Shown here: piece after piece, positions 1 through 64,000 of the stretch
Layout: the number at the start of each line of letters is the position of its first letter
Position numbering within the stretch: position 1 is the first letter of the stretch
Source: Cognatishimia sp. 1_MG-2023
GTDB taxonomy: Bacteria > Pseudomonadota > Alphaproteobacteria > Rhodobacterales > Rhodobacteraceae
DNA: 64,000 nucleotides
Reading direction: 5' to 3'
NCBI RefSeq assembly: GCF_030548175.1
Contig: NZ_JAUORX010000001.1
Coordinates: 248,001-312,000, forward strand
Made by a program: the position numbers and the translations under genes
The notes under the pieces: model-generated
What the model saw: the letters and a program-made list of their open reading frames with translations, nothing else
Database searches by the model: none
What the model was told of the DNA's origin: nothing

Positions 1-821
1 CCATCTTCGCAGCCGGGCGTCAGGAACTGACCAAACAAAGTATCAGTCAAAGCGCCATTACTGACGCCTTTGATCACATTAATATCGCTAAAGAATGCCA
101 TAGCATCTCGGTCAGCCGGTGCATTGTAGATGTTGTATGGCGATCCACATTGAACAATCCGCCCATTCCGCATCAACGCCACTTCATCCGCCATACGCAG
201 CGCTTCTTCGGGCTCATGCGTTACCAACAATACTGCCGTATCTTCTTCTTTCAGCAACGCAAGGGTTTCATCCCGGATACCATCCCGCAGACGGTTATCC
301 AGCCCTGAAAACGGTTCATCCATCAACATGATACGTGGGCGCGGTGCTAAGGCACGCGCAAGCGCGACGCGCTGCTGCTCGCCTCCAGAAAGATGATGCG
401 GATACTCATCAATTGCCCAGAACAGGCCAACCTTACCAAGTAACTCTTCAACGCGAGCGCGCTTTTCTACTGTCGCACCTTTCAGGCCAAAGGCGACGTT
501 ATCCGCCACGGACAAATGCGGGAATAGTGCGAAATCTTGAAACATCAAGCCAATCTGGCGACGTTCGGGAGGCACTCTGAAATGCGTGTCGCAAATCAGT
601 TTACCATCAACGTAGATTTCGCCGCTGTCCTGCATATCGACACCGGCAATCATGCGTAGGGTTGTAGACTTTCCGCACCCAGATGGCCCAAGCAAGCACG
701 TCACCTGTCCCGGCTCGATCGTCAGAGACACCCCATCAACAACCATCCGGTCGCCAAAGCGACGATTCAGGTTGCGTATTTCTAAACGGGGTGGCGTATC
801 GGCCGGTTGGTCAAATGTCAC
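1..821 (-). CDS. ABC transporter ATP-binding protein (FbpC/PotA type), C-terminus cut by window edge
   Basis: ATPase subunit of an ABC importer; it hydrolyses ATP on the cytoplasmic face to drive solute uptake. Visible in order are a Walker A motif GPSGCGKSTT (about residues 45-54), the signature LSGGEQQR (about 144-151), a Walker B followed by DEPFSGLD (about 165) and the switch histidine in VTHEPEEA. The arrangement and the stretch after the H-loop resemble iron(III)/polyamine-type importers, but the substrate cannot be told without the missing C-terminal TOBE region and its permease. I chose GTG at 821 because GAGG lies five bases upstream; no in-frame ATG exists near the start. It follows the symporter gene by about 60 bp on the same strand, so the two may be cotranscribed. 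Confidence 0.85.
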   Translation of the reverse strand, partial: MTFDQPADTPPRLEIRNLNRRFGDRMVVDGVSLTIEPGQVTCLLGPSGCGKSTTLRMIAGVDMQDSGEIYVDGKLICDTHFRVPPERRQIGLMFQDFALFPHLSVADNVAFGLKGATVEKRARVEELLGKVGLFWAIDEYPHHLSGGEQQRVALARALAPRPRIMLMDEPFSGLDNRLRDGIRDETLALLKEEDTAVLLVTHEPEEALRMADEVALMRNGRIVQCGSPYNIYNAPADRDAMAFFSDINVIKGVSNGALTDTLFGQFLTPGCED

Positions 822-883
822 AGCTGCCTCATGCAATGCCCAACGAATTTCATCGGGTTTGGCGTGGTGTAACAGCCCTCTGT

Positions 884-2257
884 TTAGGCTTCAACCCTGC
901 GAGCACCTGTCAAAACAGCGACAAACCCGACGACCAATACGATCACACAGATCTGCAGAAGCTGTTCGTATTTGTGCCCTTCGACCAAAACCGAAGCAAT
1001 CATTTCATTGCTACGCAAGAAATAAGCCGCGGCCCCAAGGATCGCTGCCGAGAAACTCACCAGATACGCCCACAGAGCAACCCGGCGTCCAGCCAATAGT
1101 CCCGCAACCAAGACAGGCGTTAAGAACATCGAAGCTGTCCCTGACACGGCAACCGCATCAAAGAGCGATTGATTGCCCCAAAGTGTCAAAGCACCGCCCG
1201 CAATCGCAAAAGCAACCATAGCCATACGACCGCCAGACAACGTTTTAGGTGCTAGACGCAATTCCTCGACGACCAAACGAGCAGCAGAGGACAGCGCGCT
1301 ATCCAGCGTTGATAGAGCTGAGACCAACAATGAAACCAACAACAGCACAAAAACCCAAGTTGGCAAGATAGCTGCCCAAGTACCGATAAGCTCGCCTTGG
1401 TACTCAGCACCTTCCAACGAGGCTTGGATGCCAAAGAAACCAAATCCAATGATGCAAAGCGCTGAAATCCAAAATGCATGCAAAAAGCTTTTCCGTGTTG
1501 TGCTTTCATCCGCAATAAACCCGCGGTCCATCATAACCGGGTCATGCACTGGATAGGAAAACACCTGCAAAAACGCGACAACCAGCAAAACCCAACCGTT
1601 ATACTGACCAGAAGCGCCTTCTGCCGTTAGCACAGCACCTAGTTCAAATCCCGGTGTTGCGACCAAGGCAACAAAAGCCAAGACGAACACCACCAAGAAC
1701 ATCGCCATCTGCATCACGTCGGTGCGCAAAGCAGCACTTAATCCGCCCCATGCCGAGTAAGCCAACGCAAGTAAACCGACGATCAGTATGGAGCCTTCTT
1801 TGGCAAAGCCCACTTCAGGAAGCGCCGCCGAAAAGATCAATCCAACAACAATCAAGTTGGCAAATACTTCCGACAGCAAGCGCAGGCCGATGACCAAGTT
1901 ATAACAACCTGTGCCAATCGCGCCGAATTCTCCAACTAGCCATTCCTGTACCGAACGCGCGCCCTTTGCCCGCAAGCGGCCTACAATGAACCCACCAGTC
2001 AAAAACGAAATGTAATATGCCGCATAGGCCAAAACACCTGCGATTCCGTAGAAAAAACCCAAAATAGCAGCGTTCATCAAAGAACGCGCGAAAATCCATG
2101 TCGTGACCTGGCTTAAGACAAGGGTCCACAAACCGGGTGTTGTGCCAGCTGCCGAGGTCCCTCCAAAAAAGCCTTCAACACTTGCGCGACGTGGCGCAAC
2201 ATAAAGGCTTGCAAGAATAATGGACGCAAATATTGCGATAACGGCAGTGGCCTGCAT
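884..2257 (-). CDS. Sodium:solute symporter family protein
   Basis: Predicted inner-membrane, sodium-coupled transporter of the SSS family (457 residues), slightly shorter than PutP-type members. It is almost entirely hydrophobic, with roughly a dozen membrane segments starting at residue 1, and carries the family-like stretch GLRLLSEVFANLIVVGLIFS near residue 125 and LVSALSTLDSALSSAARLVVEE near residue 310, the region that carries conserved sodium-site Ser/Thr residues in this family. Substrate is unknown; a proline, pantothenate or carboxylate carrier is equally possible. The gene starts with ATG at 2257 and is followed after about 60 bp by an ABC ATPase gene on the same strand. The functional link between the two is unclear. 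Confidence 0.85.
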   Translation of the reverse strand: MQATAVIAIFASIILASLYVAPRRASVEGFFGGTSAAGTTPGLWTLVLSQVTTWIFARSLMNAAILGFFYGIAGVLAYAAYYISFLTGGFIVGRLRAKGARSVQEWLVGEFGAIGTGCYNLVIGLRLLSEVFANLIVVGLIFSAALPEVGFAKEGSILIVGLLALAYSAWGGLSAALRTDVMQMAMFLVVFVLAFVALVATPGFELGAVLTAEGASGQYNGWVLLVVAFLQVFSYPVHDPVMMDRGFIADESTTRKSFLHAFWISALCIIGFGFFGIQASLEGAEYQGELIGTWAAILPTWVFVLLLVSLLVSALSTLDSALSSAARLVVEELRLAPKTLSGGRMAMVAFAIAGGALTLWGNQSLFDAVAVSGTASMFLTPVLVAGLLAGRRVALWAYLVSFSAAILGAAAYFLRSNEMIASVLVEGHKYEQLLQICVIVLVVGFVAVLTGARRVEA

Positions 2258-2367
2258 GGATTTTCCCCAAAATTAGTTATGCAACTTGCTGTAGCAGCGA
2301 GAAAAAAACCGCACCAGTAACTTGATCACACCCCACGCGATTGTGAAACGCTGTCATGCAACCTGCC

Positions 2368-3492
2368 TTAGACCGTTAGCTCAAATGCAACCTCTCCCAA
2401 AACACGACCATTTACCTGTACCGCCAAACGATGTTGGCCGGGATACAACCGAAATGTCGTCGCATTCGCCTTTAACTTATGGGTTTTCGAGAATTCCAAA
2501 GCCTTGCCAGCCGCTATAACAGCTTGTTTCAATTTAAAGACTTTCGGAGATTGCGATCCGTCCTTACGTTGAAAATAGATCAAATAGTCTACAATAACCG
2601 GGCTGCGTTCAGTTGCAGACAAGGCAAACTCAAATTCAATCGCGTCACCAGCCTGAATCTGATCAGCTGCAACCGAAAGCCTCTCTAAGTTTACCGGCGC
2701 ATCCGCTCGGTAACCCAACAATGCTAAGGCCTCGGGATGCCCTTGCTTGATCAACGTCCGCAACGCGTGTTTGGTCATCCATGTCAGTTCTTTCGAATTC
2801 TGACGTTTTTCAGATGCCCATTTCGCCAAACACCTGATCACAGCATCTGGGTCTAATTTAGCTATATCGTTCAAATGATTAGCAACCGATCTAGTCACAA
2901 ACCGTGCGTCATCTGCATGCAGCAAGTCCAAGAACGGCAACGGCGTCTCAACCTCGATATTAATCTTCTTTGCCCAAGGTAATTTTGGACGTGTCCCTTC
3001 ACTAACCAAGCGGCGCACATGGTAATTTTCATCTTTCGCCCATTCAGCCAAACGCGCCAAAGTCTCTTCTGGCCAACGGTTGATAAAGGGGCGAATGTAG
3101 AATTCCATCGAAAAGCGCTTGGTCGCCTCATACAACAAATCAAGCGCGCGATCTCGGTGATCTTCCAATCCATGACGCACTGCCATGACGCCTGGTATGG
3201 TGTGGATAAACCGCCCAAAGTCGTCATCTTTTTTTGTCGGATCAAGCGGTGCGACCATCGCAGACTGTAACTGGTCCGCCATTGTCGGAAAATCAGCGGC
3301 CAGCCACCCCTCCAGACAATCAGCAATCCAATCTATCCGCGCCATAAACTCACGTTCAGCAAACCCCGAAAGCACCTCTGCCTCAAAGGCGGCGGTATCA
3401 AATCCCGAGATCGCACCGGCGAATTCACTTGCCAAATCCGCAACGCTATCCGCGTTAAAGATTTGATCTGCCAACGAAAAACCTTCAGCCAT
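2368..3492 (-). CDS. alkC: DNA alkylation repair glycosylase, AlkC type
   Basis: 374-residue HEAT-like alkylpurine DNA glycosylase, expected to remove N3-alkyladenine-type lesions in the cytoplasm. The N-terminal two thirds are helical repeats, with runs such as NRWPEETLARLAEWAKDENY and HVRRLVSEGTRPKLPW typical of AlkC/AlkD. From about residue 285 the sequence turns beta-rich (ATERSPVIVDYLIYFQRKDG; PGQHRLAVQVNGR), which fits the Ig-like C-terminal domain known in AlkC proteins and absent from AlkD. The start ATG lies two bases after the stop of the upstream SDR gene, so translation is probably coupled. A second HEAT-type glycosylase, AlkD, lies at 46712-47398. Confidence 0.85.
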   Translation of the reverse strand: MAEGFSLADQIFNADSVADLASEFAGAISGFDTAAFEAEVLSGFAEREFMARIDWIADCLEGWLAADFPTMADQLQSAMVAPLDPTKKDDDFGRFIHTIPGVMAVRHGLEDHRDRALDLLYEATKRFSMEFYIRPFINRWPEETLARLAEWAKDENYHVRRLVSEGTRPKLPWAKKINIEVETPLPFLDLLHADDARFVTRSVANHLNDIAKLDPDAVIRCLAKWASEKRQNSKELTWMTKHALRTLIKQGHPEALALLGYRADAPVNLERLSVAADQIQAGDAIEFEFALSATERSPVIVDYLIYFQRKDGSQSPKVFKLKQAVIAAGKALEFSKTHKLKANATTFRLYPGQHRLAVQVNGRVLGEVAFELTV

Positions 3493-3494
3493 AA

Positions 3495-4274
3495 TTACAT
3501 CGTCGCGTTCGTCGCGCCGCCATCAAGCAGGATGTTCTGTCCCACCATAAATCCAGCGTGTTGCGAACATAAAAAGGCACAAGCCGCACCAAACTCCTGA
3601 CGCGTGCCGTAACGACCAGCTGGAATAGAAGCAAATCTTTGCTTGCGCGCTTCTTCCACAGAAATCCCCTGCGCTTTGCTCGCCCCAGCATCCAAAGACG
3701 CCGCGCGGTCCGTCGCGTGAATACCTGGTTGCAGATTATTAATCGTAACACCTGAACCGGCCACTTGCCGCGCCGTCCCAGCGACATACCCGGTTAGACC
3801 AGCACGCGCAGAATTCGAAAGCCCCAGAACTGCAATCGGAGATTTGACCGACACAGAGGTGATATTCACCACCCGACCCCAGCCTTTTTCCATCATCCCC
3901 GGTAGCAGTGCCTTCATCAATGCAATTGGCGCCAACATGTTCGCATCCAAAGCCTTGATGAAATCATCACGATCCCAGTCAGACCACATTCCCGGAGGCG
4001 GCCCACCTGCATTTGTCACAAGAATATCAACACCCTGCGACGCAGCCAGTACTGCGTCTTGCCCGTCTGGCGTAGAGACATCCGCAGCAACTGTAACCAC
4101 ATCCACGCCAAATCGAGCACGAATGTCTGCGGCAGCAGCCTCAAGCGCCTCGCTACCACGTGCGTTCATCACCAAATCAACACCAGCTTCAGCCAAAGTT
4201 TCAGCACAACCTAAGCCAAGCCCCTTTGAACTGGCGCAAACCAGCGCCTTTTTCCCCGTGATTCCAAGATCCAT
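3495..4274 (-). CDS. SDR family oxidoreductase with a non-canonical active site
   Basis: 259-residue Rossmann-fold short-chain dehydrogenase. The N-terminal nucleotide loop reads CASSKGLGLG (residues 13-22), followed by NAGG (about 89-92) and NITSVS (about 138). The normal catalytic YxxxK is missing: the aligned stretch reads LSNSARAGLTGY, so the Tyr and Lys appear to be replaced by Ser/Asn and Arg. Such SNxAR variants form a recognisable SDR subgroup often annotated as 3-oxoacyl-ACP reductase-like, but reductase activity should not be assumed. It ends with LLDGGATNATM. The gene precedes alkC in a probable two-gene operon. Substrate unknown. Confidence 0.8.
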   Translation of the reverse strand: MDLGITGKKALVCASSKGLGLGCAETLAEAGVDLVMNARGSEALEAAAADIRARFGVDVVTVAADVSTPDGQDAVLAASQGVDILVTNAGGPPPGMWSDWDRDDFIKALDANMLAPIALMKALLPGMMEKGWGRVVNITSVSVKSPIAVLGLSNSARAGLTGYVAGTARQVAGSGVTINNLQPGIHATDRAASLDAGASKAQGISVEEARKQRFASIPAGRYGTRQEFGAACAFLCSQHAGFMVGQNILLDGGATNATM

Positions 4275-4410
4275 AAAATGCTTCCTTCAATTTGGTCGCA
4301 GCATCACTGCATTTTCACCAACGTGCCAGCAAAATGCCGAGGCCCATCCCTGTTGTTGCCATAATTGGGCAGCATCTTTGACGGAACACAAGACAAAAGG
4401 AAGACTCTCA

Positions 4411-5433
4411 ATGGCCCAAGCGATCCCCCGTCAGGATACAAATGGTCAACAGCTGCCGGTTTACCGCGCGGCTAGCTTTACCGTTGTGAACGGAGCTAAC
4501 CAAGGTGATGAGCTTTCTTTTGCATCTGAACTTATGCTCGATGACATTTACGAGCTGACAGAAGGTGCTATTCCATCGGCTCTGGCCTTTGACGCACTGT
4601 CTGATGGCGCCTTTCGTATTTCCGATTTGTCTTCTGTAGGCCGTCCCGGTGCGACCTTGCACTTGGATTGCTGTGTCACGCTGATGCCCCCAAACGGCGA
4701 AACGGTCGAGGCGATCATTTTGGTTGAGGTCGACACCCGCGGAAACATCCGCGACATTTACCTTCATCCACTCGCACCAATCGCTCCCAAAACGGCCTAT
4801 TCTCTTGTCGGTATTGACCGAGATCACGCACGCCGTCGCATGGCCTTAATCGGCTGCGTGTCATTCACACGCGGCACGCGCATCACCACAGCAACTGGCG
4901 AACAGAAACCAATTGAAAACCTTCAAGTGGGCGATCGTGTCTTAACTCGCGACTCGGGTGTTCAAGAAATTCGTTGGGTTGGCCGATCAACGGTGCGCGC
5001 CACCGGCCCTTTTGCCCCGATTGTCATCAAAGCAGGTGCCATGAACAATATGGGTGACCTCAAAGTAAATCCGGATCACCGCTTATTCGTTTATCAACGC
5101 GAAGACACCGTTGGCGCAGGACAGGCAGAAATTTTGGTCAAAGCCCGCTATTTGGTAAATGGTGAAACTGTCTACTTTCAAGAAGGCGGGTTTATCGAAT
5201 ATTTCCAACTGCTTTTCGATGATCATGAAATCATCTTTGCCGAAGGCATTGCTGCAGAAACCATGATGGTCAATCAAGCTACCCACCCCGTGCTCCCCAA
5301 ATCTCTAGGCGAGAAATTCGCAAGGTCCCAGCCAGGCCTGCCAAACGTCGACACTATCGCTTATGACGTCAAAGAGGCGCTGCTTCGCCATCGCGATGCC
5401 GCAGCACTTTTGCGCCGCGCGTCATCTCGATAA
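4411..5433 (+). CDS. Hint domain-containing protein (stand-alone, Rhodobacteraceae type)
   Basis: 340-residue protein. Residues 1-145 are an uncharacterised N-terminal region; about residues 149-285 form a Hint (hedgehog/intein-like) domain: SFTRGTRITTATGEQKP, IENLQVGDRVLTRDSG, IRWVGR and the block NPDHRLFVYQR. Many Hint proteins have Cys immediately before the Phe of the first block; here that position is Ser151, with Cys149 two residues upstream, so self-cleavage by the standard mechanism is uncertain. The reading frame is open further upstream, but ATG at 4411 is preferred because AAAGGAAG sits just before it and the upstream part is antisense to the SDR gene. No signal peptide is apparent. 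The natural role of these single-Hint proteins is not known. Confidence 0.8.
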   Translation: MAQAIPRQDTNGQQLPVYRAASFTVVNGANQGDELSFASELMLDDIYELTEGAIPSALAFDALSDGAFRISDLSSVGRPGATLHLDCCVTLMPPNGETVEAIILVEVDTRGNIRDIYLHPLAPIAPKTAYSLVGIDRDHARRRMALIGCVSFTRGTRITTATGEQKPIENLQVGDRVLTRDSGVQEIRWVGRSTVRATGPFAPIVIKAGAMNNMGDLKVNPDHRLFVYQREDTVGAGQAEILVKARYLVNGETVYFQEGGFIEYFQLLFDDHEIIFAEGIAAETMMVNQATHPVLPKSLGEKFARSQPGLPNVDTIAYDVKEALLRHRDAAALLRRASSR

Positions 5434-5482
5434 CACCGCTGATCTATTGCGTGATCCATCCACGCCAGATATACGCCCGCAC

Positions 5483-7090
5483 ATGTTAGACACCGCCAAC
5501 AACCGCCCCGAATTGCCTGCAGAAATTGCACGCCGCCGCACTTTTGCGATCATTTCGCACCCGGATGCCGGCAAGACAACTCTAACTGAAAAGTTCCTGC
5601 TGTATGGTGGTGCGATTCAGATGGCGGGACAGGTACGTGCCAAGGGCGAAGCGCGCCGTACCCGCTCTGACTTTATGAAAATGGAACAAGACCGCGGCAT
5701 TTCCGTTTCAGCTTCTGCGATGTCCTTTGACTTTGAAGGCTTCCGTTTCAACCTCGTTGACACGCCAGGTCACTCTGACTTTTCCGAAGATACCTATCGG
5801 ACACTAACCGCGGTAGATGCTGCCGTTATGGTAATCGACGGCGCCAAAGGTGTTGAAAGCCAAACGCAAAAGCTTTTCGAAGTATGCCGCCTACGTGATC
5901 TGCCCATCTTAACGTTCTGTAACAAGATGGACCGTGAAAGCCGCGACACATTTGAAATCATTGACGAAATTCAAGAGAATCTTGCAATTGACGTCACTCC
6001 AGCCTCTTGGCCAATTGGCGTTGGTCGTGAATTTGTTGGTTGTTACGATCTACTCCGCGACCGCCTAGAGCTTATGGACCGTGCAGACCGTAACAAAGTG
6101 GCCGAAAGCATAAAAATCAACGGATTAGATGATCCACAACTGGCAGAGCATATTCCTGCAAACCTTCTAGACAAGTTCCTAGAAGAAGTTGAAATGGCCA
6201 AAGAACTCCTACCCGCTCTTGATCCACAGTCTGTCCTCGAAGGGCATATGACTCCGATCTGGTTCGGCTCCGCTATTAACTCCTACGGTGTCCAAGAATT
6301 GATGCATGGCATTGCTAAATTCGGTCCGGAACCACAGGTTCAAAAGGCGTCTCCACGTTCCATTGCCCCCGAAGAAAAGAAAGTCACAGGTTTTGTCTTC
6401 AAGGTCCAGGCCAACATGGACCCAAAGCACCGCGACCGCGTCGCCTTTGTGCGTATGGCCTCCGGCCACTTCAAGCGCGGTATGAAACTGACCCATGTAC
6501 GTTCCAAAAAACCGATGTCTATCACTAACCCTGTGCTCTTCCTCGCGTCAGACCGCGAACTTGCAGAAGAAGCTTGGGCAGGTGACATCATTGGCATTCC
6601 AAACCATGGCCAGCTACGTATTGGTGATACCTTGACCGAAGGCGAAGCAATTCGAGCAACCGGAATTCCATCCTTTGCACCTGAATTGCTGCAAGGCGTT
6701 CGCGCAGGCGATCCGATGAAAGCGAAGCACCTTGAAAAGGCGCTGATGCAATTCGCCGAAGAAGGCGCCGCCAAAGTTTTCAAACCCTCCATCGGCTCCG
6801 GCTTTATTGTTGGCGTTGTTGGAGCATTGCAATTTGAGGTATTGGCCAGCCGGATCGAATTGGAATACGGCCTGCCGGTTCGCTTCGAAGCTAGCCAATT
6901 CACCAGCGCTCGCTGGGTGAGTGGTGAAAAGCAAGCCATTGATAAGTTTACGCAATCAAATGTTCAGCACATTGCTCACGATCACGACGGTGACATCGTT
7001 TACCTAACACGATTGCAATGGGACATTGATCGCGTTGGCAGAGACTATCCAGACGTGAAACTAACCGCTACAAAGGAAATGATGGTCTAG
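5483..7090 (+). CDS. prfC: Peptide chain release factor 3
   Basis: 535-residue translational GTPase that ejects RF1/RF2 from the ribosome after termination. G1 reads HPDAGKTT (26-33), G3 DTPGH (93-97) and G4 NKMD (147-150); the RF3-specific stretches RGISVSASAMSFDFEG and the EF-G-like domains II/III follow, and the total length matches the family. The frame is open upstream to 5363, but that part overlaps the end of the Hint gene; ATG at 5483 gives the expected N-terminus. No good Shine-Dalgarno sequence is visible before this start, so translation may rely on readthrough coupling or another signal. It ends with TAG about 40 bp before the glycosyltransferase pair. Confidence 0.95.
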   Translation: MLDTANNRPELPAEIARRRTFAIISHPDAGKTTLTEKFLLYGGAIQMAGQVRAKGEARRTRSDFMKMEQDRGISVSASAMSFDFEGFRFNLVDTPGHSDFSEDTYRTLTAVDAAVMVIDGAKGVESQTQKLFEVCRLRDLPILTFCNKMDRESRDTFEIIDEIQENLAIDVTPASWPIGVGREFVGCYDLLRDRLELMDRADRNKVAESIKINGLDDPQLAEHIPANLLDKFLEEVEMAKELLPALDPQSVLEGHMTPIWFGSAINSYGVQELMHGIAKFGPEPQVQKASPRSIAPEEKKVTGFVFKVQANMDPKHRDRVAFVRMASGHFKRGMKLTHVRSKKPMSITNPVLFLASDRELAEEAWAGDIIGIPNHGQLRIGDTLTEGEAIRATGIPSFAPELLQGVRAGDPMKAKHLEKALMQFAEEGAAKVFKPSIGSGFIVGVVGALQFEVLASRIELEYGLPVRFEASQFTSARWVSGEKQAIDKFTQSNVQHIAHDHDGDIVYLTRLQWDIDRVGRDYPDVKLTATKEMMV

Positions 7091-7132
7091 CCATCCCCGC
7101 TGGGGTGACGACAAAGGACCCACACGAGCAGA

Positions 7133-8827
7133 ATGGCAAAAAACGAGACTTATCCAGGCGGCTATGACGCCATGATGCAACGCGTTCAATCACGTCGCGA
7201 CCCCTTGGTTTATGCCGAGGGCGAGTCTCTGCCATCACTCGATGAGGATCTAACACCACTCCTCACACGTCCGACAACAATGCATCTATCTGACAGTGGC
7301 TCGACCTTCGCAGGAAAGCGTCGTGCGTTGCAAAAGGAATTCGAAGGCCAGCCAGAGCTTTTGATGCTTCACGGCCTTGTAACCGCGAACCTCCGCAAAA
7401 ATGATTTTCCTGCGCATGCGCCCGCGCTTTATCAAAAAATCTGGGCAGAGCACGGTGAGTTTCTCATACAGAACTTACCACTACGTTGGCTCGTGTCAGC
7501 CGTCACCACTTTTGGCGACCAAGGCATAAACGAAGCACAGCGCCATATCGGCCGTTCGATGATGCTGATGTTTGGGATGATCAAACTTTATGAGTTTGAG
7601 CGACTTTATTCGGGACATCATCCGTGTGAGACATATCCAACCACCAACAAAATTAACGCGCCGCTACCACTCGGCATCCCATCCTATTCACTTATCGGGG
7701 GCGGCTTAGACGTAGCCATCCTTACACGACTTTGGAGCGACGCAGACGAAGATCCAATCGTGAAACCGCTAGCGCGCCACCTGCTAAACGAAATCAACAC
7801 CGACCCAGACACGTTGTTTCGGCGCCTACGTGACATGGCCGAAGACCGCAAGCAACGCAAAGCAACAAAGAACACCAACCCAATCCCTGTGCCGCCACGG
7901 CATATCAAACGTGACCCAAAAACAATCTCCTGGGGTGTTGCAACCACATTAAATGAAGATTTGGATCAAGCGGTTTGCTTTACGGCCCATCATCTTGATT
8001 TGGGCGCTGATGCCGTGGCTTTGTATGCGGATAACCCACATATTGTTCCCCACGAGCTTGCTCATCACCCTCGGGTGCACTTGGTTGTATGCGACGATAC
8101 AGTTATCTCTGCAGAGCAACGCAAAAACATGTCAACGCGGAACATGCGTAAAGTGTTTTACTTCAACAAAGCCCGTCGCAACCTGTCTCTGGACTGGCTC
8201 GCGATGCTTGATACCGATGAGTATTTAATCCCGAACGATCCAATCAAGGACATTCTGTCTCAAGTGCCCGCTGATGCGGCTTTCATGAAAATTCCCGTTG
8301 TTGAGCAATTCGCAGATAGCCCAACGCTCTTTCGCCCACCAGCATCAACATATGAAATGGATCCAAACCTACGTGCGGACCTTTTTCCACTATTTGGAAA
8401 TTACCTTCCCGATCTTATCCTTGGCCAGCCGGACCCGCGCCTATTCGTCCGTGCGCGCCTAAGCAACATTCGCGTTGCGAACTTCATCGTTAAGCACAAT
8501 AAACGGATCGCGACTAACGCCTTTTTTCCTGAAAACATGGTCGTGGCCCATTGTCATGCAGATAGCTTCAACAGCTTTATAAACGCACTTCCACGTCGCA
8601 TTGATCAAGGGTACAGCCGCCACAAAGAAGGTGCGATTAGCATTAACTCCGCACTGGAAGCTGCTGACAAGCAATATAAAAAACCAGAGCTTCAACGTTT
8701 TTTCAACGAAATCGCCGTTGCACGACCTGAAGTAGTCAAAGCGCTTGCCGCACACAACGTCTTGCGCACAATTGACTTCGATATTGAAAAGAAGATCGAA
8801 AGGATCATCCAGGAGTTCCACGTATGA
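7133..8827 (+). CDS. Two-part protein: helical N-terminal domain plus glycosyltransferase (family 2/92-like)
   Basis: 564-residue protein. About residues 1-260 show no family I recognise; they are mostly helical and contain SGHHPCETYPTTNKINAPLP. About residues 265-560 form a nucleotide-sugar glycosyltransferase domain of the Glyco_tranf_2_4 type: WGVATTLNEDLDQAVCFTAH, HLDLGADAVALYADN and a DxD metal-binding motif at D360-D362 (LDTDEYL). No signal peptide or membrane segment is seen, so it probably acts in the cytoplasm on a surface polysaccharide or glycan precursor; the acceptor is unknown. Its stop overlaps the start of the next glycosyltransferase gene (ATGA), which implies coupled translation and related roles. 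Confidence 0.75.
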   Translation: MAKNETYPGGYDAMMQRVQSRRDPLVYAEGESLPSLDEDLTPLLTRPTTMHLSDSGSTFAGKRRALQKEFEGQPELLMLHGLVTANLRKNDFPAHAPALYQKIWAEHGEFLIQNLPLRWLVSAVTTFGDQGINEAQRHIGRSMMLMFGMIKLYEFERLYSGHHPCETYPTTNKINAPLPLGIPSYSLIGGGLDVAILTRLWSDADEDPIVKPLARHLLNEINTDPDTLFRRLRDMAEDRKQRKATKNTNPIPVPPRHIKRDPKTISWGVATTLNEDLDQAVCFTAHHLDLGADAVALYADNPHIVPHELAHHPRVHLVVCDDTVISAEQRKNMSTRNMRKVFYFNKARRNLSLDWLAMLDTDEYLIPNDPIKDILSQVPADAAFMKIPVVEQFADSPTLFRPPASTYEMDPNLRADLFPLFGNYLPDLILGQPDPRLFVRARLSNIRVANFIVKHNKRIATNAFFPENMVVAHCHADSFNSFINALPRRIDQGYSRHKEGAISINSALEAADKQYKKPELQRFFNEIAVARPEVVKALAAHNVLRTIDFDIEKKIERIIQEFHV

Positions 8828-9789
8828 CCTCGACCAAATGGGGCATCGTTTCCACTATCAAAGCGCCCACTTCAGAGGTCCTCTCCTTTGTCGCTTACCA
8901 TCTTGAACTCGGTGCAGATCATATCACGATCTTCTTAGATGACAGCAACCCAAAGACCGCCAAAGCGCTCGCAGACCATCCTAGCGTCACTTGCATTTGT
9001 ACTGACAGTAAATATTGGGACAATTACTTAGGCCGCGTTCCTAAGAAACATCAGCAACGCCAAACACGAAACGCAACTCGTTGCTATCGAAATTCAAACG
9101 GTCTTGATTGGGTTGCCCACATTGATGTTGATGAATTCCTTTGCACAGACTTAGACATTCGAACAATTCTGGCAAACCAGCCTAAGGACTTCGATGTTTT
9201 GCGCATGCGCCCCTTTGAATCTCTTTGTAGAGAAGATGATGCAGCGGACGACAGCGCAACCGTACTATGCAAAGCCAAACTACCAAGCGGCTCTAACGCT
9301 GCCAGATTGGAAAGAGAACTCTATCCTGAATTTGGCGGTTTCTTCAAAAGCGGATTTGTAAGCCACACTGTTGGTAAGATCTTCGTTCGAACCGGTTTAC
9401 CAAATGTGGAAATCCGTATTCACCGGGCTTTTGACCAAAAAACCAAGTCACCTTTGCAAAATCGTGACCTCGCCAGCATCGAGCTGTGCCACCGCCACGT
9501 CAAAAGCTGGGAAAAATGGCTGGAGATTATGGAGTTCCGGCTCGCCAATGGCTCCTATCGCGCAGAGCTCGAGCAATCAATTGATCCGGCTTCTGGACGT
9601 ATGTCACGCCACAATCTGTTTTCTGCTCTGACCGAAGACGGCACGGATGGGTTACGCGCATTTTTCGAAGAAGTCTGCCTAGCCACGCCTAAATTGGTTG
9701 ATAAGCTCAAAGAGCACGGCCTTTTCCGTGCCTATGATTTAGAACTTTCTTCAAAGTTATCGAAACACTTCCCTAGTTTCGGCAAATAG
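8824..9789 (+). CDS. Glycosyltransferase family 2-like protein
   Basis: 321-residue glycosyltransferase, a paralogue of the C-terminal half of the preceding protein: WGIVSTIKAPTSEVLSFVAY, HLELGADHITIFLDDSNP, and a DxD at D101-D103 (HIDVDEFL). The C-terminal part contains a conserved His-rich turn (IELCHRHVKSWEKW) similar to the matching HCHADSF segment of its neighbour. It starts at ATG 8824 inside the stop of the upstream gene (ATGA overlap). No secretion signal. It probably transfers a sugar onto the same or a linked glycan; donor and acceptor are unknown. A weak hairpin (GTTTC/GAAAC) follows the stop at 9791-9807 but lacks a T run. Confidence 0.8.
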   Translation: MTSTKWGIVSTIKAPTSEVLSFVAYHLELGADHITIFLDDSNPKTAKALADHPSVTCICTDSKYWDNYLGRVPKKHQQRQTRNATRCYRNSNGLDWVAHIDVDEFLCTDLDIRTILANQPKDFDVLRMRPFESLCREDDAADDSATVLCKAKLPSGSNAARLERELYPEFGGFFKSGFVSHTVGKIFVRTGLPNVEIRIHRAFDQKTKSPLQNRDLASIELCHRHVKSWEKWLEIMEFRLANGSYRAELEQSIDPASGRMSRHNLFSALTEDGTDGLRAFFEEVCLATPKLVDKLKEHGLFRAYDLELSSKLSKHFPSFGK

Positions 9790-9844
9790 CGTTTCGATTT
9801 TAGAAACAATACAGGCTCAGAATTATTCCAAAGATTCCCTTTCG

Positions 9845-9967
9845 TTGACGCACTAACGTTAATGCGCTAGACCGAGCGCGACGGATCATAATTGTGATAT
9901 ATCACGAGGCCAACCGGGCCTGATCCGACTTAGCCGCTACGGGCAAAAGCTGTCCGTAAACCACGGA
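9845..9967 (+). promoter_or_regulatory. Promoter-like region and structured leader upstream of the RNA helicase gene
   Basis: TTGACG (9845-9850) and TAGACC (9868-9873) lie 17 bp apart, a plausible sigma-70 promoter. Downstream are a perfect 12-bp palindrome GTGATATATCAC (9894-9905), an AGGCC/GGCCT hairpin near 9907-9921, and a TCCGT/ACGGA hairpin (9953-9967) six bases before the ATG. DEAD-box helicase genes often have structured, cold-controlled leaders; that role is only inferred here. Nothing else is seen between 9790 and 9972. Confidence 0.35.
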
Positions 9968-9972
9968 TACGC

Positions 9973-11412
9973 ATGACAAAATTCTCCGATCTTAATCTGA
10001 ACCCTAAGGTTCTGAAAGCCGTCGTCGAAGCGGGATATGAATCACCTACACCAATTCAAGCAGGTGCAATCCCTCCGGCTCTAGAAGGCAAAGATGTTTT
10101 AGGCATCGCGCAGACCGGTACTGGCAAAACAGCCAGCTTTACATTGCCGATGATCTCTCTTTTGGCCCGCGGCCGCGCTCGCGCTCGCATGCCACGCAGC
10201 TTGGTGCTTTGCCCAACACGCGAACTTGCAGCACAGGTTGCTGAAAACTTTGATACTTACACAAAACACCTAAAGCTCACCAAAGCCCTCTTGATTGGCG
10301 GCGTCAGCTTTAAGGAACAAGAGAACATCATCGACAAAGGCGTCGACGTTCTGATTGCCACACCAGGCCGTCTGCTAGACCATTTTGAACGCGGCAAGCT
10401 GATCTTGTCAGACGTCAAAGTAATGGTGGTAGACGAAGCTGACCGTATGTTGGATATGGGTTTTATCCCCGATATCGAACGCATTTTCGGCCTCACACCC
10501 TTTACGCGCCAGACACTGTTCTTCTCTGCAACTATGGCGCCAGAGATTGAGCGTATTACCAATACGTTCCTTTCCGCCCCTGCCCGCATCGAAGTAGCGC
10601 GCCAAGCGACGGCGTCTGAAAACATAACGCAGGGCGTGGTAATGTTCAAAGCCTCTCGTCGTGATCGCGAAGGCAGCGAAAAGCGCAAAGTTCTGCGCGA
10701 ATTGATCAAGCTCGAAGGTGACAATTGCACAAACGCGATTATCTTCTGCAACCGCAAGACAGATGTCGACATTTGCGCGAAGTCTCTGAAAAAATATGGC
10801 TTAGACGCCGCACCGATTCATGGTGACTTGGATCAATCTCAGCGAACAAAAACGCTAGAAGGGTTCCGTAACGGCGACCTTCGCATTCTAGTCGCTTCTG
10901 ATGTTGCCGCCCGTGGCCTCGACGTTCCTGACGTGACACACGTCTTTAACTACGATGTCCCAAGCCACGCCGAAGACTACGTGCACCGCATTGGTCGTAC
11001 CGGTCGCGCGGGTCGCGACGGCAAAGCCATCATGATCTGCACCCCACGTGACGACAAAAACTTTGCCGCGATTGAGGCTTTGATCCAAAAAGAAATTCCA
11101 CGGGTCGAAAATCCAATTAAGCCTGCGGAAAAGCCTGAGAAGTCCGCAGAAAAGGCCGAAAAACCTGCAAAGCGCACACGCGCACCAAAAACCGAGGAAA
11201 AGGTTGAGGTTGCTGCAGAAGCAAAGCCAGTGGCAAAGACCGAAGCCAAGCAAGAAACAAAAGCGCCTAACGAAGGCAACAAGTCTCGTAGCCGCAATCG
11301 GTCACGCGGCGGTCGCAACAATGATCGTGGTAATGACTCCAAGGTCGTTGGCATGGGTGACCACCTGCCTAGCTTTATCGCCCTAAGCTTCGAAGAACGC
11401 CGCGCAGGGTAA
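9973..11412 (+). CDS. rhlE: DEAD-box ATP-dependent RNA helicase, RhlE type
   Basis: 479-residue RNA helicase that unwinds structured RNA in ribosome assembly and mRNA turnover. Motifs in order: Q motif TPIQ (26-29), AQTGTGKT (46-53), PTREL (81-85), ATPGR (129-133), DEAD (154-157), SAT (185-187), then ARGLD and HRIGRTGR in the second RecA domain, ending near residue 370. The last hundred residues are a Lys/Ala/Glu-rich low-complexity tail followed by an Arg/Ser/Asn-rich patch (SRSRNRSRGGRNN), a common RNA-binding tail. The Shine-Dalgarno is weak and hidden next to a small hairpin. A strong terminator follows at 11439. Confidence 0.93.
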   Translation: MTKFSDLNLNPKVLKAVVEAGYESPTPIQAGAIPPALEGKDVLGIAQTGTGKTASFTLPMISLLARGRARARMPRSLVLCPTRELAAQVAENFDTYTKHLKLTKALLIGGVSFKEQENIIDKGVDVLIATPGRLLDHFERGKLILSDVKVMVVDEADRMLDMGFIPDIERIFGLTPFTRQTLFFSATMAPEIERITNTFLSAPARIEVARQATASENITQGVVMFKASRRDREGSEKRKVLRELIKLEGDNCTNAIIFCNRKTDVDICAKSLKKYGLDAAPIHGDLDQSQRTKTLEGFRNGDLRILVASDVAARGLDVPDVTHVFNYDVPSHAEDYVHRIGRTGRAGRDGKAIMICTPRDDKNFAAIEALIQKEIPRVENPIKPAEKPEKSAEKAEKPAKRTRAPKTEEKVEVAAEAKPVAKTEAKQETKAPNEGNKSRSRNRSRGGRNNDRGNDSKVVGMGDHLPSFIALSFEERRAG

Positions 11413-11438
11413 TACGAACAATTCGCGTTAGAAGTACA

Positions 11439-11470
11439 AACACCCAGCGCATTCCGCTGGGTGTTTTTTT
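11439..11470 (+). terminator. Rho-independent terminator of the RNA helicase gene
   Basis: An 11-bp perfect stem AACACCCAGCG / CGCTGGGTGTT (11439-11449 and 11455-11465) with a CATTC loop is followed by a T run. It lies 27 bp after the helicase stop codon. Confidence 0.92.
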
Positions 11471-11495
11471 ATGCATTTCACAGTCCTAGAAACAA

Positions 11496-11521
11496 AAAAG
11501 GCGCCTCAAAGGGCGCCTTTT
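11496..11521 (-). terminator. Terminator between convergent helicase and RNase J genes, probably bidirectional
   Basis: A 10-bp perfect stem AAAAGGCGCC / GGCGCCTTTT (11496-11505 and 11512-11521) with a 6-base loop. On the minus strand the stem is followed by a further T run, fitting termination of the birA-coaX-rnj transcript 20 bp after the rnj stop; on the plus strand it could back up the preceding terminator. Confidence 0.85.
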
Positions 11522-11540
11522 CATTCGATACTACAGCGCC

Positions 11541-13208
11541 TTAGCTAAGACGGCTTACGATCACAGTGACCTCAGGCTTCTTACCGATTTCATCTTTGCT
11601 GCTATTGCGCGCAATCCGGCGTAGATTTTCTTCTAGCTTGCTGTCATCAGCCAAAGTCTTTGCACCTGCACGTCCCAAGAATTGGGTCAGGTCTGCTTCT
11701 AGAACGTCAACCAAAGGCGCGTTACTGGACCCAACTTCGGGCAAGCCCATCAGCTCTACCCATGCTTCGCCAAGCGGCTCATCGTCTTCGTCCAGAATGA
11801 CGTTCACAATCACATGGCCATTCAAAGCCATACGGATACGGTCCCGTACAATCCCGTCCATTGCACCGATTTTCACAGAGCCATCCAAATAGGTGCGGCC
11901 TGTTTCAACAGAGCCAACAACTTTTGGCATATCTCCAGTCAAATCCAACATCGTGCCGTTCACAGCCACAATGCTTGCACGCCCTTTGGCTTCGCTTAGC
12001 TTGGCGTGTTCACGCAAATGACGGTGTTCACCGTGCATCGGGATCACCATTGTCGGGTTCACAATGTCCTGCATCTTTTCTAGGTCAGGACGGTTCGCGT
12101 GACCAGACACATGGTACAAACCACTGTTATCATCCACTACATCCACACCCATTTCCGAGAATTGGTTGATGATGCGGAACACACCCTTTTCGTTGCCCGG
12201 AATGGTCTTTGAGCTGAACAAGAAAGTATCACCCTCCTTCAACGTCAAACCATTGTGCTTCCCGCGTGCAAGCTGTGCAGAGGCCGCACGGCGCTCCCCT
12301 TGCGACCCAGTCACAAGCAACATCAAGTTGCCTCGTGGAATGCCTTGCGCATCCTCTGGGCTTACAACTTTTGGGAAATCAGTCAGAACGCCTGTTTCCA
12401 AACCTGCCTCGACCATACGACGCATTGCACGTCCCATCAGACAGATAGAACGCCCTGCCCGCTGCCCCGCTTCCGCAAGCGTTTTCACGCGCGCGACGTT
12501 GGATGCAAAGGTTGTCGCCGCAACCAAGTTTGGCGACGCAGCCACAAGTTTTTCGATCTCAGGACCAACCGTCGCTTCAGAACGACCAGCTTGCAAAGAA
12601 AACACATTCGTACTGTCGCAGACCAAGGCTTTCACACCTTTAGAGGACACATCTGCCCAAAGTTCTGGGTCAAAGGCTTCGCCAACAACAGGCGTTTCAT
12701 CAAGTTTGAAGTCACCCGTGTGAATGATCCGGCCCACAGGCGTATCAATCACCAAAGATCCGCTTTCAGGGATCGAATGCGAGATTGGTAAAAAGCCAAC
12801 GGTAAACGGCCCCGCTGTCGTCGTCTCAGGCCACGCAGATACCGTTGTGATCGCGTCTTCTGGTTGTCCCTGATCGCGCATCTTGTGGCGCGCCAGATTA
12901 GACGTGAAGGCACGCGCATAAACAGGTGCCCCCAGTTTGTCCCAGAACTGACCAATCGCGCCAATGTGGTCCTCATGACCATGCGTGATGTAAATCGCCT
13001 CCAGCCTATCCTTGTTTTGGATCAACCAGGACATATCGGGGAATATCAAATCGACCCCGGGCGAGGTCTCCATATCCGCAAAGGTCACGCCAATATCCAC
13101 CAGGATCAAGCGTTCTTTGCCTTTTGGCCCATACCCATAAACGTAGGCATTCATACCAATTTCACCCGCCCCACCAAGGGGAAGGTAAATCAAACGGTCA
13201 CTGCTCAT
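11541..13208 (-). CDS. rnj: Ribonuclease J
   Basis: 555-residue metallo-beta-lactamase/beta-CASP ribonuclease with endo- and 5'-exonuclease activity in RNA maturation and decay. The zinc site reads HGHEDH (H76, H78, D80, H81), followed by the beta-CASP region with GSQGE and the His-containing PMHGEHRHL, and a C-terminal domain ending in EVTVIVSRLS. Length matches alphaproteobacterial RNase J. It starts at ATG 13208, 8 bp after the coaX stop, and appears to be the last gene of a birA-coaX-rnj operon, which ends at the terminator at 11496-11521. The same gene order is familiar from related bacteria, where RNase J often follows coaX or birA. Confidence 0.95.
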   Translation of the reverse strand: MSSDRLIYLPLGGAGEIGMNAYVYGYGPKGKERLILVDIGVTFADMETSPGVDLIFPDMSWLIQNKDRLEAIYITHGHEDHIGAIGQFWDKLGAPVYARAFTSNLARHKMRDQGQPEDAITTVSAWPETTTAGPFTVGFLPISHSIPESGSLVIDTPVGRIIHTGDFKLDETPVVGEAFDPELWADVSSKGVKALVCDSTNVFSLQAGRSEATVGPEIEKLVAASPNLVAATTFASNVARVKTLAEAGQRAGRSICLMGRAMRRMVEAGLETGVLTDFPKVVSPEDAQGIPRGNLMLLVTGSQGERRAASAQLARGKHNGLTLKEGDTFLFSSKTIPGNEKGVFRIINQFSEMGVDVVDDNSGLYHVSGHANRPDLEKMQDIVNPTMVIPMHGEHRHLREHAKLSEAKGRASIVAVNGTMLDLTGDMPKVVGSVETGRTYLDGSVKIGAMDGIVRDRIRMALNGHVIVNVILDEDDEPLGEAWVELMGLPEVGSSNAPLVDVLEADLTQFLGRAGAKTLADDSKLEENLRRIARNSSKDEIGKKPEVTVIVSRLS

Positions 13209-13216
13209 AGAGTGCT

Positions 13217-13987
13217 TCAGCTTTCTTTGTTGTAAGCGTGGATTACAGTTAATCCATGCATCGTCAAATCGTCTTCGATCATATCAAAAAGGTGATCACC
13301 CTTCTCAAACAGTGGGGCGAGACCGCCGGTCCCAATGACCTTCATCGGCGTACCATATTCGGCCTTGATGCGGGCGATTATGCCCTCGATCAGGCCCGTG
13401 TATCCCCAAAATACACCAGATTGAATGCAGCCCACGGTGTTCGTACCGATCACCTTATCAGGCTGGCTAATGTCGACATGCGGCAATGCTGCCGCGCCAG
13501 AGCTCAACGCTTCTAGGCTCAAATTCACACCGGGTGCAATTACGCCCCCAATATAGGCGCCATCTTCGGCCACAACATCAAAGTTGGTAGCTGTGCCAAA
13601 GTCCACCACAACTACATTCCCACCGTGACGGTCGTAGGCCGCTACAGCATTAGCCAAACGATCTGGCCCCGGCTGCACGCCCTGGTCCACACGCGGCGTG
13701 ACGGGCAATTTGCACTCTGGCTTACCAACAACCAATGGTCGGCAATTAAAGAACCGGTCCGCAAAAACCCGCAAATTGAACACAACGCGCGGAACAGTCG
13801 ATGAGATGATCACATCGGTAATCGCCAACTCTATCTTATAGTGACTAATCAGCGTCGAGAACCAAGTAAAATAGGCGTCAGCTGTCCGAGCGTGGTGCGT
13901 AGACGTGCGAAGTGTACACAAAAACTTTTCGCCATCCCAAATTGAGAACACCGTATTTGTATTACCGCAGTCGATCGCCAGTAGCAT
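13217..13987 (-). CDS. coaX: Type III pantothenate kinase
   Basis: 256-residue kinase that phosphorylates pantothenate in the first step of coenzyme A synthesis. The ASKHA-fold phosphate motif DCGNTNT is at residues 6-12, DFGTATNFD near 129-137 and GAYIGGVIAPG near 143-153, then GTGGLAPLF near 220. Length and motifs are those of CoaX, not of the unrelated CoaA/CoaW enzymes. It sits 14 bp after the birA stop and 8 bp before rnj on the same strand, so the three genes probably form one transcript. Confidence 0.95.
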   Translation of the reverse strand: MLLAIDCGNTNTVFSIWDGEKFLCTLRTSTHHARTADAYFTWFSTLISHYKIELAITDVIISSTVPRVVFNLRVFADRFFNCRPLVVGKPECKLPVTPRVDQGVQPGPDRLANAVAAYDRHGGNVVVVDFGTATNFDVVAEDGAYIGGVIAPGVNLSLEALSSGAAALPHVDISQPDKVIGTNTVGCIQSGVFWGYTGLIEGIIARIKAEYGTPMKVIGTGGLAPLFEKGDHLFDMIEDDLTMHGLTVIHAYNKES

Positions 13988-14001
13988 GACCTACCCCGCC
14001 C

Positions 14002-14754
14002 TCAAAAGAAAATATCAGCTGCAGGAATTGCCACAGCACCTTGAGCTGTCTTCAACACCAGATTGCCCGACTTGTCCACAGTTTCAAAGGTTCCAACAGT
14101 TTCGTCCCGCACCGTACGTGCTGTGATAACCTCACCCAGCTTGGCCGCTCTCGCTAGCCAAGCGGTTCGGATCGGCTCAAACCCATAAGTAACAAACTGA
14201 TGCTCCCAATGTGCATAAGCTGGGGCTAAGACGTCCAAGAACGTCTCGGGGTCTACCTCTGCCCCACATTCGGACAACAAGGACACAGGCCGCGTGGCCG
14301 TGGCCTCCAATTGATCAACATCCGGCGTATACTTCAAATTCACGCCAATCCCAATCGCCAGATGGCTCACCTTGCCCGCTGCAAACCCTGCACTCTCTAG
14401 TAAAATGCCAGCGACTTTACCGCCATTTAACAAAACGTCGTTTGGCCACTTCAGCGAAAATCCTTGTGACCGTCCCGTCACTGCCACAAAAGCATCAAAC
14501 AACGCCAATGACGCAACAAATGACCGCAACGCCATCACATCCGGCGCCTCTGTTGGACGAAGAACCAGTGTCGCCGCAAAGTTCCCATCTTGCGATCGCC
14601 ACTCTCGCCCACGTCGGCCACGTCCTGCAGTTTGGCGTAGCCCGAGTATCCACTCCGCTCCGGCAAGACCTGCTGCAATCCGTGTAGCCTCAGCATTAGT
14701 GCTATCCACCTCTGCCAACACCCGGCGTCCATATCCAACTGGCCAATCTTGCAT
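14002..14754 (-). CDS. birA: Biotin--[acetyl-CoA-carboxylase] ligase
   Basis: 250-residue biotin protein ligase that attaches biotin to carboxylase carrier domains, such as the LiuD subunit encoded at 34590-36539. Motifs: STNAEA (about 18-23), the biotinyl-AMP loop GRGRRGREW (about 44-52), LKWPNDVLLNGGKVAGIL (about 103-120). There is no N-terminal winged-helix domain, so this is the monofunctional (non-repressor) form. The frame extends upstream to 14844, but ATG at 14754 is preferred: AAGGG precedes it and the protein then begins with the expected MQDWPVGYGRRVL. The preceding terminator separates it from nuo, and a repeated short element forms its leader. Confidence 0.93.
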   Translation of the reverse strand: MQDWPVGYGRRVLAEVDSTNAEATRIAAGLAGAEWILGLRQTAGRGRRGREWRSQDGNFAATLVLRPTEAPDVMALRSFVASLALFDAFVAVTGRSQGFSLKWPNDVLLNGGKVAGILLESAGFAAGKVSHLAIGIGVNLKYTPDVDQLEATATRPVSLLSECGAEVDPETFLDVLAPAYAHWEHQFVTYGFEPIRTAWLARAAKLGEVITARTVRDETVGTFETVDKSGNLVLKTAQGAVAIPAADIFF

Positions 14755-14760
14755 AACTTG

Positions 14761-14795
14761 CCCTTTTTCTTGATCCAAATACCTCCGCCGGAGGC
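14761..14795 (-). repeat. Short intergenic element, copy 1 (leader of birA)
   Basis: On the minus strand a compact hairpin core CCTCCGGCGGAGG is followed by GTATTTGG and an A-rich run that leads into the birA Shine-Dalgarno. A second copy with the same layout lies at 36557-36631. From memory, elements of this form are common between genes in Rhodobacteraceae; the copy number here could not be checked. Confidence 0.55.
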
Positions 14796-14800
14796 ACTTT

Positions 14801-14832
14801 AAACAAAAAAGACGCGCCCGACAGGGCGCGCC
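14801..14832 (-). terminator. Rho-independent terminator of the nuo operon
   Basis: On the minus strand GGCGCGCCC pairs with GGGCGCGTC across a TGTC loop (14811-14832), followed by six T residues and a T-rich tract (14801-14810). It starts 25 bp after the nuoN stop and precedes birA. Confidence 0.9.
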
Positions 14833-14856
14833 AATGTAATTCAAATGTCTTCGATC

Positions 14857-16299
14857 TTAGTTGACCAAAGACGCCGCGGCCAAGGTCGCTGGGCCTTCGA
14901 TGCCAAACAAGTTGATCAAGCCAAAGAACATGACTGCCGCTGAAGCCATCAAGAACCCGTACAGAACCGGGCTACGGCTTTTGTCCAAACCTTCTGCATC
15001 TTCGTCGCCGAAATACATAAAGAAGACGATGCGCAGATAGTAATACGCACCAATCACGGACGCGATCACACCTGCAATTGCCAACCACGCCAAGCCAGCA
15101 TCATAGGCAGCGCGCAACACTTCCAGCTTACCAAAGAACCCGATGAATGGCGGAACACCAGCCAAAGAGAACATGAGGATCAGCACAGCAATCGCCTTAC
15201 CAGGCTCGCGCTTGGAATAGTTATTCAACGACTGAATATCAGTCACCGGTTGGCCATCACGCTCCATCGATAGGATGAATGCAAATGTCCCAATATTAGT
15301 CGCAACATAGATCGCCATGTAGATCAGCATCGACTTGACGCCCATCTCTGTACCCGCAGCTAGGCCCATCAATGCATAACCCATGTGGGCAATCGACGAA
15401 TAAGCCATAAGACGTTTAATATCTCTCTGACCAATCGCCGCCACAGCGCCCAAATACATCGACAGTAGCGACAGCAAGGCAACGATCTGCTGCCAGTCAC
15501 CCACGACGCCACCAAAGGCATCATGCACAACCCGCGCAAACAGCGCCATCGCAGCAACTTTTGGAGCGGTCGCAAAGAAGGCAGTAATTGGCGTTGGTGC
15601 ACCTTCGTAAACGTCAGGTGTCCACATGTGGAACGGAACCGCAGACACTTTGAATGCCAGTCCAGACACAACGAATGTCAGACCAAAGAGCAGACCCAAA
15701 GTCGTATGACCCTCGCCCGCAACTTGAATAATGCCCGAGAACTGCGTTGTACCCGCGAAACCGTAAACCAAAGACGAACCATACAGAAGCAAGCCAGACG
15801 ACAGCGCGCCCAGAACAAAATACTTCATGCCCGCTTCGGTCGATTTCACGCTATCACGACGCAATGACGCAATAACATACAGCGCCAAAGACTGCAGCTC
15901 GAGGCCCATGTAAAGTGCCATCAAGTCGCCCGCACTTACCATCACCATCATACCGACAACAGCCAGTACAATTAGAACAGGGTATTCAAACCGTAGGATA
16001 CCGCGGCGCGACATGTATTCCTGGCCCATGACCAAAACTGCCGCTGCAGACAATAGGATGGTCACTTTGGCAAAACGCGCAAAGCCGTCGTCGTTGAACA
16101 TGCCGTTAAAGGCAACGTTTGTGCCCGCGCCACTGATGCCTATCCAGGCAGCAACAACAACAAACACAGCAGCGGTCAACCAAGTCAGCAAACTCGCAAG
16201 AGCATCCTTCCCAGTGTAAACCGCGCCCACAAGCGCGACCATCGCGTAGATTGCCAGAATGATTTCTGGCAGGATGATATTCAGATCAGCAGAGATCAT
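14857..16299 (-). CDS. nuoN: NADH-quinone oxidoreductase subunit N
   Basis: 480-residue antiporter-like membrane subunit of complex I, part of the proton-pumping arm. It is hydrophobic with about fourteen membrane helices and carries family stretches such as [20 protein letters not shown] (about residues 223-242), where the central Lys and the following helix belong to the proton channel, and [14 protein letters not shown] (about 295-308). Length matches family members. It is the last gene of the nuo operon, 14 bp after nuoM, with GGGAG before its ATG, and is followed by a terminator. Confidence 0.97.
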
Positions 16300-16313
16300 C
16301 GTGTATCGCTCCC

Positions 16314-17858
16314 TCAGTGCGATGCCGCGATTTGGTCAGCAGCCGGAGCATGCGCCAATGCGGTGTCATAGTTATGGATCAGCGCTTCAACCGAAGGGCC
16401 GATGATGTCAGTTACAAGCGTTGGGTAAACGCCCAGAAGAATGGTCATTACCACCAAAGGTGCAAAGATCCACTTTTCGCGCGCAGTCATATCGCTAATG
16501 GTTTTTAGGCTTTCTTTGATCAGGTCACCCATCACAACGCGGCGATACAGCCACAGCGCATAGGCCGCAGACAGGATCACACCTGAGGTCGCAATCGCAG
16601 CAATCCAAGTGTTCTTTTGGAACGCACCCATCAAAGTCAGGAATTCACCAACAAAGCCGGAGGTGCCCGGCAGGCCAACGTTTGCCATGGTGAAGAACAT
16701 AAAGATCAACGCATAGGCAGGCATCCGGTTCACCAGACCGCCATAGGCGTCAATCTCACGTGTGTGCATCCGATCGTAGATCACGCCCACGCACAGGAAC
16801 AACGCGCCAGAGATAAAGCCGTGGCTGATCATTTGGAAAATCGCACCGTCGATACCTTGTTGGTTACCAACAAAGATACCCATAGTCACGTACCCCATGT
16901 GCGCAACGGATGAGTAAGCAATCAGCTTCTTCATATCGTGCTGCACCAGCGCTACCAGAGATGTGTACACAATCGCAATCGCAGACATCCACAGAATGAA
17001 GTCTGTCATCACCTCTGCCCCCAGTGGGAACATCGGCAGGCTGAACCGCAAGAAGCCGTAGCCGCCCATCTTCAGCAAGATTGCCGCTAGAACAACAGAA
17101 CCGGCAGTCGGCGCTTGAACGTGCGCATCAGGCAACCAAGTGTGAACGGGCCACATCGGCATCTTCACCGCAAAGCTCGCGAAGAAGGCCACAAACAACA
17201 GTGTCTGCAATCCGCCGATTACCTGGATACCCAGGATAGAGAATGTCTCAGAAGCAAAGGTGTGGTTCATCAATGTCGGAATGTCGGTTGTGCCGGCATC
17301 CGCATACATTGCAACCATCGCCACCAGCATCAGAACCGAGCCAAGGAAGGTGTATAGGAAGAACTTGAACGACGCATAGATGCGGTTCTTGCCGCCCCAA
17401 ATCCCGATGATCAGGAACATTGGGATCAGACCTGCTTCGAAGAACAGATAGAACAGCACCAGATCTAGCGCCATAAAGACACCCAACATCAGGGTCTCAA
17501 GCAACAGGAATGCAATCATGTATTCCTTAACGCGCTTTTCAACACCCCAAGATGCAGCAATCGTCAGCGGCATCATGAATGTGGTCAACATAACAAACAG
17601 AACCGAAATGCCGTCGACACCCAATTTGTATTTCAGACCCAGCAGCCAATCACGCTCTTCAACGAATTGCATGCCTGTGTCTTGCGGATCGAACTGCGCC
17701 AGAATGAACAGCGACACTAGGAAGGTGATCACTGTCGCAATCAACGCCACCCATTTCGCATTATTCTGCGATGCTTGGTTTTCGCCGCGCAAAAACACCA
17801 ACAAGATCGCAGCAGCAATAGCCGGGATGAAGGTGACAATGGAAAGAAGGTTATCCAT
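16314..17858 (-). CDS. nuoM: NADH-quinone oxidoreductase subunit M
   Basis: 514-residue antiporter-like membrane subunit of complex I. Recognisable stretches are [22 protein letters not shown], with the conserved channel Lys, and [18 protein letters not shown]. The frame extends to 17888, but the ATG at 17858 is preferred: it overlaps the nuoL stop (TAATG), GGAGG lies upstream, and the protein then starts [10 protein letters not shown] as in relatives. About fourteen membrane helices. The short soluble C-terminus ends in ADQIAASH. Confidence 0.97.
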
Positions 17859-19990
17859 TAGTGCGCTCCTCCGCTGAGCGTCATCCAAGTGATCAGAACA
17901 ACGATGCCGATCACCATGGTAAAGGCATAAGTAAAGATGTAGCCGGACTGCGCACGACCCGCGAGCTTGGTGAAGAATGGGATGATCCCCATTGCAACGC
18001 CATTGATGGATCCATCAATCACATCGCCATCACCGCGTTTCCAAAGGAAACGACCAACCCAATTTGCTGGACGCACGAACAAGAAATCAAAGATCTCGTC
18101 AAAGTACCATTTGTTCAGCAAGAACAAATACAAAGGACGCTGTGTTTCAGCCACCTTGCGCGGCATCGACGGATCCCAAATGTAGAACCATAGCGCCATG
18201 ATGAAACCAATCAGCATCGCAATGAACGGGCTGACTTTCACCCACTTTGGAACATCATGTGCGTCATGCATCACGTGGTTGCTTGGGTGCATAAAGATCG
18301 CACCCTGTGGGGCGTCACCGCTTGCAACTTTGGCCATCGCATGATCGTCGCCATGGCTATCTGTCGCGTGATCATCCCCATGCGATGCATCAGCCGCAGC
18401 ATGATCATCCTTCGCATGGTCATCACCGTGGCCATCGTCATGAGATGCCTCAACGTGGTGATCGCCACCTGCAATACCAAAGAACTTGTTCACGTTGTGA
18501 CCAAAGAACGCTTCGTACCAAAGCATACCGGCAAACACCGCACCCAATGACAGTACGCCAAGTGGCACCAACATAACCTTCGGGCTTTCATGTGCGTGAT
18601 CATGCGTATGCTGATCGCCACGCGCCTTGCCATAAAACGTCAAGAACATCAGGCGCCAGCTGTAGAAGCTTGTGAACAAAGCCGCAATAACCAGCATCCA
18701 GAAGGCATAGCCACCTGCAGTACCCGCATAAGCGCTTTCAATCACAGCATCTTTAGACAGGAAGCCCGCGAAACCAATATGTGTCAGCGGAATACCAACA
18801 CCGGTAATCGCAAGCGTACCGATCATCATCGCCCAGAATGTGTACGGCAATTTCTTACGCAAGCCGCCGTAGTTCCGCATGTCTTGTTCGTGGTGCATGC
18901 CATGAATGACAGAGCCCGCGCCCAAGAACAGCATCGCTTTAAAGAACGCGTGTGTGAACAGGTGGAACATCGCAACTGAGTAAACACCAACACCAGCGGC
19001 CACGAACATGTAGCCCAGCTGAGACATGGTTGAATACGCAATCACACGTTTGATGTCGTTTTGAACCAAACCGATGGTCGCCGCCACGAATGCAGTTGTC
19101 GCGCCAAGGAAAGTGATAAACGCTGTCGCTTCCGGAGCGTACTCCATCAACGGCGACATACGGCAAACCAAGAACACTCCAGCCGTAACCATCGTCGCCG
19201 CGTGGATCAGCGCCGAAACGGGTGTCGGGCCTTCCATCGCGTCAGGCAACCAAGTGTGCAAGAACAACTGCGCAGATTTACCCATCGCGCCAATGAACAA
19301 CAAGAATGCCAGCAGGTTCGCCGCGTTCCACTCAGTCCACAAGAAGTGAACAGAGGTCTCTGCCAAAGCAGGTGCTGCCGCAAAGATCACGTCAAACTGG
19401 ATGCTGTCGGTCAGCATGAACAGGCCAAAGATGCCCAATGCAAAACCAAAGTCACCAACACGGTTCACAACAAAGGCTTTGATCGCCGCTGCACCCGCGC
19501 TTGGTTTTTTGTAGTAAAAACCAATCAACAGATACGACGCAACGCCCACGCCTTCCCAACCAAAGAACATCTGAACAAGGTTGTCGGATGTGACAAGCAT
19601 CAGCATCGCAAAGGTAAAGAAGCTTAGGTACGCAAAGAAGCGCGCCTTATAGTTCTGATCTTCGCCAAAGTGGTCGTCATGCGCCATGTAGCCAAAGGAA
19701 TACAGGTGAACCAGCGCCGAAACGGATGTCACAACAATCAACATGATTGATGTCAAACGGTCCAGACGAATGCCCCAGCTGGTATCAAGCGCACCAGACT
19801 GGATGAAATCCAGAATGTGGATGTGCTGCGTTTCTGGCCCGTGGGTTAGGAACACGATCCATGACAGCAAGCAGGCCAAAAACAGCAAACCCGTTGTCAC
19901 ATATTGTGCTGCGGTTTCGCCAATATAGCGCCAACCGAACCCGCCAATAATCGCCCCAACAAGAGGCGCAAAGAGGATGATGGTTTCCAT
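17858..19990 (-). CDS. nuoL: NADH-quinone oxidoreductase subunit L with a His/Asp-rich insert
   Basis: 710-residue membrane subunit of complex I, the most distal proton-pumping module with the long lateral helix. Core stretches include [20 protein letters not shown] (about residues 242-261) and [16 protein letters not shown] (about 316-331). Between two membrane segments, about residues 505-552, lies a hydrophilic loop dense in His and Asp (repeated HGDDHA-like units), plus a shorter HTHDHAH cluster near residue 463. Histidine-rich loops of this kind could bind metal, but no role is known. It begins 6 bp after nuoK and ends in a TAATG junction with nuoM. Confidence 0.97.
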
Positions 19991-19996
19991 GCTCGA

Positions 19997-20302
19997 TTAG
20001 CCTTTCATCACGTTGACATCTTCGACCGCGATTGTGCCGCGATTTCTGAAGAAGGACACGAGGATCGCCAAACCAATCGCAGCTTCTGCGGCCGCAACGG
20101 TTAGCACGAACAATGTGAACACTTGCCCAACCAAATCGCCCAAGAAGGACGAGAAAGCCACAAGGTTGATGTTCACCGCCAGCAGCATCAATTCAATCGA
20201 CATCAGCAAAATGATGACGTTCTTCCGGTTCAGGAAGAGGCCAAAAATACCGATAACGAACAATGTCGCCGCGACACTTAGATAATGTTCCAGTCCGATC
20301 AT
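19997..20302 (-). CDS. nuoK: NADH-quinone oxidoreductase subunit K
   Basis: 101-residue membrane subunit of complex I with three helices and the conserved glutamate in [16 protein letters not shown] that belongs to the proton path. An in-frame GTG at 20314 would add four residues, but ATG at 20302 gives the usual MIGLEHYL start and family length. The gene begins four bases after the stop of a 44-codon ORF that separates it from nuoJ. Confidence 0.96.
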
Positions 20303-20306
20303 ACGT

Positions 20307-20441
20307 TCACCCACTGGTCCCAGTTCTTTTTTGTTTCAAATAGCGAAGGACCAAAACAGCGGCCCCCGCCTTTAGCAGCCAAAGTGCAGCAAACCCGCCA
20401 ACTCCGACCGCGCTAAATACACTCTCAAAGAGTTCAAACAT
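20307..20441 (-). CDS. Small predicted membrane protein (44 residues) between nuoJ and nuoK
   Basis: Short reading frame, [10 protein letters not shown] at the start, one hydrophobic helix of about 20 residues ([20 protein letters not shown]) and a basic tail ending KQKRTGTSG. Its ATG shares one base with the nuoJ stop (TGATG) and its TGA lies four bases before the nuoK ATG, so it fills the nuoJ-nuoK gap exactly. This geometry and the membrane-protein profile favour a real gene; I recognise no family. It could be a supernumerary complex I subunit or an assembly helper, which is inference only. Confidence 0.65.
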
Positions 20442-21045
20442 CAGAGCCCCTGCCCTGGTTTGATATCTTTCATTTCCATCGATGCCGCAGGATCACGCCA
20501 CATCTGTGTCAGAACGTTCTGACGCTTGATGTCGCGACGATGACGGATTGTCAGAACAATCGCACCGATCATGGCCACTAGCAGGATCAGACCCGCCAGT
20601 TGGAACAATAGGAAATATTGGTCATAAATGATCAGCCCCAAAGCCGAAGTGTTATCAACACCCTCAGGTGCCACCGCGGCGCGCAGTGACTGCGCTTGCT
20701 CTGCTTCTTCCCAAGCGCCAAACGCTAGGCCAAATTGCATCAGCAAAACCACACCGATCAAAATCGCGATTGGCAAGTATTGTGCCATTCCCGCCTTTAA
20801 TTGGGCAAAGTCCACGTCCAGCATCATGACGACAAACAGGAACAAAACCGCGACTGCACCGACATATACAATGATCAGCAACATCGCGACAAATTCTGCG
20901 CCCAGCAGAACAAACAAACCAGCAGAGCTGATAAAAGACAAAATCAGCCAAAGAACCGAATGAACCGGGTTCTTACTGACCACGGTGAATAGCCCGCCCG
21001 CGATCACACAGATCGCAAACAGATAGAATGCAAGCGCCGCTATGG

Positions 21046-21049
<4 letters not shown>
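20441..21049 (-). CDS. nuoJ: NADH-quinone oxidoreductase subunit J
   Basis: 202-residue membrane subunit of complex I with five helices and the mobile third helix region ([20 protein letters not shown], about residues 61-80). A longer hydrophilic loop follows ([20 protein letters not shown]) before the last helices and a soluble tail ending [10 protein letters not shown]. The start overlaps the stop of the carboxymuconolactone-decarboxylase-like gene by four bases (ATGA), and the stop overlaps the next small ORF. Confidence 0.96.
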
Positions 21050-22983
<1,934 letters not shown>

Positions 22984-22989
22984 AGGTCC

Positions 22990-23403
22990 TCACACCGTGG
23001 GTATTCTATTTTCTTCGCAGTTCGAAACCGTGACTTCAGCGTCAATGGTCTTCAAACCACGGGGCAGAGATGACGAGATGGTGTAAACAGCATCCCCCCG
23101 CCAAATTCCACCCTGAAATTCGATAGTTGTCCGCAGATGACGCGCAAATCCGTAACCCCGGATTAACGTGTATTGCGCTGCCGCACATTCGGCATAAGCA
23201 CTTACATCTGCTTCATTTCTTGCATCACGCATCTCTACGTGAAAATTCACCAAATCTCCGTCCAACAAGTCCGTAGAAATGCCGTCGTAGGTTGGTGCAA
23301 ACTCGTTTTCGCCACGGGAAACAGCATCCTCTTGCATGGCACAGGCCGACAGACCGGCGGAAACCGCCAGCACTGTCACAGCATGTTGCAAGAAAAGACG
23401 CAT
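22990..23403 (-). CDS. Predicted lipoprotein of unknown function between nuoG and nuoH
   Basis: 137-residue protein with a lipoprotein signal: hydrophobic N-terminus and lipobox LSAC with Cys21. The mature part contains two further pairs of cysteines (CAAAQYTLIRGYGFARHLRT; VSNCEENR) and short beta-like stretches. No family recognised with confidence. Similar short lipoproteins of this layout occur widely in Rhodobacteraceae. It sits 6 bp after nuoG and 6 bp before nuoH on the same strand, so it is cotranscribed with complex I although it should face the periplasm. Confidence 0.8.
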   Translation of the reverse strand: MRLFLQHAVTVLAVSAGLSACAMQEDAVSRGENEFAPTYDGISTDLLDGDLVNFHVEMRDARNEADVSAYAECAAAQYTLIRGYGFARHLRTTIEFQGGIWRGDAVYTISSSLPRGLKTIDAEVTVSNCEENRIPTV

Positions 23404-23409
23404 ATTCCG

Positions 23410-25428
23410 TTACTCCGCCGCGATTTTCTGTTCGCCGCGTGCTTTCGCATTCGCCGAAAGTTCTGCCATCAGCTCGCTTGCGCGGGCAATTGGGTTTGTC
23501 AGGTAGAAATCAGAAACCGCATTGCGGAAATCTGCTGTGCCAAGGCTATCAACCTCAACCGCTTGCCATTCGTTTTCAACAACCTGATCAACCTTCGCCA
23601 GGTGCGGCACCGCTTTGATCATTGCTGTACGCAATTGCGCCAAGCTATCAAATGGCAGCGCTTCACCCAATTCTGCGGACAAGGCCCGCAAGATCGCCCA
23701 GTTTTCTTTCGCTTCACCCGGCGCAAAGTTTGCACGCATCGCCAACTGTGGGCGGCCTTCGGTGTTCACGAACAAACCGTTTTCTTCGGTGTATGCTGCC
23801 GCTGGTAAAATCACATCCGCACGATGCGCACCACGGTCGCCATGCGATCCTTGGTAAATCACAAATGCACCGGCATCGATGTCAACTTCGTCGGCACCCA
23901 TGTTGTAAACAACTTCGGCACCCTCGATTGCTGCGTTCAGACCACCTTCGGTCACCGCACCAACATCCATCGCACCCACACGGCCAGCGGCTGTGTGCAG
24001 AACCATGAATTTGCTCTCAGTCATTTCCGCGAACTGCTGCGCATGCGCCAGAACAGAAAGACCATCTGCCTCACGCAAAGCGCCCTGCCCAACAATAACC
24101 AACGTATCTTTGCCAAGCGCGTCTTTTGTATTCGGGCCCAACAGACCTTTCAACGCAGCGCGATCGGCGCCGATGTGGAAATACTCATAGGATAGGTCAA
24201 GCTTTTCGCCGACCACACCAATCTTGGCACCGTTCAACCACGCCTTACGCAGGCGCGCATTCAAAACAGGTGCTTCGACTTCTGGGTTGGTACCGATCAA
24301 CATGATCGCCTTGGCGCTATCAATATCTTCGATAGACGCAGTCCCCACATAACCAGAGCGATTGCCAATCGGCAGACGCGCGTTATCTGTGCGGCATTCA
24401 ACCTTGCCACCCAAACCAGTGATCATTGCGTTCAAGGCAAAGGCTGCTTCGGTTGAAGCCAAATCGCCAACCAAGCCAGCAACTTTTTTACCCTTCATTG
24501 CCTCTGCCGCTTTGCTTAGGGCTTCACCCCAAGTTGCTGCACGCAGTTTACCGTTCTCACGCACATAAGGGCGATCCAAACGCTGACGGCGCAGGCCATC
24601 CCAAACAAAACGTGTTTTGTCGGAAATCCACTCTTCGTTCACACCATCATGGTTACGCGGCAAAATCCGCATCACTTCACGGCCTTTGGTATCCACACGA
24701 ATGTTGGACCCCAAGGCATCCATGACGTCGATGGTTTCTGTCTTGGTCAATTCCCAAGGACGCGCCGTAAACGCATATGGCTTTGATGTCAGAGCGCCAA
24801 CGGGGCACAAATCAATGATGTTGCCCTGTAGGTTGCTGTCCAAAGTTTCGTTCAGGTAGCTCGTGATCTCAGAGTCTTCGCCACGACCGGTTTGGCCCAT
24901 CTGCGTGATACCCGCGACCTCGGTCGTGAAACGCACGCAACGTGTGCAAGAAATACAGCGTGTCATTGTGGTCGCAACAAGTGGACCCAAATCCAGATCT
25001 TCAACCGCACGCTTTGCTTCTTTGAAACGAGAGCCAGACAGACCATACGCAACCGCTTGGTCTTGCAAGTCACATTCACCACCTTGGTCGCAAATTGGGC
25101 AATCCAACGGGTGGTTGATCAGCAAGAATTCCATCACGCCTTCGCGTGCTTTCTTAACCATCGGCGAGTTTGTTTTCACGACTGGAGGCTGGCCTTCTGG
25201 GCCAGGACGTAAATCGCGTACCTGCATCGCGCAAGATGCCGCAGGTTTTGGAGGGCCGCCAACGACCTCGACCAAACACATGCGACAGTTGCCCGCGATG
25301 GACAAACGCTCATGGTAGCAGAAACGTGGAACTTCAATCCCGGCTTGCTCACAAGCCTGGATCAGCGTCATCGCGCCGTCCACTTCTACTTCTTTCTCGT
25401 CGATGATGATCTTGCGTAGGTCAGACAT
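23410..25428 (-). CDS. nuoG: NADH-quinone oxidoreductase subunit G
   Basis: 672-residue iron-sulfur subunit of the electron-input module. The N-terminus has a [2Fe-2S] ferredoxin domain ([15 protein letters not shown]), then the His/Cys ligand stretch [18 protein letters not shown] (about 105-122) for N5, [11 protein letters not shown] for N4, and a molybdopterin-oxidoreductase-like remainder without cofactor. A TTG two codons upstream (25434) would overlap the previous stop; ATG at 25428, two bases after that stop, is the better start. Ends with [10 protein letters not shown]. Confidence 0.97.
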
Positions 25429-25430
25429 AT

Positions 25431-25823
25431 TCAATTGGCCCTTAACAGCGCGCCGATCTGGCTGGATTTCTTGATTTCTGCAAGCCCAAGCGTGCAGTAA
25501 CTACTCGGGTCGCTTAGATCGACCCCATTTGCTTTTAGATATGCCTCACCGCGACGGCGCAGTTCGGCTTTGTTCGCGTCGCTTTTGCGAAAGGTATCAA
25601 TCTCTGCCTTGGAATACCCAAGGGATTTCGCTTCGTTCTGAATGTCGTTGATGTAGCCAAGCGCCCGGATCATCCGCGCCGAAATGGTTGGGCACGTCTT
25701 GCGGATCTCATCCGCAATACCAACCCAAAGCAATCCGTCAGTGACGCTCTCAACCTTTTCCAAAGGTTGCTTCGCCTCGGCCACACCAGCTGCCATTACC
25801 AAAGCCAAAACCATCATACGCAT
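25431..25823 (-). CDS. DUF5333 family secreted protein in the nuo operon
   Basis: 130-residue protein with a cleavable-looking signal peptide ([17 protein letters not shown], cut near residue 17) and a helical mature part with two cysteines (KTCPTIS; SYCTLG) that could form a disulfide in the periplasm. The pattern fits the Rhodobacteraceae family DUF5333, whose function is unknown. A strong Shine-Dalgarno AAGGAG precedes the ATG. It is followed two bases later by nuoG. Upstream, 25824-25980 holds no gene; an AGGGC/GCCCT hairpin lies near 25848-25868. Confidence 0.8.
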
Positions 25824-25980
25824 GTCTTATCTCCTTCCATGCCAAAGAGGGCTACGAAATCGCGCCCTGTCTGGCTTAGATCAAGAGAATGCCCCATTGA
25901 TATGCAATAACACGCACCATTTTCGGCGTTGTTTTGCTGATCAACAACAAGGCCTTGGCCCAGATATGCCTTTTGGCGCA

Positions 25981-26316
25981 TCACGGTTTGCAAACCCCTT
26001 CAACGAACAACTTGTCGCCATCAATCCGTGGCTCGTCTTCTGGGCCATGCGCCCATGCAATTACGGATGTACCGTATTGCTGAATGCAATATTCCGTACC
26101 GCCATATAGCGCCGCTTCGCGTGCGCCATCCAAAGTGGCCGACGCAGGTGCAACAGAGACAATAAACTTGGAACGATCTTCTTTGCTGACTTTGCTCGCC
26201 TTGATCCGGAACCGCTGTTCGTCAAAGCGCAGGCCAGTGTCTTTTTTCAGACGGCCACAGGCAGACACAGCAACCGCTGCGACAAGCAAAACTAAAATCG
26301 TTCCACGCATCATCAT
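25981..26316 (-). CDS. Predicted small lipoprotein between nuoF and DUF5333 gene
   Basis: 111-residue protein with hydrophobic N-terminus and lipobox VSAC (Cys20 when counted from the first of three Met codons). The mature part is basic at first (GRLKKDTGLRFDEQRFRIK) and contains two later cysteines (TEYCIQQYG; VEGVCKP) likely to pair. Three consecutive ATG codons overlap the nuoF stop (TGATGATGATG), so the exact start is open. The reading frame continues upstream inside nuoF, but no start there is supported. No family recognised with certainty. Confidence 0.78.
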   Translation of the reverse strand: MMMRGTILVLLVAAVAVSACGRLKKDTGLRFDEQRFRIKASKVSKEDRSKFIVSVAPASATLDGAREAALYGGTEYCIQQYGTSVIAWAHGPEDEPRIDGDKLFVEGVCKP

Positions 26317-27614
26317 CACTCCGCCGCCATCGCGCCCATACGGCCCGTTTTCTGTGCTTTGATGCGATCTTCGATTTCTTCGCGGAAGTTGCGGATCAAG
26401 CCCTGAATAGGCCACGCCGCTGCATCGCCCAAGGCACAAATCGTGTGGCCTTCAACCTGCTTGGTCACATCCCATAGCATGTCGATCTCTTCCAGCTCGG
26501 CCTCGCCGCGCACCAAACGATCCATAACGCGCATCATCCAACCAGTACCTTCACGGCACGGCGTACACTGACCACAGCTCTCGTGTTTGTAGAACTTCGC
26601 AAGACGCCAGATTGCTTTGATGATGTCGGTGTTTTTGTCCATGACAATCACCGCCGCTGTCCCCAGGCCAGAACCCAGATCATTACGCAGGTAATCAAAA
26701 TCCATAACCGCATCGCGCATGTTTTCACCACGCACACATGGAACAGACGAACCACCCGGAATAACAGCCAGCAGATTGTCCCAGCCACCGCGAATACCGC
26801 CGCAATGCTTTTCAATCAGCTCTTCGAACGAAATCGACATCGCCTCTTCAACAACACATGGGTTGTTCACATGACCAGAGATACCAAACAACTTGGTACC
26901 CGCGTTATTCGCGCGACCAAAGCCTGTAAACCAATCTGCGCCACGGCGCAGGATCGTTGGCACAACAGCAATCGATTCCACGTTGTTCACAGTGGTTGGG
27001 CAACCATAAAGACCGGCCCCAGCTGGGAACGGCGGCTTCATACGCGGCATGCCTTTTTTGCCTTCTAGGCTTTCCAGCAATGCGGTTTCTTCACCACAGA
27101 TATAGGCACCTGCCCCGTGATGCAGGAACAGATCAAAGTCCCAGCCAGAGCCAGCAGCGTTTTTACCTAACATGCCAGCGTCATAGGCTTCGTCAATCGC
27201 CGCCTGCAACGCTTCACGTTCACGGATAAACTCGCCGCGGATATAGATATAAGCCGTATGCGCATTCATCGCGAAAGACGCGATCAACGCCCCCTCGATC
27301 AATGTATGCGGATCATGGCGCATGATCTCGCGGTCTTTACATGTACCCGGCTCGGATTCATCGGCGTTGATCACCAGATAGGATGGGCGACCATCACTTT
27401 CTTTCGGCATGAACGACCATTTCAAACCAGTTGGGAAACCCGCGCCGCCACGCCCACGCAGGCCAGAGGCCTTCATCGTGTCGATGATCCAATCGCGACC
27501 CTTTTGGATAATGCCGGCTGTCCCATCCCAATGGCCACGCTGCTGCGCGCCCTTAAGCGTACGCTCGTGCATACCGTAAAGGTTGGTAAAGATACGGTCC
27601 TGATCCTTGAGCAT
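26316..27614 (-). CDS. nuoF: NADH-quinone oxidoreductase subunit F
   Basis: 432-residue flavoprotein subunit that takes hydride from NADH onto FMN. Motifs: [10 protein letters not shown] (NADH/FMN site, about residues 54-63), [20 protein letters not shown] (about 168-187), and the N3 cluster ligands [10 protein letters not shown] (about 346-355) with a later Cys. It starts 6 bp after the DUF5337 gene and overlaps the following lipoprotein gene (TGATG). Confidence 0.97.
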
Positions 27615-27620
27615 CCCGTT

Positions 27621-27848
27621 TTACCCTTCTGTTGCCTGACGCGCGCGCCAGATCATAAATACGTTCACCAGCGCCCAAATCAGCGCCGCCAAAGCAGCAA
27701 AATCAAACAAGAGCGCATATCGCCCAGGTAGTCCAATCTGCTGTCCAATCACTTGAATGAGCATCCAGACAATCAACGTGCCAGCAATCACAAGGCTGAC
27801 CAATCGGCTTTGCTTTGCCAAACGTTGTTCTTTCTGCTCATCCATCAT
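27621..27848 (-). CDS. DUF5337 family small membrane protein between nuoE and nuoF
   Basis: 75-residue protein with a charged N-terminus (MMDEQKEQRLAKQSR), two hydrophobic helices (about residues 16-36 and 44-66) and a short basic tail. This matches the Rhodobacteraceae family DUF5337, of unknown function. It starts three bases after the nuoE stop and ends six bases before nuoF. Its constant place next to the NADH-input genes suggests a link to complex I, but no evidence of direct binding is available. Confidence 0.82.
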   Translation of the reverse strand: MMDEQKEQRLAKQSRLVSLVIAGTLIVWMLIQVIGQQIGLPGRYALLFDFAALAALIWALVNVFMIWRARQATEG

Positions 27849-27851
27849 TCA

Positions 27852-29072
27852 TCAATCCTCGTAAACGCCGCCTTTTTTGACGCGTTTCGAGAAGTCCGTT
27901 TCTTCGCCAGCCGCCAGCTTTTTCGCCTGTTCGATCCAACCATCGCGTTCAATACGACCTTTGAATGTCAACCGGCTATCAACCCAAGCGACTTCTTCCG
28001 CACCCCAAGCTGCAACTTGATCAAAGTGGAAAAAGCCCAACTCGTTCAATGTTTGCTCAAGCTTCGGTCCAACACCTTTCAGCTGCTTCAAGTCATCCGC
28101 CCCACCGTCGCGCGCCGCGCTTAGTGTTTCTGGTGCTTTCTCAGCTGCTGGTGCAGCCGCTTCGACCTTCTTAGCCGCAGCCTTTTTAGGCGCTGTTCTC
28201 TTAGCGTCCGCTTTAGGCTCTGCTTTCTTAGCAGGCGCCTTCTTTGCCGGCGCTTTCGCCTTAGCTGCCTTCTTCGCCTCTTCCGCCTGCTTCACAGCAG
28301 GTTTCGCAGGTGCAGGTGCAGCTGGCGTCGGCTCTGCCGCAGCACGACCAGCCACAACACCGTCTTTACCAATCCAAGGCGCGCTCAATGGAACTTCGGT
28401 GCCATCAATACGTTTGATTGTGTCACCAATATCCGTCGCCAGTTGTGCCGACGCGTTATACTGCGTCTTACCTGAATCATATTCTGTCAGCGAAGTCAGA
28501 CCCGACAAAGGCTCTGCCGCATACCGACCATTCTGTGGGCCTGGAACCGGAACCGCACCCGCCGCCATCTCATCCAGCATCTTCGCGAAGCCTTCAGCAG
28601 TCAGATCTTCGTAAAAATCTTTGCCGATTTGCGCCATCGGAGCATTCGTACATGCGCCCAAGCACTCAACTTCTTCCCAGCTGAACTTACCATCTGTGGA
28701 TAGCTCATGCGGATTCGCCGCGATCTTTTCTTTGCAAACCGCAATCAGATCTTCCGCACCACAGATCATGCAAGACAACGTCCCGCAAATCTGGATATGC
28801 GCAACAGAACCAACAGGTTGCATCTGGAACATAAAGTAGAAAGAGGTCACCTCAAGCACACGAATATATGCCATGCCCAGCATGTCTGCGATATATTCAA
28901 TCGCCGGCTTGGTCACCCAGCCTTCTTGCTCCTGCGCGCGCCACAACAGCGGGATCACAGCAGAGGCCTGACGGCCTTCTGGAAACTTCGTCATCTGCGC
29001 CTCGGCCCAAGCTTGGTTAGCTGGGGTAAACGCAAAACTCTCGGGTTGGTCGTGATAAAGACGGCGCAGCAT
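27852..29072 (-). CDS. nuoE: NADH-quinone oxidoreductase subunit E with long C-terminal extension
   Basis: 406 residues, much longer than the roughly 170-240 of standard NuoE. Residues 1-165 are the thioredoxin-like [2Fe-2S] (N1a) domain with ligands C96, C101, C137 and C141. Residues about 165-245 are a spacer, about 245-320 a Lys/Ala/Pro-rich linker, and about 323-390 a helix-hairpin-helix-like domain ([38 protein letters not shown]). The same end domain is known from extended ribosomal protein L21 of alphaproteobacteria. The start overlaps the nuoD stop (TAATG). Confidence 0.95.
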
Positions 29073-30286
29073 TAGCGGTCAATCTCCCCAAACACGATAT
29101 CCATCGTACCAATAATCGCAGCAACGTCAGCCAACTGGTGGCCCTTTGCCAATGTGTCCATAGCTTGCAAATGCGCATAGCCCGGCGCCCGAATTTTCGA
29201 ACGGTATGGTTTGTTGGTGCCATCAGCCACCAAGTACACACCAAACTCGCCTTTCGGTGCCTCAACCGCCGCATAAACTTCACCTGCAGGCACGTGGAAG
29301 CCTTCGGTGTATAGTTTAAAGTGGTGGATCAAGCTCTCCATAGAGGTCTTCATCTCGCCACGCTTTGGTGGGGTCATCTTACCGCGCGCCATGACATCAC
29401 CTGTCGCCTCGCGCAGTTTCACAATCGCTTGACGGATAATCGAAACCGACTGACGCATTTCTTCCATGCGCATCAGGTAACGGTCATAGCAGTCGCCGTT
29501 CTTACCAACAGGCACTTGGAAATCGAACTCGTCATAGCATTCATATGGCTGCGCACGACGCAGATCCCATGCCAAACCAGCTGACCGCGCCATAACGCCA
29601 GTAAAGCCGAACTGCATGACCATCTCTTCGTCCACGACGCCAATATCAACGTTACGCTGTTTGAAAACACGGTTTTCCGTCAGCAAACCGTCAATGTCCG
29701 CCATTTTCTCAGGAAAGGTCAGCGCCCATTCTTCGATGTCATCCAGCAAGGCATCAGGCAAATCCTGATGCACACCACCCGGACGGAAATACGCCGCGTG
29801 CAAACGTGCGCCACAGGCACGTTCGTAAAAGATCATCAGCTTTTCGCGTTCTTCAAAACCCCAAAGCGGTGGTGTCAGTGCACCAACGTCCATCGCTTGT
29901 GTGGTCACGTTCATCAAGTGGTTCAGCACGCGGCCGATCTCACAGAACAAAACGCGGATCAAAGAGCCACGGCGCGGCACAACCGTGCCTGTCAGCTTTT
30001 CAATCGCCAAGCACCAAGCATGTTCTTGGTTCATCGGCGCAACGTAATCCAACCGGTCAAAATACGGCAGGTTCTGCAAATAGGTCCGGCTTTCCATGAG
30101 CTTTTCAGTCCCACGGTGCAACAGACCAACATGCGGGTCACAACGCTCAACAATCTCACCGTCTAGCTCCAGAACCAGACGTAGAACCCCGTGCGCCGCA
30201 GGGTGCTGCGGGCCGAAGTTCAAATTGAAGTTACGGATTTTCTGTTCGCCAGTTTGGGCGTCTTCGAAACCTTTGGAGCCGTCCAT
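29072..30286 (-). CDS. nuoD: NADH-quinone oxidoreductase subunit D
   Basis: 404-residue 49-kDa-type subunit of complex I that forms the quinone-binding site with NuoB. It is the separate form, not the NuoCD fusion. Visible: [20 protein letters not shown] (about 23-42), [14 protein letters not shown] (about 56-69) and the C-terminus DIVFGEIDR. The ATG overlaps the stop of a 38-codon ORF (TAATG), and its own stop overlaps nuoE. Confidence 0.97.
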
Positions 30287-30401
30287 TATTTGGCCTCCTT
30301 ACGGGCACGCGCCTTCACTTTGACTTTCTTAGGCTCAGGCATTGCCATCACGGCAACCACAGCCAAAGCAGCCATCAAAACGATCTCAGTCAGAAACGGC
30401 A

Positions 30402-30402
<1 letters not shown>
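30286..30402 (-). CDS. Small predicted membrane protein (38 residues) between nuoC and nuoD
   Basis: Short frame with one hydrophobic segment of about 18 residues ([18 protein letters not shown]) followed by a strongly basic tail ([15 protein letters not shown]). The ATG shares a base with the nuoC stop (TGATG) and the stop shares a base with the nuoD start (TAATG), so both boundaries are locked to neighbours. AAGGAGG near its end also serves as the Shine-Dalgarno of nuoD. I recognise no family. An inner-membrane single-span protein with a cytoplasmic basic tail is the simplest reading. Confidence 0.65.
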
Positions 30403-31893
<1,491 letters not shown>

Positions 31894-31954
31894 GTGGTGG
31901 CTCCTTTCATGCGGACAAAATCCCGCAGTCAGATGGCTTTATTGATCAGAATGG

Positions 31955-31983
31955 GGTTTACCCCTGCCCCAAGGTGGGGTCAA
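31955..31983 (-). promoter_or_regulatory. nuoA: Candidate promoter of the nuo operon
   Basis: On the minus strand TTGACC (31983-31978) and TAAACC (31960-31955) are 17 bp apart, about 60 bp before the nuoA start. The -35 is good and the -10 poor, so this is only a candidate. Confidence 0.35.
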
Positions 31984-32141
31984 CCAAATCTGGCTATATT
32001 CGAACTCTTTTGCTGGAACGGTTAGCAAACCTACAATAGCCCCTGTGAAAATTGTGTGTTGAGCCATTACGCCGCAGCCAAATTAGGCAAGATTCTTAAA
32101 AAAACTTTAACGAATTTTTCGGCCGTGAAACAAATTGCACG

Positions 32142-32157
32142 GCGTGATGCATCACGC
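32142..32157. promoter_or_regulatory. Perfect 16-bp palindrome, possible operator upstream of nuo
   Basis: GCGTGATGCATCACGC reads the same on both strands. It lies about 250 bp upstream of nuoA and 100 bp after liuC. Size and symmetry suit a dimeric repressor or activator; the regulator is unknown. Confidence 0.4.
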
Positions 32158-32218
32158 AGCCACTCCGATTCCCAAAATCAACTTTGGATGGGCACAAATT
32201 TCAGCGCTGTCTTTCAAT

Positions 32219-32259
32219 CGTACGTTTCAACCCGCGAAACGTACGAATTGTACGTTTCA
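32219..32259. repeat. Three alternating copies of GTACGTTTC at the end of liuC
   Basis: CGTACGTTTC (32219-32228) and GAAACGTACG (32236-32245) form a perfect 10-bp inverted repeat with a 7-base spacer; a third GTACGTTTCA (32250-32259) runs into the liuC stop codon. As RNA the inverted repeat could form a 3' hairpin for the liu transcript, but no T run follows; as DNA it could be an operator array. Confidence 0.5.
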
Positions 32260-33042
32260 TTTGGAAATCCAAGCCGCAGGACGCTTGTCAAAGAACGCAC
32301 CAACGCCCTCTTTGGCCTCATCCCCATCCCAACACGCCACAAGCTCGCGGATCGTGTGATCAATAACGGCGTCATCAATTCTTGGCCCCAACGAACGCGC
32401 TAACGCTTTGGCCCGCGCAACCGCTTCAGGCGCGCAGCTCAGGTATGGCACAACTTCGTTTTCCACAGCATTATCAAGCTCTTCTGCAGGAACGGCCTTG
32501 GCCAACAAACCCAATGTCACAGCTTCATCCGCGCCAAACAGGCGCGATGACATAAACACACGCCGCGCCATAGCCTCGCCCATGCGGGACAGAACATATG
32601 GTCCAATTGTCGCCGGGATCAGACCCAGCTTTGTTTCGGTCAGTCCCATCTTCAAGGTGTTCACACCAATCGCTACATCGCAAACCGAAGCCATCCCAAC
32701 ACCACCGCCAAAGGCGTTGCCTTGAAGCCTTCCGATCAGTGGTTTTGGTATATTATTCAATGAATTAAGCATTACAGCTAATTTACGAGCTTCTACAAAT
32801 CGCGTCTCAGAGTCAGCTGCCATTTGCTCTTTCATCCAAGCTAAATCACCACCCGCACAAAAGCTTTTTCCACCCCCCGTCAACACGACAACACGCACCT
32901 TGGGATCTTCGCCAAGCTGTTTCGCCGCCGCAGTCAGCTCCAACATCATCTCCGCCGACATCGCATTGTGCTTTTCAGCGCGATCCAACGCCAATGTCGC
33001 AACACCGCGTTCATCTATTTCGATACTGATGGTATTATACAT
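32257..33042 (-). CDS. liuC: Methylglutaconyl-CoA hydratase (enoyl-CoA hydratase family)
   Basis: 261-residue crotonase-fold enzyme, expected to hydrate 3-methylglutaconyl-CoA to HMG-CoA in leucine breakdown. Oxyanion-hole stretches: GGGKSFCAGGDLAWM (about residues 56-70) and GNAFGGGVGMASVCD (about 108-122), with the catalytic-region ETKLGLIPATIGPYV. Function is assigned mainly from its place as last gene of the liu cluster, since crotonase family members are hard to tell apart. It follows liuE by about 30 bp. Confidence 0.85.
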   Translation of the reverse strand: MYNTISIEIDERGVATLALDRAEKHNAMSAEMMLELTAAAKQLGEDPKVRVVVLTGGGKSFCAGGDLAWMKEQMAADSETRFVEARKLAVMLNSLNNIPKPLIGRLQGNAFGGGVGMASVCDVAIGVNTLKMGLTETKLGLIPATIGPYVLSRMGEAMARRVFMSSRLFGADEAVTLGLLAKAVPAEELDNAVENEVVPYLSCAPEAVARAKALARSLGPRIDDAVIDHTIRELVACWDGDEAKEGVGAFFDKRPAAWISK

Positions 33043-33071
33043 GTCGACCCCTTAGTGGATGTCTATTATTA

Positions 33072-33929
33072 TCAATGACTTGAACGCATAGAACGCGCCA
33101 TTTCTGCAGCCTTCGCAAGCACGTCAGAATCCAGCCCAGTCTCAAAACCCAAAGCCCGTAACCGCGCATCAACCGCTTCCGTCGCTACATTCCCAGCCGC
33201 TCCCGGCGCATAAGGACAGCCGCCTAATCCACCAACAGCAGCATCAAACACGCGCAGACCCATCTCTAAGGAAACCTCGATATTCTCCAACGCACGTCCA
33301 GCCGTGTCATGATAATGACCTGCCAGTTTTTCTGCTGGAGCCTCCTGCAAAACCGCTTCAAGCATAGCGCGGATGCTTTCAGACGTCGCCTGCCCGATGG
33401 TATCCCCAAGAGAAATTTCGTAGCAATTAAAATCACTTAACGCACGAACAACATGTGCAACCTGTGCCGGATCCGTGGCCCCATCATATGGGCAATCCGT
33501 CACACAGCTCACATAGCCCCGAACCGGAAGCCCGACAGAATGTGCCTTTTCAACCACCGGCGCAAAACGTTCCAAGCTCTCGGCAATGGTCGCGTTAATA
33601 TTGGCTTTCGAAAACCCTTCTGACGCGGAGCCAAAGATCGCAATCTCATCCGCCCCAGCTTCTATGGCTCGCTCAAGCCCCTTCATATTCGGCGTAAGTG
33701 CAGCATAAGAAATCCCTGCGCCACGCGTAATACCCGCCAAAACGTTCGCTGAATCTGCCATTTGCGGTACCCATTTAGGCGATACAAAACTAGCAACTTC
33801 AATCCGCTTGAACCCAGCACCACTCAGACAATCGACCAATGAAATCTTGTCTTCAGTCTCAATCAACTGTTTTTCATTCTGAAGACCATCCCGTGGCCCA
33901 ACCTCAAAAATATCAACGTATTCAGTCAC
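33072..33929 (-). CDS. liuE: Hydroxymethylglutaryl-CoA lyase
   Basis: 285-residue TIM-barrel lyase that splits HMG-CoA into acetyl-CoA and acetoacetate, the final leucine-pathway step. Motifs: EVGPRDGLQNE near the N-terminus with the metal-binding Asp, and the family signature GGLGGCPYAPGAAGNVATE with the catalytic Cys. The frame continues upstream into the GST gene; GTG at 33929 is preferred since the protein then starts VTEYVDIFEVGPRDG as in relatives and GAAGGTGG lies upstream. It overlaps the GST gene by eight bases, which implies coupling. Confidence 0.93.
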   Translation of the reverse strand: MTEYVDIFEVGPRDGLQNEKQLIETEDKISLVDCLSGAGFKRIEVASFVSPKWVPQMADSANVLAGITRGAGISYAALTPNMKGLERAIEAGADEIAIFGSASEGFSKANINATIAESLERFAPVVEKAHSVGLPVRGYVSCVTDCPYDGATDPAQVAHVVRALSDFNCYEISLGDTIGQATSESIRAMLEAVLQEAPAEKLAGHYHDTAGRALENIEVSLEMGLRVFDAAVGGLGGCPYAPGAAGNVATEAVDARLRALGFETGLDSDVLAKAAEMARSMRSSH

Positions 33930-34593
33930 CTGCACCACCTTCTGGAACTGGATAAAAGTCCTTTGAGTAGAATTCCTGCGCCCCATCCAACGCCCGAGCA
34001 CTCTGATAAGCAGGACGTTTTTCTATACGTTCAATATAGGCCAACACATTTGGAAACGCGTCCATCTCAACAAAATACTTCACCGCAAACAGGTTATAGC
34101 CAAGCATGGTATCCACCGCCGAAAAACCTGACGCCAACAACCACTCCTGTGTAGCCAGCACCTTCTCTAACGGCTTCAGCGTCTTGCGCAAACGCGCAAC
34201 ATCCAGCTTCACAACTGCTGGCGAAGCCACCGCTGGGGGCCGCAAGAACACAACCTGCAAATTCAATGACGCCAATATGCTGGCCTGCGTTTCAGCAAAA
34301 GAGAGCCATTGCAGAAAATCGACGCGTTCAGCATGATCAACTCCTGGAGCCATGCCAGACAACGGTCGCGACTCACATAAATACTGAACAATCGCCGGGC
34401 TTTCGAAAATAACCTTGCCATCGACTTCCAACGCAGGAACCCGCCCCGCCGGTGAAATCTTCAGAAAATCCGGATCACGGAGCGACCCGTCGGTGATGCT
34501 GTAATGACTGATATCACAGCTGAGGCCCATTTCTTCGAGCAACCAAAGGATGCGAAAAGACCGCGATGCTGAAACGTGGTGTAAGCGGATCAT
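33922..34593 (-). CDS. Glutathione S-transferase family protein within the liu operon
   Basis: 223-residue protein with an N-terminal thioredoxin-like GST domain (SASRSFRILWLLEEMGL at about 8-24; SPAGRVPALEVDGKVIFESPAIVQYL, given in part, about 47-72) and an all-helical C-terminal half. The Ser-rich N-terminal turn suggests a Ser-type or beta/theta-like class. It overlaps the liuD stop by four bases (ATGA) and liuE by eight, so it is firmly in the operon. It is not a known leucine-pathway enzyme; detoxification of reactive acyl-CoA intermediates is a guess. Confidence 0.88.
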   Translation of the reverse strand: MIRLHHVSASRSFRILWLLEEMGLSCDISHYSITDGSLRDPDFLKISPAGRVPALEVDGKVIFESPAIVQYLCESRPLSGMAPGVDHAERVDFLQWLSFAETQASILASLNLQVVFLRPPAVASPAVVKLDVARLRKTLKPLEKVLATQEWLLASGFSAVDTMLGYNLFAVKYFVEMDAFPNVLAYIERIEKRPAYQSARALDGAQEFYSKDFYPVPEGGAGD

Positions 34594-36539
34594 GCGTTTT
34601 CCTGACTGTCATCCTCTAAGCGGATCAAAGCAGCGCCAGCTTCAACCTGATCGCCATCATCCGCCAAGACCTCTGCCACAATACCATCGCGCGCGGCCAA
34701 CAAGGAATGCTCCATTTTCATGGCTTCCAAGATGGCCAAACGATCCCCCTCTGCCACGGTTTGCCCAGCCTCAACAAAAACAGCCTTCACCAACCCAGGC
34801 ATCGGCGCTTCGATCAGGTTACCATTGCCAATCATTCCAGACGATTGATCAAGAATATCAACATGTTCAAAGGTGATGCCAAAGCGGTCAAATACGGTAA
34901 TTTGTCGATCTGACATAACCGTTTTTGCAATCCTATTCCCGCCAATGCGCCAGCCCAATGGCCCACGTAACGCCAGGATAGATACACCATCCACATCCGC
35001 GGTGACTTTGTCTGCGCCTTCAAAATTCAGTTTTACAGTAACAGCCTCGTCGTCTCGTCGCAGATAAATGCTCCGCGCGAGAGGCTCCCACAAAGTAAAG
35101 CCCATCTCAGTACCCGCATCGCCTAGTAAGTTAGCCGCCGCCATAGCGGCCACCGCCGCTGGCACGGCCCCAACCTCTGGTATCTCTGTCAAAGCTTCCA
35201 GATTACGGGCAATCAAACCCGTATCAACATCCCCCGCCGCAAATTGATGGTGCGCACTTAGCGCGCCCAGAAAGGCGAGGTTTGTCACAGTGCCCGCCAC
35301 TTCACACCCAGAAAGCGCCTGTTTCATCTTCGCTAAAGCCACGGATCGAGATGCCCCATGCACAATAATTTTGGCAATCATCGGATCATAAAACGGGCTA
35401 ATCACATCACCCGCACGCACACCACTATCTGCACGGCACGTTTCCGGGAACTGTAGATGGCTTAACGTGCCAGTCGCGGGCAGAAAACCCTTTGGTACGT
35501 CTTCGGCATAAAGCCTGGCTTCAAAACTATGGCCATTAATCGTCAAATCGTCTTGCGCCAATGGAATTGGCTCGCCTGCCGCAACACGCAATTGCCATTC
35601 CACCAGATCGACACCGGTGATCAGCTCAGTCACAGGGTGCTCCACCTGCAAACGTGTGTTCATCTCCATGAACCAGAACCCGTCAGCGCGTAACCCATCA
35701 GAGCCATCCACGATAAACTCAATCGTGCCCGCACCTTTGTATCCGATGGCCTCTGCTGCCTTGACGGCCGCATCCCCCATTGCCTTGCGCACTTCCGCAG
35801 TCATCCCTGGCGCGGGCGCTTCTTCGATCACTTTCTGGTGGCGGCGTTGCAATGAACAGTCCCGTTCGAACAGATGCACGGCCGAAACGCCATCGCCAAA
35901 CACCTGAACTTCAATGTGGCGCGGTTGCTGAATGTACTTCTCAATCAACACATCTGGGTTGCCAAAGGCAGTCGTCGCCTCGTTCTGAGCACTGGCCAAG
36001 GCAGAGGCAAAATCGCCAGCCTCTTCGACCAAACGCATGCCTTTGCCGCCGCCGCCCGCAACAGCCTTGATCAAAACCGGGTATCCAATTTCACCTGCCT
36101 GCTGTTCTAAAAACACAGCATCCTGGTTTGCGCCATGATACCCGGGTACAACAGGCACACCTGCTTCTGTCATCAAAACTTTCGCAGCATCTTTCAGCCC
36201 CATGGCACGGATGGCATCGGCAGATGGCCCAATAAACACGAGCCCCGCGGCATCGACCGCATCCACAAAGTCCGGGTTCTCGGACAGAAATCCATACCCC
36301 GGATGAATCGCCTCAGCGCCTGTATCCAACGCGGCTTGAATAATGACATCACCCTTTAGATAGCTCTCTGCAGGCGCCGAACCGCCAATATGAACGGCCT
36401 CACCAGCCATCTCGACGTGCTTAGCCTGTGCGTCGGCATCGGAATACACGGCAACGGTTTTCACGCCCAACGCATGCGCCGTTTCTATAACCCGACAGGC
36501 GATTTCACCTCGGTTGGCAACTAGGATCTTGTCAAACAT
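34590..36539 (-). CDS. liuD: Methylcrotonyl-CoA carboxylase biotin-containing (alpha) subunit
   Basis: 649-residue biotin carboxylase plus carrier subunit. Order: N-terminal domain (FDKILVANRGEIACRVI), ATP-grasp with AVAGGGGKGMRLVEE (about residues 157-171), EMNTRLQVEHPVTE (about 285-298), a linker, and a C-terminal biotinyl domain with EAMKMEH in which Lys608 should carry biotin. With LiuB it converts 3-methylcrotonyl-CoA to 3-methylglutaconyl-CoA. Biotin would be attached by the BirA encoded at 14002-14754. A gap of 98 bp with hairpins separates it from liuB. Confidence 0.94.
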   Translation of the reverse strand: MFDKILVANRGEIACRVIETAHALGVKTVAVYSDADAQAKHVEMAGEAVHIGGSAPAESYLKGDVIIQAALDTGAEAIHPGYGFLSENPDFVDAVDAAGLVFIGPSADAIRAMGLKDAAKVLMTEAGVPVVPGYHGANQDAVFLEQQAGEIGYPVLIKAVAGGGGKGMRLVEEAGDFASALASAQNEATTAFGNPDVLIEKYIQQPRHIEVQVFGDGVSAVHLFERDCSLQRRHQKVIEEAPAPGMTAEVRKAMGDAAVKAAEAIGYKGAGTIEFIVDGSDGLRADGFWFMEMNTRLQVEHPVTELITGVDLVEWQLRVAAGEPIPLAQDDLTINGHSFEARLYAEDVPKGFLPATGTLSHLQFPETCRADSGVRAGDVISPFYDPMIAKIIVHGASRSVALAKMKQALSGCEVAGTVTNLAFLGALSAHHQFAAGDVDTGLIARNLEALTEIPEVGAVPAAVAAMAAANLLGDAGTEMGFTLWEPLARSIYLRRDDEAVTVKLNFEGADKVTADVDGVSILALRGPLGWRIGGNRIAKTVMSDRQITVFDRFGITFEHVDILDQSSGMIGNGNLIEAPMPGLVKAVFVEAGQTVAEGDRLAILEAMKMEHSLLAARDGIVAEVLADDGDQVEAGAALIRLEDDSQENA

Positions 36540-36556
36540 TGGCGGCCTCCTGGACC

Positions 36557-36631
36557 ATGATCTTCATCTTTCCAAAAATACTCCGGGGGTAGGTGTGAAA
36601 CTCTGTTTCACACAAGGGGGCTGGCCCCCTT
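36557..36631 (-). repeat. Short intergenic element, copy 2, with two tandem hairpins (liuB-liuD gap)
   Basis: Reading the minus strand: AAGGGGG/CCCCCTT hairpin (36614-36631), a perfect 9-bp GTGTGAAAC/GTTTCACAC hairpin with a 3-base loop (36593-36613), then CCCCCGGAGTATTTTTGGAAAG leading to the liuD start (given in part). The CCGGAG-GTATTT-TTGG core matches copy 1 at 14761-14795. The hairpins may lower or separate liuD expression from liuB. Confidence 0.55.
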
Positions 36632-36637
36632 ACCCTT

Positions 36638-38242
36638 TTACATCCGGAACACACCAAATTTTGTTGGTTCAATCGGCGCACAGAGTGAGGCACGCAGCGA
36701 CAGCGCCAATACATCGCGTGTTTTGCGAGGGTCGACGATGCCGTCATCCCAAAGCCGCGCAGAGGCATACAGAGGGTGACTTTGCTCTTCGAACATATCA
36801 ATCGTGGGCTGTTTAAACTGCGCTTCTTCTTCCGCAGACCAGCTACCACCTTGACGCTCAATCGCATCACGCTTCACTGTTGCCAAAACACCAGCTGCCT
36901 GTTCCCCACCCATCACGGAAATCCGTGAATTTGGCCACGACCACAAGAACCGCGGCGAATAGGCCCGTCCTGACATGCCGTAGTTACCGGCACCAAACGA
37001 TCCGCCAACCAACATCGTGATCTTAGGGACATTTGTTGTGGCAACAGCCGTCACCATCTTGGCACCATGACGCGCGATGCCTTCGCTTTCGTACTTACGA
37101 CCCACCATAAAGCCCGTGATATTCTGCAAAAATACCAAAGGGATATTACGTTGACTGCAAAGCTCGATGAAATGTGCACCTTTTTGCGCTGCTTCTGAGA
37201 ACAAGACACCATTATTAGCGACGATACCAACAGGGCAGCCTTTGACATGCGCAAAACCCGTCACCAACGTCTCACCAAAACGCGCTTTGAACTCATCAAA
37301 CCGAGAGCCATCTACAACTCGCGCAATGACTTCACGAATATCATAGGGCGTTCGCAAATCTGTTGGAACAACGCCCAAAATCTCCGACGGATCATACAAT
37401 GGCTCTTCTGAGCTTTGCCACGCAACCGTCTGCGGATTTTCCCGGTTTAGATGGCTTACCGCCCGGCGCGCCAATTCCAACGCATGCGCGTCATTCTCGG
37501 CCAAATAATCAGCCACACCAGACAGACGTGTATGCACATCACCGCCGCCAAGATCCTCGGCTGTTACAACTTCACCTGTTGCTGCCTTCACAAGCGGTGG
37601 ACCCGCCAAAAAGATCGTGCCCTGCTCTTTTACGATGATCGTCACATCTGACATCGCAGGCACATATGCCCCGCCAGCCGTGCAAGACCCCATAACAACC
37701 GCGATCTGAGGAATGCCTTTGGCACTCATCCGCGCTTGATTATAGAAAATCCGGCCAAAGTGATCGCGATCCGGAAACACTTCATCCTGATTGGGCAAGT
37801 TCGCCCCACCACTATCCACCAAATAAATGCATGGCAGGTTGCATTCCTCAGCAATTTCCTGCGCGCGAAGGTGCTTTTTTACAGTCATCGGGTAATACGT
37901 ACCGCCTTTGACGGTCGCATCATTGCAAAGCACCATGACGTCCTGACCATGCACTTGGCCAATCCCGGCAACGACACCAGCACAAGGTGCGGCGCCGTCG
38001 TAAAGACCATGCGCAGCAGTTGCACCAACTTCCAAGAACGGGGAGCCTGGATCAAGCAGGTTAGCTACACGCTCGCGCGGTAGCATTTTACCTCGGCTCA
38101 GATGACGTTCCCGAGACCGTTCGCCGCCCCCCAATGCAGCGGCTTGCGCCACATCAGATACAACTTTGATCGCTTCAAGATGCCCCTGAACGTTCGCCTT
38201 AAACCCGTCCGAGGACGGAAGTGCCGTAGACTTCAGCTGCAT
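36638..38242 (-). CDS. liuB: Methylcrotonyl-CoA carboxylase carboxyltransferase (beta) subunit
   Basis: 534-residue carboxyltransferase of the acyl-CoA carboxylase beta family with two crotonase-like halves: [20 protein letters not shown] (about residues 140-160) in the first and [20 protein letters not shown] (about 370-390) followed by [16 protein letters not shown] in the second. These stretches are closer to methylcrotonyl- than to propionyl-CoA carboxylases. Its ATG overlaps the liuA stop (TAATG). It acts with LiuD in the cytoplasm. Confidence 0.94.
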
Positions 38243-39402
38243 TACATTTTCCCCATCAGCTCACGACCAATCAGCATGCGGCGAATTTCGCTGGTGCCCG
38301 CACCGATCTCCATCAGCTTGGCATCGCGGAAAATCCGAGAGACTGGTGTTTCATTCATAAAGCCCGCGCCGCCCATGGCTTGCACCGCTTGGTGCGCAAC
38401 AACCATCGCTTCTTCCGAGGCATACAGAACACAAGCCGCAGCGTCCTGACGGGTCACTTGACCACGATCACAGGCTTTTGCCACCTCATACACATAAGCC
38501 CGTGCAGAGTTCATCTTGGTGTACATATCGGCGATTTTGCCCTGCATCAGTTGGAAGTCGCCAATAGGCCGACCAAACTGCGTGCGCTCTTTCAGATACG
38601 GCATCACCTCATCCAAACATGCCGCCATGATCCCAGTTCCGATGCCTGACAAAACGACACGTTCGTAATCTAGGCCAGACATCAAAACACGCACACCGCG
38701 TCCCTCTTCACCCAGAATGTTCTCAAACGGCACTTCGACGTTTTCAAAAATCAGCTCGGCTGTATTCGATCCACGCATGCCCAACTTGTCAAAGTGTGGA
38801 GAGACCGAAAAACCAGCCATATCTTTTTCAATGATAAAGGCAGTTATGCCTTTAGAACCCGCCTCTGGATCAGTTTTGGCGTAAACAACCAGCGTATCTG
38901 CGTCAGGGGCGTTGGTGATCCAGAACTTGTTTCCATTCAAAACAAAGCGATCATTCTTTTTCTCAGCCCGTAGTTTCATCGAAACCACGTCAGAACCCGC
39001 ACCGGTTTCGGACATTGCCAAAGCGCCAACATGCTCACCAGAGATCAGCTTTGGCAAATACTTAGCCTTTTGCTCTGCGTTACCGTTCAATTTGACCTGG
39101 TTCACACACAGGTTGGAATGCGCCCCATAAGACAACGACACTGACGCAGAAGCCCGCGCGATTTCTTCAACAACAACAGTATGCGCCAGATACCCCATGT
39201 CCGAGCCGCCAAATTCCTCGGGCACGGTCACACCCAGCAAGCCAAGTTCCCCCATTTCCGTCCAAAGCTCGTTTGGAAACTGGTTTTTTGCGTCAACCTC
39301 CGCAGCCATCGGCTTCACCCGGTCCTGCGCCCAGCGGTGCACCATATCGCGCAGTGCGTTAACATCTTCGCCTAGGTCAAAATTCATAGTGTGCGTAAAC
39401 AT
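38242..39402 (-). CDS. liuA: Isovaleryl-CoA dehydrogenase
   Basis: 386-residue FAD-dependent acyl-CoA dehydrogenase that oxidises isovaleryl-CoA to 3-methylcrotonyl-CoA; electrons pass to ETF. Motifs: [21 protein letters not shown] (in part; about residues 128-148), [19 protein letters not shown], the region [12 protein letters not shown] with the catalytic Glu expected for this enzyme, and the C-terminal [21 protein letters not shown] at 39402 rather than the upstream open frame gives the usual start [19 protein letters not shown]. It is the first gene of the liu operon, with a candidate promoter just upstream. Confidence 0.94.
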
Positions 39403-39430
39403 GGGCAACCCCGTTATTGAACATGCGTTC

Positions 39431-39459
39431 ATATAATAGGATTTTCAGAAACCGATCAA
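39431..39459 (-). promoter_or_regulatory. liuA: Candidate promoter of the liu operon
   Basis: On the minus strand TTGATC (39459-39454) and TTATAT (39436-39431) are 17 bp apart, about 30 bp before the liuA start; the overlapping TATTAT could serve as an alternative -10. It lies after the LysR stop, supporting separate transcription of liu. Confidence 0.4.
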
Positions 39460-39506
39460 GCCAGCACGCCCCAGTAGGACGCGACGTCTTTCTGCGTTTT
39501 TTTGAT

Positions 39507-40433
39507 TTACTGACCTGTAGACACCATTGCGCGAATCCACGCGACGAAGCTTTGAACATCGGCCCGTTCTGCAGCGAGGGGGCTGGTAACCACGTCAAAT
39601 CCAATCCCCGGAGAGAGCACTTCATTAAAGGGTCGCACCAACAAACCGCGTTTTAGCAACCCTTCAGCAACTGGGCCACTTGCTAGAACAATGCCCAGCC
39701 CAGCCACAGCAACTTGCATGGCGTGATCATAGTCATCAAAGAACCCGGCGTTCTCATTCTTTGCAGGATCAAAATCAAACCCAACTTGCTTCGCCCAGTT
39801 GCGCCACTCAAAATATTTCCGTGCCTGAGTTACCCACCCCAACCGCGACATATCAGAATGGATCAGCGGCAAGTCTCGCAGCGCATCTATCGCAAGAGGC
39901 CGCGACCGATCCGCCAAAAGCGCGGGGCTACAAACAGGAAAAATCTCGTCATCAAACAAGCGGTGCGCGACCAAACCAGAAGTATCCCCACCATAACGAA
40001 TAGCAATATCCGCCTCGCCCGCTTGCAATTGCGCTATGCGCTGAGAGCTTTCGACCAGAATATTGATCTGCGGAAACTCGCGCCGAAACGTTGATAGGTT
40101 GGGCACCAACCAACTCGACGCAAAGCTTGCCTCACAAGAGATCACCAATCGCTGCCGAATTTGCGGATCACGCATCTTTCGGACCGCTTCCGCGATCCGT
40201 TGCATGCCATCATTCAGATCGCCCATAGCTGCCTGCCCCAAAGGCGTAACCTTTAGCCCCTTACCATCCCGCTGCACCAACGGTTCGCCTATGGCTTGCT
40301 CTAGCTTGTCGACCAACTGCTTAACCGCAGCGGGCGTCACGCCCAATTCCACAGCAGCTTGCGTGAAACTCAAGTGTCGCGCTGCAGCTTCAAAAGCCCG
40401 TAGCGCATTCAGAGATGGCAACCAATCAGACAT
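39507..40433 (-). CDS. LysR family transcriptional regulator (GcvA-like)
   Basis: 308-residue regulator. Winged-helix DNA-binding domain at residues 1-65 (LNALRAFEAAARHLSFTQAA, VTPAAVKQLVDKLEQAIGEP), then a periplasmic-binding-protein-like effector domain. The N-terminal pattern SLNALRAFEAAARHLSFTQAA is typical of the GcvA subgroup. It is divergent from the EamA transporter gene, the classic layout for a LysR protein and its target, with a symmetric AT-rich site in between (40484-40500). It also precedes liuA on the same strand, so a liu link cannot be excluded, though liu clusters usually use a MerR regulator. Confidence 0.9.
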   Translation of the reverse strand: MSDWLPSLNALRAFEAAARHLSFTQAAVELGVTPAAVKQLVDKLEQAIGEPLVQRDGKGLKVTPLGQAAMGDLNDGMQRIAEAVRKMRDPQIRQRLVISCEASFASSWLVPNLSTFRREFPQINILVESSQRIAQLQAGEADIAIRYGGDTSGLVAHRLFDDEIFPVCSPALLADRSRPLAIDALRDLPLIHSDMSRLGWVTQARKYFEWRNWAKQVGFDFDPAKNENAGFFDDYDHAMQVAVAGLGIVLASGPVAEGLLKRGLLVRPFNEVLSPGIGFDVVTSPLAAERADVQSFVAWIRAMVSTGQ

Positions 40434-40483
40434 AACTTAGTTTTTCTAACCTTTGATCGCAGGACAAATGAGTTCACCTCAAA

Positions 40484-40500
40484 AGATATAATATATATCT
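40484..40500. promoter_or_regulatory. Inverted repeat overlapping a -10 box between LysR and EamA genes
   Basis: AGATATA and TATATCT flank ATA as a perfect 7-bp inverted repeat and include TATAAT (40487-40492). Placed in the 105-bp divergent gap, it may be the LysR site and part of the transporter promoter. No good -35 box is seen. Confidence 0.4.
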
Positions 40501-40538
40501 ATGCACTAACAACAAACTTAAAGCTGGATGCTCTAGAA

Positions 40539-41435
40539 ATGCTAAACTATTCAACAGAAAGAAAAGCATCCATAGCAATGACCATTGCTGCTTCTATTTG
40601 GGGATTGTACTGGGTCCCGATTCATTATCTTGAAGGGTTCGGGATCTCAGGTATCAGCGCCGTCGCATTGATCAATGCGATACCTGCCATCGTGCTATTA
40701 GGTTTAACTTCACTACAATGGCGAGACGTTCGTGGCACATTCGGTCGCGCTGCATTTGTTGGCTTTGTTGCAGGGCTTGGGTTTGCCCTTTACTCACTTG
40801 GTATCGTCTACGGCTCAGTCGTTCGCACGACATTGCTGTTTTATCTTACGCCCATTTGGTCAACGATTATTGGCATCCTGTGGCTTTCTGAACAAACAAC
40901 TTGGCGCCGCTGGCTCGCTATTGCGACCGGCCTTTTGGGGCTGTCACTACTGGTGTCTGGCGGAACAAACACACAGATCGGCATTGGCGACATATTCGCG
41001 TTCGTCTCTGGGATCGTATGGGCCGTGGCAGCAACATTGATCCGCGCCAATCCCAGCCTGCCCTTGCCCAGCATGGCGGGCACTCAATTTGCAGCGACCG
41101 CCATCACAACCTGCGCTGTGGGCTATATATTAGGAGCCCAAACGCCAACCTATGCGGCATTCGCAAGCGCACTGCCCATCGCGACCGTTGTCACGCTGGT
41201 ATTCTTCTTGCCCAGCGTGATCGCAATTTTCTGGGCGCAAAAGCGGCTTTTCCCTGGCCGCGCAGGCCTACTAATGATGTCCGAAGCTTTGGTCGCCGTG
41301 GTATCCGCCGCCCTTTGGTTCCCCGAAGAACGCCTACAGGCCCTTCAATGGATGGGTGCGATAATGATCGTAAGCACCTTCTTCATCGAAACGATGGGAA
41401 CACCGCAAAAGAAGGTGGCGCTGAAACAGGCTTAG
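40539..41435 (+). CDS. EamA/DMT family transporter
   Basis: 298-residue membrane protein with about ten helices in two EamA repeats; the second repeat begins near residue 150 (DIFAFVSGIVWAVAATLIRA). Such proteins export amino acids or other metabolites; the substrate is not predictable. It is divergent from a LysR gene that probably controls it. Its stop overlaps the stop of the convergent aminotransferase gene (TTAG, 41432-41435). A second ATG at codon 14 is possible but less consistent with the membrane topology. Confidence 0.88.
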   Translation: MLNYSTERKASIAMTIAASIWGLYWVPIHYLEGFGISGISAVALINAIPAIVLLGLTSLQWRDVRGTFGRAAFVGFVAGLGFALYSLGIVYGSVVRTTLLFYLTPIWSTIIGILWLSEQTTWRRWLAIATGLLGLSLLVSGGTNTQIGIGDIFAFVSGIVWAVAATLIRANPSLPLPSMAGTQFAATAITTCAVGYILGAQTPTYAAFASALPIATVVTLVFFLPSVIAIFWAQKRLFPGRAGLLMMSEALVAVVSAALWFPEERLQALQWMGAIMIVSTFFIETMGTPQKKVALKQA

Positions 41436-42625
41436 CCCCCCTGAAACACGGCACTTACTTCTGCCCGAATGATCCGCGCAATCATCTCGCAATCCTCAAG
41501 GCTAAACGTCAACGGAATACGCATATCCAGAATACTTGCCAAAACCCGATCTGATGAAGGCATTGGCGCAGACGGCGCGTAGCGCCAACTGTCATAACGG
41601 GATGTAAACGCCACCGGTTCCGCACCGCCAAACCATTTCAACTCGACACCCCGCGCCAAACAACGTGCAACGACGTCGTGCACCTTGCGTTCTTCCCAAT
41701 CAAGCAAAAGGATTTGAATGGACGAACCAACAAAAGTCTCCGACTCTGGACGATGCGTCAGTGATAATCCCGGCGTGTCTGCAAGACCTTGCTCCAACAC
41801 CTGATACCGCGCATTCCATGCCTCCCGCTGCTGATCAAGCCGCTTAAGCTGCGGTCGCAAAATCGCTGCTCGCAAATGATCCATGCGGCCCGAAACATTC
41901 GGCGTGTGGTATTTTATGGCCTCAAACACTTCAGGTGCTGGGGCAGCAAGGTGTCGATCATAAAGCATATAAGACCCGGACAAGATTGTCGCACGCGCCA
42001 TCAATTCCGGATCAGAAGACACAAGAAACCCGCCCTCTCCTGAATTAACATGCTTATAAGTCTGCGTGGAAAAACAGCCCATTGCACCCCACAATCCAGA
42101 TGGCTTGCCCTTCCAAGCTGCCCCCATTGTATGAGCGCAATCTTCGATGACACGGATACCATTGGCATCACAAATCGCCATCAACGCCTCCATGTCACAC
42201 AGATGGCCACGCATATGGCTAAGCATCAAGACATCGGCTTGATCAGCCTTGGCCTCCAGATCATCAAGATCAATCACCAACTGATCCGTCACACCAACAA
42301 AAACCGGTACAGCCCCGACAGAAGCAATCGCACCGGGAACCGGCGCCAATGTGAACGCATTTGTCAAAACACGCGCCCCGGGCCCAACACCCATGGCCCG
42401 CAGAGCCGCCCCCATGGCATAACCGCCAGAGGCCACCGCCAAGCAATATGACACGCCAAGTTGGTCAGCGAATTCCTTCTCTAGCAAAGCGACTTCACCC
42501 GCCTCGCCCTCGGCCACATTATATCTATGCAATCGTCCGCTACGCATAACGTCAATGGCCGCTGCGATCCCCTCTTCTGGGATTGGTTCTTGTTGGGTGA
42601 AATTGCCGGTAAATATCTCTGTCAT
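41432..42625 (-). CDS. DegT/DnrJ/EryC1/StrS family aminotransferase
   Basis: 397-residue PLP enzyme of the sugar-aminotransferase family. PLP site: EDCAHTMGAAWKGKPSG (about 161-177) and STQTYKHVNSGEGGF, with Lys191 as the expected Schiff-base residue. Members usually aminate nucleotide-linked keto sugars for surface glycans or antibiotics, but no nucleotide-sugar genes are adjacent here, so the substrate is open. The frame extends upstream to 42652; ATG at 42625 is preferred because the sequence then begins MTEIFTGNFTQQEPIP. Shine-Dalgarno is weak. Confidence 0.88.
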   Translation of the reverse strand: MTEIFTGNFTQQEPIPEEGIAAAIDVMRSGRLHRYNVAEGEAGEVALLEKEFADQLGVSYCLAVASGGYAMGAALRAMGVGPGARVLTNAFTLAPVPGAIASVGAVPVFVGVTDQLVIDLDDLEAKADQADVLMLSHMRGHLCDMEALMAICDANGIRVIEDCAHTMGAAWKGKPSGLWGAMGCFSTQTYKHVNSGEGGFLVSSDPELMARATILSGSYMLYDRHLAAPAPEVFEAIKYHTPNVSGRMDHLRAAILRPQLKRLDQQREAWNARYQVLEQGLADTPGLSLTHRPESETFVGSSIQILLLDWEERKVHDVVARCLARGVELKWFGGAEPVAFTSRYDSWRYAPSAPMPSSDRVLASILDMRIPLTFSLEDCEMIARIIRAEVSAVFQGG

Positions 42626-42720
42626 TGCATCACTTTGAATGGAGTGGCCCAAGGCGTCAACGCGAAGGTGCCGGATATTGCATACTGAAAGCGTGGAAAC
42701 GAAAATCCTGAATAACGCGG

Positions 42721-43389
42721 TTAGACCGAACCGATCAAAACCTCGGTGAGCTCGCGTAATTCAGAGTAATCCTGCATCAGCGCTTCGGGATTTAGCGCCG
42801 CCATATCCTCCCCACTTGGACCAAAAGTTACAAGAATGGACGGAACGCCGGCCGCTTTCGCAGTATTACGATCGGTATCGCTATCACCAACCAAGAGACA
42901 TTGCGCCGGATCACAGCCCAAGCGCCTGGCCGTTTCGATCAAAGGTAGCGGATCAGGTTTTCGAACCGTCAAAGTATCGGCACCGACCAACGCGCCAAAG
43001 ACGTCGCGCACCCCAAGCTCCTTGAGAAGCTGATCCGCCAACCCTTCGGGCTTGTTCGTACAGATACCCACGGCGTATCCGGCAGATTTCAAACATTCGA
43101 CAGCGTCAATCGCACCCGGATACAGTTTTGTATGCACAGCAATCGCCGTACCATAGGCACTCAGCAACATTGGATAATAGGTGTCCACCACCTGCGGATC
43201 AAAAAGCCCCAAACGCTTCAATCCCACAGTCAGCATCATGCGACCACCACGCAAAGCGACACCAGCATCCCGGCCCGGATCAAGCACATCACCATGCCCC
43301 ATCTCTCGGAAACATACATTCGCGGCCTCAAGCAAATCCCCACTGGTATCTGCCAGTGTCCCGTCCAGATCGAAAATCACGGCTTTCAT
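42721..43389 (-). CDS. gph: HAD family hydrolase, phosphoglycolate phosphatase-like
   Basis: 222-residue HAD phosphatase. Motif I DLDGTLADT (residues 7-15), motif II CTNKPEG (about 110-116), motif III Lys in VRKPDP and motif IV GDSDTD (about 168-173). The cap and the sequence ICTNKPEGLADQLLKELGV resemble Gph, which cleaves 2-phosphoglycolate; GlcG and malate synthase G at 59535-63276 would fit glycolate metabolism. Other small phosphates are possible substrates. ATG at 43389 is chosen over an upstream TTG because AAGGA is correctly spaced before it. Confidence 0.8.
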   Translation of the reverse strand: MKAVIFDLDGTLADTSGDLLEAANVCFREMGHGDVLDPGRDAGVALRGGRMMLTVGLKRLGLFDPQVVDTYYPMLLSAYGTAIAVHTKLYPGAIDAVECLKSAGYAVGICTNKPEGLADQLLKELGVRDVFGALVGADTLTVRKPDPLPLIETARRLGCDPAQCLLVGDSDTDRNTAKAAGVPSILVTFGPSGEDMAALNPEALMQDYSELRELTEVLIGSV

Positions 43390-43533
43390 GCCAATATCCT
43401 TACTCAAATGACGCCCAAAGCGGCTTTTCGCCCAACACTGTCACAAACCGCAACCAACTTTGAAGCGAGACCCCCTTGCGCCTTACCCCCAACCCGATAA
43501 AACGGCCGGAAGTTAATTACAAAGAGAATTTAT

Positions 43534-44889
43534 ATGAGTATCGCTCTGGTTATCCTCGCCGCAGGCAAAGGCACACGGATGAACTCCGACCTCCCGAAGG
43601 TGCTGCACGAAATTGCAGGCGCGCCTATGCTTGTGCATGCCATGAAGGCCGGAGCAACTTTGGAACCGGAACGACAGGTGATTGTCGCAGGTCACGGCTT
43701 TGACGCTGTCGACGCTGCCGCAAAGGCGTACGATCCCGAAGCTGTTGTTGTCTTGCAAGAAGAGCAAAAAGGCACCGGCCACGCAGTGATGGTCACACGG
43801 GACGCCCTTGATGGCTTTACCGGTGATGTGCTTGTTCTTTATGGTGACACCCCTTTCATCCAGCCAGAAACGCTGGAACGTATGGTCGCCGCACGCAAAG
43901 ATCACGCCGTAGTGGTTCTAGGTTTCCAAGCTGATCCAAGCGAGAAATACGGACGTTTGGTCATGCAAGGCGAAACGCTTGAAACAATCGTTGAGTTTGC
44001 CGACGCAACGAATGAAGTCCGCGACATAACCTTCTGTAATAGCGGCGTAATGCTTATTCGCGGCGAAGTTCTCTTTGATCTTCTGGACGCGACTACAAAC
44101 CAAAATGCGTCTGGTGAATACTACCTCACAGACCTTGTAGAAATTGCCCGCGAAAAAGGCCTTTCCTCCACTGCGATTTCTTGTGATGCGACGGAAACCA
44201 TGGGTGTAAACTCTCGCGTCCATCTGGCAGAGGCCGAAGCTGCCTTCCAAGAACGCGCCCGCACCAATCTGATGGTAGACGGCGTAACCTTAATTGATCC
44301 AAGTTCTGTTTACCTCAGCCATGACACCATCATCGGCCGCGACACAGTCATTGAACCCAATGTATTTTTCGGCCCAGACGTTACCGTAGAAAGCGGCACG
44401 CGCATTCGTGCGTTCTCTCACCTTGAGGGTGCTCATGTCTCACGCGGCGGCACAGTCGGCCCTTATGCCCGACTTCGTCCAGGTGCCGAACTTGCCGAAG
44501 ATGTTCACATCGGCAACTTTGTTGAGATCAAAAACGCGATTATTGATGAAGGCGCAAAGGTTAATCACCTATCCTACATCGGTGATGCATCCGTCGGTGA
44601 AAAGTCAAACATTGGCGCAGGCACGATTACCTGCAATTATGATGGCGTGATGAAACACAAAACCACCATCGGCAAACGTGCGTTTATTGGATCAAACACC
44701 ATGCTCGTCGCGCCGGTTACAATTGGCGACGAAGCCATGACCGGAAGCGGGTCTGTTATCACGAAAGACGTGGAGGAAGGTGCGCTGGCACTTGCAAGGG
44801 CCCCACAAGTATCAAAACCGGGCATGGCACGCAAATTGTTTGAAATGTTAAAGCTAAAGAAGAAAAACCTTTCCAAAGGACTGAATTAA
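43534..44889 (+). CDS. glmU: Bifunctional UDP-N-acetylglucosamine pyrophosphorylase / glucosamine-1-phosphate N-acetyltransferase
   Basis: 451-residue two-domain enzyme that makes UDP-GlcNAc for peptidoglycan and lipopolysaccharide. The N-terminal uridyltransferase starts with LAAGKGTRMNSDLPKVLHEI (residues 8-27); GYGDTPFI-like LYGDTPFIQ follows near 104. From about residue 250 the left-handed beta-helix acetyltransferase shows hexapeptide repeats and NYDGVMKHKTTIG (about 368-380). AAAGAG precedes the ATG. Its stop overlaps the glmS start (TAATG), so both enzymes of the pathway are made together. Confidence 0.96.
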   Translation: MSIALVILAAGKGTRMNSDLPKVLHEIAGAPMLVHAMKAGATLEPERQVIVAGHGFDAVDAAAKAYDPEAVVVLQEEQKGTGHAVMVTRDALDGFTGDVLVLYGDTPFIQPETLERMVAARKDHAVVVLGFQADPSEKYGRLVMQGETLETIVEFADATNEVRDITFCNSGVMLIRGEVLFDLLDATTNQNASGEYYLTDLVEIAREKGLSSTAISCDATETMGVNSRVHLAEAEAAFQERARTNLMVDGVTLIDPSSVYLSHDTIIGRDTVIEPNVFFGPDVTVESGTRIRAFSHLEGAHVSRGGTVGPYARLRPGAELAEDVHIGNFVEIKNAIIDEGAKVNHLSYIGDASVGEKSNIGAGTITCNYDGVMKHKTTIGKRAFIGSNTMLVAPVTIGDEAMTGSGSVITKDVEEGALALARAPQVSKPGMARKLFEMLKLKKKNLSKGLN

Positions 44890-46712
44890 TGTGCGGAATT
44901 GTTGGTGTACTAGGTAATCACGAAGCAGCCCCAATGCTGGTGGAGTCTCTAAAACTGTTGGAATACCGCGGATATGACAGCGCAGGTATTGCAACAGTAA
45001 ATAACGGCGTTCTTGATCGACGTCGCTCCCTTGGAAAACTCGTTAATCTTTCAGATTTGCTTGTTCACGAGCCTCTCGCAGGCAAGTCCGGCATCGGCCA
45101 CACCCGCTGGGCCACACACGGCGCGCCATCGGTCGATAACGCTCACCCACATCGTGCGGGTCCTGTGGCAGTCGTACACAATGGTATCATCGAGAACTTT
45201 CGTGAATTACGCGAAGAACTCTCCCAAGCGGGCATCCCGTTTCATACGGAGACAGATACCGAAACCGTCGCCCTACTCACACAACTGCACTTACAGCAGG
45301 GTCTGACACCAGTAGAAGCTGCGCGCAAAACGCTTGCACGACTTGACGGTGCATTTGCCCTCGCCTTCCTCTTTGAAGGCGAAGAAGACCTGATCGTAGC
45401 AGCCCGTAAAGGTTCGCCACTAGCGATTGGCCATGGTGACGGCGAAATGTTCGTAGGCTCCGACGCCATCGCTTTGTCTCCGATGACAAACCAAATCACC
45501 TACCTCGAAGAAGGTGACAGCGCAGTTCTAACACGCACGTCGCTTGAAATTCGCAACGAGTCCGGCGAAATCGCCAATCGGGAAAAACGCACAATCGAAG
45601 TCGGGACTGCACGTGTCGATAAAGCCGGTCATAAGCACTTTATGTCCAAAGAGATTGCCGAACAGCCCACTGTCATCGGCGAGGCTGTACGCCATTATCT
45701 GTCCCAAGACGGTACACAGGTAAATTTACCTGGCCAAGACATCGACTTTTCCAAAATCGAACGCATGACAATGGTCGCATGCGGTACAGCATTTTACGCC
45801 TGCCTGACCGCAAAATATTGGTTCGAACAACTCGCAGGCATTCCCGTCGAAGTCGATATCGCCTCGGAATTTCGCTACCGCGAACCTCCGATCACCAAAG
45901 GCACCGTCGCGCTATTCGTAAGCCAATCCGGCGAAACAGCCGACACATTGGCAGCGCTTCGCTATTGCGAAGGCAAAGTTGATAAAATCCTATCCGTCGT
46001 CAACATGCCCGAAAGCTCTATCGCGCGTGAAAGCGATGTCGCATTGCCAATTCTTGCAGGCACTGAAATCGGCGTAGCATCGACCAAGGCATTTACCTGT
46101 CAGCTAACTGTCATGTTGATGTTGGCCCTAAAAGCCGCATCAGATCGTGGCACCTTGTCAGACGAAACCATCGCCGATCACCTGTCATCCCTGCGTGCAT
46201 TGCCAAGCGTGCTAAACACCGCTCTGGAAATTGAAAGCCAGATGGAGGCGATCACCCGCAAGCTCGCCGAAGCGCGCGACATCCTATTCTTGGGCCGCGG
46301 ATTAATGTACCCACTGGCGCTTGAAGGCGCGCTAAAACTAAAAGAAATCAGCTATATACACGCCGAAGCTTACGCAAGCGGCGAGTTGAAACATGGCCCA
46401 ATTGCGCTGATTGACGAACATGTGCCTGTGGTTGTTTTAGCGCCTAAAGACAGCTTGTTCGATAAGTCGATCTCGAACATGCAAGAAGTCATGGCACGCA
46501 ACGGTAAGGTGCTGCTAATCACTGACGAAGCAGGCCTAAAAGAAGGCGGCGATGATGTCTGGAATTCTATCGTTCTTCCAGAAGTCGACCCAGTTCTCAG
46601 CCCAATTCTCTATGCGGTTCCAGCACAGCTTTTGGCCTACCACACGGCAATTGCCAAAGGAACAGACGTGGACCAACCACGAAACCTCGCTAAATCAGTG
46701 ACCGTTGAGTAA
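44889..46712 (+). CDS. glmS: Glutamine--fructose-6-phosphate aminotransferase (isomerizing)
   Basis: 607-residue enzyme that makes glucosamine-6-phosphate from fructose-6-phosphate and glutamine. Catalytic Cys2 in MCGIVGVLG, glutaminase stretches GHTRWATHG and HNGIIENFRELR, then two SIS sugar-isomerase domains (CGTAFYA; SQSGETADT; VASTKAFTCQ) and the C-terminal DQPRNLAKSVTVE. The start overlaps glmU and the stop overlaps the alkD start (TAATG at both ends). No glmS ribozyme is expected in this group and none is seen. Confidence 0.97.
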   Translation: MCGIVGVLGNHEAAPMLVESLKLLEYRGYDSAGIATVNNGVLDRRRSLGKLVNLSDLLVHEPLAGKSGIGHTRWATHGAPSVDNAHPHRAGPVAVVHNGIIENFRELREELSQAGIPFHTETDTETVALLTQLHLQQGLTPVEAARKTLARLDGAFALAFLFEGEEDLIVAARKGSPLAIGHGDGEMFVGSDAIALSPMTNQITYLEEGDSAVLTRTSLEIRNESGEIANREKRTIEVGTARVDKAGHKHFMSKEIAEQPTVIGEAVRHYLSQDGTQVNLPGQDIDFSKIERMTMVACGTAFYACLTAKYWFEQLAGIPVEVDIASEFRYREPPITKGTVALFVSQSGETADTLAALRYCEGKVDKILSVVNMPESSIARESDVALPILAGTEIGVASTKAFTCQLTVMLMLALKAASDRGTLSDETIADHLSSLRALPSVLNTALEIESQMEAITRKLAEARDILFLGRGLMYPLALEGALKLKEISYIHAEAYASGELKHGPIALIDEHVPVVVLAPKDSLFDKSISNMQEVMARNGKVLLITDEAGLKEGGDDVWNSIVLPEVDPVLSPILYAVPAQLLAYHTAIAKGTDVDQPRNLAKSVTVE

Positions 46713-47398
46713 TGGGATTTACCGTCGAAGACGCAATTGAACAGCTAACCGCCTTGGCCGAAACCGGCCAAGCGGAACAGAAAGCAGCATACCACAAACA
46801 GACACGCCCAGTATTGGGCGTGCCAAATCCAGCAATCAACGACGTATCCAAAACATGGCGCCAAACGCTCACCGTTGAAGAACGCGTCACCCTAGCGGAT
46901 AACTTGTGGAAAACTGATATATTCGAAGCTCGAATTGCGGCGTCCAAACTCCTAACCCAACAACGCCTACGCCCAGATGATGCCGCTTGGGCACTTATCC
47001 AAAGTTGGGTACCAGAGTTTGACAGCTGGGCCATCGCCGACCACGCCTGCTCTGCCGGGCAAAAGCGTTTGATTGCAGACCCTTCCCGACTGGATACCGT
47101 GGAACAATGGACCACATCAGAACATATGTGGACACGCCGAGCGGCCTTAGTCATCACACTGCCTTGGACAAAACAGAATTTCCCAAAACCACATGAGCTA
47201 GAAACGCGTGATCGCGTTCTGGGCTGGGCCGCGACCTATGTCACTGATCCAGATTGGTTTATTCAGAAAGCTGTCGCTTGGTGGCTACGTGACCTCTCAA
47301 AACATGACGCAGACCGCACCCGAGCCTTCCTTGCAGAACATGGCGAGACGATGAAGCCATTCGCCCGCAAAGAAGCTGCGCGGCATTTACCCGACTAA
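46712..47398 (+). CDS. alkD: DNA alkylation repair protein, AlkD type
   Basis: 228-residue HEAT-repeat alkylpurine glycosylase without extra C-terminal domain. The helical pattern and the stretch SWVPEFDSWAIADHACSAG (about residues 98-116), where the catalytic Asp is expected (D104 or D110), then EQWTTSEHMWTRRAALV and FIQKAVAWWLRDLSKHD are typical. It is the third gene of a glmU-glmS-alkD chain with TAATG junctions, so it is made with cell-wall precursor enzymes. Its stop overlaps that of a convergent lipoprotein gene (CTAA). Confidence 0.88.
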   Translation: MGFTVEDAIEQLTALAETGQAEQKAAYHKQTRPVLGVPNPAINDVSKTWRQTLTVEERVTLADNLWKTDIFEARIAASKLLTQQRLRPDDAAWALIQSWVPEFDSWAIADHACSAGQKRLIADPSRLDTVEQWTTSEHMWTRRAALVITLPWTKQNFPKPHELETRDRVLGWAATYVTDPDWFIQKAVAWWLRDLSKHDADRTRAFLAEHGETMKPFARKEAARHLPD

Positions 47399-47817
47399 AC
47401 GCCAGTCACCGCAATCTCAGGCAGCCCCGTCAGCGGAGCGCCAATCGCGCGCATCGCGTCGAGCGAAATCAAGCTACCAGAGGTGGCTGGCCCATCAATT
47501 GGCAACAATTGCACCGATGCGCTTTTCCCATTGAAACTGATGCGCCCATTCTGCGCGACAGAAACCAAAGGCGTTTTCATCCACAATCCGGGCATGCTGG
47601 CATCCAATGATGCAATCGTCACGCCCAGCGTGCCGACCCGTGCGGTCCCGGCCGCAGCGACCTCAACCACTTCATTATCTGTAGGCCGCGCTTCGGGCCG
47701 CACCTCGCCTAATTCGGCGTTTACGGTGGGTTTTGTTTCAGAATTCTCGCGCAAATTAATATCTGCACACCCCGCCAACCCGATCAAAACAATGCTACTA
47801 AGTACAAAATATCTCAT
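47395..47817 (-). CDS. Predicted lipoprotein, function unknown
   Basis: 140-residue protein with lipobox GLAGC (Cys17) after a short hydrophobic segment. A Glu/Pro-rich stretch (residues about 22-50) leads to a folded part with GTLGVTIASLDASMPGLWMKTPLVSV (in part), PIDGPATSGSLISLDAMRAIGAPLTGL (in part). Relatives in Rhodobacteraceae are sometimes labelled D-galactarate dehydratase in databases; nothing in this short lipoprotein supports that enzyme. ATG at 47817 is preferred to the upstream open frame because it begins the signal peptide. Confidence 0.8.
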   Translation of the reverse strand: MRYFVLSSIVLIGLAGCADINLRENSETKPTVNAELGEVRPEARPTDNEVVEVAAAGTARVGTLGVTIASLDASMPGLWMKTPLVSVAQNGRISFNGKSASVQLLPIDGPATSGSLISLDAMRAIGAPLTGLPEIAVTGV

Positions 47818-47882
47818 GTCACCTTCATTCCTGTGTCCCAATGCCCCTTGCTCCTCAAGACGACACTGCTTAAGTCTAGCTT

Positions 47883-48887
47883 ATGACAGCCCCATTGATC
47901 GACCCATTTCAACGCACGATTGATTATCTGCGCGTTTCCGTGACCGACCGTTGCGATTTTCGTTGTGTCTATTGCATGTCCGAAGACATGACCTTTCTGC
48001 CAAAGAAAGATCTGCTGACACTCGAAGAGCTTGATCGCATGTGTTCAACCTTTGTGCGAATGGGGGTGAAGAAACTGCGTATTACAGGCGGTGAACCGCT
48101 GGTACGCCGCAATATCATGACCTTTTTCAAGGCAATGGGCCGTCATCTAGACAGCGGCGATCTACAAGAGCTGACTCTCACAACAAATGGCAGCCAGCTC
48201 CACCGTTTCGCGGACGAGCTTTATGCCTGTGGTGTGCGCCGCGTGAACATTTCACTGGACACGCTTGACGAAAAGAAGTTCGCGGACATCACCCGCTGGG
48301 GCCGGTTGGAAAACGTCATTCGTGGCATTGATGCCGCGCAAAAGGCGGGTCTTCGGGTCAAAATCAACGCTGTCGCGTTGAAAGGCTTCAACGAAGACGA
48401 ACTGCTGACCATCATCAAATGGTGCGAAGAGCGTGATATGGATCTAACATGGATCGAAGTCATGCCGATGGGTGATTTGGGCAACGAGGATCGGCTTGAT
48501 CAATATTGGTCCCTCGAAGACATGCGCAAAACGCTCCGTGAAACCTTCACACTAACAGAGCTTACAGAACGTACCGGCGGCCCTGCCCGCTATGTTCGCC
48601 TCGAAGAAACTGGCCAAAAAATTGGTTTCATCACACCGCTGACCCATAACTTCTGCGAAAGCTGCAACCGCGTGCGCCTAACCTGCACCGGCGAGCTGTA
48701 CATGTGCCTCGGCCAAGAAGACATGGCTGACCTACGCGCACCCCTGCGCGAAAGCGAAGGCGACGCACTGTTGGAAGACGCCATTCGCAACGCAATTTCA
48801 CACAAGCCCAAAGGCCACGATTTTGACTATTCTCGCCAGACGGTGGATGGCCAAATGACCCGCCACATGAGCCATACCGGCGGTTAA
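47883..48887 (+). CDS. moaA: GTP 3',8-cyclase (molybdenum cofactor biosynthesis)
   Basis: 334-residue radical-SAM enzyme that converts GTP to 3',8-cyclo-GTP, the first step of molybdopterin synthesis. Radical-SAM cluster Cys24, Cys28, Cys31 (CDFRCVYC); GGEPL; second cluster ligands in [19 protein letters not shown] (about residues 257-275); and the C-terminal Gly-Gly needed for activity. The stop overlaps that of the convergent peptidase gene (TTAA, 48884-48887). No other moa gene lies in the window. Confidence 0.96.
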
Positions 48888-50044
48888 ATCGGCATACGCT
48901 GTTCGGCGATACCCGCCCACCAGCTACAGCCCGCCGGAATAATATCATCGTTAAAGTTATATTCTGGGTGATGCACCATGGCGCTATCGCCGTTGCCCAC
49001 CAGAATATACGCGCCGGGGCGCTCTTCTAGCATATAGGCAAAATCCTCACCGCCCATCACCAACGGCGCCTCAGCACAACCACCAGCGACAGAGCGTGCC
49101 ACATCAGCCGCGAACTCCGTTTGCGTCTCATGGTTTACCATCACCGGATAGCCCGGCATGTAATTCACATCTGCCTCACCACCAAAGCTTTGGCATTGTA
49201 GCGTGCAAATGGCTTTGATCCGTTCCTCGGCCAAGGCGCGCATCGCTTTGCTCATGGTGCGTACGGTGCCTTTGATGGTCACACTCTGTGGAATGACGTT
49301 AAAGGCGTTAGAGCTCGTCTCAAACGAGGTCACAGACACCACCAACTGATCAACCGGATCGGCATTCCGGCTCGCAATGGTTTGCAGGGCCAACACAACA
49401 TGGCTCGCCATAACAGTTGGGTCGATGCCGTCGTGTGGTTTGGCCGCATGGGCACCCTGCCCAATCAACTTAATCTCAAACAAATCCGTCGCCGCGAAAA
49501 AGGCACCGGGACGAATGGCAAAGGTGCCCGCAGGAACACCCGGCCAATTGTGCATCCCATAAACCTCTTGAATACCAAACCGATCCATCATGCCATCCGC
49601 ACACATTTCACGGCCACCGCCACCGCCCTCTTCAGCCGGCTGAAAGATAACAACAACAGTGCCATCGAAATTGCGCGTCTCCGCAAGGTACTTCGCAGCG
49701 CCCAACAACATCGACGTATGCCCATCATGCCCACAGGCATGCATGGCCCCATCAGTCTTTGACGCATAGTCTAAACCGGTTTCCTCGTGGATCGGCAGGG
49801 CATCCATATCCGCCCGCAATCCAACGACCTTACCCGAAGCAACAGACCGCCCCTTAATTACGCCAACAACGCCCGTACGGCCAATCCCGGTCACAACCTC
49901 GTCACAGCCAAACGCACGCAGCTTTTCTGCCACCAGCGCCGACGTCCGATGAGTTTCAAACAATATCTCAGGATGCGCATGAATGTCGCGTCGCCATTCC
50001 GTAATTTCAGGCAGCAACTCGGCAAAACGGTTTTTGATCGGCAT
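48884..50044 (-). CDS. M20 family amidohydrolase / peptidase
   Basis: 386-residue metal-dependent hydrolase of the M20D group (hippurate hydrolase/IAA-amino-acid hydrolase-like). Motifs: [19 protein letters not shown] (about 74-92), [29 protein letters not shown] with the catalytic Glu region, and a late [10 protein letters not shown]. It may cut N-acyl amino acids, but the substrate is not predictable. AGGAGAAC stands before the ATG. It follows the argE-like gene by 18 bp on the same strand, so two related M20 enzymes share a transcript. Confidence 0.88.
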
Positions 50045-50062
50045 AGTGTTCTCCTGTGGGTG

Positions 50063-51223
50063 TTATCCCACCAATTCCTTAAGCAATTGACGCATAAAGA
50101 CTTCTCCAGCATCAAGCTGCGCTACGTCAATAAATTCATTCGGCTGATGGGCCTGTGCAATGTCACCCGGGCCACAAACAACGGTGGAATATCCAGCCTG
50201 CTGAAACTGCCCACCCTCGGTCGCATAGGATACAACATTCGCGCTATTGTCCCCGGTCAAACGCCGCACCAAGGCTTCCGCTTCTCCATCAGCTTCAGGC
50301 ACCAACGGGGGCACATCAAAGCCAAGCGTCAGATCAATCCCAGCCTCAGTCACCACCGCCTGCATGTCTGTTTCAACATCCCGTACCACGTCTAGAAACG
50401 CGGCCTGCCAATCGGCAACCGCCTCCCCGGGAACGACCCGGAAATCCAGCTCAAATTCGCAATCCTTCGCGGTAATGTTATGCGCCGTCCCACCGCTGAT
50501 TTGCCCCACATGAACGGTTGAACATGGCGGATTAAATACAGACGCGAGTTCAGAAGGCTTAGCCGCCAGCCCCTCGGCATTTTTTGCATTCGCCCATTCG
50601 ATCAACCTAACGCCATACATGATGGCATTCACCCCTGTGTGTAACATCGAGGAATGCACCTCATGCCCACGTACATGAACATGATAAGACGACGTGCCCT
50701 TGTGCCCACTAACAGCCTTCATCATCGAAGGCTCGCCAACGATCACAGCAGTCGCCCGAGGCAGGTCAGCCATCGCTTCGATCATGCCCGGCGCTCCGAT
50801 GCAGCCGATTTCTTCGTCATAACTCAGTGCCAATTGTAAGGGACGCGTTACACCAGCATATTTGGCCTCAACCAAAGCCCAAATCGCAAGCGCATCAAAA
50901 CCCTTCATGTCGCAAGTGCCCCGGCCATACAGCCGACCATCGCGCTCTATCACGGTGAAAGGATCAGTATCCCACGCTTGGCCCTCAACAGGTACAACAT
51001 CTGTATGCCCAGACAGCACAACACCGCCTGCCTCCATCGGACCAACATGGGCAAATACCGCAGCTTTCGTTCCTGTAGGATCATAATGGCGATGGCTCTT
51101 GATCCCATGTGAGGCCAAGTACCGTTCCACCCAAACAATCAGATCAAGATTGCTAACAGAGCTTACAGTTGGAAACCCAACCAAAGCCTCAAGGATCGCA
51201 CGTGCAGAAAGCCTATCGGTCAT
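50063..51223 (-). CDS. argE: Acetylornithine deacetylase (ArgE type) or related M20 deacylase
   Basis: 386-residue M20 deacylase. Zinc-site stretches: LSGHTDVVPVEGQAWDTDPF (about 69-88), GRGTCDMKGFDAL (about 98-110), SYDEEIGCIGAPGM with the catalytic Glu, and a late GDIAQAHQPNEFI. The ArgE-like order suggests removal of acetyl from N-acetylornithine, but other N-acyl amino acids are possible, especially next to another M20 enzyme. An in-frame GTG at 51226 is adjacent; ATG at 51223 is used. Confidence 0.85.
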   Translation of the reverse strand: MTDRLSARAILEALVGFPTVSSVSNLDLIVWVERYLASHGIKSHRHYDPTGTKAAVFAHVGPMEAGGVVLSGHTDVVPVEGQAWDTDPFTVIERDGRLYGRGTCDMKGFDALAIWALVEAKYAGVTRPLQLALSYDEEIGCIGAPGMIEAMADLPRATAVIVGEPSMMKAVSGHKGTSSYHVHVRGHEVHSSMLHTGVNAIMYGVRLIEWANAKNAEGLAAKPSELASVFNPPCSTVHVGQISGGTAHNITAKDCEFELDFRVVPGEAVADWQAAFLDVVRDVETDMQAVVTEAGIDLTLGFDVPPLVPEADGEAEALVRRLTGDNSANVVSYATEGGQFQQAGYSTVVCGPGDIAQAHQPNEFIDVAQLDAGEVFMRQLLKELVG

Positions 51224-51287
51224 CACTCACTCGCCTAACCAGTTCACTCATCCTCTTTATAGAAGGAAAGAGAACAGTCAAATCACG

Positions 51288-52565
51288 CTAATGCATCTTG
51301 GCTTTCATCCGCCGGATCAACCACCAAACAACCCCAATAACAGGCAATGTTAGCCCCGCGATCAGCACCCCCTTAGAGATGCCCAAAACGCTCGTCAGCG
51401 GGTAAAACAAATAGGCCGCCAAGGACACCGCATAGTAACTGATCGCAACAACCGACAGCCCTTCAACCGTTTCCTGCAATCGCAACGCCAAATCGGCACG
51501 ACGATCCATACTTTCCAGCAGTTTTTGGTTCTGCGCAGACCGCGCCACATCTACTTTGGTCCGCAACAATTCCCCGGCCCGCATTGCCCGATCCGCCAGC
51601 GTCTGAATGCGCCCTTCGGTCGAAGCCACCGTACGCATCGCAGGATCGTACCGCCGCATCATGAATTCCGCAAAAGTCTGCCGCGACGCATAGGTCTCTT
51701 CCCGCAAAACCTCGATCCGCTGCTTTACAATCGCTTCATACGCGCGCGTCGCACCAAAGCGAAAAGACGTCCGCGCAACCAATGCTTCCAACTCGCCGGA
51801 AATCCCCAAAAGCGTATTCAGGGTTTCTTCCGCTTCAGCGTCACCGCTCATGTCATCCATCAACGCCGTCAACTGAGGCTCAATCCGTTCCATTTTCTCA
51901 GACACATCCCGAGATTGCGCAAAGCCAAGCATAGACATCGACTTATAGATCTCAATCTCGCAAAGTCGCTGTACCACGCGCCCAATGCGCTGGCGGCCAA
52001 CATTCTCTGACGGAAACACCGCAAACCGCAAATGTCCGGCGGCGCAAATACGAAAATCCCCAGCGATGATCGCGGAGCCATCCAAAACCGAACTCACCGC
52101 CAAACTCTCAGGAACAAACCAGTCCTTTAGCTTCTTTGTTAAGTCATCATCTGATGGGCGCTGCTCGACTCGGATCAAAGCGGATGTAAACCGCATCCCC
52201 GGCGCTTCTGCCAGCCAATCCTCTGGGAAAACCTCAAATTCAGCCGGATCAAACGCACGATCAGACAACCCCGGAGTAAACATCGTAAACGTCACAAATT
52301 CCGCGTGCTGTTCCCACTTCAACTCGTGCCGCCCCAAAGATCCCGAATAATGCGTTGCGCCAGGTTGCGGATGCGGCGCACCAAAGCGATCCAGAAGCTT
52401 TATCAGAAAACCCAAATCATCGCTTTTAGACCGGCCAACTGCATCTCGATCCTTCATAATCGCCAAAAACGCCGCCATCGAAGGCGCCAACAACGACGGG
52501 AAAGGTCGCGCATGCAGTTCGTTGGCAAGCTTATAACGCAGCGGATGGTTTTCTATTGGCGTCAT
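51288..52565 (-). CDS. DUF3422 family membrane-anchored protein
   Basis: 425-residue protein. It begins with the family stretch NHPLRYKLANELHARPFPSL (about residues 5-25), continues with a long soluble, largely helical region, and ends with two hydrophobic helices (VVAISYYAVSLAAYLFYP; GVLIAGLTLPVIGVVWWL) and a short basic tail, so the soluble part is probably anchored to the inner membrane. DUF3422 is widespread in proteobacteria; no function is established. Start ATG 52565 is chosen over an adjoining TTG. It lies 61 bp upstream of argE with no clear link. Confidence 0.85.
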   Translation of the reverse strand: MTPIENHPLRYKLANELHARPFPSLLAPSMAAFLAIMKDRDAVGRSKSDDLGFLIKLLDRFGAPHPQPGATHYSGSLGRHELKWEQHAEFVTFTMFTPGLSDRAFDPAEFEVFPEDWLAEAPGMRFTSALIRVEQRPSDDDLTKKLKDWFVPESLAVSSVLDGSAIIAGDFRICAAGHLRFAVFPSENVGRQRIGRVVQRLCEIEIYKSMSMLGFAQSRDVSEKMERIEPQLTALMDDMSGDAEAEETLNTLLGISGELEALVARTSFRFGATRAYEAIVKQRIEVLREETYASRQTFAEFMMRRYDPAMRTVASTEGRIQTLADRAMRAGELLRTKVDVARSAQNQKLLESMDRRADLALRLQETVEGLSVVAISYYAVSLAAYLFYPLTSVLGISKGVLIAGLTLPVIGVVWWLIRRMKAKMH

Positions 52566-52715
52566 CAAAGGCTCCTGTCATCAAAGCAAACCTATCCGCA
52601 AAGCCAAAATTGTAAAGAAATTTATTTATTTCAACAGCTTACGTGAATACGACGGTATACAAAACCTGTAAACCACTGAAATCCCCATGCCATTTTGAAA
52701 CCTTTGATCGCCCAT

Positions 52716-53081
52716 TCAAGTTTTCGGGGGTTCCCACAACTCAATCGGATTGCCTTCTGGGTCATGAATACGCGCAAACCGGCCATATTCACCGTCTGCT
52801 TCCCACTCTGGATTGGTTTCCACCGCGATCCCCGCGGCCCTTAGCTGCGCCATCATCGCATCAATATCATCGACCCGAAAATTGATCATCCATGGCTGCG
52901 CCATCAAACCAAAATATTCAGTGTCTTTCGCAAATGGCGCAAACACCGTGTATCCCGCTTCTGTGGCCCAAGGCAGCTCTGCAACCTGATCCACCCCAAG
53001 ATGCGTTTCGTACCATTCAGCCAATGCCTTCGGGTCCTTTGCCCGAAAGAAAAAGCCACCAATTCCATTTACTTTTTGCAT
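52716..53081 (-). CDS. VOC family protein (glyoxalase/dioxygenase fold)
   Basis: 121-residue protein with one pair of beta-alpha-beta-beta-beta modules. It begins VNGIGGFFFRAKDPKALAEW (in part), has NFRVDDIDAMMAQLRAAGI in the middle and ends with the classic FARIHDPEGNPIELWEPP, where the Glu is a usual metal ligand. Substrate unknown. An excellent AGGAGG precedes the ATG. It is followed by 147 bp with no gene seen. Confidence 0.87.
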   Translation of the reverse strand: MQKVNGIGGFFFRAKDPKALAEWYETHLGVDQVAELPWATEAGYTVFAPFAKDTEYFGLMAQPWMINFRVDDIDAMMAQLRAAGIAVETNPEWEADGEYGRFARIHDPEGNPIELWEPPKT

Positions 53082-53205
53082 GACATCCTCCTGTGCCTGC
53101 CCATTCTAACACAGTGGGAAATAAGTGCGGAAGGCACGCTCCACCAACGTATCTAAAGGGTCGCACATCCAACGGTTTGCCCCATACAAAGCATCCACGC
53201 ATAAA

Positions 53206-53232
53206 AAAACTCCGCCAAAAAGGCGGAGTTTT
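53206..53232 (-). terminator. Rho-independent terminator of pntAB
   Basis: On the minus strand an 11-bp stem AAAACTCCGCC/GGCGGAGTTTT with a 5-base loop is followed by a T run. It lies 22 bp after the pntB stop. Between it and the VOC start (53082-53205) nothing else is recognised. Confidence 0.9.
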
Positions 53233-53254
53233 CAATTTTTATTTAACGTTAGCC

Positions 53255-54688
53255 TTAAGAGATCAGCGTCAGCAATGTATCCAAGGACGCTTTCGCATCA
53301 CCATAGAACATGCGTGTGTTCTCTTTGTAGAACAGCGGGTTTTCGATACCGGAATACCCAGTACCTTGACCACGCTTAGACACAAACACCTGCTTCGCTT
53401 TCCAGCATTCCAGAACCGGCATGCCCGCGATTGGAGAGTTCGGATCTTCTTGTGCCGCTGGGTTAACGATGTCGTTGGAACCGATAACAATCGCAACATC
53501 CGTTTCCGGGAAGTCGTCGTTGATCTCGTCCATTTCCATCACGATGTCATAAGGCACTTTTGCTTCAGCCAGCAATACGTTCATGTGACCCGGCAAACGA
53601 CCCGCAACTGGGTGGATCGCAAAGCGAACCTCTTTGCCTTTTGCACGCAAACGACGTGTCAGCTCCGCAACGTTCTGCTGCGCCTGTGCAACCGCCATAC
53701 CGTAACCCGGGATGATGATCACAGAGTCTGCTTCGTCCAAAGCTGTCGCAACACCGTCCGCATCAATCGCCACTTGCTCGCCTTCGACTTCCATCGCAGG
53801 ACCAGTTGTGCCGCCGAAACCACCAAGGATAACGCTGACGAACGAACGGTTCATCGCTTTACACATGATGTAGGACAGGATCGCACCAGAAGAACCAACC
53901 AACGCACCAACCACGATCAACAGGTCGTTGCCAAGGCTGAAACCAATCGCTGCTGCTGCCCAACCCGAGTAAGAGTTCAGCATGGAAACAACAACCGGCA
54001 TATCCGCGCCGCCGATACCCATGATCAGGTGGTAACCGATGAACAGCGCCGCCAAAGTCATCAACGTCAGTGGCAGTACGCCACCGGTGTTGCAGTACCA
54101 GATCAAGCAGATCGCAGACAGCACCGCCGCGCCAGCGTTCAACATGTGACCGCCCGGAAGCTTCGTTGCCGCCGAAGACACCTTGCCCGCCAATTTGCCA
54201 TAAGCAACGACAGAACCAGTGAATGTCACCGCACCAATAAAGACACCCAAGAACAGCTCAACCCGTAGGATGCCGATCTCAATCGCGTCTTTCTTAGCCA
54301 AAAGTGCTGCAAAACCATCCAACGCTTTCTTTTCGGCATCGTCCATAACCAGTACGCGGCCCAGTTCAATATGCGCGATAACGCCCACAAAAACCGCAGC
54401 CAAACCAACCAGCGAGTGCATCGCAGCCACCAGTTGCGGCATTTCGGTCATCTGAACCTTTTGCGCAACGTAGTAACCAATCGAACCACCACCGGCGATC
54501 AGCAGGATAGACAAAAGCCACAGACCAGAGCCCGGACCAATCAGCGTTGCAGCCACGGCCAAAGCCATACCTACAATACCATACCAAACAGCGCGTTTCG
54601 CGCTTTCTTGACCGCTCAGACCACCCAATGACAGGATGAACAGAACTGCTGCGACGACATAGGCCGCTGTAGTGAAACCAAATTCCAT
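53255..54688 (-). CDS. pntB: NAD(P) transhydrogenase subunit beta
   Basis: 477-residue inner-membrane subunit with eight or nine N-terminal helices forming most of the proton channel and a C-terminal NADP-binding domain III ([33 protein letters not shown] in part; [19 protein letters not shown] in part). With PntA it moves hydride from NADH to NADP using the proton gradient. It follows pntA by 13 bp and ends at the terminator at 53206. Confidence 0.96.
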
Positions 54689-54701
54689 TGTCCCCGTCTC
54701 C

Positions 54702-56276
54702 TTAAGATTTCTGGAACATGGCGAGCATGCGCCGTGTTACGAGGAAGCCGCCGAAAATGTTGATCCCGGCCATAAAGACCGAAAGCGCGGCGAGGATAAT
54801 CACCAAGGCTGATCCAGAACCAATCTGCATCAAAGCACCCAAAATGATGATCGAGGAAATCGCGTTGGTCACAGCCATCAAAGGTGTGTGCAAGCTGTGC
54901 GCCACGCCCCAGATCACTTGGAAGCCAACAAAGACCGCCAGAACAAACACGATAAAGTGCTGCATAAAGCTGGCAGGCGCGAAAAGACCCGCACCCAAAA
55001 TCAATGCACCACCAACGGCAAGCAAAGTAACCTGCTGCTTGGTTTGCGCTTTGAATTCAGCAACTTCCTGAGCGCGCTTCTCTTCCGGAGTCAGCTCTGG
55101 AGCCACCTCTTTCGGTTTCTGCGCCGCAATCGCCTGCACTTTTGGTGGGGGCGGTGGGAATGTGATGTCACCTTCAAAGGTCACTGTCGCGCCACGGATA
55201 ACATCGTCTTCCATGTCGTGATTGATTTGACCGTCTTTTTCAGGGGTCAGGTCAGTCATCATGTGACGGATGTTTGTCGCGTACAATGTCGATGCTTGTG
55301 ACGCCATACGAGATGGGAAGTCAGTGTAACCAACGATGGTCACGCCGTTGTCTGTGACGATCTTCTCGTCCATCACAGTGCCTTCGGCGTTGCCGCCGCG
55401 CTCTGCAGCAAGGTCAACAATAACAGAACCCGGCTTCATCGCCGCGATCATGTCTTCAAGCCATAGCTTTGGTGCTGGACGGTTCGGGATCAACGCTGTG
55501 GTGATCACGATGTCAACTTCGGGCGCCAATTCACGGAATTTCGCCAACTGCGCTTCGCGGAATTCTGGGCTAGAAACAGAGGCATAGCCACCGGTCGCCG
55601 CGCCGTCTTGCTGTTCTTCCTCAAAGTCGAGGTAAACAAACTCGGCCCCCATGGATTCAACTTGCTCAGCCACTTCTGGACGCACGTCAAACGCATAGGT
55701 GATTGCACCCAGCGACGTCGCCGTACCAATAGCCGCCAAACCAGCAACACCCGCACCAACAACCAAGATCTTCGCAGGAGGAACTTTACCCGCCGCTGTG
55801 ATCTGACCGGTAAAGAAACGGCCAAAGTTGTTACCCGCTTCGATCACCGCGCGATAACCCGCGATATTCGCCATGGACGACAAAGCATCCATTTTCTGAG
55901 CGCGCGAGATACGAGGCACCATTTCCATGGCGATCACATTCGCGCCCTTGGCTTTGGCAGCTTCCATGCCTTCTTCGTTCCCGGCTGGGTTGAAGAAAGA
56001 GATCAGCGTCTTGTCTTTTGTCAGGCGCTTTAGCTCAACCGCTTCCGGCTGACGCACCTTTGCAATAATGTCGACCTCTTTCCAAAGCCCGGCTGCGGTC
56101 TTGATGACCTCAACGCCAGCTTCTTCATAAAGAGCGTCAGAAAAACCTGCAGCTTCACCTGCACCTTTTTCGATTGCACACTCATATCCAAGCTTTTGCA
56201 GTTGCTTGGCGGAGTCCGGGGTCATAGCGACACGCGCCTCACCCTCAAAGATCTCCTTTGGTGTTCCGATTTTCAC
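54702..56276 (-). CDS. pntA: NAD(P) transhydrogenase subunit alpha
   Basis: 524-residue subunit in the undivided form. Residues about 1-370 are the NAD-binding domain I, alanine-dehydrogenase-like ([39 protein letters not shown]), then a charged linker with PPPPPK and a Lys/Glu-rich stretch, and three or four C-terminal membrane helices. Start is GTG at 56276, giving the standard MKIGTPKE; GGGGG lies a little far upstream. A hairpin stands in its leader (56310-56335). Confidence 0.96.
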
Positions 56277-56728
56277 GTTTCCAGTCCCCCTATACAGAAC
56301 TTTCCATTCCCCGGTCCGGTCTTAGCCGGCTCGGGATTTCCTTACTTTGTACAGCCCTATTTCACAAGTAATTGCTACAGAAATAGTCCCTGTTGCGACC
56401 ATTCGTTACGCCAATGTTTCGTGGTAGCGCTGTCATGCGCAAACCCGATCCGGAATTCAGCAAGCAAATAGAAAAATAAACTAGAGAACTGATGAATAAA
56501 AACATTTCGTTCATATGTTTCGGTCTCCTACCTTGCAAAACATGGCCCAACGGCCATCTCTCGCCCCCTGCACGCCAATCCGTCACGCACAAAGATTTCT
56601 ATCATGCACCCTTTATGCGCAATTTAATTACAAGCGCAATATTTTTCTGCACTGCGGCATAGCGACGTCGCGACACAATCGGTTGCGTCACTTTACGGTC
56701 ACACCTAATGTTTTCGAAAAGGCGCACA
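56277..56728. other. Divergent non-coding region between pntA and the YjbR gene
   Basis: 452 bp without a convincing gene. Near pntA, CCCGGTCCGG and CCGGCTCGGG (56310-56335) form an eight-pair hairpin with a small internal loop in the pntA leader, not followed by T residues. GCGACGTCGC (56662-56671) is a perfect 10-bp palindrome near the YjbR start. A 76-codon minus-strand frame (56362-56592) has no supporting signals. No tRNA-like fold was recognised. Confidence 0.6.
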
Positions 56729-57097
56729 ATGACCCGAGACGAATTCAACACTTTTTGCAAAGCAATGCCTGCAACATCCCATGTCGTTCAATGGGGCAAT
56801 GCCGATGTCTGGAAAGTCGGCGGCAAGGTCTTTGCCATTTGCGGATGGAATGAAGGCAAAGATGCCTTCACGTTCAAAGTCACTCCACTTGCCTTCGAAG
56901 TTTTGCAGGAACAACCAGGCATTCGCCCTGCCCCCTATCTCGCATCACGCGGGATGAAATGGTTACAACAATACGGCGAGCCGGGCCTATCAGACGCAGA
57001 ACTCAAAACGCACATTGAGGTTTCATATGGGTTAGTCTCTGCAGGGCTTTCCAAGAAAAAACGCACAGAGCTTGGCATTCCGGAACCTAAAGAATGA
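56729..57097 (+). CDS. MmcQ/YjbR family DNA-binding-like protein
   Basis: 122-residue protein with the CyaY-like/YjbR fold. Typical stretches are WGNADVWKVGGKVFAICGWN (residues about 22-41), FTFKVTPLAFEVLQEQPGIRPAPYLASRGMKWLQ (in part) and the C-terminal SYGLVSAGLSKKKR. Members are described as DNA-binding by similarity, but a firm role is lacking. The open frame begins seven codons upstream; ATG at 56729 is preferred because AAAAGG is properly spaced before it. It converges with the TetR gene four bases later. Confidence 0.87.
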   Translation: MTRDEFNTFCKAMPATSHVVQWGNADVWKVGGKVFAICGWNEGKDAFTFKVTPLAFEVLQEQPGIRPAPYLASRGMKWLQQYGEPGLSDAELKTHIEVSYGLVSAGLSKKKRTELGIPEPKE

Positions 57098-57100
57098 ACG

Positions 57101-57697
57101 CTAAGCAGTAAGCCCACGCGCAAACATCAACGCAAATTGATCCCGACCTGCCGCATAGTCATCATAGCTAGGAACACCTGCCTTCAGTCCCCACAATGCG
57201 GTCATCATCAAACGTGCGACATCCACAGAAGATCCGCCATAGGGCCGCAGATCAATACGATCTTCGGCGGCCAATCCGTCCAGCCACTCAGCATAAAGCC
57301 CAATGATCTTGGCATCACCAGCGGCCACCACCTCTCCTGCTGCTGTAGTTTTCGCATCTAGCAATTCGCCGCCATGCGGAGAATTCAACAAAGCCTTGAA
57401 CGCCTCCCCGGACTGCGCCCGAAAACCAGCCAGCAATACGTCATCAACAGAACCGGGCTGACTTAACGCCGCTTTCAAATCCAAGTAAGATTGCTCGTAG
57501 TACCAAGCGACCAATGTCCGAAAGATGTCTTCTTTGTTTTTAAACTGAAGATACACAGCCGCACGCGACATCGCTGCGCCCTGAGCAATATCCTCCATCG
57601 ACGTACGTCGAAATCCGTACATCCCAAACGCCTCAAAGGCTGCTTTCAAAATGGCGGCCAGTTTGGGGTCCTTGGGGAGCGGTAGTTTTTCTTCCAT
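57101..57697 (-). CDS. TetR/AcrR family transcriptional regulator
   Basis: 198-residue repressor-type regulator. N-terminal helix-turn-helix: GFRRTSMEDIAQGAAMSRAAVYLQFKNKEDIFRTL (in part, about residues 28-62); the rest is a helical ligand-binding domain. It is divergent from the SDR gene at 57804, and the 106-bp gap contains a perfect palindrome and several TGTCA half sites, so it probably represses itself and the SDR gene. The ligand is unknown. Confidence 0.9.
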   Translation of the reverse strand: MEEKLPLPKDPKLAAILKAAFEAFGMYGFRRTSMEDIAQGAAMSRAAVYLQFKNKEDIFRTLVAWYYEQSYLDLKAALSQPGSVDDVLLAGFRAQSGEAFKALLNSPHGGELLDAKTTAAGEVVAAGDAKIIGLYAEWLDGLAAEDRIDLRPYGGSSVDVARLMMTALWGLKAGVPSYDDYAAGRDQFALMFARGLTA

Positions 57698-57707
57698 ATC
57701 AAGCTTC

Positions 57708-57761
57708 TGACAATTTTACCAAAATTTGTCAATTGACACACTGACACTTTGCACTAAATAT
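57708..57761. promoter_or_regulatory. Divergent promoter with palindromic operator between TetR and SDR genes
   Basis: TGTCAATTGACA (57727-57738) is a perfect 12-bp palindrome in which both strands read TTGACA. On the plus strand TTGACA (57733-57738) is followed after 17 bp by AAATAT (57756-57761). TGACAA (57708-57713) and TTGTCA (57726-57731) form an outer inverted repeat, and further TGACA/TGTCA units lie at 57742-57746 and 57761-57765. A TetR dimer bound here would block both promoters. Confidence 0.6.
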
Positions 57762-57803
57762 GTCATATCGACAAGTTCGCCATCTCAGAAACGGAGTTTA
57801 GCT

Positions 57804-58586
57804 GTGAAAAAAACTGCGCTCATCACCGGGGCTTCGTCTGGCATCGGTAAAGAATTTGCCAAATATCACGCCTCAAAAGGTGGCGATCTCATCATCACAG
57901 CCCGCCGAGAAGGCGCGCTTTCAGAATTAAAGGCAGAGCTCGAAGCCCAACATGGAGTGACCGTGCACGTCATCGCCCTTGATCTTGCCGCTTCAGATGG
58001 TGCGCGCAATCTTATCGATGAAATCCAATCGCGCGACTTAACCGTTGATATACTAATCAACAACGCAGGCTTTGGCGGGCACGGAATGCACATTAACCGT
58101 AGCTGGGCTTCAGAGGCTGCGATGATCGACCTTAACGTGAAAGCTTTGGCCGAACTTAGCCACGCATTTGGCATGCAAATGATAGAGAATGGCGGTGGCA
58201 AAATTCTCAACGTTGCCTCAACGGCAGCAATGATACCTGGCCCGCTACAAGCCGTTTACTTTGCATCAAAAGCATTCGTCATGTCCTATAGCCAGGCGCT
58301 GGATGAAGAGATGCGCGACAAAGGTGTTACCGTGACCTCGCTCAATCCTGGCCTCGTCCTGACAGAGTTTGTGGCAACGGCCAACCTTGGCAACACGGGT
58401 CTTAGCAAACAAAAAGGAGCATCAGCCGCGAGTGTCGCAAAGATCGGCTATGATGGAATGCTCAAAGGCAAACTTGTTGTAATCAATGAGCCGCGTCTTG
58501 CCTTTATGCTAAACTGGATCACTCCCTTATTGCCGCGGCGTATCGTGTTGCGCCTCATCAAAGGAATGCAATCCAAACCGGCCTAA
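57804..58586 (+). CDS. SDR family NAD(P)-dependent oxidoreductase
   Basis: 260-residue classical short-chain dehydrogenase. TGASSGIG (residues about 8-15), NNAG near 88, catalytic Ser in NVASTAAM and YFASK with the catalytic Tyr and Lys. The pattern ITGASSGIGKEFAKYHASKG and a C-terminal hydrophobic helix (FMLNWITPLLPRRIVL) resemble the DltE/YqjQ-like group often found in lipid metabolism. GTG at 57804 is chosen because GGAG precedes it and the upstream frame is unsupported. It is the likely target of the divergent TetR protein. Confidence 0.87.
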   Translation: MKKTALITGASSGIGKEFAKYHASKGGDLIITARREGALSELKAELEAQHGVTVHVIALDLAASDGARNLIDEIQSRDLTVDILINNAGFGGHGMHINRSWASEAAMIDLNVKALAELSHAFGMQMIENGGGKILNVASTAAMIPGPLQAVYFASKAFVMSYSQALDEEMRDKGVTVTSLNPGLVLTEFVATANLGNTGLSKQKGASAASVAKIGYDGMLKGKLVVINEPRLAFMLNWITPLLPRRIVLRLIKGMQSKPA

Positions 58587-58587
58587 T

Positions 58588-59352
58588 TTAGGCCATTCCA
58601 GAGCACCGACTGGACCAAGCCCGCGCAGCGTCACCAAAGGCGGTAAACAACGGCCGGCTAACCGGATCATGCGCCGCATTCCATTCTGGGTGCCATTGCA
58701 CCGCCAAAGTAAACCCCGGCGCATCTTTGATATAGGTCGCTTCGGGGGTCCCGTCTGGTGCATGCCCCTCAACAACAACCCGCGCCCCGGCCTCTTTGAT
58801 CCCCTGCCCATGTAGTGTGTTTGTCAAAACGGTCTGTGACCCCATCAACCGATGAAACACCCCACCTTCGACAAAACTCACCTCATGCCGCAGCTCAAAC
58901 TTTTCTTCTAACGTGCCATCCGGCGGCATCCGGTGGTTCATACGCCCCGGCAAATCGCGAATTTCAGGATAAAGCGAGCCACCCATAGCCACATTCACCT
59001 CTTGAAAGCCACGGCACACACCTAAAAAGGGCTGCCCACTCTCAACGCAAGCCCGCACCAATGGCAATACAATCGCATCACGCGCCTGATCAAACTCGCC
59101 ATGTGCATCGGTGACGTCCTCGCCATATTCACTGGGATGTACATTGGGTCGCCCACCGGTCAGCAAAAAACCATCGCATTGCGCCAATAACTCCGGCACC
59201 GAAACCAACCGAGGGTCCGCCGGGATCAACAAGGGCATGCAACCTGCCACCTGCGCAATCGCCTCAGAGTTCATCTTCCCACCCGCATGGGCCGGATATT
59301 GATCATCAATCAAATACTGATTGCCAATGATGCCAACAACGGGACGGCGCAT
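58588..59352 (-). CDS. Gamma-glutamyl-gamma-aminobutyrate hydrolase family protein (PuuD-like, class I amidotransferase)
   Basis: 254-residue peptidase C26 enzyme. GVCRG with nucleophile Cys113, TGGRPNVHPSEYG (about 65-77), NTLHGQGI and the His/Glu pair in WHPEWNA are the class I amidotransferase triad region. PuuD cleaves gamma-glutamyl-GABA in putrescine use; an agmatine-deiminase-like gene at 60064 would fit polyamine breakdown, but other gamma-glutamyl substrates are possible. It converges with the SDR gene, with one base between the stop codons. Confidence 0.85.
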   Translation of the reverse strand: MRRPVVGIIGNQYLIDDQYPAHAGGKMNSEAIAQVAGCMPLLIPADPRLVSVPELLAQCDGFLLTGGRPNVHPSEYGEDVTDAHGEFDQARDAIVLPLVRACVESGQPFLGVCRGFQEVNVAMGGSLYPEIRDLPGRMNHRMPPDGTLEEKFELRHEVSFVEGGVFHRLMGSQTVLTNTLHGQGIKEAGARVVVEGHAPDGTPEATYIKDAPGFTLAVQWHPEWNAAHDPVSRPLFTAFGDAARAWSSRCSGMA

Positions 59353-59492
59353 AGAGGTCCTTTCGAAAAATCCAAGGAAAAGACTACAGCAAGAAGACGC
59401 AACAACCAGCGAATTCTAAGGAACCAAAGTTCACCATGGTCAAATAGACCATAAAACCGGCGGAATTGCCCACCAATCTGGCTGTTCGCCAG

Positions 59493-59522
59493 CCCCGACG
59501 CCAGCCTTCGCCAGCGTCGGGG
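59493..59522 (-). repeat. Inverted repeat with nearby CTGGCG direct repeats after glcG
   Basis: CCCCGACGC and GCGTCGGGG form a perfect 9-bp inverted repeat with a 12-base loop, 12 bp after the glcG stop. On the minus strand CTGGCG occurs three times between about 59480 and 59515. No T run follows, so termination is uncertain. Beyond it, to 59352, nothing else is recognised in the gap. Confidence 0.45.
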
Positions 59523-59534
59523 ATCAGCTAACTC

Positions 59535-59963
59535 TTATGCTTCGCCTTCTAGGCCAGCCGCAGCAATCCCTGCCAGCGCAGCTTCTGCATCGTTTTCAGA
59601 GGTATCGCCCGTCAGGCCAACCGCACCAATGATGCCGCCCTTTTTGTCGCGCACCAAAACGCCACCCGGAACCGGGATCACCTGCCCACCATAGGCACCG
59701 TTCACAGCGGCCATGAAATACGGCTGTTGTTCCGCGCGTGCCATCTGCGCACGACCCGCCATGCCCAACATCACCGCGCCATAAGCTTTACCATGCGCAA
59801 TCGCAAACCGCCCAGGGGCCGAGTCATCTTCGCGTTCAAACGCAATCACATGCCCGCCTGCATCCATCACCACAACAGAAAGCGGCTTTAGGTTCATCTC
59901 GCGGCCTTGCTCTAATGACTTACGAATGATCGTACGCGCCTTGCGCAAATTGATTTCTGCCAT
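59535..59963 (-). CDS. glcG: GlcG/HbpS family protein
   Basis: 142-residue protein of the DUF336 fold. Stretches: LSVVVMDAGGHVIAFEREDD (about 27-46), RFAIAHGKAYGAVMLGMAGR, GGVLVRDKKGGIIGAVGLTGD (in part) and the acidic end DAEAALAGIAAAGLEGEA. Family members include HbpS, which binds heme or senses redox stress, and GlcG, encoded in glycolate operons. No signal peptide, so it is probably cytoplasmic. It lies upstream of an agmatine-deiminase-like gene and malate synthase G on the same strand order glcB-aguA-like-glcG. Confidence 0.82.
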   Translation of the reverse strand: MAEINLRKARTIIRKSLEQGREMNLKPLSVVVMDAGGHVIAFEREDDSAPGRFAIAHGKAYGAVMLGMAGRAQMARAEQQPYFMAAVNGAYGGQVIPVPGGVLVRDKKGGIIGAVGLTGDTSENDAEAALAGIAAAGLEGEA

Positions 59964-60063
59964 GGTTCTGTCCCTACCCTTGTTTAATGCAGCCTATCGC
60001 TGCTTTCGTCGCTTGCATCATTGCCTAGTTGGCTTGCATTGGAAACGATATTTCGGGGGAAAA

Positions 60064-61131
60064 TTACGTGATTTTCGGCATTTGTTGCGTGGCACAGTGA
60101 ATACCGCCACCCAAATAGCCCAAGGCATCCACGTTCAACACCACCACCTCACGCCCCGGATAATGCCGTTCCAGTGCATCACGCGCTCTTGCATCTGCCC
60201 GGCTATCACCAAACTGCGCGGCAATCACCGCACCATTACAGACGTAGTAATTCGCATAAGACGCCACAAAATCATCATCCTGCGCGCGCGGCCACTTCGG
60301 CTCATCAATCACATCCACAGAAAGCCCAGCGCGCTGCAAAGCGTCATGGGTCTCCACCGCCGCTATATGAAACGGGTCATTTCGATCCACCTGCGACGGC
60401 AAGTTCATCAACACCCGCCCAGCGCCGGTAAACCGCGCCAAGCTATCAATGTGGTAATCCGTAATGTCCAGATTATACACACCCTTAGACCAGATCATCC
60501 GATCCGCCCCATAAGCCGCCAATAACCTCGCCTCTATCTCATCGCGCGACAGTCCAGCATTCCGGTTCTTATTCACCCAAGAGCTTTCATGCGCCATCAG
60601 CAACCCGTGCCCGTCGTGTTCAACCCCACCGGCCTCGCCGATCAAGCCACTGCTCACAACATCCAGCCCCAACCGATCCGCCACACGCACAGCGACACCG
60701 CGATCATTGCGATGCACCTGCTTGTTGCCCCAACCGTTAAACTGCAAATGGCTCACAACCAACGCGCCATCCCGCACAGCGAACAAAGGTCCACTATCAC
60801 GACACCACAAATCCTCGGTCGGAATATCCCAAATCTCAACACGATCCGACAACAGCTTGCGCATCTCCCGATGCATCCTAGCATCTGCCAGCATCACAAC
60901 CGGTTCGAAATCAACAATCGTATTGGCAATATCGGCAATCGCTTGCTTTGTTTCATCCAACGCCCAGCGCTCGGCATAAACTTTGCGACTATTGGGCCAT
61001 TGCATAAGGGTCCGCTCATGCGGCCCCTCTTCGGGTGGAACATACAAACCAGTCACAGCCTCCCCAAACGCAGAACGGCCAAAGCTTAATGCTCCGGCCA
61101 TCCCAATCATCATATCTCTGCGTCTCAGCAT
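60064..61131 (-). CDS. Agmatine deiminase family protein with a probable Tat signal
   Basis: 355-residue peptidyl-arginine-deiminase-type enzyme. WCRDSGP (109-115), HFD-like stretch NLDITDYHIDSLARF with H227, and the C-terminal nucleophile Cys346 in GGGIHCATQQMP are the guanidino-hydrolase motifs; agmatine would be converted to N-carbamoylputrescine and ammonia. Unlike the cytoplasmic enzymes it begins with MLRRRDMMIGMAGALSF, which fits a Tat-type export signal, so it may act in the periplasm. It starts 6 bp after malate synthase G and is probably cotranscribed. Confidence 0.85.
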   Translation of the reverse strand: MLRRRDMMIGMAGALSFGRSAFGEAVTGLYVPPEEGPHERTLMQWPNSRKVYAERWALDETKQAIADIANTIVDFEPVVMLADARMHREMRKLLSDRVEIWDIPTEDLWCRDSGPLFAVRDGALVVSHLQFNGWGNKQVHRNDRGVAVRVADRLGLDVVSSGLIGEAGGVEHDGHGLLMAHESSWVNKNRNAGLSRDEIEARLLAAYGADRMIWSKGVYNLDITDYHIDSLARFTGAGRVLMNLPSQVDRNDPFHIAAVETHDALQRAGLSVDVIDEPKWPRAQDDDFVASYANYYVCNGAVIAAQFGDSRADARARDALERHYPGREVVVLNVDALGYLGGGIHCATQQMPKIT

Positions 61132-61137
61132 ATGCGC

Positions 61138-63276
61138 TTACGACGCCTTTAGCTCTAGCCGACGCCCATGCAACACAGGCTCGGTATACCCAGACGGCTG
61201 AATACGTCCCTTAAAGACCAGATCACAGGCCGCTTGAAAGGCAATCCCATCAAACCCCGGCGCCATAGGCGTATACAGCGGATCACCCGCATTCTGCCCA
61301 TCCACAACGGCCGCCATCTTATGCATCGCTTTCATCACGTCTTGGGCATTCACCACATCATGATGCAGCCAGTTCGCAATATGCTGCGAGCTAATCCGAC
61401 AAGTCGCACGATCTTCCATCAATCCTACGTCATTGATATCCGGCACCTTCGAACAACCCACCCCTTGATCAACCCAACGCACGACATAGCCAAGGATACC
61501 CTGCGCGTTATTCTCAATCTCGCGCTGGATGTCTTCGGCACTCCAATCAGGGTTGACCGCCAAAGGTATCTCTAAGATCTCATCCACAGAGGCACGACGC
61601 CCCCCAGCAAGCAGCTTATCCTGCACCCCCATCACATCGACCTTATGGTAATGCAGCGCATGCAAGGTCGCAGCCGTTGGGCTAGGCACCCAAGCACAGG
61701 TGGCACCCGCCTCTGGATGGCCCACCTTCTGTTTAATCATAGCGGCCATCATATCCGGCATGGCCCACATGCCCTTACCGATCTGCGCCTTACCCTTTAG
61801 ACCGCATTCCAAACCGATATCGACGTTCAGCGCCTCATAGGCCGCAATCCAGCCTTCGCCCTTAATTGCGTCTTTGCGCAAGAAAGGCCCCGCCTCCATG
61901 GAGGTATGAATCTCATCCCCAGTCCGATCCAAGAACCCAGTGTTGATAAACGCCACCCGAGACTTCGCCGCCCGGATGCATTCCTTTAGGTTCACAGAGG
62001 TCCGGCGCTCTTCATCCATGATACCGATCTTGACGGTATTGGCAGGCAGCCCCAGCACCTCTTCGACATAGCCAAAAATCTTATCCGCAAAGGCAACCTC
62101 TTCTGGCCCATGCATCTTTGGCTTCACGATATACACGGACCCTTTGACAGAGTTCCCGCTCTCCCGCTGTAAATCATGCTTGGCAATCATCACCGTGGTC
62201 AGCGCATCCATCAGCCCTTCGTAGATTTCATTCCCATCACGATCCAACACTGTGGGATTTGTCATCAGATGCCCCACGTTCCGCACCCACAACAACGCGC
62301 GCCCCTTTAGGCTACGCTGCGTTCCGGCTGCGGTGTTATACGCCAGATCATCATTCAAACGACGAGTTACAGTCTTACCGCCCTTCTCAAAACTCTCTTC
62401 CAGATCACCCTTCATCAACCCCAGCCAATTGGCATAGGCCTGCACCTTTTCCTCTGCATCCACACAGGCAACAGAGTCTTCGCAATCCATAATCGCGGAA
62501 ACCGCACTCTCTAGGATCACATCCGCAATCCCCGCAGGGTCCGTCTTGCCAATGGAATGGCTTGGGTTAATCACCACGCGGATATGCAGACCATTCTTAA
62601 CAAAGATGATCTGTGTAAGGTCATCGGTAATCCCACGGAACTGCTGAGGCTTCGCCAATGGAAACGCCCCATTCGCCGTAACCGCCACAAACTGACCATC
62701 CTGAAAATCAAATCCCTTCGCATCAGCCCAAGCACAGCCCTCAAACGGAACCGCCTCATCCAGATGCGCCTTCGCTGCGGCAACAACCTTGGCCCCACGC
62801 GCTGCGTCAAACCCTTTACCCTCTGGCAAGTCGCCCAGCGCATCCGTGCCGTAGAAGCCATCATACAAAGACCCCCACCGCGCATTCGCTGCATTCAACG
62901 CATAACGCGCATTGGTAACAGGCACGACCAACTGCGGCCCCGGAACCAATGCGATCTCTGGATCAACATTCGAGGTCTCTATCTGAAAATCATCCCCCTC
63001 AGGCAACAGATACCCAATCTCTTGCAAGAACGCCTTATAAGCCACCGCATCATGCGCCTGCCCCCGACGCGCACTGTGCCACGCATCAATCTGCTGCTGC
63101 AAATCCTCACGCTTCTGCAAAAGCGCTGCATTCTCTGGCCCAAACGCATGCGCCAGATGGCTCAACCCATCCCAAAACGCATCCACAGAGACCCCACTAC
63201 CGGGCAAAGCCTGCCCTTCAATGAAATCCACATACTCTGCAGCAACCTGCAACCCTGCTTTTTCGATACGCGACAT
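61138..63276 (-). CDS. glcB: Malate synthase G
   Basis: 712-residue enzyme that condenses glyoxylate with acetyl-CoA to malate. The large form G (not the shorter A form) is indicated by length and stretches such as [42 protein letters not shown] (in part), [14 protein letters not shown]-like [58 protein letters not shown] and [22 protein letters not shown] with DRAT. GGGGAGATC precedes the ATG. It allows growth on glycolate or C2 compounds; no isocitrate lyase gene is in the window. Confidence 0.96.
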
Positions 63277-63518
63277 GGATGATCTCCCCGCAAATTAATC
63301 TGTTGCGCCAAGTGTTAGGTCAATTCCGCGAAGTCAGCAACAAACTGGACAAAGAACTATACCAAAATCAGCTTCGCATTTTTCAGGGTAATGCCCAGAC
63401 AAGACCAACTGCCCCTAAGCCACAAAGCTTGCCATCCCATGAACTTCGCGCAAAAACTGGTGGGACAGCTATATTTTTCCCGCACCGCGGACCAACATAT
63501 TTCAGAAAGACCTAACGA

Positions 63519-63884
63519 ATGCGCAAACCCTTCGTGTCTGCCCTTATCGTCGCCACACTACTAACCGGGACGGCGACAGCCCAACAATCCAACATCCTAT
63601 CTGGCACTCAAGTCGCCCAACAGATCACCGGCCAAAGCTTTCGATATAACGGCCACATCAATGGCCAATACTATTCCGGCTCAATGCAGTTCAAAAGCAA
63701 CAAAACCCTAAAAGTCGCCACAGAAAGCCAAGCCCCCGACGGCGGCACATGGCGCATCGAAGGCAACCAGCTCTGCACCCGCCTCACCGAACTCCGCGCT
63801 GGCCGCGAAACCTGCTTCACCCTACGCCAGTTTTCTGCCGACCAATTCAGAACCAGCCACGGATTCACACTGAAGCGGCAGTGA
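63519..63884 (+). CDS. Small secreted protein of unknown function
   Basis: 121-residue protein with a signal peptide (MRKPFVSALIVATLLTGTATAQ, cut near residue 21). The mature part contains FRYNGHINGQYYSGSMQFKS (about 43-62), DGGTWRIEGNQLCTRLTEL (in part) and a second Cys in RETCFTLRQF, likely a disulfide pair. A lipocalin- or beta-sandwich-like shape is plausible, but no family is recognised. The Shine-Dalgarno is weak. The upstream 242 bp to malate synthase G hold no recognised gene. Confidence 0.8.
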   Translation: MRKPFVSALIVATLLTGTATAQQSNILSGTQVAQQITGQSFRYNGHINGQYYSGSMQFKSNKTLKVATESQAPDGGTWRIEGNQLCTRLTELRAGRETCFTLRQFSADQFRTSHGFTLKRQ

Positions 63885-64000
63885 GCCAACGCAGGACAAG
63901 AATTTCACATTGAAGCCTTTTACCAGCAGCATCCTAGACCAGTGTTCAGCCGCAATAGCTGAACTTAACCTTACGCGACAGCGCAGAGGGCTACTTGTCT
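63885..64000. other. Window end, no gene recognised
   Basis: The last 116 bases hold a perfect 7-bp hairpin GTTCAGC/GCTGAAC (63944-63964) with a 7-base loop and no T run. It could end the transcript of the secreted-protein gene or belong to a gene outside the window. Confidence 0.4.

Follow-up and report, generated by a model that had tools for sequence, protein, structure and literature searches.

The best structural matches to the model of the protein described here, P0001, were bacterial intein-like (BIL) domains (6y75, Z 14.9; 2lwy, Z 14.7). BIL domains are described as self-cleaving in excerpts of PMC5874633. Type B domains and P0001 both lack the His-Asn of block G, whereas the nucleophile of the P0001 family is not Cys and is missing in part of the family. 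The C-terminal His-Asn of type A BIL domains is likewise absent from the P0001 family, which has Glu283 and Ser or Thr284 where our alignment places block G. In Hedgehog, the Hint-containing Hog domain follows an N-terminal domain, as the Hint domain does in P0001, and its structure (1at0) matches the model with Z 12.1. The Hog domain needs its Cys; opposite residue 258 of 1at0, which we take to be the nucleophile Cys258, P0001 carries Ser151. Class 1 inteins have Cys1 or Ser1, and P0001 has Ser151 at residue 1, but a Ser at this position is missing in 46 of 231 orthologues; their C-terminal His-Asn and the nucleophile that follows have no counterpart in the P0001 family when block G is placed by our alignment. 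Class 3 inteins, like P0001, are Hint domains without Cys1, and in excerpts of PMC4031507 they are described as using a conserved Cys at block F:4. Such chemistry was ruled out for the P0001 family, in which F:4, as assigned in this analysis, is mostly Gln or Ser, with no Cys among its changes. The Vint proteins, a eukaryotic group according to excerpts of PMC2362128, share the Hint fold (8r2c, Z 11.7); the Pfam Vint model scored 12.9 on P0001, under its cut-off of 27. The profile family of P0001 is that of the Rhodobacteraceae Hint_2 proteins (PF13403), and the fold is common to both. In nearly all other Hint_2 proteins the nucleophile site is Cys and blocks B and F each contain His, whereas the P0001 family lacks the Cys and rarely has the block-F His. 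Two of the others that were scanned (L001, L041) carry RTX repeats; the P0001 family has another N-terminal domain. PF13403 is named in two papers, one of which (PMC12487129, excerpts) reports Hint and RTX domains to be over-represented in strongly responding Rhodobacteraceae. No paper on the P0001 family was among the literature matches listed.

P0001 is encoded in the window, that is, the whole stretch of 64,000 nucleotides from Cognatishimia sp. 1_MG-2023 that was analysed (Table 1). An RBS-like AAGGAAG at 4398-4404 stands ahead of its ATG. The original prediction, an unfamiliar N-terminal domain joined to a Hint fold, was borne out by Pfam: Hint_2 scored 133.7 bits, passing the cut-off of 28.4, and residues 1-140 gave no match at E<=0.1. 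Comparison with NCBIfam matched no known family, PHROGs gave two weak matches (best E 0.0015), and the best sequence match in the PDB had E 0.12. The motif GCVSFTRGT comprises Cys149, Val150, Ser151 and Phe152, so that Ser directly precedes Phe with Cys two residues earlier, as had been read from the sequence; other Hint_2 proteins have Cys-Phe there. The expectation that such genes are numerous also held, the source genome containing 13 Hint_2 matches, the P0001 gene among them. In two further Hint_2 genes of this genome (L012, L013) both the Cys and the His are missing, the aligned residues being Ala/Ala and Ser/Gln, and hence more than one pseudo-Hint may exist.

Table 1. Features at the P0001 locus, in window coordinates
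Feature	Position	Strand	Basis or remark
SDR-like oxidoreductase, divergent neighbour	3495..4274	-	Matched by many SDR models; those listed all stay under their own cut-offs
CDS, 340-aa protein with N-terminal domain and Hint_2 (P0001)	4411..5433	+	ATG start; ORF, translation, Pfam
N-terminal domain, ~residues 1-136	4411..4818	+	Beta-rich in model; no Pfam match; alone at this locus in three further genomes
Cys149 codon, two residues ahead of nucleophile site	4855..4857	+	Cys in 191/231 orthologues
Hint_2 domain, residues 151-286	4861..5268	+	PF13403; fold predicted as Hint (Z up to 14.9)
Ser151 codon, at the canonical position of the nucleophile (residue 1 of inteins)	4861..4863	+	Ser 185, Ala 39, Arg 4, Tyr 3, Cys 0 (n=231)
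His223 codon, block-B histidine	5077..5079	+	His in 203/231 orthologues
Gln266 codon, probable block-F position 4	5206..5208	+	F:4 placed by motif alignment made in this analysis
prfC (release factor 3), downstream neighbour, same strand	5483..7090	+	

The gene belongs to an old family within the Rhodobacteraceae. The protein query found a match at E<=1e-50 in 248 of 394 Rhodobacteraceae genomes (393 genera), and a profile of diverged members found one at E<=1e-70 in 254; with the best five candidates scored per genome, the gene was single-copy in every matching genome. Seven of the nine genomes of the window's genus contain the full gene. Outside the family, none of 24 genomes of the same class matched at E<=1e-3, and a class-wide sample of 289 genomes, with at most seven candidates scored in each, yielded three matches, all in Rhodobacteraceae. 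Residues were counted from 261 scored loci, of which 19 under 300 bits (best 179) were classed as other Hint_2 and 11 were dropped as duplicates. The resulting 231 orthologues, several of which share a genus, include two broken by a frameshift (L062, L027; a few L062 columns are out of frame), while five further Hint-bearing copies of the locus (L323-L327, one at 323 bits) and three copies with the N-terminal domain only stand outside the count. An IMG/VR contig classed as viral, IMGVR_UViG_3300037601_000149 (L262, L305), carries an orthologue and may be host DNA; there was otherwise no sign of a phage origin of the gene, which was rejected.

Of the 229 fetched loci having >=900 bp upstream, 225 have the SDR-like gene there in divergent orientation, and of the 227 having >=1.2 kb downstream, 174 have prfC there on the same strand; the other 53 contain no prfC within the stretch searched, which for about half was only ~1.5 kb. 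When the 1.2-kb filter was lifted (n=176), the gap to prfC was 250 bp or less in 85 loci and above 1 kb in 46. This arrangement suggests a link of P0001 to prfC or the SDR gene by proximity only. Among 11 loci from genomes without the gene, six have the SDR gene and prfC in the stretch searched, with no Hint match between them. Past prfC, the window contains two adjoining open reading frames (7133-8827 and 8824-9789) that overlap by 4 bp.

A first structural model, built with 20 similar rows, stayed below pLDDT 50 over much of the Hint half and gave only weak matches for the fold of the N-terminal domain (Z 3.5 or less). A second model, of residues 130-340 with more diverse rows, reached pLDDT 82.3; its best 50 structural matches were inteins, BIL, Hedgehog or Vint proteins, with Z 11.2-14.9. 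The C-terminal half of P0001 is accordingly modelled as a Hint horseshoe. Alignments that start at model residue 22 (Ser151) pair it with intein residue 1 (284 in the precursor numbering of 1um2) or with Hedgehog residue 258; that to the NMR entry 7cfv starts at model residue 21, opposite its residue 1. The structural alignment thus upholds the earlier placement of Ser151 at the canonical nucleophile spot. A shifted block, with a universally kept Cys149 in that spot, was ruled out: the alignment is gap-free at 149-151, the structural register sets 151 at residue 1, and Cys149 occurs in 191 of the 231 orthologues.

None of the 231 orthologues has Cys or Thr at position 151. All are gap-free at 149-151, and 57 of 59 other Hint_2 proteins have Cys at 151, which excludes an accident of sampling or sequencing. 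Where Cys149 is replaced, Ser (19), Pro (7), Thr (4), Ala (3) or other residues (seven) are found; His223 gives way to Gln (22), Phe (4), Asn (1) or Leu (1). Position 266 is Gln in 161, Ser in 39 and His in 13. Cys149, Ser151 and His223 occur together in 159 orthologues and none of the three in 17. At the end of the fold, Glu283 is present in 230 and Ser or Thr284 in all 231. Simple parsimony on a midpoint-rooted tree, from which columns 149, 151, 220, 223 and 266 had been removed, gave 18 losses of Ser151 (14 to Ala, three to Arg, one to Tyr) and three returns from Ala to Ser, none to Cys; Cys149 was lost 17 times (seven times to Ser) and His223 eight times. Sites 149, 151, 223 and 266 changed 26, 21, 9 and 14 times, compared with 30 for the median Hint site. 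The original prediction had left three outcomes open, namely cleavage by Ser, cleavage by the shifted Cys, or its loss; the 18 losses of Ser151 and the absence of any return to Cys favour the last.

The control set consisted of 59 other Hint_2 proteins: this genome supplied 12, other fetched loci seven, and a hand selection down the match list of P0001 the remaining 40, so that all were chosen from P0001's own matches or the Hint_2 matches of this genome. Cys at 151 and His at 223 are each present in 57, and the two that lack the Cys also lack the His. At site 266 of block F, 57 of the controls have His, compared with 13 of the 231 orthologues, 200 of which have Gln or Ser. Twenty sites are at least 93% conserved in the controls. 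At four of these the control residue collapses in the orthologues, to 0 of 231 at 151, 6 at 160, 13 at 266 and 54 at 212; at three (284, 220, 223) it is intermediate, in 192-203; and at the other 13, including G174, R224, H272 and E283, it is kept in 205-231. The collapse occurs despite the closer likeness of the orthologues, whose mean identity is 62%, compared with 44% for the controls; the Fisher p-values for the contrast ignore relatedness. The conservation ranks among the 165 Hint sites show the same pattern: 151, 223, 220 and 266 rank 69, 59, 66 and 91 in the orthologues and 10, 13, 3 and 14 in the controls, while R224 (3 and 9), H272 (9 and 7) and E283 (8 and 8) stay near the top in both. 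In 18 orthologues that have neither Ser151 nor His223, 11 of 12 listed fold residues are present in all 18 and the twelfth, F152, in 17. Judged from these alignments, the active site has been hit hardest, along with sites 160 and 212, for which we know of no catalytic role and which changed as strongly as the active-site positions. Relative to other Hint_2 proteins the active site is relaxed but not released, since sites 149, 151, 223 and 266 change less than the median Hint site and His223 persists in 203 of 231 orthologues. Cys-type Hint_2 genes were also seen on IMG/VR contigs of ~33-41 kb (L304, L306, L307, L308), possibly as prophage cargo.

In five close pairs the Hint domain showed dN of 0.003-0.089 and dS of 0.157-2.5. 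For pairs 80-99.5% alike with dS of 0.1-2, the median Hint dN/dS was 0.141 in 155 pairs with Cys149, Ser151 and His223, 0.206 in 12 pairs without Ser151 but with the His, and 0.179 in eight other pairs; the largest pairwise value was 0.385. These ratios point to purifying selection on the Hint domain in the close pairs sampled. In the doubly degenerate class, without Ser151 and His223, no pair was close enough to qualify.

The N-terminal domain was found in 258 of the 394 Rhodobacteraceae genomes, with one match in each except three (at most ten candidates scored). In three genomes it stands alone between the SDR gene and prfC, as open frames of 141 and 161 residues at L320 and L321, in the window's genus, and of 215 residues at L322, in another genus. 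At L320 and L321 ~54 bp separate the N-only gene from prfC, and a search there for Hint remnants gave chance-level matches only. These two loci probably share a single loss of the Hint domain, so that the three genomes represent two lineages. Over 113 codons their N-only copies share 67% identity (dN 0.224, dS 1.6), an estimate that is rough, given the dS of 0.34 for prfC in this pair. The genes with the N-terminal domain alone could represent remnants. The five further diverged copies (L323-L327) have C/S/L, D/I/H, M/S/Y, L/Q/H and S/A/Q at residues 149/151/223.

In the best reading of these comparisons, the family is an exapted pseudo-Hint, mostly or wholly non-cleaving, and P0001 itself is probably a non-cleaving scaffold protein of this kind, inherited at one Rhodobacteraceae locus. 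Its C-terminal domain would descend from cysteine-dependent Hint_2 domains. The nucleophile Cys would have been replaced in the family, most often by Ser, and the block-F His mostly lost; because other Hint_2 proteins have the Cys, its loss would most simply lie at the base of the family. With no cleavage the protein would stay full length, and the Hint horseshoe, instead of cutting itself, would give the N-terminal domain a scaffold or a binding module. Contact might be made through conserved residues specific to the family, such as R196/A197/G199, Y228-Q229-R230 after block B, and E278. The non-cleaving reading draws on the absence of Cys from position 151, the Ala, Arg or Tyr found there in 46 of 231 orthologues, the repeated losses of Ser151 with the fold residues kept, the contrast with the controls at the active-site positions, the predicted Hint fold, the purifying selection in close pairs and the genomes that keep the N-terminal domain without the Hint domain. 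Counter to it are the 159 orthologues with all three of Cys149, Ser151 and His223, the three returns from Ala to Ser, the slower change of sites 149, 151, 223 and 266 than of the median Hint site, and the equally strong change at sites 160 and 212. The wider scenario of family-wide exaptation, in which a self-cleaving Hint was retired at the origin of the family and its fold, given a new conserved surface, was put to use as a scaffold before being shed in two or more lineages (three genomes) where the N-terminal domain alone was kept, is favoured by a narrow measure only.

For the majority of orthologues, a working Ser151 is a serious rival, if overall an improbable one. An N-O acyl shift at Val150-Ser151 would free the N-terminal domain in a Hedgehog-like manner, and the lineages with Ala, Arg or Tyr would have lost activity later. 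Ser1 is accepted as an intein nucleophile in excerpts of PMC4031507, the structural register places Ser151 at residue 1, and Ser151 and His223 occur together in 175 of 231 orthologues; the slow change of sites 151 and 223 relative to the median Hint site and the three returns to Ser fit as well. The 18 losses with an intact set of fold residues, the lack of any Cys or Thr at 151 and the substitution of the block-F His by Gln or Ser in 200 orthologues argue against it.

It is unlikely that the nucleophile moved two residues upstream, with Cys149 performing the acyl shift at 148-149. Strand residues i and i-2 point the same way, Cys149 is retained in 22 of the 28 orthologues that lack Ser151 but have His223, and the seven losses to Ser lead to another possible nucleophile. 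In the other ten losses, however, Cys gave way to Phe, Leu, Val, Gln, Met, Thr or Ala, and where Ser had replaced it, Pro, Thr or Asn followed; Cys149 ranks 79 of 165 Hint sites in conservation, and in the fold the active-site position is taken by residue 151 instead of 149. Slightly less probable still is that the protein does not cleave and Cys149 serves as a thiol with a regulatory or structural (redox or metal) task. Its partial conservation, the second Cys at position 87 in 110 of 231 orthologues and the disulphide control reported in abstracts for some inteins would suit such a role, but neither Cys is universal. That the gene is decaying without function is hardly credible, for although the frameshift-split copies and the N-only or strongly diverged copies in some genomes could be taken that way, the gene occurs in 254 of 394 genomes, dN/dS is low in the sampled pairs and fold residues are nearly invariant.

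If P0001 and its orthologues are indeed exapted pseudo-Hints, the Hint fold, which is usually discussed as self-cutting, can persist for a non-catalytic job, and not every Hint_2 gene should be annotated as self-processing. The family would then offer a defined target: one gene at one locus, shared by the majority of the genera sampled in a major marine family.
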